From positions 1 through 29,472 of the IMG/VR virus record IMGVR_UViG_3300030107_005493: a DNA stretch of 29,472 bases. One strand, written 5' to 3'. Positions 1-29,472 of this stretch are shown piece by piece. The translations under genes and the position numbers were made by a program. Positions within the stretch are counted from its first letter, which is position 1. Each line of letters begins with the position of its first letter. Source of the DNA: a virus. Below the pieces are notes generated by a model that was not told the origin of the DNA, ran no database searches, and worked only from the letters and a program-made list of their open reading frames with translations.

Positions 1-29
1 AAAAGGGATTCTTAACTTCCGTTTTCTGT

Positions 30-49
30 TGTCGGAATATCTTCCGACA
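30..49 (+). terminator. 8-bp stem, 4-base loop hairpin in the leader
   Basis: GTCGGAA at 31-37 is the exact reverse complement of TTCCGAC at 42-48, and T30 pairs with A49, giving an 8-bp stem around the loop TATC. It lies in the gap before the first complete gene, so it could terminate an upstream transcript that enters from the left. No clean run of T follows directly; the first long T run is at 72-77. It could instead be a processing or regulatory hairpin. Confidence 0.4.
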
Positions 50-123
50 TAAATAAATATATTATATACAATTTTTTATTTTGCAATATATATGCACTCA
101 TTTTTTGTTTATTTTATATTTAT
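48..123 (+). promoter_or_regulatory. AT-rich leader with candidate late-type promoter elements
   Basis: CATAAATA at 48-55 matches the T4 late promoter core TATAAATA in seven of eight bases and directly follows the hairpin. A second element, TATATTTAT at 115-123, recurs in other intergenic gaps of this window. Nothing else gene-like is visible between 1 and 169; the only ATG-led frame there is 14 codons. The assignment rests on motif likeness and position only. Confidence 0.3.
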
Positions 124-169
124 TTATGAGTTATAACATCTATTTTTAATACAATGCAAGGAAAATATA

Positions 170-562
170 ATGAGTCAAGATTACGAATTATTTGAAGGTA
201 AATCACTATCATCATTATTTCAAGACATTTATGACAATTCTAAACATAATAAAACACAATTAGAATTATTGGTTAAAGAACTTACGAGTTTTATCAAGGA
301 TGGGGATATGGCTATTCAGTTAATTCCTATGATAAAGGAGTATTTAGAAATAAATGTAAAGAATGATGAACAACTTGTTAAATTGGCTGGTATTGTACAG
401 AGAATAATAGCCAACGAAAACAAAGGTGGTTCTGAAGCAGAGTTTGGATTATCAGATAAGGAAAAAGAACAGTTGTTAAAAAGTATAGATGATGTTGTTG
501 TTGATTTACAGGTAAAAACAGATAATATAACTAATGATATAGAAAAGGTTAAAGAAGGTTAG
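170..562 (+). CDS. Small helical protein of the tail/baseplate operon, function unknown
   Basis: This 130-residue acidic protein has no motif that I recognise. It reads as almost entirely alpha-helical, with a conserved-looking centre (IPMIKEYLEINVKNDEQLVK, about residues 57-76) and a charged, probably coiled C-terminal part rich in Lys, Glu and Asp. There is no signal peptide or membrane segment. AAGGAAA at 156-162 is a good ribosome binding site for the ATG at 170. Its TAG stop shares one base with the GTG start of the spike-like gene, so the two are probably translationally coupled. Position at the head of a baseplate gene set suggests a virion component or assembly factor, but that is inference. 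Confidence 0.75.
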   Translation: MSQDYELFEGKSLSSLFQDIYDNSKHNKTQLELLVKELTSFIKDGDMAIQLIPMIKEYLEINVKNDEQLVKLAGIVQRIIANENKGGSEAEFGLSDKEKEQLLKSIDDVVVDLQVKTDNITNDIEKVKEG

Positions 563-2127
563 TGGGATATTTCGGAAGAAATCCTAACTTAACTTTTAAG
601 GGAAGGTCTAAAAAGTCTTACGCTGGTGAAAGTGGAGTGCCTACGAGTGGTCGAGTAAGACAGATTATAAATAAAGAAAAGGAGTCTCGTGAAGATAATG
701 TTTTTTATGAGTTAGAACCTGCCGAGGTTGTATTTGTATTTGATACAGAAGATAAACTACCAACCGATACAGATGGACAACCGATATATAGATACATGGG
801 ATGTGTGAAGGCACGAAGAAACATATCTCAGTTAGATACACCTTTAACAAGTAATGATTTACAAATATACTATCCACTACATCCTAATGATACTCAACTT
901 CCATTGATAGGTGAGTATGTGGTTACGGTAGATTATATGGATACACCTTTCTTTACGAGAACTATTAATATTTCTACAAGTCATAACGCTAATGTAAGGC
1001 CAGGAAAAAGTGGAAAGAGACCTGAAGAAACAATAGAAGAAGATTATGAATACGAAAATTTTGAACTCGAAAATCCACTTGGATATGACCCATTAATTAA
1101 AAAACTACAACCCTATGAGGGAGACATAACATACGAGGGTAGATTTGGTCAATCTATAAGATTTGGAAGTAACATTGTTTCTGATGCACATGATGATAAG
1201 GATAGTACACAGAGTTCACCTAATATTCTTATTCGTGCTGGTCAACTTACAGATGGTGTTGACTTTGATAAAAATCAAGAATTGGTAGATGTTGAAAGTA
1301 TCCCTTATAAACCTGTAAAAGAAGATATAAACGCCGATGGTAGTTCAATATGGGTGACAACCGACCAGTCGGTAAAACTAAATATAGACAAAACTAATGC
1401 GAGTGACCATTCGTACATGACTCAACATCAAAATGATGACCAACCAAAAGAGGGTGGAAAACAGATTACCATTAATTCTGATAGGATAACCTTTAATACA
1501 AAAAAAGGAAAGATACTTGGATTTTCAGCAGATGGTATTGGATTTTCAACAAGGAAAGTTTTTTCGGTAGATGCAGATGATGGTATGCAAATGAACTCAG
1601 GTGGTGCCACAAATATGAGTATGCAACCTGGAGGAATAAGTTTAGTCACACCAGGTAACTCAAGATTAGACTTAGGTCAAGGTGGACAAGGTGGTGGTAC
1701 AGATATAATTTATCTATCAAGTGAATGTCCATCTTTTTTATCACTTGATGATAAAGCACATTTGGAAAGTTGTAAAGGTGCAAATGTACACCTTGATGAT
1801 TGTGCAGGACTTTACACACATAACGGAAGTTACTTTAAAATAGGTGGTAGTAATGATGAAGCTGTTATATACATAAAAGGTCGTGATGATGTTAAGGAAC
1901 AACATTTAGTATTTGGTGAAGAGTTAGCAGATTTATTAGATAGTATTTGTAATAGTTTTGTTGAATTGGGTACTACGATTTTAGATTTAAATGGGATTGC
2001 CACGGGTGCCGGCCCAAGTGGCCCAATCAGTAGTGGCCCAGCAAATCAAGCTTTAATTACTGCTTGGGAGGCTGGGGTGGAAACCATACGGGCAAGAATA
2101 TGTAACATATTAACAAAAGTAGGATGA
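562..2127 (+). CDS. Baseplate central spike/hub-like protein (OB-fold plus beta-rich C-terminal part; gp5-like without lysozyme)
   Basis: 521 residues starting at GTG, which overlaps the preceding stop (TAGTG). Around residues 100-150 it has a compact beta domain of the kind found in gp5/gpV spike proteins (PLHPNDTQLPLIGEYVVTVD). A conserved GRFGQSIRFGSN stretch follows near residue 193. From about residue 260 come many short beta repeats ending in Gly and Asn turns, such as ITINSDRITFNTKKG and IGFSTRKVFSVD, consistent with a trimeric beta-prism or beta-helix needle. A Cys-containing stretch lies near residues 385-420. T4 gp5 carries a lysozyme domain; I see none here, as in many marine T4-like phages. 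The gene leads a run that includes gp25 and gp6, which supports a baseplate hub or tip role. The spike assignment rests on fold-like patterning rather than on a decisive motif. Confidence 0.7.
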   Translation: MGYFGRNPNLTFKGRSKKSYAGESGVPTSGRVRQIINKEKESREDNVFYELEPAEVVFVFDTEDKLPTDTDGQPIYRYMGCVKARRNISQLDTPLTSNDLQIYYPLHPNDTQLPLIGEYVVTVDYMDTPFFTRTINISTSHNANVRPGKSGKRPEETIEEDYEYENFELENPLGYDPLIKKLQPYEGDITYEGRFGQSIRFGSNIVSDAHDDKDSTQSSPNILIRAGQLTDGVDFDKNQELVDVESIPYKPVKEDINADGSSIWVTTDQSVKLNIDKTNASDHSYMTQHQNDDQPKEGGKQITINSDRITFNTKKGKILGFSADGIGFSTRKVFSVDADDGMQMNSGGATNMSMQPGGISLVTPGNSRLDLGQGGQGGGTDIIYLSSECPSFLSLDDKAHLESCKGANVHLDDCAGLYTHNGSYFKIGGSNDEAVIYIKGRDDVKEQHLVFGEELADLLDSICNSFVELGTTILDLNGIATGAGPSGPISSGPANQALITAWEAGVETIRARICNILTKVG

Positions 2128-2130
2128 TTG

Positions 2131-2703
2131 GTGGCACTTGATAAAAATAAACTGAAAAAGGGATTAGTTGATAATTATAGTAAACTAGCACAAGATGGTG
2201 AATCAAGTAAATCAGAATCAGCTGATGGGATGGCAACAGCCATAATAGATTTTATGAAAGATGCTGAAATAGTACCGATTGGTAGTCCAGCATTAACACC
2301 TTCTCCACCTGCTGTACCCGTACCAGATCCTACATCGTTAGGTTTTAAGTTAAAGGTAAGTGGTATTGGAGGAGCCAAGGCACCATTAAAGGCAGCAATA
2401 TTGAGTAGTTTTACCGCGGAAGACCCAACGATGACACAGATTACATCAGGTATTGTAGCCGCGGCAGCTTTAATGATAAATTTTGGAAAACCAACTCATT
2501 CAGCAGTAGGAACAAGTGTAATGTCAGTTCCACCGATTTTAGCACCAGCTGTAGCAGTTGGAATGAGTGGTGGAAGTATAGAAGATGTTTGTGATAGTAT
2601 GGCAACTATTATAATGGCATCTTTTATAGCTACACTCTTTACAGGAGCGGTTGTCAAACCACCAGCTGTAATACCAGGTGTAATCAGTAGTACAATAATA
2701 TAG
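2131..2703 (+). CDS. Ala/Pro/Gly-rich virion-associated protein, unknown function
   Basis: About 190 residues. Both TTG at 2128 and GTG at 2131 are in frame; AGGA at 2121-2124 is six bases from the GTG but only three from the TTG, so GTG is preferred. A short charged helix (about residues 1-45) is followed by a Pro-rich segment (PSPPAVPVPDP), then Ala/Gly/Ile/Met-rich stretches around residues 100-190 that are hydrophobic but broken by Gly and Pro, so they are not clear membrane spans. It sits between the spike-like gene and gp25, and a baseplate or tail-tip role is the reasonable guess. I do not recognise the family. Confidence 0.7.
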   Translation: MALDKNKLKKGLVDNYSKLAQDGESSKSESADGMATAIIDFMKDAEIVPIGSPALTPSPPAVPVPDPTSLGFKLKVSGIGGAKAPLKAAILSSFTAEDPTMTQITSGIVAAAALMINFGKPTHSAVGTSVMSVPPILAPAVAVGMSGGSIEDVCDSMATIIMASFIATLFTGAVVKPPAVIPGVISSTII

Positions 2704-2714
2704 AATAGGAGTCT

Positions 2715-3236
2715 ATGATGAAAAAGAAAGAACTCATTAAAATAATTGAGTTAGTGGTTCGTAAAGAAGTTAAGAAACAGGTAAATGAGATATTTATTAA
2801 AGAAGGAAAGAAATCGCTTGCACGAACTTCCAACTTGAAAGATGAATCCTCATCCTTAACTCAAATAGTAGAGAATAGTGTTTCAGAGAATATACCTCAA
2901 TCAAAACCTAAGAAGAAAGAGTTCAAGCAATATACACAAAATGAATCTCTAAATCAAATTTTAAATGAAACCGCAAACAGCAAAGAAACTGAAGAGTGGC
3001 CTACTTTGGGTGGTGGAGCGTTTGATAGTTCAAAAATGGCAGAAGCTATGGGATATGGTAACCTACGAGGTGGTGGAAGTAACGAAGTGAAACGAGAAAT
3101 AGCAGCAGTTCAAACAATGAAAGACGCAGGAGTTTCTACGGATCAAGTTGGTGAGGATGTTGTAAAGGCATTAACAAGAGATTATAGTGGTGTGATGAAA
3201 GCAATGAATAAGAAAAAAGAACATTTTCGTCCATAG
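2715..3236 (+). CDS. Lys/Glu-rich hypothetical protein in the baseplate operon
   Basis: 173 residues with a basic helical N-terminus (about 1-35, KKELIKIIELVVRKEVKKQ), a low-complexity polar middle rich in Ser, Lys and Asn, and a more ordered Gly-containing C-terminal segment (WPTLGGGAFDSSKMAEAMGY at about 95-114, then helices to residue 160). AGGAG at 2706-2710 supports the start; ATG occurs twice in a row, at 2715 and 2718, and either could be used. The protein ends in a Lys-rich tail. No known domain is seen. The position between virion genes and the largely disordered composition would fit an assembly factor or minor virion protein. Confidence 0.7.
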   Translation: MMKKKELIKIIELVVRKEVKKQVNEIFIKEGKKSLARTSNLKDESSSLTQIVENSVSENIPQSKPKKKEFKQYTQNESLNQILNETANSKETEEWPTLGGGAFDSSKMAEAMGYGNLRGGGSNEVKREIAAVQTMKDAGVSTDQVGEDVVKALTRDYSGVMKAMNKKKEHFRP

Positions 3237-3246
3237 GAGAATTTAG

Positions 3247-3666
3247 TTGAGTGTTTTAGAAAAAGATTTAAATCCTAATATAAACATTGGTATAGCATTA
3301 CCGATGGACTACAATGATGCTGGTGGATTTTTTCCAGGTACATCAACGACACTTACACAGACAAGTAGTAATATTAAAAATCTTTTGTTAACAAATAAAG
3401 GTGAGAGGGTAGGACAACCAGACTTTGGATGTGGTTTGTTACAGGTACTATTTGAGCCGATGTCAGAAGAGTTATTAGACACTTTATATTCCACGATAGA
3501 AGAGGCTATAACATTTTGGTTACCTCATGTGATTATAAATAAACTCGAAGTCATACCTGATAATGTAGAACCAAATCAATTAAATATCAACATTAACTTT
3601 TCATTAACAATACAACCAAATGTTCATGAGACAATAACATTGAGTGTTGATACACCAGGTTTGTAG
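3247..3666 (+). CDS. 25: Baseplate wedge subunit, GPW/gp25 family
   Basis: 139 residues, close to T4 gp25 (132). The family hallmark is clear: around residues 55-75 it reads KGERVGQPDFGCGLLQVLFE, followed by a helix and a beta strand (INKLEVIPD) and a final beta hairpin. In T4 this subunit sits in the inner baseplate wedge and belongs to the family that nucleates sheath assembly; the old gp25 lysozyme label is not supported by catalytic residues. The start is TTG at 3247, with AGGAG at 3234-3238 nine to ten bases upstream; no in-frame ATG lies near enough to compete. It precedes gp6 by 12 bases, a usual pairing for contractile tails. Confidence 0.92.
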   Translation: MSVLEKDLNPNINIGIALPMDYNDAGGFFPGTSTTLTQTSSNIKNLLLTNKGERVGQPDFGCGLLQVLFEPMSEELLDTLYSTIEEAITFWLPHVIINKLEVIPDNVEPNQLNININFSLTIQPNVHETITLSVDTPGL

Positions 3667-3678
3667 TAGGAGATAATA

Positions 3679-5688
3679 ATGGCAAAAGTACAAAAAGAAG
3701 TCAGATATCTAAATAAAGATTTTGGGGGATTTAGAGCAGACCTAATAGAGTTTGCTAAACAATATTTTCCAAATACTTATAATGATTTCAATGAAGCCTC
3801 ACCTGGTATGATGTTCATAGAAATGGCTTCCTATGTCGGTGATGTTCTATCTTATTATGTGGATAGTCAGTTTAAAGAAATGTTGTTAGCGTACGCTGAA
3901 GATACAAAAAGTATTTACGAAATGGCACAATCATTTGGTTATAAACCAAAGTTAGCAACATCATCTTTTACAAATGTTGATTTGTTTCAACTACTTCCTG
4001 CAGTTGGTACGGGTACAAGTGTTAGACCTGATTTTAATTATGCTCTTGTCATAAGTGAAGGTACGGTGGTGAGTACTACTGATAATATTAATTTTAGAGT
4101 TCGTGAAAATATTAACTTTAGATATTCAAGTTCTTATGACCCAACAGAAATTAGTATATATGAAACTGAACCAACAACAAATCAACCAACATTTTTTCTA
4201 GCCAAGAAATCAGTAGGTGTTGTTAGTGGTACTATTGTAGAAGAAAATTTTGTATTTGGAGTCGCTGAAAAATATCCAAGAATAAAACTTGGTCAGGATA
4301 ACTTTTTAGAAATAATATCTTGTACCGATAGTGATGGTAATACTTGGACTGAAGTTCCCTTTTTGGCACAAGATACGGTATTTGAAGATGTGGAAAATGT
4401 AGCAGCCAATGACCCTCAGTTTTCACAATATAGTAATGAGGCACCTTATATTTTAAAACTTAGAAAGACTCCACGAAGATTTACAACTTTTATTAGAAGT
4501 GATGGTAAGGTAGAGGTTAGATTCGGAAGTGGTATAAGTGATAGTTCAGATGAAGATATCATACCTAACCCTAATAATGTCGGTTCGGCTTTACCAGGTA
4601 GTCCGAGTTATCTCGATACATACTTTGACCCTTCGAACTTTTTAAAGACCGAGGCTTATGGACAGGCACCCTCTAATACTACATTGACTATAAAATATTC
4701 ATATGGTGGTGGAGTTTCGGACAATGTAACATCTAATAAAATTACTAATGTAACAAACTTTCAGTTTACACTCGATGAAACTGGTTTAAATGCGTCAACT
4801 GTAGAAACGATAAAAAATTCAGTAGCCGTAAACAATCCATTTCCTTCTACGGGTGGTTCGAGTGCGGAACCCATAAAAGAAATAAAAGAAAATGCTTTAG
4901 CCTACTTTCAGTCTCAAGGTCGTTCAGTAACAAAGGAAGATTATATAACAAGAGTTTATTCGTTACCACCTAAGTATGGTGCAATATCTAAAGCATATCT
5001 TGTACAGGATGAACAATTAAATATTCCAAACTTACAAGTTGAAACTAAACAAGGTTCTGGTGTTTTTATTGACGAAAGAAATATTGAACAACTAAAGGCA
5101 AAAGATTTAGCAAATACAATACAGAAACTTCCTAATCCTATGGCAATGAACTTATATGTTTTGGGTTATGATGGTAGTAAAAAGTTAACACAACTTAATG
5201 TGGGTGTCAAAGAAAATTTAAAAACTTATTTATCCCAATATAGAATAGTGACCGATGCAATTAACATAAAAAATGCATGGATTATAAATATTGGTGTTAA
5301 GTTTTCATTTATATCAAGAAGAGGATATAATAAAGAAGAGGTAACCCTAAGATGTATAGAAAGAGTTAAAGAATTTTTTAATGTAGATAAATGGCAAATA
5401 AATCAACCGATTATAATACAAGAGTTGGCATATCAACTTTCATTGGTTGATGGTGTCGGAGCTATTGTTCCCCCCACTCAAGATAACCCAAAAAATATGC
5501 CAGTCTTGATTTATAATAAATTTGATTCTACAGCTGGTTATTCAGGTAACATATATGATATTAACTACGCAACTAAAGATGGTATTGTTTACCCATCACT
5601 TGATCCGAGCATCTTTGAATTAAGGTTTCCAAACTCGGATATAGAAGGTAGGTCGATTGGAGATTCAATCGGTACATCTTTTGTCTAA
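3679..5688 (+). CDS. 6: Baseplate wedge protein gp6 (baseplate J-like)
   Basis: 669 residues against 660 in T4. The N-terminus has the gp6 signature: a short helix, then FPNTYNDFNEASPGMMFIEM (about residues 30-50) and SYVGDVLSYYVDSQFKE. A baseplate J-type segment lies at about 405-450 (ENALAYFQSQGRSVTKEDYI, then PPKYGAISKAYLV), and an IEAYL-type C-terminal wedge domain follows. gp6 forms the trifurcation and inner ring of the baseplate wedges and connects to gp25 and gp53 in T4. AGGAG at 3668-3672 is seven bases from the ATG. It is the most securely identified structural gene in the window and fixes the virus as a contractile-tailed T4-like phage. Confidence 0.95.
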   Translation: MAKVQKEVRYLNKDFGGFRADLIEFAKQYFPNTYNDFNEASPGMMFIEMASYVGDVLSYYVDSQFKEMLLAYAEDTKSIYEMAQSFGYKPKLATSSFTNVDLFQLLPAVGTGTSVRPDFNYALVISEGTVVSTTDNINFRVRENINFRYSSSYDPTEISIYETEPTTNQPTFFLAKKSVGVVSGTIVEENFVFGVAEKYPRIKLGQDNFLEIISCTDSDGNTWTEVPFLAQDTVFEDVENVAANDPQFSQYSNEAPYILKLRKTPRRFTTFIRSDGKVEVRFGSGISDSSDEDIIPNPNNVGSALPGSPSYLDTYFDPSNFLKTEAYGQAPSNTTLTIKYSYGGGVSDNVTSNKITNVTNFQFTLDETGLNASTVETIKNSVAVNNPFPSTGGSSAEPIKEIKENALAYFQSQGRSVTKEDYITRVYSLPPKYGAISKAYLVQDEQLNIPNLQVETKQGSGVFIDERNIEQLKAKDLANTIQKLPNPMAMNLYVLGYDGSKKLTQLNVGVKENLKTYLSQYRIVTDAINIKNAWIINIGVKFSFISRRGYNKEEVTLRCIERVKEFFNVDKWQINQPIIIQELAYQLSLVDGVGAIVPPTQDNPKNMPVLIYNKFDSTAGYSGNIYDINYATKDGIVYPSLDPSIFELRFPNSDIEGRSIGDSIGTSFV

Positions 5689-5698
5689 GGAGATTTAA

Positions 5699-6832
5699 AT
5701 GCATTATTTTGAATACGCAACAAAAGATACAACACTTTATGAAAATAGTGGAAGTAGGAACACGGGCTTAGATGAAATACTTGAGGTAAGAAAGGATATG
5801 AACGCAGCAGGAACGGTTGTAAATGTATCTCGTGCTTTAATAAAGTTTGACTTAACTTATATATCAGAATCAATTAATAGTGGTCTGATAACCAATCCTA
5901 CTTATTATTTAAATCTTTATGATGCAAACTCAACAGGATTGAATGTGTCACAAAACTTATATGCATATCCCGTAAGTCAGTCTTGGGAAAATGGTTCGGG
6001 TCGTGAAGATTCTAATCCTGCTATTGAAGATGGATGTGGATGGTTTTACAAAGACAATGGAACAACTAAAACACAATGGACTTCGGAAATGACATCTTCA
6101 GGTGGTACTTGGTATACAGGTTCAGATGGTCAATATACCTTAGAAGCCTCCCAATCGTTTACAAATGAACCATCAGATGTTAGGATGGATGTATCGGGTA
6201 TAGTAAATAATTGGATTTATAGTGGTTCAACATATCCAAACGAAGGGTTTATGTTGAAACGAACTGGTAGTCTTGGAAATACTGATACATCATTAGATGA
6301 GGGGAGTACAACACACTTAGGACACTTTTCTTTCTTTAGTAGAGAAACACATACAATCTACCAACCAAGACTTGAGGTGGTTTGGGATGACTCTAAATGG
6401 ACTACTGGTTCTTTGTCAGCATTATCTAATACAGATTTAGAAGATGTCCAAATATATCAAAGAGGTTTAAAAAGACAATATAAAGAAAACTCAAAAGTAA
6501 AGCTTAGAGTAGTTGGTAGAGAAAGATATCCTGAAAAAACTTTTTCTGCAACAGCTGGATATTCCACTGGTTATACAACAGTAAAATATTTACCAAGTGG
6601 AAGTACATACTATCAAATAAAAGATGCCTATACAGGTGATATAATAGTTCCGTTTGGAAGTGGTTCTGTGGTGAGTTGTGATTCTACAGGAAACTATTTT
6701 AACTTATGGATGAATGGATTATTAGCTGAAAGGTTTTATCGAGTTGAATATAAAATCGTAAGTGGTAGTGGTACTGCCGATGAAACGATACAATACTTTG
6801 ACGAGTTGTCATCATTTAAAGTAGTGAGGTAA
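5699..6832 (+). CDS. Virion protein with DNRLRE-like beta domain, probably baseplate-attached
   Basis: 377 residues, nearly all beta. Residues 1-228 follow the pattern of DNRLRE-type jelly-roll modules: a DTTLYE start, SRALIKFDL at about residue 45, a central MDVSGIVNNWIYSG with NEGFML (about 165-190), and a closing YQPRLEVVW at about 220. These modules are common in surface-exposed adhesive or fibre-like proteins. Residues 230-377 form a second beta region with repeated Tyr/Ser/Gly strands. AAGGAG at 5689-5694 is a strong ribosome binding site. The position directly after gp6, where T4 has gp7 and gp8, suggests a wedge periphery or fibre-attachment role. No T4 homologue is recognised with confidence. 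Confidence 0.7.
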   Translation: MHYFEYATKDTTLYENSGSRNTGLDEILEVRKDMNAAGTVVNVSRALIKFDLTYISESINSGLITNPTYYLNLYDANSTGLNVSQNLYAYPVSQSWENGSGREDSNPAIEDGCGWFYKDNGTTKTQWTSEMTSSGGTWYTGSDGQYTLEASQSFTNEPSDVRMDVSGIVNNWIYSGSTYPNEGFMLKRTGSLGNTDTSLDEGSTTHLGHFSFFSRETHTIYQPRLEVVWDDSKWTTGSLSALSNTDLEDVQIYQRGLKRQYKENSKVKLRVVGRERYPEKTFSATAGYSTGYTTVKYLPSGSTYYQIKDAYTGDIIVPFGSGSVVSCDSTGNYFNLWMNGLLAERFYRVEYKIVSGSGTADETIQYFDELSSFKVVR

Positions 6833-6836
6833 TAAA

Positions 6837-7139
6837 ATGCCATACATAATAGCAGAACCATGTGTAGGAACTTGTGATACAGCTTGTGTCGAAGTATGTC
6901 CTGTTGATTGTATCCATGGCCCATATGATAAAGAGGGTGCAGGTGCAGAGGCTAAAGAAGATGGATTCATTCCAAAGGAAACTGATTCACTTTACATAGA
7001 TCCTGAAGAATGTATTGATTGTGGAGCATGTGAGCCTGAGTGTCCAGTAGAAGCAATCTTTGAAGAAAGTGAAGTCCCAGCAGAATGGGAAAAATATATA
7101 AAACTAAATTATGATTTTTTCGGTAGGGAGATGGACTAA
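6837..7139 (+). CDS. Seven- or eight-iron ferredoxin (FdxA/Thermus type)
   Basis: A complete 100-residue ferredoxin. The first cysteine set is C9, C13, C17, C21-P and C25; the second is C59-x2-C62-x2-C65-x3-C69-P. By comparison with seven-iron ferredoxins, C9, C17 and C69 would hold the first cluster and C21, C59, C62 and C65 a [4Fe-4S] cluster. C13 sits where Thermus-type proteins usually have Lys, so a fourth ligand (eight-iron form) is possible. The C-terminal helix (EVPAEWEKYIKLNYDFF) is typical of the family, and residues 28-48 form a longer loop than usual. All ligands are intact, so it should be a functional electron carrier. It starts four bases after the preceding virion gene and its TAA overlaps the next ATG. 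An electron-transfer gene inside a baseplate operon is unusual. Confidence 0.93.
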   Translation: MPYIIAEPCVGTCDTACVEVCPVDCIHGPYDKEGAGAEAKEDGFIPKETDSLYIDPEECIDCGACEPECPVEAIFEESEVPAEWEKYIKLNYDFFGREMD

Positions 7140-7471
7140 TGCCATTAACAAAAGAAGAACTACAAAAAAGTGAATATTACCAAAAACTTCAAGAACAAGA
7201 TAGAGTACAATACCTAAATAAGTTAGAGAACGCAAGAAGACTTCAAGGTAGCGTTACTGTAATAGATGATAATGGTAATAACATTGAAAATAAACAGCCA
7301 GAACCATTAAGAAATGATGCTGGAGTTTTTTTATCATTTGAAGACCCATTCAACGAAGGTAATAGTTTAGACTCACTTGACCAAGAAATTAAAATAGATA
7401 AGAAATCAACCATTTATTTGAATGACCCATTTTGGAATAATGTGTTGGATAGAGAGTTTTCAGAATTATGA
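7139..7471 (+). CDS. Small acidic protein between ferredoxin and tail genes
   Basis: 110 residues. The N-terminal third is helical and charged (TKEELQKSEYYQKLQEQDRV), followed by a beta-like stretch (GSVTVIDDNGN) and an acidic C-terminal segment with two DPF repeats (EDPFNEG, NDPFWNN). No signal peptide, metal site or known domain is seen. It overlaps the ferredoxin stop (TAATG) and the next gene's start (ATGA), so it is coupled to both. It may be a small wedge or connector protein; its function is unknown. Confidence 0.7.
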   Translation: MPLTKEELQKSEYYQKLQEQDRVQYLNKLENARRLQGSVTVIDDNGNNIENKQPEPLRNDAGVFLSFEDPFNEGNSLDSLDQEIKIDKKSTIYLNDPFWNNVLDREFSEL

Positions 7472-9651
7472 GAATCGAAACAAGCTTAGTAGAAAAGGAT
7501 TATAACTTACTCAAAAAGGAAACAAAGGAAATCTTAGGTTCTGAGGGTGCTCTATATCCACCATTTGGACAGCTCACCACAGATTATGTAGAGTTTCATA
7601 TATTCGATACAAATGATAGATTTATAGAAAAGGGTAAATCTGAATCATTTGAGTTAGACGATAAAAATTTTACACTTAAACCTGGTCAAGACCTTAGAGA
7701 GGCTGGATACGATAGAGGTGATTATATTGTCAGATATTATTTTTACAGGCCAGTTGGTGGTTCCGATGATGTAGTTTTAACAAAAACTATTGATGGGGTA
7801 CCAGGTATAATACATAGTGGTGATCCCGAACTTACTGGTGTACCTATGGGTGCGTTTTACATCGATGAACAAGGAAATGCGTTCATAGGTGAAAAGGCAC
7901 CTGTTGATGGTAGTGAACCTCAACCACTTGATATAAAAGAGTTTAAGTTTTATATAGATGAGATATCATCATCAAGAACCGAAATAAGAGTTGCGGCACA
8001 GCAAATAAGTAATGAAAAGTATTTAGATTCATTTTCTAAGCTTACACAGAATATAGTAACCTATCTTCCCAAAAAGGCATGGTCTGAGTATGTTGATTCT
8101 TATTCAGATTTGGCAATAGCTTGGAGTTCTATTAAGAATGACCCAAGTGGATTAATCGGTTCTTATTGGATACCAAAGGGGGCCTCGTCAAAATCAAACT
8201 TTGGGAAGGTTCATTGGGAATTAGCAGGTCAGTTTGAATCATCTCGTTCACTTCCTAACGATGGTGGTGGAGAGATTAGCTGGACAGGACCCAATAGTGC
8301 ACAACTTGAGTTCAACACTCGTTCTGATGGTGATGTTGGATTTCAAAATATAATGCAAAATGGTAAACTTGTTGTAAAAAATGCATATATAACTGGTTAC
8401 GAGAGAAAAGTGGAATCGGTTCCAAATCCTAACTATGTACAAGAACCCCCCATACCTGAATGTTACATTGAAGTATTTGATTTAAAAAGTGCAGGATTTC
8501 CAATGTCTGCAAGGTATGTCGTGAAAGAAGAATCATCCACTAAAACAATTTATGGTCATAGTTTTGATGGATACTCTCCAATACCAAACTTAACAACACC
8601 AGGTACAAGATATCATTTTGATTTTGGATGTGGTCATGAAGAAACAACCGACCAACCTTTTGCAAACCATACTTATGATACAGATGGACTTTATAGTCCT
8701 GTTGTGACAATCATAACTCCACAATATACATCTGTTGTTGATACATTACATGCAGAAGGAGATGGTGGGTTAGATGGACCCGGTCTGAAAGGTAGATTAT
8801 TAAATGGATTCAGTCCATCTTCCGTAGATGATACAGATGAATCGGTAACAGATGGAGCATCAATAGATGAAACACCACCCATAAGTGCACTCGATGGTAA
8901 GATTATTGGATGGAATGGAGTTGGACTAGCTCCTTTCTACTCTGCTGGAAATTCAAGGGCATCTACAGGAACTCGTTGGTATGTTCAAAATGGTCACACT
9001 CGAGCAATAGCATCTGATGTAAATACACCTCTTCGTATTTTATTAGGATTGAGAAAACAAAACGATGATGGTAATACAGTAAATGATATAAGTAATGATA
9101 TAATCCTAACTCGTGACATGATAAATAGAATACTAATCGGCCCAAACTTGGACGATACCAACTTTATAAGTGCAGATGAAGATGAGCTAAAAAGAAATAT
9201 AGAGGGATGGTATGAAGGCAATCAAAATCAAATAAATAGATTAGTTAGGGAAGGAGAAGCACCACCTGATGAAGATGATTCGGATACAGATGACGATTCT
9301 TCATCAGATGATTCGGATAACGAGGAAACACAAGGTAGTGGTGGAGTTTTAACTCTCGTGAATAGTCCAGTAGCAATGAGTCAAGGACTGGCCGGATCTC
9401 GTATTAGATTTGTCACCCCAACCTCAACAAACTTTGTTCCTACTGCTGAGGAACCACAAATACAACTAACCTTTTTTGCAAATACTATGGTTCAAATTTC
9501 AGGAGAACCTTTAGGTGCATCAGGTGTTAATACTTGGGAAGGTTGGTATACTGATTCGGATTTTACGGATTTATTTGATAGTGAACAAAATCCAAGCTTT
9601 TTATTAACTGAAGATTTAACCTTATATGCTAAAGTCGGTTCGGGAGCGTAA
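7468..9651 (+). CDS. Large tail/baseplate protein with PKD-like and InlB-repeat-like domains
   Basis: 727 residues. The N-terminal 100 residues look like a conserved attachment domain (KPGQDLREAGYDRGDYIVRY). Around 370-422 is a PKD-like fold: YHFDFGCG followed by NHTYDTDGLYSPVVTI, the usual F-G-x-G then H-x-Y and G-x-Y spacing. An extremely acidic linker of Asp, Ser and Glu lies at about 597-625. The last 100 residues end in a pattern typical of InlB B-repeat/Listeria-Bacteroides modules (GWYTDSDFTDLFD, then LTEDLTLYAKV). Such domains usually mediate adhesion, so this protein probably reaches out from the baseplate. Its ATG overlaps the preceding stop, and its own TAA overlaps the next ATG. 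It takes the genomic place of the big T4 wedge protein gp7, but homology is not shown. Confidence 0.75.
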   Translation: MRIETSLVEKDYNLLKKETKEILGSEGALYPPFGQLTTDYVEFHIFDTNDRFIEKGKSESFELDDKNFTLKPGQDLREAGYDRGDYIVRYYFYRPVGGSDDVVLTKTIDGVPGIIHSGDPELTGVPMGAFYIDEQGNAFIGEKAPVDGSEPQPLDIKEFKFYIDEISSSRTEIRVAAQQISNEKYLDSFSKLTQNIVTYLPKKAWSEYVDSYSDLAIAWSSIKNDPSGLIGSYWIPKGASSKSNFGKVHWELAGQFESSRSLPNDGGGEISWTGPNSAQLEFNTRSDGDVGFQNIMQNGKLVVKNAYITGYERKVESVPNPNYVQEPPIPECYIEVFDLKSAGFPMSARYVVKEESSTKTIYGHSFDGYSPIPNLTTPGTRYHFDFGCGHEETTDQPFANHTYDTDGLYSPVVTIITPQYTSVVDTLHAEGDGGLDGPGLKGRLLNGFSPSSVDDTDESVTDGASIDETPPISALDGKIIGWNGVGLAPFYSAGNSRASTGTRWYVQNGHTRAIASDVNTPLRILLGLRKQNDDGNTVNDISNDIILTRDMINRILIGPNLDDTNFISADEDELKRNIEGWYEGNQNQINRLVREGEAPPDEDDSDTDDDSSSDDSDNEETQGSGGVLTLVNSPVAMSQGLAGSRIRFVTPTSTNFVPTAEEPQIQLTFFANTMVQISGEPLGASGVNTWEGWYTDSDFTDLFDSEQNPSFLLTEDLTLYAKVGSGA

Positions 9652-12600
9652 TGAAAAATAAACGAATCATATATTGGGGTGGTAACGACCAAACTATAAT
9701 CCCACGAATGGGTGCCTGTGGAGATGGTGCCGAACCATCAGGTGGAAGTGGTGGTGGTGCTGGAAGTGGAAACACTCCCCCAAAAGAACCAGGAGGAATA
9801 GGTGGAGCATTTGCTGGTTTAGGAGATTTACTCGGTGAGTTAGGTTTGATGGCCGTTGATATGGCAAAAGGTGAGTTAGTACAGGCACTTGTTGATGGAG
9901 CATTGGTAACCTTTCAAAAAAACAGAGACCCAAATCCAGAAACACTGGCAGGACTTGGTATAGATTTTCCTGAAGCCGATGGTTTTGAGGGTTTTGAGAG
10001 AACGGCAGCAAGAGGTGATTTACCAGGAGTTGGTGGTGATGACGCATCCACACAATTAGGAGACTTAGGTTTTGATATTACATCACCACAGACCTTAGAT
10101 TTGGGTTTTGGTAAACAAGAATTCGAAGACAAAGGAGCTTCAAGTGGGTTTGACCAAAACGGATTACCAAATCCACCTGAATTTATTGGACAAGAGATAG
10201 TAGATGAAGATGGAAATCTTTGGGTATATAAAGACCCACCTGGCGAATGGATTAACTTTGGTCAAGTAGAACCTCAGTTTCTTTCACAAGGTGTCAATGA
10301 TGAAGTACCGATATATGCAGATTATGAATCAACAATCGTTGAAGTACAAAATAAAGATACTATTCTGGCTGAAAAATCTTGGGTTCAAGTTGCAAATGAA
10401 GTAGGAAGTGTCGGAACCGTTCAACCAAATCTTGAAATTAAGTTTGATGATTGGTATGTCGAGTATGATTTATCGAAAGAAGATTTATACACTTACTTAC
10501 GATTTGATGATGATAATCGTTCTTTGGTAGTAAACTATAAAAGAGATATTGAAACATATCCCGATTATCCTTATTCTATAGTTTATAAATTGTATGAACC
10601 ATTACCAGATAATATTTCCAAAGGTGACCTTTTTTATGTTGTCAAACAAATGTCACAGCCATATGAAGAAAGAGTTCAGTTAATAGATTTTGTTGATGAA
10701 ACCTTATCTGATGTAGTTTTAAGACAGCCCAAATGGGACACAACACAACACGCAGATTCATACTTTTTTCCGAGAGATAGTAGATTTAAAACATATGAAG
10801 AGTTAACAACTTCGAATCAAACCATAAAAGATACTATTGAGAATGAGGTAATAAGTGGTAGTTTTAGTGATAGTATAGAACTTAGTGGAGTTGACCATCG
10901 TCAGTTTACAAACTTTGCAAAATTTAGTTCGGTAGAAGATAGGTTAAAAAACTTTAAATACAAACTTCAGCAGATAGAGTTGTTTGAAAGTCAAAGTTTA
11001 GAACTTAGTGGTATATCAGGATCTGCTACTTATGAATACACCTCATCACTAAATATGAAGGCAAGAAAAATAAAGAATGAGTTTACACCATTCGAAAAAT
11101 ATATGTTCTACGATAGTTCTTCATATGTTTCAAGTTCAATCGGTATTTTTCATGATAATGCATGGCCCAAGAAAAGTGGAACGGGTACAAATCTTGACCC
11201 ATATGTTTTATATGCAGTAACTGAATCAACTGCGGAAACTTGGTATGATAATCAAATAATAAGTGCCTCAAACTATGATAGGGCAAATCGTGATAGGTTA
11301 ATCGAAAATATACCAAACCACATCAAAGATGATACAAATAATACTCCATTTTTAACTTTTCTAAATATGACTGGTGAACACTTTGATAAGGTTTGGACAT
11401 ATATCAATCAAATACCACAAATATACGATAGGAGACAAAAGTTAGATGAGGGTCTGTCTAAAGATTTGATTTACCATGTTGGTCGTTCATTAGGATTTTA
11501 TTTAAATGATGGACAAGATTTAGTAGATTTACCAAACTACTTGACAGGAGCTCAGGTAACAGGTTCGGATAGTACATCATCAACATTTTCTGATACACCA
11601 CAACGAGACATATCAAGAGAAATATGGAAAAGAATATTAAACAACATGCCTTTTTTCTTAAAAACCAAAGGTACTATTCGTTCTCTTAAAGGTTTGATAA
11701 ATTGTTATGGTATACCGAGTAGTATTTTAAGAGTAAGGGAATATGGAGGTCCTAATCCTGCAACAGATAGTGAACCAGCATATCAAATAACTCGGAAGTT
11801 TACAAAGGCATTAGATTTCAAAGGTGAACAATATGTAGAGACCACTTGGGCTAATGATACCAATAGTGGTAGAAAACCTGATACGGTACAACTTAGATTT
11901 AGGTCAGAGGCAGCTAGTGGTTCATCACAAGTATTATTTCAAGCTGGTGATGATTGGTCATTAAGATTAAAAGACAACTCATCTACTGATAACTATGGGT
12001 ATGTTTCTTTCGTAATATCGGGCAGTGGTACTGGTACATCTGAGGTGTTTGAATTACAATCAATCGAACTACCAGTATATGATGGTGAGTTCTATTCGGT
12101 AATGTTGACAAGAATGAGTGCTAGTGTTGGAGATGATGGTAAACATTATAGTGGTAGTTCTGATGGACAATTAACAGTAGACACTACATCACAGAATATT
12201 TTATACAATCTTCATGTTGGAAGATACGACTCTGGTACTAAAAGAGTACTTAGACAATCTTGGGTAAGTGGTTCAACAAAGGTTGCGGGATACAATGGTG
12301 CATTTGTCGGTAACGAAACTGGTTATATTGGTGGTAAACCTGGTTCGAACTTTGGTACTCAACTTAGTGGTTCAATGATGGAGTTTCGTTATTGGAATAC
12401 TGCATTAAATAGTGGTTCATTTTTTAACCAAATAGCAGCACCAAAGGCATACGATGGAAATCACGCATCATCATCATATACAGATTTAGTATTGAGATAT
12501 GGATTGGACGATGATAAAGATTTAAGTTCGTCCACGAGCATCAAAGATACAAGCTCAGACCAATCTTATACATCAGATGGAGTTGCAAATGGATATACAA

Positions 12601-13739
12601 GTGGTATAGTACCACACTTTAGGTCAATAGTTGATGAACAAAAGGCCAAAATACCAAATATCGGCCCTAATAGAAGAGTTGAAAATAAAGTTCGTATTGA
12701 AAGTAACAGACTTGTATTTGGTGCACTATCAGTAGATAAGAGAAGTGAGTTAAGTGCTTATGATTTAGCTCCATTAGATAGTAATAAAGTTGGAATATAT
12801 TTCTCACCTACCGATATGATAAATGAAGATATTATCCTATCAGTCGCAGACCTTGATTTTGACCAATATATCGGTGACCCTCGTGATAAGTACAAGAGAA
12901 GATATCGTCAGTTAGAGGATATATCCACAACTTATTGGCAAAAATATACAGGTCCTAATAACTTTTGGGATTACATTAGACTGATTAGATTCTATGATGC
13001 ATCTATATTTGACCAACTAAGACGAATGATTCCAGCAAGAGCAAATGCAAGTCTTGGAATACTTATAGAACCAAATATTTTAGAAAGAAAAAAAGAGGTC
13101 ATTGGAGCACCACCAAATTATGATGATTTATATGTTGAGGGTTTTGTAGAAGGGGTAAACCAATCTGGTTCTGCAGAGTCACTTTCATATACCGCTTCTA
13201 TAGATTTAGATGCACAACTTTCACAGAGTGGAAAGTATATTACTTATACTGGTTCTGTTGATTTAGATGCACAATTTACACAGAGTGGTTTATATATGAC
13301 ATATACGGGTTCAGTATCGGAAGACATATTTAGAACACCATCTTTGTATATACTTTCTTCATCCTTGAGTGGATGGGGTGGTGGAGAAGAAAAATATGGA
13401 AACTTCACTATAAAAATAGGTGGACCTGAAAAAATATTTAGTGAAGTACTACAACCAAATATAACTGGTTCTGTATTATCTGAACATAACTACGAGAGAA
13501 GATTTTTCTACACAACACAGGCAAGTGCCTCAGCAAATAATTATCATTCTTCTTCACTCCATAGAAGTGATAAACAAAGTCTTTATCAAGATAACCAAAT
13601 GTTTAGATTGGTTTATAAAGGTTCATTACAGACTAAAAAGACAACTTTAGATAAATTAGATCCTGTTACGGTGATATTGACCTCACCAACGACACTTATA
13701 TCGAAAGAGGGTGGAGATTCTAAGTTAGAAGTATTATAA
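9651..13739 (+). CDS. Giant tail protein with gpI-like segment and LamG/concanavalin-like domain
   Basis: 1362 residues, the largest gene here. The N-terminus (about 20-60) is Gly/Ser/Pro-rich and low-complexity. A mixed domain at about 260-400 is followed by a helical part. Around residues 655-695 it reads ILNNMPFFLKTKGTIRSLKG and then INCYGIPSSILRV, resembling the K-T-K-G-T turn of tail protein I-type baseplate subunits. Residues of about 725-945 form a LamG/concanavalin-like beta sandwich (LRFRSEAASGSSQVLFQAG; YIGGKPGSNFGTQLSGSM; MEFRYWNTALNSG), a fold often used to bind glycans. Two and a half 19-residue repeats begin at residue 1180. This suggests a baseplate-anchored host-recognition or long-fibre-connector protein. 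There is no chaperone or endosialidase-like ending. Confidence 0.75.
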   Translation: MKNKRIIYWGGNDQTIIPRMGACGDGAEPSGGSGGGAGSGNTPPKEPGGIGGAFAGLGDLLGELGLMAVDMAKGELVQALVDGALVTFQKNRDPNPETLAGLGIDFPEADGFEGFERTAARGDLPGVGGDDASTQLGDLGFDITSPQTLDLGFGKQEFEDKGASSGFDQNGLPNPPEFIGQEIVDEDGNLWVYKDPPGEWINFGQVEPQFLSQGVNDEVPIYADYESTIVEVQNKDTILAEKSWVQVANEVGSVGTVQPNLEIKFDDWYVEYDLSKEDLYTYLRFDDDNRSLVVNYKRDIETYPDYPYSIVYKLYEPLPDNISKGDLFYVVKQMSQPYEERVQLIDFVDETLSDVVLRQPKWDTTQHADSYFFPRDSRFKTYEELTTSNQTIKDTIENEVISGSFSDSIELSGVDHRQFTNFAKFSSVEDRLKNFKYKLQQIELFESQSLELSGISGSATYEYTSSLNMKARKIKNEFTPFEKYMFYDSSSYVSSSIGIFHDNAWPKKSGTGTNLDPYVLYAVTESTAETWYDNQIISASNYDRANRDRLIENIPNHIKDDTNNTPFLTFLNMTGEHFDKVWTYINQIPQIYDRRQKLDEGLSKDLIYHVGRSLGFYLNDGQDLVDLPNYLTGAQVTGSDSTSSTFSDTPQRDISREIWKRILNNMPFFLKTKGTIRSLKGLINCYGIPSSILRVREYGGPNPATDSEPAYQITRKFTKALDFKGEQYVETTWANDTNSGRKPDTVQLRFRSEAASGSSQVLFQAGDDWSLRLKDNSSTDNYGYVSFVISGSGTGTSEVFELQSIELPVYDGEFYSVMLTRMSASVGDDGKHYSGSSDGQLTVDTTSQNILYNLHVGRYDSGTKRVLRQSWVSGSTKVAGYNGAFVGNETGYIGGKPGSNFGTQLSGSMMEFRYWNTALNSGSFFNQIAAPKAYDGNHASSSYTDLVLRYGLDDDKDLSSSTSIKDTSSDQSYTSDGVANGYTSGIVPHFRSIVDEQKAKIPNIGPNRRVENKVRIESNRLVFGALSVDKRSELSAYDLAPLDSNKVGIYFSPTDMINEDIILSVADLDFDQYIGDPRDKYKRRYRQLEDISTTYWQKYTGPNNFWDYIRLIRFYDASIFDQLRRMIPARANASLGILIEPNILERKKEVIGAPPNYDDLYVEGFVEGVNQSGSAESLSYTASIDLDAQLSQSGKYITYTGSVDLDAQFTQSGLYMTYTGSVSEDIFRTPSLYILSSSLSGWGGGEEKYGNFTIKIGGPEKIFSEVLQPNITGSVLSEHNYERRFFYTTQASASANNYHSSSLHRSDKQSLYQDNQMFRLVYKGSLQTKKTTLDKLDPVTVILTSPTTLISKEGGDSKLEVL
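13188..13316 (+). repeat. 57-base in-frame tandem repeat within the giant tail protein
   Basis: Two full 57-base units (13188-13244 and 13245-13301) and the start of a third encode YTASIDLDAQLSQSGKYIT, YTGSVDLDAQFTQSGLYMT and YTGSVSED. The copies differ at several third positions as well as at some residues, so the duplication is old and kept in frame. Such short beta repeats often form stacked shafts or collars in tail proteins. Confidence 0.85.
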
Positions 13740-13761
13740 ATGAACAAAAATTTTATTTGAG

Positions 13762-13770
13762 TATATTTAT
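13762..13770 (+). promoter_or_regulatory. TATATTTAT element in the 95-base gap before the next virion gene
   Basis: The gap 13740-13834 is AT-rich and is the longest since the leader. It holds TATATTTAT at 13762-13770, the same nonamer as at 115-123 and 16676-16684. The reverse strand reads CTATAAATATAC, which contains the T4 late core TATAAATA, but no minus-strand gene follows. AAGGAG at 13821-13826 is the ribosome binding site of the next gene. Promoter function is inferred from recurrence and position only. Confidence 0.3.
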
Positions 13771-13834
13771 AGATGAGAAAAGTTTTAATCTAATATACCC
13801 AAAAAATCTACATATATTGTAAGGAGAATAAATT

Positions 13835-14503
13835 ATGGGATTTCTTAATAATACCACAATTACAGTTGATGCAATACTCACCAAAAGAGGTCGTGAGTTA
13901 TTAGCTCGTGGTAACAATGAATTCAAAGTGACAAAGTTCGCGTTAGCAGACGATGAAGTCGATTATCGTTTATGGGATACTTCCCATCCTAATGGAACAA
14001 ACTATTATGGGGCAGTCATTGAAAATATGCCTCTGTTAGAACCTGTACCAGATGAGACACAAGCATTAAAATATAAATTAGTCTCATTACCAAAAGAAAC
14101 ATCTCGTCTACCAATTTTAGATGTAGCTGTACCTTCATTAACTTTTCAACAAGGTGGTGGAAATGGTGACCTAATAAGTCCTGGTACATTAAACTCAACC
14201 GATGCAGAACTCGGATATACATTTATAATACATGACACGAGTGTTGCAAGACTACAGATTGGTCAAGCGGCACCCGGACAAACTGCACCATTAGTACCTG
14301 TTAATCTAAGTAGTGACGAGATTACTAATAGTCAGAATGTTGTCGGTTTGACTGCAAGAGTTGTACCAGAAACATTTACCACACCAGCCAAGAAGAAAAC
14401 ACAACTTACGGTGGTAGGTAATCAAACAGGAGCCACGACTACTATAACCGTGACGGTTAACAAAACCGTACTTGGTAGTCCGGCAACACCTTCATCATCT
14501 TAG
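13835..14503 (+). CDS. Virion structural protein, conserved N-terminus and Ig-like C-terminus
   Basis: 222 residues. The N-terminal 50 residues (MGFLNNTTITVDAILTKRGR, then FKVTKFALADDEVDY) look like an ordered attachment domain of a tail or baseplate protein; the phrase from TKRGREL to ALADDEVDY has the feel of a conserved family, although I cannot name it. The rest is beta-rich; residues of about 175-215 (KKTQLTVVGNQTGATTTITV) resemble a small Ig-like or bacterial Ig strand pair, ending in a Pro/Ser tail. A strong AAGGAG precedes the ATG. The gap upstream suggests that a new transcript starts here, so this and the next two genes may be made in larger amounts. Confidence 0.75.
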   Translation: MGFLNNTTITVDAILTKRGRELLARGNNEFKVTKFALADDEVDYRLWDTSHPNGTNYYGAVIENMPLLEPVPDETQALKYKLVSLPKETSRLPILDVAVPSLTFQQGGGNGDLISPGTLNSTDAELGYTFIIHDTSVARLQIGQAAPGQTAPLVPVNLSSDEITNSQNVVGLTARVVPETFTTPAKKKTQLTVVGNQTGATTTITVTVNKTVLGSPATPSSS

Positions 14504-14512
14504 GAGTAAAAA

Positions 14513-15562
14513 ATGGCACTATCAGGAGTATATAAAATATTTGACCAAGAGAATGATGTTGTAAATAACATCAAAGCCACAATATCAAGTGGTATATGGA
14601 GTGGTGGAAGTGGAACTCTTACTTCATATTTTACTTCGTCTGCACAAAGTTCTTCAACAGGAAATTATTTTCTTGATGTATATAAAACGAGTCCACAAAC
14701 CGATACAGAGGCTGAAGTTCAGTTTAGTGTTGCATATGGTCATCTGAACGGAAGTGGTTCAAAAGGAACTGTGGGGGCGGCAACTGGTAACAGAGCAACT
14801 GCAGCCATACATGCACAATTAGTAAACTTACTCTTAGGACCCAATGTAGATAGATTTACATATGCTGGTTCGGCTACATCAAAACATTTTTACTTAGTTT
14901 CTCTTAAACGAGCAAGAATGAGAGAAAAGATGGATCCAGGTAATTGGGAATTAGTACTGAGTGGAAGTGCCGCAGATGCAGGTAATGGTGGAATAGTAAA
15001 ACTGATTGATGATAGTGATTCCACAACAAATCCTGAAAGTGGTATTGGTGGTAGAGTATTCAATGTTGTTAGTGGTTCAATAGCCAGTGGTCAGGCAAGT
15101 ATTAAAACTGCAGCCGCTTCACAAGCAGGTGGTGGATTTGGATTGTTTTATCCTGATTTAGGATTGATTGTTCTGAACGCAGATATTATGAACGCTTCGG
15201 CATCAGCAGAGTTAGACACAAATACATCTTCTAACACACTTGGTAGAAACGCTGATAAGTTCTTTGGTATAATAAATAACGGAGCTAAGTTTCAAGCCCG
15301 TAGAGAAGAAAAACTTTCATCCACTCATTTTTTCTGTCGAGCTGGTAATAAAGAATTTAACTTCAGTAATAATCCAACTTTCTTTACTGCTTCAACTGGT
15401 GATTTTGTACAACCTACATTTTTTAAAGACCCCAAGTCTTATATAACAACAATAGGTTTATACAATGATTCGAATGAACTTTTAGCAGTTGCTAAGTTGA
15501 GTCAACCAGTTCTTAAATCTTTTTCAAGAGAAGCATTAGTCAAAGTTAAACTTGATTTTTAA
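14513..15562 (+). CDS. Tail/baseplate structural protein with shared C-terminal module (copy A)
   Basis: 349 residues, beta-rich with Ser/Gly/Thr-rich loops. The central part (about 95-150) includes a helix-like segment (AAIHAQLVNLLLGPNVDRF) and KRARMREKMDPGNWELVL. The last 40 residues are YITTIGLYNDSNELLAVAKL followed by SQPVLKSFSREALVKVKLDF. The same pattern ends the neighbouring gene at 15579, so the two share a C-terminal module. A GGAG sequence nine bases upstream of the ATG supports the start. It is probably a virion protein that docks to the baseplate or tail by this C-terminal part; the assignment rests on context and composition. Confidence 0.75.
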   Translation: MALSGVYKIFDQENDVVNNIKATISSGIWSGGSGTLTSYFTSSAQSSSTGNYFLDVYKTSPQTDTEAEVQFSVAYGHLNGSGSKGTVGAATGNRATAAIHAQLVNLLLGPNVDRFTYAGSATSKHFYLVSLKRARMREKMDPGNWELVLSGSAADAGNGGIVKLIDDSDSTTNPESGIGGRVFNVVSGSIASGQASIKTAAASQAGGGFGLFYPDLGLIVLNADIMNASASAELDTNTSSNTLGRNADKFFGIINNGAKFQARREEKLSSTHFFCRAGNKEFNFSNNPTFFTASTGDFVQPTFFKDPKSYITTIGLYNDSNELLAVAKLSQPVLKSFSREALVKVKLDF

Positions 15563-15578
15563 ACAATAGGGGTAGGGT

Positions 15579-16664
15579 ATGTTAAGAGATGTCCAACCAT
15601 CTGATGTATCTATTGAGCCGTTTGTAACACATAAACAATTCACCTTTACAAATACAGATAGTGGAAGTGGGATTTTCGCTCTTAGAGCCGTTAGTGGGAG
15701 TTATCATAATTTCACTACAGGTTCCGCACTTTCACAGAGTATAGGAACCTTTAGTTCTGTTTCTGAGTCTATGGGTAAGCCCAAAAGTACTTGGTATAGT
15801 ACTGGTACATTCTATTCTCATCCAACTTACTATATGTTGAATAATACCTATTACGAAAGATTCAGCAACAAACACAAACTTCCCAAAGGAACAAATCAAG
15901 AACAACCATTTTTATCATACGGGCCCTCAAACCCAAATAAAATGTTTAGAAATCTTCATGCGAGTGCTTCTATGATTTCCGTTCCACAACAATTTTTTGG
16001 TGAAGGTATTAAGCCAGGTAGTTTAAAAATATTAGATGATTCCACAGATATTACAATAGACATACGAGATGACAAAGATGGTAATCTTTATGATTTTGCA
16101 CATTCATCAAGTTATGCAACACATAAAAATAGTAGTTTTAATTTTTCACAAGGTGTTACTGCACAAGGTAGTGGAAGTGTCATAGGAAATATTTTCTATA
16201 ATACGGGTGTAATCGTGGTGACTGATACTGGTAGTTATCTTGATGTATTTCAAGGTACTGGTAATGATGGTTTCGAACTTACTTTTAAGGCAACTCATAC
16301 AATTTATCAACACGAATATACCGTAATATCTAAAGCGGGACAACATAACGCTACAAAAAATGTAAGTGCTACATTTCAGAGAAGTGGAAGTATCACAATT
16401 AAAGAAGGTGCAACACCTTATCATTTATTTCCACCTGGTGACAACCCAAGTGGGGGTAAAAATTCAACTGGTTCATTTGATTCATCTTATGAAGCAACAC
16501 AATTTTACGAACCATTTGTATCACATTCAGAGTTTGCACCATATATCACAACAGTCGGATTATATAATGATTTAGGAGAATTATTGGCAATCGGTAGAAC
16601 ATCAAAACCCATTAAAAATGATGATAAAATGGACATGAGTTTTGTTGTTCGATTTGATGTTTAA
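15579..16664 (+). CDS. Tail/baseplate structural protein with shared C-terminal module (copy B)
   Basis: 361 residues, beta-rich. The N-terminus contains VSIEPFVTHKQFTF and many Ser/Thr/Tyr strands. EPFVSHSEFAPYITTVGLYN starts the C-terminal module and is followed by DLGELLAIGRTSKPIKNDDK and a final SFVVRFDV. This matches copy A in the order Y-I-T-T-[IV]-G-L-Y-N-D, E-L-L-A-[VI], S-[QK]-P and a closing V-[KR]-x-D-[FV]. The two genes are likely distant paralogues or carry the same exchangeable docking domain. GGGGTAGGG precedes the ATG. The gene closes the structural block; the next gene encodes an exported protein. Confidence 0.75.
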   Translation: MLRDVQPSDVSIEPFVTHKQFTFTNTDSGSGIFALRAVSGSYHNFTTGSALSQSIGTFSSVSESMGKPKSTWYSTGTFYSHPTYYMLNNTYYERFSNKHKLPKGTNQEQPFLSYGPSNPNKMFRNLHASASMISVPQQFFGEGIKPGSLKILDDSTDITIDIRDDKDGNLYDFAHSSSYATHKNSSFNFSQGVTAQGSGSVIGNIFYNTGVIVVTDTGSYLDVFQGTGNDGFELTFKATHTIYQHEYTVISKAGQHNATKNVSATFQRSGSITIKEGATPYHLFPPGDNPSGGKNSTGSFDSSYEATQFYEPFVSHSEFAPYITTVGLYNDLGELLAIGRTSKPIKNDDKMDMSFVVRFDV

Positions 16665-16675
16665 TTAAACAAGGT

Positions 16676-16684
16676 TATATTTAT
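16676..16684 (+). promoter_or_regulatory. Candidate promoter/regulatory element before the envelope cassette
   Basis: The 52-base gap 16665-16716 contains AACAAGGTTATATTTAT (16668-16684). The gap at 25564-25592 contains the same 17 bases with one change (AACAAGGTTATACTTAT). Both gaps separate functional blocks. The core TATATTTAT is also found at 115-123 and 13762-13770. I infer a phage-specific promoter or regulator site. AGGAG at 16706-16710 is the separate ribosome binding site of the next gene. Confidence 0.35.
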
Positions 16685-16716
16685 TATAGTAATTTAACGC
16701 TTAACAGGAGAAACAG

Positions 16717-18018
16717 ATGTTAAAGAACTTTTTTATGGGAATATTAATAACCTCATCTTTGTTTGCCCAAAACTTTGTATCAAACTTTTTTAAATACTCA
16801 ACTGCTTATGGTAGTTTCAGTTTAAACGCACCACGACATCAAGACGATAGATTTGCAATTGTTGGTGGATTGAGCACTGGTGATTTGATGGTAGATAGAA
16901 CAGAGAGAGATTTAAAACCTGATTTCCAAACATCCTTTGGATTAAGAAAGATTGGTAGATTTCAATATGAACCAAAAAGAGGTGTAAAGTCTGCTGGTAA
17001 AGGTGGAACTTGGTACGATGGTTCAGAACAAAATGCTAATGAAAGTGCTACATTCGGACCTGTTAAGGGTTGGGAATATTTAATAAAACATTCTCAAGGT
17101 CGTCAATGGGGAAATGATTATGTTAATCAAGAATATTGGTTAAGATACATTGGTGATTTCTTAATGGCTAAGGTTGGTTGGACAGAGTTAGGATTAGAAG
17201 AAATCAACTATGGTCAAGGTGATTTAAGAGTACACCTTACACCAGATGTATTACAAAATAAATTTCATGTTTCTCTTGGATTTAAACACAGACAACATCC
17301 TGTGTATGGGTTTGATGCCATGGTATTGGACACCACTTGGTACAGAGGTCAATGGTGGGCATTTGCTGAAGACGCATTTGGTATTGATGATAATATGTGG
17401 TATGATGAATCTATGTTAGAGGGGTATGATGAAGATGGTAATCCGATTTGGAAACATGATGAGTTGTTAGAACTTATAGATGGTGAATGGGTAAAGGTTG
17501 AAGGAGATGGTCCTTTTTGGAATGGTCGTGGGGAATATTGGGGTCACGATTGGTTATGGAGAGATGCCAATGGTCGTATATTTGCTTATACGGATAGAGA
17601 ATACTTTATATACCACTTCCCACGAATGTTAGAAACTTACATTGATGGAGTAAAAAAGAATTTAGGATATCAAAGTGAAACATCACTTGTGATAGGAATG
17701 GACTTTTACCACTATGCTGATAATTGGTGGTTACACGCTTGGGGTAATTGGTTACCTGTTCATTTTGGTCACACCAAACATTCTTATCAGAATGCTTCAC
17801 TATACAAAAAACATTTAGAAGAAGGATATGAACCATATGACTTTGAATATGTCGAGAGTGGTTGGGCAGATTGGAATGATTATGATTTAGGTGCTTTATT
17901 CGGAGTAAAACTCAAAGATAATCTTGGAGTGTTTGCTGAGGGAAGATATCTGTATTATTGGGAGAGACCAGCATACGATATCAAGCTAGGAGTTAATTAT
18001 CAATTTATGGGATTTTAA
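16717..18018 (+). CDS. Phage-encoded outer-membrane beta-barrel-like protein
   Basis: 433 residues with an N-terminal signal peptide (MLKNFFMGILITSSLFAQ, probable cleavage after A17 or Q18). The mature part has alternating aromatic/hydrophobic strands with tight turns, very high Trp and Tyr content, and an acidic Trp-rich insert at about 210-290. It ends in strands GVFAEGRYLYYWE and YDIKLGVNYQFMGF; the final Phe and alternating pattern match the C-terminal insertion signal of outer-membrane barrels recognised by BamA. That makes it an envelope protein of the infected host rather than a virion part, although a virion role is not excluded. The lipoprotein gene follows after one base. Known roles of phage-made outer-membrane proteins include superinfection exclusion and receptor masking, for example the porin encoded by phage PA-2; the role here is inferred. 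Confidence 0.65.
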   Translation: MLKNFFMGILITSSLFAQNFVSNFFKYSTAYGSFSLNAPRHQDDRFAIVGGLSTGDLMVDRTERDLKPDFQTSFGLRKIGRFQYEPKRGVKSAGKGGTWYDGSEQNANESATFGPVKGWEYLIKHSQGRQWGNDYVNQEYWLRYIGDFLMAKVGWTELGLEEINYGQGDLRVHLTPDVLQNKFHVSLGFKHRQHPVYGFDAMVLDTTWYRGQWWAFAEDAFGIDDNMWYDESMLEGYDEDGNPIWKHDELLELIDGEWVKVEGDGPFWNGRGEYWGHDWLWRDANGRIFAYTDREYFIYHFPRMLETYIDGVKKNLGYQSETSLVIGMDFYHYADNWWLHAWGNWLPVHFGHTKHSYQNASLYKKHLEEGYEPYDFEYVESGWADWNDYDLGALFGVKLKDNLGVFAEGRYLYYWERPAYDIKLGVNYQFMGF

Positions 18019-18019
18019 A

Positions 18020-18619
18020 ATGAGACACGAGGAAATATACAACAATATAAGAACGACTCTCGGTATAGTATTATTAGCCGTAATGTTCACCACATCAAGT
18101 TGTGAGGACACGAGAGTAGAAGAAACAAAAGAACCGATGATGCAGTTATGGGTGAATGGAGACCCAATAGATCCGTTTACCTATTATGGTCAGATAAACA
18201 CCTATGGTGAAATATCAGTTGGTGAAGATGGTAAAATTCAGAAACTTCTCGTGATGCACTTTCAAAGGGAAGTCGGTAGGGTATTACCTGAATTAGAACA
18301 TTATGCGGCTATTTGGGTTGATAAGGATGGTGAGGATAATAGTGATTTAATAGATCCAGGTTTATACTTGAACTACGGGCCAACAGACACATTGGCACAT
18401 ACAAGAGAACAGACAATGGATATGGAAATCATTGGTAGTTTTGATTACACAGATTTCGCACAATCAGAGATATATGTGAATGAGGATAACAAAGTTTCAG
18501 GTATGGCTAATGGTAAATTTTGGAATCCATATAGAGAGGAAGAGCAGTTAGGATTATTGGTTTTCGAAAACATAGAGATTGGAACAGATTCAGATGCAAC
18601 ATTTTATACAGGTGAATAA
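18020..18619 (+). CDS. Probable phage-encoded lipoprotein
   Basis: 199 residues. A basic N-terminus is followed by a hydrophobic stretch (TLGIVLLAVMFTTSSC) with a lipobox-like T-S-S-C; C28 would be lipidated. The residues after it (EDTRVEETKEP) are acidic, which recalls the lipoprotein export signals of Bacteroidota that send lipoproteins to the cell surface. The mature domain is acidic and beta-rich, with no named motif. The lipobox lacks Leu at -3, so the call is good but not certain. It starts one base after the barrel gene and precedes the MshEN-type gene by three bases. Phage lipoproteins such as T5 Llp block receptors against superinfection; with the barrel gene next door, a similar role is plausible. 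Confidence 0.6.
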   Translation: MRHEEIYNNIRTTLGIVLLAVMFTTSSCEDTRVEETKEPMMQLWVNGDPIDPFTYYGQINTYGEISVGEDGKIQKLLVMHFQREVGRVLPELEHYAAIWVDKDGEDNSDLIDPGLYLNYGPTDTLAHTREQTMDMEIIGSFDYTDFAQSEIYVNEDNKVSGMANGKFWNPYREEEQLGLLVFENIEIGTDSDATFYTGE

Positions 18620-18622
18620 TAT

Positions 18623-19309
18623 ATGAGTGATGGAGTCAGATTAGGTCAGTTGTTATGTGATGCAGATGTTATCACAAAACGACAACTAAGTAAAGCCTTA
18701 CAAGAACAAGTCAAAGGTAAAAAGGGAACCATTGGTGAAATCCTTGTAAACATGGGTGTTTGCTCCTTTGAAGACATTACTGAGGCCATGATGAATCACT
18801 CTTCGGACACTCAAAAACACGAAGAAAAACACGAAGAGATTCATAAAGAACCTATACCAAAACCAGTAGTTAAACCAGAACCCGTTGTGGTTGAACCTAC
18901 TCCACAGCCTGTAGTAGAAGAACCAAAAGTAGAAGAACCAATAGAACTTTCTGAAGATAAAGTTATGGGTACAAAGTTTACAATGTCTATTCAGACCATT
19001 ATTGCACTTGTTAGTGTAATAGCGGCAGGTGTTGGTGGTTATTATATGTTGTTAGCAGAAATAGAGGAAGCAAAAAACTTACCAGAACCACCATCTATTG
19101 AATCTATATTTGGTGATGAGTATCCATCCAAACCTGATGGACATAACTGGCCTCGTTCATACGAACAATACAAAACACAAGTTGGTGGATTACAAGAAGA
19201 TATGGATAATGTATTTGAAATAATTGATGAGTATGAAGAGAAAATTGAAGATTTAGAAAAACTCGTGGCTAACCTAAGAGTAGAGGTTGCGAAGAAAAAG
19301 GACAAGTAG
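18623..19309 (+). CDS. Membrane protein with N-terminal MshEN (T2SSE-N, c-di-GMP-type) domain, Pro-rich linker and coiled coil
   Basis: 228 residues. Residues 6-29 (RLGQLLCDADVITKRQLSKA then LQEQ) match the 24-residue RLG...Q motif of MshEN domains, which bind cyclic di-GMP in MshE-type ATPases. Residues 36-59 form a second 24-residue copy in which the R and Q positions are T36 and H59; two tandem motifs is the normal arrangement. Residues 75-110 are rich in Pro, Val and Glu (linker). One membrane helix follows (about 123-145), then an acidic segment and a coiled coil (about 185-225). The topology is likely MshEN domain inside, coiled coil in the periplasm. No Walker motifs exist, so it is not a secretion ATPase. 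It lies between the lipoprotein and thioredoxin-fold genes. It may couple a cytoplasmic signal to the envelope; ligand binding is uncertain because copy two is degenerate. Confidence 0.7.
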   Translation: MSDGVRLGQLLCDADVITKRQLSKALQEQVKGKKGTIGEILVNMGVCSFEDITEAMMNHSSDTQKHEEKHEEIHKEPIPKPVVKPEPVVVEPTPQPVVEEPKVEEPIELSEDKVMGTKFTMSIQTIIALVSVIAAGVGGYYMLLAEIEEAKNLPEPPSIESIFGDEYPSKPDGHNWPRSYEQYKTQVGGLQEDMDNVFEIIDEYEEKIEDLEKLVANLRVEVAKKKDK

Positions 19310-19319
19310 GAGTTACATT

Positions 19320-19697
19320 ATGCGAAATTTGTTAGGATTGATATTACTTTTCTCCATGACATTTGGTCAAGGTGTTAACGATAAAAATTTCAAAGAAAAA
19401 ATAAATGGTGGGGTTGTTGTTGTGGTATTTACATCAGAATGGCAAGAAGCCGATTTTGATGAAAAACTCATCAAAGGTGTAAAAGGATACCAAGATTGTG
19501 AGATTATAAGAGTTAAAAGTGAAGATGCCCCAAAGGTTGTTAAGAAGTTACGATTTAGGAATTATCCATCATTAGCTCTTTTCTACGATGGTTCTAAAAA
19601 GGAAACATGGAAAGCCGATATGGATGGGGAACTCGATTTAAGTAATAAAGAAATCAAGTCTGCAATAGATGATATATTAGCTGAAGATGTATTTTAA
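19320..19697 (+). CDS. Exported thioredoxin-fold protein lacking the CxxC active site
   Basis: 125 residues from the ATG at 19320, chosen because AGGAG (19308-19312) is seven bases upstream and the protein then begins with a clean signal peptide (MRNLLGLILLFSMTFGQ). A longer in-frame start at 19287 would put a Lys/Arg-rich extension before the signal and is less likely. The mature part follows a thioredoxin fold: strand VVVVVF (32-37), then TSEWQEADF where W-C-G-P-C would be, RFRNYPSLALFYDG with the cis-Pro (P83), and a closing helix. Both active-site cysteines are replaced (Gln and Asp), so it cannot act as a disulfide oxidoreductase; a binding or chaperone role in the periplasm is more likely. 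Its start overlaps the region just after the MshEN gene's stop. Confidence 0.7.
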   Translation: MRNLLGLILLFSMTFGQGVNDKNFKEKINGGVVVVVFTSEWQEADFDEKLIKGVKGYQDCEIIRVKSEDAPKVVKKLRFRNYPSLALFYDGSKKETWKADMDGELDLSNKEIKSAIDDILAEDVF

Positions 19698-19700
19698 TGT

Positions 19701-20345
19701 ATGGATATTGCAACTTTATCGGGTCATTTAGCCTTTGGGTTAATAGCATTTTCTTTTTTAGTAAAGGATATTTTATACCTTAGAATCCTATCCATTTTCG
19801 CAAGTTTATTTTCAGTATTTTATAATTACATTATTCCAGTTGAACCGATGTGGTTACCAATAGGTTGGAACATTATTTTCGTGCTAGTAAATATCTATCA
19901 TATAGCAGTTATCATATATGAAAAAAGACCTGTTAATATGAAATCGAAAGACAAAGAACTATATGAAACATTATTCAAGGAGTTAAGTCCAGTAGAGTAT
20001 TTGAAGATAAGTAAGGTAGCCGAATGGAAAACATATAAGAAAAACGAATCACTTATAATACAAGGTATGCCAGTTGATGATTTAATTTTGATTTACAATG
20101 GAACTGTTAATGTTATTGTGGATGGTGAAGGGGTGGCACAATTAAAAGATGGAGAGTTTGTTGGTGAGATGTCTTTTCTTACAGATAAACCAGCAACGGC
20201 CACTTGTAAAGTTGAACACGATACTGAATGTTTAGTTTGGAAGCAACCTGAATTTAAAGAATTATTAAAAAGAAACCCATCATTGTATTACACAATTCAG
20301 TCATTATTGAGTGGTCAATTGGTAGGTTATAGTACAAAAAAATGA
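19701..20345 (+). CDS. Popeye-type (POPDC-like) membrane protein with cyclic-nucleotide-binding fold
   Basis: 214 residues. Three membrane helices lie at about 8-24, 26-46 and 53-75; the third (WLPIGWNIIFVLVNIYHIAV) ends in EKRPV, the arrangement of bacterial Popeye-domain proteins. Residues of about 88-205 form a cyclic-nucleotide-binding beta roll. Its phosphate-binding cassette reads GEFVGEMSFLTDKPATATC (151-169). The Arg that binds the phosphate in CAP and PKA is Ala here (A165), as in Popeye proteins, which bind cAMP by a divergent pocket. No obvious Shine-Dalgarno precedes the ATG; the gene starts three bases after the previous stop and may depend on coupling. It could sense host cAMP at the inner membrane. 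Ligand binding is inferred from the fold. Confidence 0.75.
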   Translation: MDIATLSGHLAFGLIAFSFLVKDILYLRILSIFASLFSVFYNYIIPVEPMWLPIGWNIIFVLVNIYHIAVIIYEKRPVNMKSKDKELYETLFKELSPVEYLKISKVAEWKTYKKNESLIIQGMPVDDLILIYNGTVNVIVDGEGVAQLKDGEFVGEMSFLTDKPATATCKVEHDTECLVWKQPEFKELLKRNPSLYYTIQSLLSGQLVGYSTKK

Positions 20346-20351
20346 ATAACA

Positions 20352-20360
20352 GATATTTAT
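20352..20360 (+). promoter_or_regulatory. GATATTTAT element before the lysis-type genes
   Basis: The 33-base gap 20346-20378 carries GATATTTAT at 20352-20360, eight of nine bases the same as the TATATTTAT element in other gaps. It is weaker than the copies at 115, 13762 and 16676, and in AT-rich DNA such a match could be chance. Confidence 0.2.
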
Positions 20361-20378
20361 ATTTGATGGATAAAAGAT

Positions 20379-20537
20379 ATGCCAAATAAATCAGCTAAGT
20401 TACGAAAACAACAAAGACTTAGAAAAAACAAAGAGCTGAAACAAAAAGGTAGAACAGCTAACCAGTACAAAAAATGGTTAAAAAAACAAGGAGATAATCA
20501 TGGGGTTACTAAGTACAATAGCCAAAGGCGCAGGTAG
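20379..20537 (+). CDS. Small strongly basic protein (52 residues)
   Basis: ATG at 20379 opens a 52-codon frame beginning MPNKSAKLRKQQRLRKNKEL, followed by KQKGRTANQYKKWLKKQGDN. About 45% of the first 40 residues are Lys or Arg, and the pattern of basic helices with a GRT turn reminds me of small basic proteins seen next to lysis genes in other marine T4-like phages. The last 13 codons overlap the start of the holin-like gene (20500) in another frame and look less gene-like. The ribosome binding site is weak (GGAT at 20368-20371). A DNA- or RNA-binding role would fit the composition, but there is no direct evidence. Confidence 0.55.
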   Translation: MPNKSAKLRKQQRLRKNKELKQKGRTANQYKKWLKKQGDNHGVTKYNSQRRR

Positions 20538-20913
20538 TTTATTAGGTGGAACTGCAATTAAAGACATCGGAAATATAGTAGATGACCTACATACTTCAGG
20601 TGAAGAGAAGGCAGAAGCTAAACAAAAGATTACACAGATACTAGCAGAGGCAGAACAAGCAGCACAAGCTCAAGTATCAGCCCGTTGGGAAGCTGATTTA
20701 AAACATGGTAGTTGGTTAAGTAAAAATATAAGACCGATTACATTAATATTTTTAACAGGTGTATTCGTAATACTAAGTGTATTTGATGGTAATATGGGTG
20801 AATTTACTATTGGTGAAGCCTATGTACCTGTTTATCAAACATTATTGATGACCGTATACGCAGCGTACTTCGCTGGTCGGTCTATCGAAAAGGTAAAAAA
20901 GGTGACAAAATAA
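20500..20913 (+). CDS. Holin, 3TM (GTA-type) family
   Basis: 137 residues. The N-terminus is an amphipathic Gly-rich helix (LLSTIAKGAGSLLGGTAIKD) followed by a charged helix (SGEEKAEAKQKITQILAEAE, about 34-53). After KHGSWLSKNIRP come two hydrophobic helices (TLIFLTGVFVILSVF at about 80-94 and VPVYQTLLMTVYAAYFAGRS at about 109-128) and a basic tail. This is the layout of the 3TM holin family linked to gene transfer agent release: amphipathic helix, R-P-x-T before the first membrane span, and Y-F-x-G-R-S near the end. It would form inner-membrane lesions that start lysis. AAGGAG at 20489-20494 is a good ribosome binding site. No endolysin gene is visible in the window. Confidence 0.72.
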   Translation: MGLLSTIAKGAGSLLGGTAIKDIGNIVDDLHTSGEEKAEAKQKITQILAEAEQAAQAQVSARWEADLKHGSWLSKNIRPITLIFLTGVFVILSVFDGNMGEFTIGEAYVPVYQTLLMTVYAAYFAGRSIEKVKKVTK

Positions 20914-20926
20914 AGGGGAATAAAGG

Positions 20927-21049
20927 TTGAGTGAAACACAAGAGGCTCTTTTAAGACAACAACTTTTCACATTTTTAGAAAGAAATAGAGGAAAAGAGCA
21001 TGTGATAAAAAGAGTCTATAAAAGATTTCTTAAATGTCTTAACGGCTAA
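20927..21049 (+). CDS. Tiny basic protein with TTG start (40 residues)
   Basis: A 40-codon frame starts at TTG 20927 and ends with TAA at 21047-21049. AAAGG at 20922-20926 lies directly before it, which is closer than ideal, with AGGGG at 20913-20917 as an alternative. The product MSETQEALLRQQLFTFLERN then RGKEHVIKRVYKRFLKCLNG is a plausible two-helix protein. The frame fills the gap between two tightly spaced membrane genes, and GGAGAAG for the next gene follows right after it. Without an ATG and at this length the call is tentative; function is unknown. Confidence 0.5.
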   Translation: MSETQEALLRQQLFTFLERNRGKEHVIKRVYKRFLKCLNG

Positions 21050-21063
21050 ATAGGAGAAGTAAG

Positions 21064-21387
21064 ATGCCAGTTGAAAAAAAGGATGTGAAAGTAGATGATT
21101 ACCATGTCCAAGATCAAAAACATGCTATAAATCAACAATTAGTTGATATTATAAAATTTAGACAGAACAAAAAGTGGTATATCAGTATATCTGTAGTAGC
21201 ACTTTTCTCTACTATCCTTGCACTTATGATTTACTTTATGAGTAACGGAGTTGATGTACAGAGTGGATGGAAAGAAATCTTACTACTGATGTTAGGTGGA
21301 TTTGTGGGTTCGTTTGCCAAGGTCATTGATTTTTGGTTCAACAACGCTGAAGATGATGTTAAACTTTTAGAACATGCGGATGACTAA
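21064..21387 (+). CDS. Two-helix membrane protein, possible second holin or antiholin
   Basis: 107 residues. A charged N-terminus (about 1-37) is followed by a membrane helix (YISISVVALFSTILALMIYF at about 39-58), a short loop (MSNGVDVQSGWKE) and a second helix (ILLLMLGGFVGSFAKVIDFW at about 72-91), then an acidic tail. Such short two-helix proteins next to a holin often act as a second holin or antiholin. AGGAG at 21052-21056 precedes the ATG. No enzymatic motif is seen. Other small membrane roles remain possible. Confidence 0.6.
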   Translation: MPVEKKDVKVDDYHVQDQKHAINQQLVDIIKFRQNKKWYISISVVALFSTILALMIYFMSNGVDVQSGWKEILLLMLGGFVGSFAKVIDFWFNNAEDDVKLLEHADD

Positions 21388-21395
21388 TAGAATAG

Positions 21396-22625
21396 ATGGT
21401 CAAGTTAAAGAATATATTAAAAGAATTTAGTGGTACTACGGTTGGATACGGATTAAATACAGGTGATGCGTGGCCAGATGGTATCTTTACAAAGTATGGT
21501 GAGAGAAGATTAATCACCCCAGCTGGTATGCCAAGAGGTATGAAACAATTGGTAGCACCAGCAGCAGATTCGGTATATGGTGGGGATGGTTCTCAAAGAG
21601 AAAAAACAGCGATGGAAAAACATGGTGTGTTGAAGAGAACAAAAATTACACCTGAGTATGTCAAGAGTAACGCAGTTATAGACCCTCATGAACTTCGTGA
21701 TGATACTCCACCTTTAGCACCAAAACAAAGGGTGTTTGGTAGACGACCATTTGGTGTCAAACCTGATTACATTATTCCAAGAGAGGCAGCAAACTTTGTC
21801 ACATCGGATAAAAATTTATTAGTTAAGCCCACCACACCACCTGAAGGAAGTGAAAGTGGTGGTATTCCAGCAACACCTGAACCCGGTTCCACAAGTAAAA
21901 GTGGATATAGACAATTACAAAAGGGTGGAGAAAACATGGTTCAAGGTAAGGGTATTGATAAAATGTATGTTTATAAAATGTTGGGACATTATGATCCTAA
22001 AAAAGAAGGATTGACCGAACATATGTTAAGGGTAGTTTTAGAGGCAGGTTCTCTACCATTAAAACTTAAAAAAGTTAAAAAACATTCTGATAAAAAAATT
22101 AAAAGACAAGCTGATGGTGGAGTGAGTGATGATTTTTTCAAACACCATAAGTATCATAGTGGAGCTCACCTAACGGGTAAAGGAGCAGAACACGCAACAT
22201 ACGATTTTGACGATAGTGATTACGATGTTGAAGGTGGATATCAAGATAGAAAAGATAAACAGAAAAGAGGATATGAACCAGTTGAAAACTTGACACAAGA
22301 ACAGATACAAACTATCAGAGATAACTTGTGTATAAATTGTGGTTTACCAACAAATGAAAATTTAAGAAAGTGGTTTAAAGATAGATGGGTGAATATCGGT
22401 AAGAAAAAGAAAGGTGGGGGACATCCACCATGTGGTACGAGTGGAAAGAAAAGAGGATACGCTAAATGTGTTCCAGCTTCAAAGGCCGCCAGTATGACCA
22501 AAAAAGAAAAAGAATCTGCTACTCGTAGAAAGAGAGCAGCACAAAATAAAGCAGGTAGAGGTGGTAAACAATCTGCAGGACAAGGTAAGAAACCAATAAG
22601 AGTATCAACCAAACCTAAGAAATAG
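21396..22625 (+). CDS. Tagged Lys-rich protein with DUF5872-like C-terminal domain, probable internal head protein
   Basis: 409 residues, very basic. It begins MVKLKNILKE, the first of five copies of a ten-residue N-terminal pattern in this block; E10 with L8 fits the [LI]-x-E site of T4-type prohead protease. The middle is Pro/Gly/Lys-rich and probably unfolded (about 20-190). A CxxC (LCINCG) lies near residue 310. From about 320 to the end is a Lys/Arg-rich domain (WFKDRWVNIGKKKKGG; CGTSGKKRGYAKCVPASKAA; SATRRKRAAQ; KKPIRV) of the kind labelled DUF5872 in marine phages. Further L-x-E sites occur, for example VLEA near residue 217. The basic composition suggests binding to packaged DNA. No clear ribosome binding site is seen. 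Head localisation is inference. Confidence 0.7.
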   Translation: MVKLKNILKEFSGTTVGYGLNTGDAWPDGIFTKYGERRLITPAGMPRGMKQLVAPAADSVYGGDGSQREKTAMEKHGVLKRTKITPEYVKSNAVIDPHELRDDTPPLAPKQRVFGRRPFGVKPDYIIPREAANFVTSDKNLLVKPTTPPEGSESGGIPATPEPGSTSKSGYRQLQKGGENMVQGKGIDKMYVYKMLGHYDPKKEGLTEHMLRVVLEAGSLPLKLKKVKKHSDKKIKRQADGGVSDDFFKHHKYHSGAHLTGKGAEHATYDFDDSDYDVEGGYQDRKDKQKRGYEPVENLTQEQIQTIRDNLCINCGLPTNENLRKWFKDRWVNIGKKKKGGGHPPCGTSGKKRGYAKCVPASKAASMTKKEKESATRRKRAAQNKAGRGGKQSAGQGKKPIRVSTKPKK

Positions 22626-22631
22626 GAGAGT

Positions 22632-23663
22632 ATGATGGGTTTAAAATTAGAAGAAGTAGTAGGTAAAAAACTTACAGAAGAGCAGTTCGATGAGGCAGCT
22701 GGTAAGAAAGATGCTTGTTATCACAAGGTCAAAGCTCGTTACGATGTGTGGCCGTCAGCTTATGCTAGTGGAGCACTTGTAAAGTGTCGTAAGGTAGGTG
22801 CTAAGAATTGGGGTAATAAATCTAAAAAAGAAGGATATCCTGGTAAAAGTATAAAACCATTACACGATGACGAGGTTAATGAACGCACAAGGATGAAACC
22901 ACAAGTCAAAAAACTTTTAAAACAAAAGGGATACGGCCCTATCTTTGGTGCGATAGATAATTCTAAACAACAATTAAAACAGATGAGATACTCACGAGGT
23001 GAGATACAAGATACATTGATTAGTATGTTTGGTGATGAGGATCCGAAGATACTTCAAAAAATTAAAGAATCCATAAATGAGAAGAAAGGAGATTTTCTTG
23101 ATTCTCTGTTTCCAAAATCAAAAGTCGATAAGGCAGTTAAGATAGCCCAAGATATGGGTGGTGATATGACAGGAGCAGTTAAGAAGATTGAGAAGTATTT
23201 CAAGGGAATGACATTACATAGTAAAGTTAGAGATGCACTCCGTCAAGCTAATGAAGGATTCGCAAGTGACGCACAAAGACGAGCAGCTTTCGCAAGTGGG
23301 TACGAAGAAAAGGGTAAGAAGAAGAAAAAGAAGGAATCCGTAGAAGAAGCATATGATATATGGATGGAAGATGGTTCTTGGGGATACACCATGACTGGTT
23401 TGATAGAAGCTGAATATCAAGGTCGTAAGGTAAAACTCGGTAAACCGATGCAAGGTGATGTGAAAAAATTTAAAGTATATGTGAAGAATCCAAAGGGTAA
23501 TGTAGTTAAAGTTAACTTTGGACAAGGTGGTGACGCTAAAGGTGGAACCATGAGAATAAGAAAGTCTAATCCTAACGCTCGTAAAAACTTTAGGGCAAGA
23601 CACAATTGTGATAATCCAGGACCGAGACATAAAGCTCGTTACTGGTCATGTAGGAAATGGTAA
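22632..23663 (+). CDS. Lys-rich multi-domain phage protein with CYHKVK and C-terminal RHNC domains
   Basis: 343 residues. AGGAG at 22624-22628 supports starting at ATG 22632 or 22635. The N-terminus (MGLKLEEVVG) only partly resembles the tag of its neighbours. Residues of about 25-65 hold KKDACYHKVKARYDVWPSAY and ASGALVKCRKVGAKNWG, a segment common in uncharacterised marine phage proteins. Helical Lys-rich parts follow (about 80-215), then a KKKKKKE run. The last 90 residues (KFKVYVKNPKGNVVKVNFGQ; NPNARKNFRARHNCDNPGPR; ARYWSCRKW) form another recurrent phage domain with conserved His and Cys that might bind metal. An L-I-E site lies just before that domain (about residue 255), so the prohead protease could release it. 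Function is unknown; a head-internal role is suggested by its neighbours. Confidence 0.7.
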   Translation: MMGLKLEEVVGKKLTEEQFDEAAGKKDACYHKVKARYDVWPSAYASGALVKCRKVGAKNWGNKSKKEGYPGKSIKPLHDDEVNERTRMKPQVKKLLKQKGYGPIFGAIDNSKQQLKQMRYSRGEIQDTLISMFGDEDPKILQKIKESINEKKGDFLDSLFPKSKVDKAVKIAQDMGGDMTGAVKKIEKYFKGMTLHSKVRDALRQANEGFASDAQRRAAFASGYEEKGKKKKKKESVEEAYDIWMEDGSWGYTMTGLIEAEYQGRKVKLGKPMQGDVKKFKVYVKNPKGNVVKVNFGQGGDAKGGTMRIRKSNPNARKNFRARHNCDNPGPRHKARYWSCRKW

Positions 23664-24145
23664 TGATTAAATTAAAAGACTTAATACTCGAAAGACCACA
23701 GAGTGAAAAAACACATAAAACACAAATAATGACAAAATTAGTTGCTCCAATAGTGGCCAAAATTCTTAAAAAGCAAAAATTACCTGTTGTGGGTACGGTT
23801 ACTAAGAAACATAATTATGCGTCAGATATTAGTGATTTCTATTGGGATGAAGATAGAGCGGACAAACCATTAGATAAAAAATATGAATGGGCTGTAGGTT
23901 GGAATAAAGCAGCAGGTTGGATACAACTTTACAACAGAGACACTAATAGCGATACTTGGAAGAAATATTGGAAACCAAAAAAACCTACAAGAAAATTATA
24001 TTTCGCATTAAAGAGAGCATTTAAAGATAACCCAAGAATGGAGTTGTATGACGACTCAGGAACAATCAAGTACAGAAGTGTCGTGACTTGGGAACCATTT
24101 ATGAAAACAATAGGATATAAATACGCATTTAGCGATTCGAAATAA
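23663..24145 (+). CDS. Tagged protein of unknown function, probable internal head protein
   Basis: 160 residues from the ATG at 23663, chosen over ATG 23657 because it gives the shared start MIKLKDLILE, overlaps the previous stop (TAATG) and lies seven bases after AGGA. E10 with I8 fits cleavage by a T4-type prohead protease after L-x-E. The remainder is basic and Trp/Tyr-rich with mixed helix and strand; KKYEWAVGWNKAAGWIQLYN (about 75-94) looks like a folded core, and the end (VTWEPFMKTIGYKY) like a closing strand. I recognise no enzyme motif. It overlaps the next gene by one base. Confidence 0.7.
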   Translation: MIKLKDLILERPQSEKTHKTQIMTKLVAPIVAKILKKQKLPVVGTVTKKHNYASDISDFYWDEDRADKPLDKKYEWAVGWNKAAGWIQLYNRDTNSDTWKKYWKPKKPTRKLYFALKRAFKDNPRMELYDDSGTIKYRSVVTWEPFMKTIGYKYAFSDSK

Positions 24146-24540
24146 TGATAAAACTAAAAGAATTATTAACCGAATGGAACGATACTTCATTCAAAGATTT
24201 ACCAAAAAGGTGGTCTAAGCCTGTGATGAAAGGTACGGAACCTGATGGTCTTACGGAATTTGAAAGATTGGGTGGTATTGATGTAGAGTTAGGAAAAGTT
24301 TATACGGATATTGATAGACCACCTTTTAAAACATCGAAACAAATTCAAAATGAGGCACCTATGAGTGATACCAAAAAGGGTTTTCTCATGTTGAAGATAT
24401 GGGGACAGAGTTGGAGTGTTAACATGGGTAAGGTTTTCAAAGGTGTGAATCGTGAAAAACCAGCTATGATTAAAAAAGGTTTGAAAGAACTAAAAATATT
24501 ACATAAAAAAATAGAAGAACAAATAGAAGATTTGATATGA
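24145..24540 (+). CDS. Tagged protein of unknown function, probable internal head protein
   Basis: 131 residues. It starts MIKLKELLTE, with E10 and L8 in the position expected for prohead protease cleavage. After a short linker come a compact mixed region (LTEFERLGGIDVELGKVYTD at about 36-55; FLMLKIWGQSWSVNMGKVFK at about 85-104) and a C-terminal charged helix (KKGLKELKILHKKIEEQIED). No known domain is recognised. Start and stop overlap the neighbours by one (TAATG) and four bases (ATGA), so it belongs to a coupled series. Confidence 0.7.
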   Translation: MIKLKELLTEWNDTSFKDLPKRWSKPVMKGTEPDGLTEFERLGGIDVELGKVYTDIDRPPFKTSKQIQNEAPMSDTKKGFLMLKIWGQSWSVNMGKVFKGVNREKPAMIKKGLKELKILHKKIEEQIEDLI

Positions 24541-24803
24541 TTAAACTAAAATATTTACTAATAACATTATTAGGTATATCATTTTTAGATGGGCAAGAAA
24601 TTTTAAAAGATGGTATTAAACCAACATCATTCACTTATGAAGAAGCGGTAGAAATGTTAAAGGCTCGTGATGCTGAGTGGAAAGCTAAAGTTAAGAAGTT
24701 AGAAGAGAAGGTATATGTGGATTCTCTTATCATAGTTGCAAAAAACGCTCACATTGAATCTCAAAAGAAACAGATAAAGGTATTGGAGTTACTTACAAAA
24801 TGA
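24537..24803 (+). CDS. Small exported or membrane-anchored coiled-coil protein, spanin-like layout
   Basis: 88 residues. It opens with MIKLKYLL like its neighbours, but position 10 is Thr and the sequence runs on as a hydrophobic signal or anchor (LLITLLGISFLDGQ, about 7-20). The rest (about 35-88) is a charged helix with heptad-like spacing (EAVEMLKARDAEWKAKVKKL; SQKKQIKVLELL). A short N-terminal membrane segment with a periplasmic coiled coil is the layout of inner-membrane spanins, but position within the tagged set is unusual for a lysis gene and no outer spanin is seen next to it. It could also be a periplasmic protein. It overlaps both neighbours by four bases (ATGA). Confidence 0.6.
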   Translation: MIKLKYLLITLLGISFLDGQEILKDGIKPTSFTYEEAVEMLKARDAEWKAKVKKLEEKVYVDSLIIVAKNAHIESQKKQIKVLELLTK

Positions 24804-25180
24804 TTAAGTTAAAAGACATATTATCAGAAGTTTATAAGCATCAATTGTATGGAAGTGATACACAACACTTTTTTGTAAAGAAACCATTCAATCTTTATGT
24901 TGCTAGTGGTGATAAAGAACCTACTGGACAATGGTCTACTGCTGGACCTGGTGGTAACAAAATGATTTACAGAGATAAGCCTACTATGGTGAGAGCTGAA
25001 AAAGGAATGCAGATTAGTAACTTACCAGGTGGTGTATTTCTTATAGATAGAAAAAAGAAACAGGCAGTTAGAATCATTGTTAAAAAGGGTGGAACGGGTA
25101 GACCATCTAATTTAGAAAATATACCTGAAAGAGGTCATATCAATTTTCACGATTATAGTTCTTGGAAAAGATGGTTATGA
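24800..25180 (+). CDS. Tagged protein of unknown function, probable internal head protein
   Basis: 126 residues starting MIKLKDILSE, with the cleavage-type E10 and L8. The remainder looks like a small beta-rich fold: HFFVKKPFNLYVASGD, KMIYRDKPTMVRAEKGMQIS and GGVFLIDRKKKQAVRIIVKK (about 70-90), closing with a Trp-rich end (SSWKRWL). It has a net basic charge and no catalytic motif that I recognise. The TGA stop overlaps the next ATG by two bases (ATGA), so translation of the next gene is likely coupled to it. Confidence 0.7.
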   Translation: MIKLKDILSEVYKHQLYGSDTQHFFVKKPFNLYVASGDKEPTGQWSTAGPGGNKMIYRDKPTMVRAEKGMQISNLPGGVFLIDRKKKQAVRIIVKKGGTGRPSNLENIPERGHINFHDYSSWKRWL

Positions 25181-25563
25181 TAAAACTATCACATCTTCTT
25201 TTAGAAAGAATAGATTACCTCGATACCGCAAAACAACTTATCAAGAAATACAAATTAAAAAGCAAGGTTAAGTTTGGTGCAGTTCATGATTATGGTGATT
25301 ACATACCTGAAACCGATACTATATTGTTGAATCGTTCTTATCCAAATGTAAAAGAATTCATCATATCTGTATTACACGAAATAAAACACGCTCTCGATGC
25401 CGACAGATTGGGTTGGAGAAAGTTTAAGAAGAAATACGACCAAGCTGGTACGATGGCAGCCTATCATGGTAAAGACCCTCATGATGATAACAAATGGGAA
25501 GAGTTAGCTGAAAAGTGGGCACGAAAGGAATACAGAAGAAAATGGAGCAAGATTTTTAGGTAG
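25177..25563 (+). CDS. Tagged HExxH zinc-metallopeptidase-like protein, probable packaged effector
   Basis: 128 residues from ATG 25177, which overlaps the previous stop (ATGA) and gives the shared start MIKLSHLLLE with E10 and L8; upstream in-frame TTG 25162 and ATG 25171 would hide this tag. A zincin motif H-E-I-K-H spans residues 67-71 in a helix (VLHEIKHALDADRLGW). The third ligand could be in the later helix WEELAEKWARKEYRRKW (E108 or E109). The size and layout resemble minimal zincins, not the usual peptidoglycan endopeptidases, so a protease role against a host or phage protein is more likely than lysis. If the tag is a capsid-targeting signal, this protein would be packaged and injected; both points are inference. 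It closes the tagged block. Confidence 0.65.
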   Translation: MIKLSHLLLERIDYLDTAKQLIKKYKLKSKVKFGAVHDYGDYIPETDTILLNRSYPNVKEFIISVLHEIKHALDADRLGWRKFKKKYDQAGTMAAYHGKDPHDDNKWEELAEKWARKEYRRKWSKIFR

Positions 25564-25579
25564 TTTTAACAAACAAGGT

Positions 25580-25588
25580 TATACTTAT
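25580..25588 (+). promoter_or_regulatory. TATACTTAT element, part of a 17-base near-repeat, before the DNA-metabolism block
   Basis: AACAAGGTTATACTTAT at 25572-25588 differs by one base from 16668-16684. The gap between the tagged block and the nuclease gene is only 29 bases, and the element ends four bases before the ATG at 25593. If it is a promoter core, the transcript would be nearly leaderless or start further downstream; it could instead be an operator or RNA site. Confidence 0.35.
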
Positions 25589-25592
25589 CAAT

Positions 25593-25925
25593 ATGAAAAC
25601 AAGATCTGCCAAGAATAAAGGCAAAAGGTTACAAAATAATATTCGAGACATTCTTCTCGAAACATTTACACAATTAGAAGAAGATGATATTAAATCCACT
25701 ACTATGGGAGAAAGTGGAGAAGATATACAACTTTCACCTGCTGCTCGTAAATTAATACCATATGCCATAGAATGTAAGAATCAAGAAAAGTTAAACATAT
25801 GGGAATCATTAAAACAGGCCGAGTCGAATAGTGAAAAAGGTAAACCCGTGTTAATATTTAAGAGGAACCGTAGTAAAACCTACGCCGTATTAGAAATTCA
25901 AGATTTTATTGATTTAATAAAATGA
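25593..25925 (+). CDS. PD-(D/E)xK-type nuclease, resolvase-like
   Basis: 110 residues. A basic N-terminus (MKTRSAKNKGKRLQNNIRDI) leads into a helix, then GESGEDIQLSPAARKL (39-54) and YAIECKNQEKLNIWESLKQA (57-76). D44, E60 and K62 (E-C-K) make the PD-(D/E)xK triad, with the helix after K62 and the strand PVLIFKRNRSKTYAVLE completing the fold. Small proteins of this plan serve phages as Holliday-junction resolvase-like or recombination endonucleases. The neighbours are primase and Mre11/Rad50, so a role in DNA recombination or repair fits. There is no strong ribosome binding site near the ATG. It overlaps the next gene by four bases. Confidence 0.75.
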   Translation: MKTRSAKNKGKRLQNNIRDILLETFTQLEEDDIKSTTMGESGEDIQLSPAARKLIPYAIECKNQEKLNIWESLKQAESNSEKGKPVLIFKRNRSKTYAVLEIQDFIDLIK

Positions 25926-27046
25926 TTGATTTATCTCAAGAGTATGATGTGTATGTTGCCACAGAAGTAGGTGATTATTCACATGGTGGTATTTCGGTTT
26001 GGGTTGACAAGTGGATTTCTGAGGTGGCACCTCACTTAAATACTCGACCTATATTAATATTAGAAGTTGAACAGACACAAGAGTGGGTTGAATATGCTGT
26101 TCAGTTTGTTGATGTGATTCACAGACCTGGTTCGGATTGGAAATGGGAATATACTATGTCGAGTCTACCCATTCCAAACTATTTTTCTCTACCTGATAGA
26201 AAAACAGTTGATATGATAATAAAAGGTGCAAAAAAACTACATCTCTTATCCTATCCCTTACCTATACTATACTCTGGTAATCAAAAAGGTTTGACCTCAC
26301 AGGAAATGAGAAATACCTATGATAGAGATATTGATTCTATTTGTGTTCATAGTCGTGAAAGGTCAACACTTTTATATCAACGAAAACTAATGAAATTCAA
26401 TAAAGAGTCTCTACATTATCAGAATATGTCGATAGAGTTTCAGGAACTATTAATAAAAGAATCAAAGGAATCTATATGGATTGGAGTTGAAGAAGAAGTT
26501 GATTTTGACCATAACATTTCGAATGTTTACGAGTTTGAACATAACCTTTCAGCTGTCCAATCTAATGTGGTGGGATTTCCTGCTCGATGTGAACCAAGAA
26601 AAAATATTAAGTATTTATCTGATATCGAATCCATAGCACTAACAAATTCAATATCAGTTGAACAATCAATAAAACACTATAAATCAAAGTTCACATTGGA
26701 TAAAACTCATATCGAAGATTATACAAGAGAAAAAGTTCACAATTTTTTTAAAAGTTCTGAATGGGGAATAAGTCATAGTTGCTTTAAAAATGAACCATTT
26801 GGGTATAGTATATTTCAATCAGTAGATTATGGAAAGATTCCTATAATACACACAGATTGGTGTGAAAAAATGAAGTATCCCTTTAGGGCTTCTACCGTGG
26901 CCCAATTTAAAAAACAAGTTGCTAAAATTTCTGAACTTTCTGTAGATGAGCGTAATACTTATTTAGGAGATTTAAGAGATTACTTATCAAAGTACTCAAG
27001 TACTGAACAATGGAGAGATGAACTCTTACACATATACAATAAGTGA
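25922..27046 (+). CDS. GT-B-like glycosyltransferase, possibly acting on phage DNA
   Basis: 374 residues. The N-terminus (YDVYVATEVGDYSHGGISVW) has the strand, Gly-Gly and helix of a GT-B Rossmann domain. Near residues 288-310 it reads NEPFGYSIFQSVDYGKIPII, resembling the E-P-F-G...E-A...G-x-P nucleotide-sugar site of GT4 family enzymes, with Gln/Asp in place of the usual second Glu/Ala. It ends in charged helices typical of GT-B C-termini. It lies between a nuclease and primase, overlapping the first by ATGA and the second by TGATG, so it belongs to the DNA block rather than a surface-sugar locus. T4 glucosylates hydroxymethylcytosine with GT-B enzymes; a DNA-modifying role here is an inference from position, and no base-modifying synthase is visible in the window. 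Confidence 0.55.
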   Translation: MIDLSQEYDVYVATEVGDYSHGGISVWVDKWISEVAPHLNTRPILILEVEQTQEWVEYAVQFVDVIHRPGSDWKWEYTMSSLPIPNYFSLPDRKTVDMIIKGAKKLHLLSYPLPILYSGNQKGLTSQEMRNTYDRDIDSICVHSRERSTLLYQRKLMKFNKESLHYQNMSIEFQELLIKESKESIWIGVEEEVDFDHNISNVYEFEHNLSAVQSNVVGFPARCEPRKNIKYLSDIESIALTNSISVEQSIKHYKSKFTLDKTHIEDYTREKVHNFFKSSEWGISHSCFKNEPFGYSIFQSVDYGKIPIIHTDWCEKMKYPFRASTVAQFKKQVAKISELSVDERNTYLGDLRDYLSKYSSTEQWRDELLHIYNK

Positions 27047-27996
27047 TGATTGACGAAACAAAACTATTATTATTATTAGATAGGTTATTAGGAACAAAAC
27101 ACAAGAAACACAAAAAGCATGGACAATATGCTTGGATGTGTCCTTTCTGTAACCATTATAAACCAAAATTAGAAATCAATATTTTGAAATCGGTTTGGCA
27201 TTGTTGGGTGTGTGATAAAAAAGGTAGAAGTTTATTTCCGCTATTGAAGTCCTTAAACGCCAGTCAATCCGATTTCAATGAATTAAGTGAAGTAGTTGGA
27301 GACTCACCAAGAAGAAACAAAGTAGAAGATACCAAAGAGGTTTGTCGTTTACCACAGGAGTTTAAACCAATGTGGGAGAAGTCATCTACACCCATGTATA
27401 AAAACTCATTGTTATACTTAAAGAAACGAGGAATTACACAAGAAGATATGTTAAAATATAACATAGGATATTGTGAATCAGGTTTATATTCTAATAGAAT
27501 TATTATTCCATCATATGACGAAGATGGTAAGTTAAATTTTTTTGTTGGTAGAGATGTGTATGAAAGTACAATGAAATATAGAAACTCACCGACCACTAAA
27601 GATGTTGTTGGATTTGGTTTATTTATCAATTGGGATGAACCAATTGTACTATGTGAAGGGCCTTTTGATGCTATTGCGATAAAAAGAAATGCCGTTCCAT
27701 TATTTGGAAAACAAATATTAAAATCTTTACAGAAAAAAATAATAGAGAAAAAAGTTAAACGGATATATATATCATTAGACACAGATGCTATTAGTGACTC
27801 TTTAAAAATGGTTGAAGAGTTTATGAGAAATGGCGTCGATGTATATTTTGTTAGTTTAACTGAAAAGGATCCGTCCGATTTGGGTTTTGAAAAAATGATT
27901 GATATTTTATATCAAACGGTTAAAATGAAATTCTCGGATTTGATGAGATATAAATTAAATGGAAAAAAGAAAACGCCCATCAGTTTGGAAATTTAA
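27046..27996 (+). CDS. 61: DNA primase, gp61/DnaG-type
   Basis: 316 residues from ATG 27046 (GTG 27043 is also in frame; the ATG overlaps the previous TGA). T4 gp61 has 342. A zinc ribbon uses C32-P-F-C35 and C53-W-V-C56, with H37 nearby. The catalytic core includes YLKKRGITQEDMLKYNIGYC (about 122-141), RIIIPSYDEDGKLNFFVGRD, and a TOPRIM fold with the acidic VLCEGPFDAIAIK (about 199-211) and the D-x-D of YISLDTDA (about 241-248). It makes RNA primers for lagging-strand synthesis with a gp41-type helicase, which is not in the window. The last 38 bases overlap the next small gene. Confidence 0.9.
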   Translation: MIDETKLLLLLDRLLGTKHKKHKKHGQYAWMCPFCNHYKPKLEINILKSVWHCWVCDKKGRSLFPLLKSLNASQSDFNELSEVVGDSPRRNKVEDTKEVCRLPQEFKPMWEKSSTPMYKNSLLYLKKRGITQEDMLKYNIGYCESGLYSNRIIIPSYDEDGKLNFFVGRDVYESTMKYRNSPTTKDVVGFGLFINWDEPIVLCEGPFDAIAIKRNAVPLFGKQILKSLQKKIIEKKVKRIYISLDTDAISDSLKMVEEFMRNGVDVYFVSLTEKDPSDLGFEKMIDILYQTVKMKFSDLMRYKLNGKKKTPISLEI

Positions 27997-28186
27997 TGAT
28001 GATGATTGGAAGATTCACATTAGTAGTGAATCCTTAAAAGAAAAAATACAAGAAAAGTTTAATCTTAAAAAGACAGATACTATTTACTATGAAAATGGTA
28101 CTTTTCAAGAGGAAACTGCTTGGGACTTAGTAATTCCCAATAAAATAATTAACAAAGTAAAAAAATACATCAAGGATAATAGTTGA
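27959..28186 (+). CDS. Small charged protein overlapping primase
   Basis: 75 residues starting inside the primase gene (38-base overlap); no later in-frame ATG exists before the middle of the protein. It is rich in Lys, Asp and Glu, with WKFNDDDWKIHISSESLKEK (about 10-29) and a closing VIPNKIINKVKKYIKDN helix. It has no known domain. Its TGA stop overlaps the TTG start of the next gene. Position between primase and Mre11-Rad50 suggests a DNA-metabolism accessory protein, function unknown. Confidence 0.6.
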   Translation: MEKRKRPSVWKFNDDDWKIHISSESLKEKIQEKFNLKKTDTIYYENGTFQEETAWDLVIPNKIINKVKKYIKDNS

Positions 28187-29472
28187 TAAAAAATGTTGTA
28201 AAAGTTCCTTTTCGAAAACTTAAACACATACACCACATATCGGATATACAAATCCGAAACCTTAAACGACACAAGGAATACGAAGAAGTATTCAATCGTT
28301 TATACGAAAAGGTCAAAGAAAACAAAGACAATGCTGTTGCCTATATAGGTGGTGATATAGCACATTCCAAAACTGAGATGTCACCTGAATTGGTTGACCA
28401 ACTCTCAAGGTTGTTTAAGAATCTATCCGACATAGTTCCAACGATAATTATTGCTGGTAACCACGATTGTAATCTAAACAATCGTTCTCGTATGGATGTT
28501 CTCACACCAATAGTTGAGAATCTTAATCATCCAAACTTACATTATGCCAAAGATTCAGGCATCTATAAATGTGCTGATGTTTCATTTGTAGTGTGGGATT
28601 GTTGGGATACAGAAGATAACTTTATCACAGCAGACCAAGTAGAAGGTGATACCAAGATTGTATTGTTTCATGGAACCGTAGATAAATGTGAAACCGATTT
28701 AGGTTTTAATCTACCATCAGATGTAAAGATTACCAAGTTTGATGGATACGATATGGGATTGTTGGGTGATATTCATAAAAGACAACATCTTAACAAAGAA
28801 GAAACAATATCCTATTGTGGTTCGTTGGTTCAACAGAATCACGGAGAAGGATTAGACCACGGCTATTTACTATGGGATGTTCCTAAGAGAAAATCCACAT
28901 ATATTCCAATCCACAATGATTATGGATATTATACATTAGATATTGATAATGGAGTTGTTCCCGATGTAGATGATATGCCAAAAAAGGCCAGAGTTAGAGT
29001 AAGGGTGTCTAATACCGACTCTGTTCAATTAAAGAAGGCCTTGAGTGTAATACAGACCAAATATGGTATAAAAGAAATAGCTGTTAATCGTACAGACAGA
29101 TTGACAGAAAGAGTCCGTGATGGACAAGTTGTTGATGTCGGAGACATTACTAATCCTGAGTATCAGTATGAGTTGATAGAAGATTACTTAGGTAGAAATC
29201 ATATCGTGGATGAAAAAACATTACTAAAAATAAAAGATATAAATGATGAGTTAAACTCAGACTTACCCGATGAAGATATAAATAGAAATGTTTTTTGGAA
29301 AATAAAAAGATTTGAATGGTCGAATATGTTTAGTTATGGTGAAGATAATGTTATAGACTTCACTAAACTCAATGGGATTATTGGAATGTTCGCACCAAAC
29401 GCAAGTGGAAAATCAGCATTATTAGATTCCCTTTCATTCTGTTTATTTGATACATCGGCAAGAGCATTTAAA
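28183..29472 (+). CDS. Mre11-Rad50 (SbcD-SbcC, gp47-gp46) fusion protein, truncated at the window end
   Basis: One open frame of 430 codons runs from TTG 28183 to the window edge. An in-frame TAG lies immediately upstream, AAGGA (28172-28176) is six bases before the TTG, and the next in-frame ATG would cut off the first nuclease motif, so TTG is the start. Residues 1-270 are an Mre11 metallophosphoesterase: HISDIQI (D21, with Gln23 where His is usual), GGDIAH (D58), AGNHD (93-95), LFHGTVD and LLGDIHKRQ. After a linker with acidic helices, residues from about 378 are a Rad50 N-terminus: FEWSNMFSYGEDNVIDF and Walker A APNASGKSALLDSL (about 404-417). T4 encodes gp47 and gp46 separately; here there is no stop, frameshift or start between them. 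The complex resects DNA ends for recombination-dependent replication. The coiled coil, signature motif and Walker B lie beyond the window. Confidence 0.92.
   Translation, partial: MIKNVVKVPFRKLKHIHHISDIQIRNLKRHKEYEEVFNRLYEKVKENKDNAVAYIGGDIAHSKTEMSPELVDQLSRLFKNLSDIVPTIIIAGNHDCNLNNRSRMDVLTPIVENLNHPNLHYAKDSGIYKCADVSFVVWDCWDTEDNFITADQVEGDTKIVLFHGTVDKCETDLGFNLPSDVKITKFDGYDMGLLGDIHKRQHLNKEETISYCGSLVQQNHGEGLDHGYLLWDVPKRKSTYIPIHNDYGYYTLDIDNGVVPDVDDMPKKARVRVRVSNTDSVQLKKALSVIQTKYGIKEIAVNRTDRLTERVRDGQVVDVGDITNPEYQYELIEDYLGRNHIVDEKTLLKIKDINDELNSDLPDEDINRNVFWKIKRFEWSNMFSYGEDNVIDFTKLNGIIGMFAPNASGKSALLDSLSFCLFDTSARAFK

Follow-up and report, generated by a model that had tools for sequence, protein, structure and literature searches.

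The MshEN/GspE N1-type domain belongs to the type IV pilus (T4P) extension ATPases MshE, PilB and PilF, and is also present in other proteins such as NfrB-type glycosyltransferases. In the NfrA-NfrB pair of E. coli, which is needed for phage N4, an outer-membrane protein is combined with an inner-membrane enzyme that bears MshEN. The MshEN domain is defined as two 24-residue motifs joined by a 5-residue spacer, and substitution of its polar residues costs at most about fivefold in affinity, as against more than tenfold for its hydrophobic residues (Wang et al., PMC5013675). Contact of the PilB N1 domain with PilM has been inferred in a review (PMC11656802). Phage proteins that disable PilB, such as Tip and Aqs1, exclude other phages (PMC11656802), and exclusion of other phages has been attributed more generally to the small PilB inhibitors of known phages (PMC11656802, PMC11436027). 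In the animal Popeye proteins (POPDC), the motifs DSPE and FQVT bind cAMP (PMC6562197).

We analyzed a 29,472-nt stretch of viral DNA (positions 1 to 29,472 of IMG/VR record IMGVR_UViG_3300030107_005493; hereafter, the window) that contains five consecutive genes, termed A through E, which recall several of these systems. Protein C shares with MshE, PilB and PilF a 53-residue tandem-motif domain that scores above the NCBIfam cut-off and has PDB profile matches, but it has no ATPase, adds a transmembrane (TM) helix and a coiled coil, lacks the Arg and Gln of motif II, and has a spacer of 6 residues in place of 5. As in NfrA-NfrB, a predicted outer-membrane protein (A) is paired with an inner-membrane MshEN protein (C); the match of C to NfrB is weak (0.0054), C has no glycosyltransferase domain, and A is compared with NfrA as the outer-membrane member of the pair. 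Protein E shares the three-helix membrane part and the cyclic-nucleotide-binding domain (CNBD)-like domain of POPDC and of the Popeye-CNBD proteins of Bdellovibrionota, but it is viral, stands beside phage envelope or lysis genes, and is without the animal DSPE and FQVT motifs. If the A–E set is aimed at a pilus extension ATPase, as we propose below, it would have its target in common with Tip, Aqs1 and Zip; those are small soluble peptides, whereas A–E comprises several genes for envelope proteins, an outer-membrane barrel among them, and is often accompanied by pilins. Each fold is known, and no counterpart was found for the composition of the module: searches of 50,697 phage records with A, B, C, D, E and the associated pilin gave no match. 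This agrees with the first-pass annotation, made from the bare sequence, which knew of no described phage system of such composition.

Arrangement and genomic position of the gene set

Genes A through E follow one another in that order on the + strand (positions 16717-20345), with gaps of exactly 1, 3, 10 and 3 nt (A/B, B/C, C/D and D/E). The place, order and spacings reported in the first-pass annotation were borne out by the ORF check, and many other contigs have A-B-C-D-E in this order, so that the arrangement is not due to chance. A promoter-like element, TTATATTTATTATAG, lies 5' of gene A (16676..16690, + strand), and a second, ATATTTATA, lies directly 3' of E and ahead of the next gene (20353..20361, + strand). 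Both were recognized by enrichment of the motif TATTTAT. Of its coding-strand copies, five of nine in the window are intergenic (p 2e-7), and the same holds for 51 of 92 copies from 16 related loci (p 6e-19), where intergenic DNA makes up 15% of the length; the reversed motif has no intergenic enrichment (5/48). Since coding-strand copies are concentrated between genes and reversed copies are not, TATTTAT is probably a promoter element, a function assigned from sequence. As one copy precedes A and the next lies immediately 3' of E, the five genes likely form one transcription unit, of which the ATATTTATA element would likely be the 3' border. The earlier suggestion that the five genes are made together is therefore probable for the window phage, but it does not extend to a fixed five-gene unit.

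The window shares gene order and homology with Flavobacterium phage immuto and Microcystis phage Mel-JY01 over the baseplate region as far as the pair of tail genes that precedes A, and again at the primase. In immuto, the interval holds host-recognition genes (tail fibre and tail spike), whereas the window phage has A–E and holin-like genes at this spot. A megablast search with positions 1-25000 of the window for its nearest phages gave no match. The carriers are a clade of uncultured marine T4-like phages, and one relative has gp32 and RecA/UvsX-type genes, which agree with a T4-like myovirus. A reading of A–E as parts of the virion was rejected because A, B and D bear export signals.

Domain content of the encoded proteins

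The identities proposed for all five proteins from sequence inspection were each upheld by domain or fold evidence, including the MshEN and Popeye assignments on which the first-pass annotation had made its proposal depend. Gene A (16717..18018, + strand) encodes a 433-aa protein with a signal-like N-terminus and the C-terminal end ...FMGF, which we assign with moderate confidence as an exported outer-membrane beta-barrel. Its AlphaFold2 model, of moderate pLDDT (70.7), is a closed barrel for which VIA finds 12-stranded outer-membrane barrels as the best matches (Z 15-16), among them EstA (Z 15.9), KdgM (Z 15.6) and NalP (Z 15.2). Protein A had no match in Pfam, PHROG or NCBIfam, and a profile search of the PDB returned nothing. 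The rank-1 Foldseek matches were to exporters of the BcsC/PgaA/AlgE type, an assignment that was rejected on low TM-scores and on the VIA preference for 12-stranded barrels. Protein A is conserved along its full length (mean column identity 66%, 62 sequences), a pattern that appears unlike that of a variable surface antigen.

Gene B (18020..18619, + strand) encodes a 199-aa lipoprotein with a lipobox (TSSC, residues 25-28) in which Cys28 is invariant among 44 aligned members. It is confidently modeled as a beta-sandwich (pLDDT 86.9); LpqH is the sole fold match above noise (VIA Z 8.3), and Foldseek gave no match at E<=0.001. Gene D (19320..19697, + strand) encodes a 125-aa exported protein with a thioredoxin fold, which matches Pfam Thioredoxin slightly under the cut-off (1.6e-4) and, as a family profile, PDB thioredoxin domains at values down to 5.9e-14. 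CxxC was found in none of 70 distinct members, which sets the family apart from redox-active thioredoxins. Genes C and D are spaced by at most 11 nt in every locus that has both, many of these loci overlapping on the same contigs.

Gene C (18623..19309, + strand) encodes a 228-aa protein with an MshEN/GspE-N1-type domain (residues 6-56), a single TM stretch (residues 119-144) and, after it, a C-terminal coiled coil. It matches NCBIfam NF053729 ('c-di-GMP_motif, MshE-related') at 45.9 bits (cut-off 38), a model matched by 53 of 53 C members at E<=0.01. The family profile matches PilF (7.3e-10), PilB (3.7e-7) and MshE (1.3e-3) in the PDB, and its nearest relatives of known structure are without exception T4P extension ATPases. 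Motif I (R-L-G...L...L..Q) is present in the window protein as RLGQLLCDADVITKRQLSKALQEQ, except that Gly10 is Asp; across the family its Leu/Ile, Gly, Leu and Gln are kept, whereas the Arg of the window protein is Lys in most relatives. In motif II, the Gly and the hydrophobic residues are kept, and most of 75 sequences have Thr or Ser for Arg and His, Ser or Asn for Gln. Because polar residues weighed less for affinity than hydrophobic ones in the work of Wang et al., binding of c-di-GMP by C is possible.

Gene E (19701..20345, + strand) encodes a 214-aa Popeye-type membrane protein of three helices (hydrophobic stretches at residues 3-21, 29-47 and 54-72) with a cyclic-nucleotide-binding-type domain. 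It matches PF04831 (POPDC1-3) over residues 7-105 (3.7e-14, 53.5 bits, cut-off 28.1) and PF00027 (cNMP_binding; 5.9e-17, 61.9 bits, cut-off 27.5), and the PDB matches of its CNBD fold are kinases, HCN and CRP. The phosphate cassette reads FVGEMSFLT..PATAT, in which the ribose-contacting GE is invariant in an 18-member alignment. At the position of the Arg that binds phosphate in PKA, PKG and PycTIR, every one of 71 distinct sequences has Ala except a single one, which reads SIRSA, and where the animal proteins have DSPE and FQVT, E has neither and reads FVGEMSFLTDKPATATC. Full-length bacterial relatives (37-47% identity) read GEM or GEI, and most have no Arg at the phosphate position, which places E in a Popeye-CNBD family of bacteria whose pocket is altered. 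Popeye was found in 13 of 291 genomes searched from the phylum of the Bacteriovoracaceae match (Bdellovibrionota), and a strict-pattern scan for cellular relatives of E returned only the Bacteriovoracaceae match and a CNBD-only match in Anaerolineae. A scan of 369 genomes from the Bacteriovoracaceae phylum, run without a positive control, did not return barrel A. The viral members are believed to be the first viral Popeye-type proteins, and a literature search for papers on Popeye and phage returned nothing relevant.

Conservation and separability among viral relatives

Relatives of the set are common in uncultured viral contigs, though absent from the 50,697 phage records: in scans of IMG/VR contigs, E had 99, A 135, C at least 487 and the prepilin 89. 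All records were treated as possible fragments. Of 43 long records, 33 have A, 25 have B, 34 have C, 34 have D and 28 have E, and the combination of A, C and D is present in 31; these records were chosen for E, A or C, so co-occurrence is biased and we give counts rather than p-values. A-(B)-C-D is a conserved core. The genes are thus kept together in related phages, where their never co-occurring would have spoken against the first-pass annotation. Of the five-gene unit that it described, A-C-D stands as a fixed core, but B is variable and E is separable. E is single-copy. Of the 20 records with both D and E, 12 have E no more than 900 nt downstream of D, and the others have it about 10-28 kb away. 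E also occurs without A-C-D (e.g. records G001, G017 and G018), as does A-C-D without E (e.g. G025, G040 and G041).

The run A-(B)-C-D-(E) is often extended by a cluster-40 gene, which is prepilin-like, and by one to three smaller genes with the N_methyl motif, and N_methyl prepilin motifs (class III signal) were confirmed in the neighboring pilin-like genes. The cluster-40 gene is present in 24 of 44 records searched, and the A-C-D block stands upstream in 22 of 80 pilin loci, either immediately or separated by no more than B, E or a few short genes. The link to pilins is not obligatory, since they are absent from some long records with A-C-D (G025 and G040) and are about 20-28 kb distant in the closest relatives of the window (G019 and G023), where the cluster-40 gene stands about 20-24 kb upstream of the set. 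The window record contains no prepilin gene; a pilin at the distance seen in G019 and G023 would lie beyond its left end. No phage-encoded pilus motor ATPase, platform protein or secretin was recognized in passing.

Candidate functions of the module

We tentatively propose that the set is a late envelope-remodelling module that engages host T4P/T2SS-type machinery, probably for surface change or phage exclusion. Such machinery is suggested as the target by the combination of a membrane-anchored N1-type docking domain with exported and outer-membrane partners and adjacent pilins. The products of A-(B)-C-D would be made late and spread over all envelope layers, with A in the outer membrane, B lipid-anchored, D in the periplasm, and C in the inner membrane with its MshEN/GspE-N1-type domain in the cytoplasm and its coiled coil probably in the periplasm; E and type IV prepilins are frequent partners. 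The N1-type domain of C may dock on a putative host T4P or T2SS assembly platform, at the PilM/GspL socket that normally takes the extension ATPase, and could block or redirect the pilus or secretion machine; its periplasmic and surface parts would be altered by A, B, D and the pilins of the phage. The altered surface of the infected cell could then exclude further phages, or a pilus-type machine could be used for the phage. In this way, a lytic phage would remodel the envelope of its host, and the function of the module may still be of a known kind (superinfection exclusion, lysis control). The set also contains small soluble domains well suited to binding assays. We consider unlikely a more elaborate version, wherein A–E and the phage's own type IV pilins form a trans-envelope apparatus that takes over the host T4P/secretion platform; its parts would be the outer-membrane barrel, the lipoprotein, a membrane-anchored motor-docking domain, a periplasmic scaffold, a Popeye regulator and the pilins.

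The first-pass annotation had instead proposed that the phage senses second messengers at the inner membrane, c-di-GMP via C and a cyclic nucleotide via E, and changes the envelope in response. Both folds are real, C retains most of motif I and the hydrophobic positions of its two motifs, polar substitutions costing comparatively little affinity (PMC5013675), and E has the ribose-contacting GE; but C departs from the defined domain in the Arg and Gln of motif II, the Gly of motif I and the spacer, and E has Ala for the phosphate Arg and neither DSPE nor FQVT. Together with the separability of C and E across genomes, and with an E that is not obligate in the set and is coupled to endolysin or holin-like genes in many phages, this makes sensing quite unlikely. 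Contact with a pilus/T2SS motor is also the more direct reading of the MshEN domain than sensing of the host state, because prepilin genes often continue the set. That A is a phage-supplied porin which raises nutrient or solute uptake during infection, assisted by B and D, is improbable: the porins KdgM and NanC are among its best fold matches and its full-length conservation would suit such a role, but many unrelated 12-stranded barrels score equally, and C, E and the pilins are left without a role. Highly improbable is a part for E in countering Pycsar-type defence as a sponge or decoy for cyclic mononucleotides, which is suggested by the resemblance of its CNBD to PycTIR (PADLOC 3.5e-13); the phosphate-contacting Arg (R97 of PsPycTIR) is Ala in E, and full-length relatives on bacterial chromosomes are likewise without it.

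Control of lysis or disruption of the envelope, with E regulating lysis at the inner membrane and C, B and A helping to breach the outer envelope in a spanin-like manner, we judge unlikely. Directly 5' of E in 81 loci stands an SLT endolysin gene in 33, D in 22 and a relative of the holin-like gene H in 12 loci other than the window; the membrane-anchored SLT endolysin overlaps E by 4 nt in 21 of its 33 loci, and a GH108 endolysin gene lies 3' of E in six. By these counts, E has ties both to D and to lysis genes. In the window, E precedes holin-like G (20500..20913, + strand; PHROG 3427 holin, 9.8e-27) and H (21064..21387, + strand), a two-TM protein assigned as holin-like by a weak match (PHROG 689 holin, 0.0014) and synteny. 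The TM segment and coiled coil of C and the lipoprotein nature of B also recall a spanin pair, but neither the cytoplasmic N1-type domain of C nor a large barrel is a spanin trait, and B is much larger than usual o-spanins. Moreover, A-B-C-D usually stands beside tail and pilin genes rather than lysis genes, and E is 20-30 kb from A-D in several records; in four (G007, G010, G022 and G034) it adjoins the SLT gene more than 20 kb from the A-C-D of the same record. The lysis linkage of E also counts against the remodelling module proposed above, as do the lack of pilins in some records and the occurrence of N1-type domains outside pilus ATPases.

Downstream of E, a small basic ORF of 52 aa, F (20379..20537, + strand), overlaps the start of G, and its relatives occupy different places in the module.

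Intergenic promoter-like elements

A strand-specific promoter-like element, (A)TATTTAT, lies between genes at positions 117-127, 13763-13771, 16676-16690 and 20353-20361 of the window, and its enrichment extends to 16 related loci, where 51 of 92 copies are intergenic vs 5 of 48 for the reverse motif.

Variation around the envelope module

The gene for the outer-membrane barrel (A) is found as a tandem pair of A-type genes in one related locus (L078:5766-8352), the second having only 47% identity to that of the window. A basic ORF of 52 aa (MPNKxAKxRK...; window 20379-20537) has relatives in L004, L007, L012, L172 and L228, which occupy varying spots within the module, at the junctions of A with the lipoprotein gene (B), of B with the MshEN-type gene (C), or of A with C. 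Phage-encoded type IV prepilin-like operons directly follow A-B-C-D, where D encodes the exported thioredoxin fold, in L178 (2235-4910) and L191 (8208-10434), and A-C-D in L228 (8107-10059); in L178 a gene for a TonB C-terminal protein that carries a signal (PF03544, 3e-11) comes after the operon.

Popeye genes in phages and bacteria

A membrane-anchored SLT endolysin gene directly precedes the Popeye gene in L014 (7672-8897) and 32 other loci, with a 4-nt overlap in 21 of these. In one phage whose record lacks A-D, the gene preceding the Popeye gene encodes an ATP-grasp ligase of the RimK type (L003:8972-10645). Chromosomal full-length Popeye-CNBD proteins (L338-L347) were found in 13 of 291 genomes from the phylum of a Bacteriovoracaceae MAG, and most lack the cNMP-phosphate Arg.

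An SbcD/SbcC-like reading frame

A single ORF at 28183-29472 of the window combines an SbcD-like phosphoesterase portion with the beginning of an SbcC-like ATPase; this phage may therefore carry the two subunits as one fused protein.
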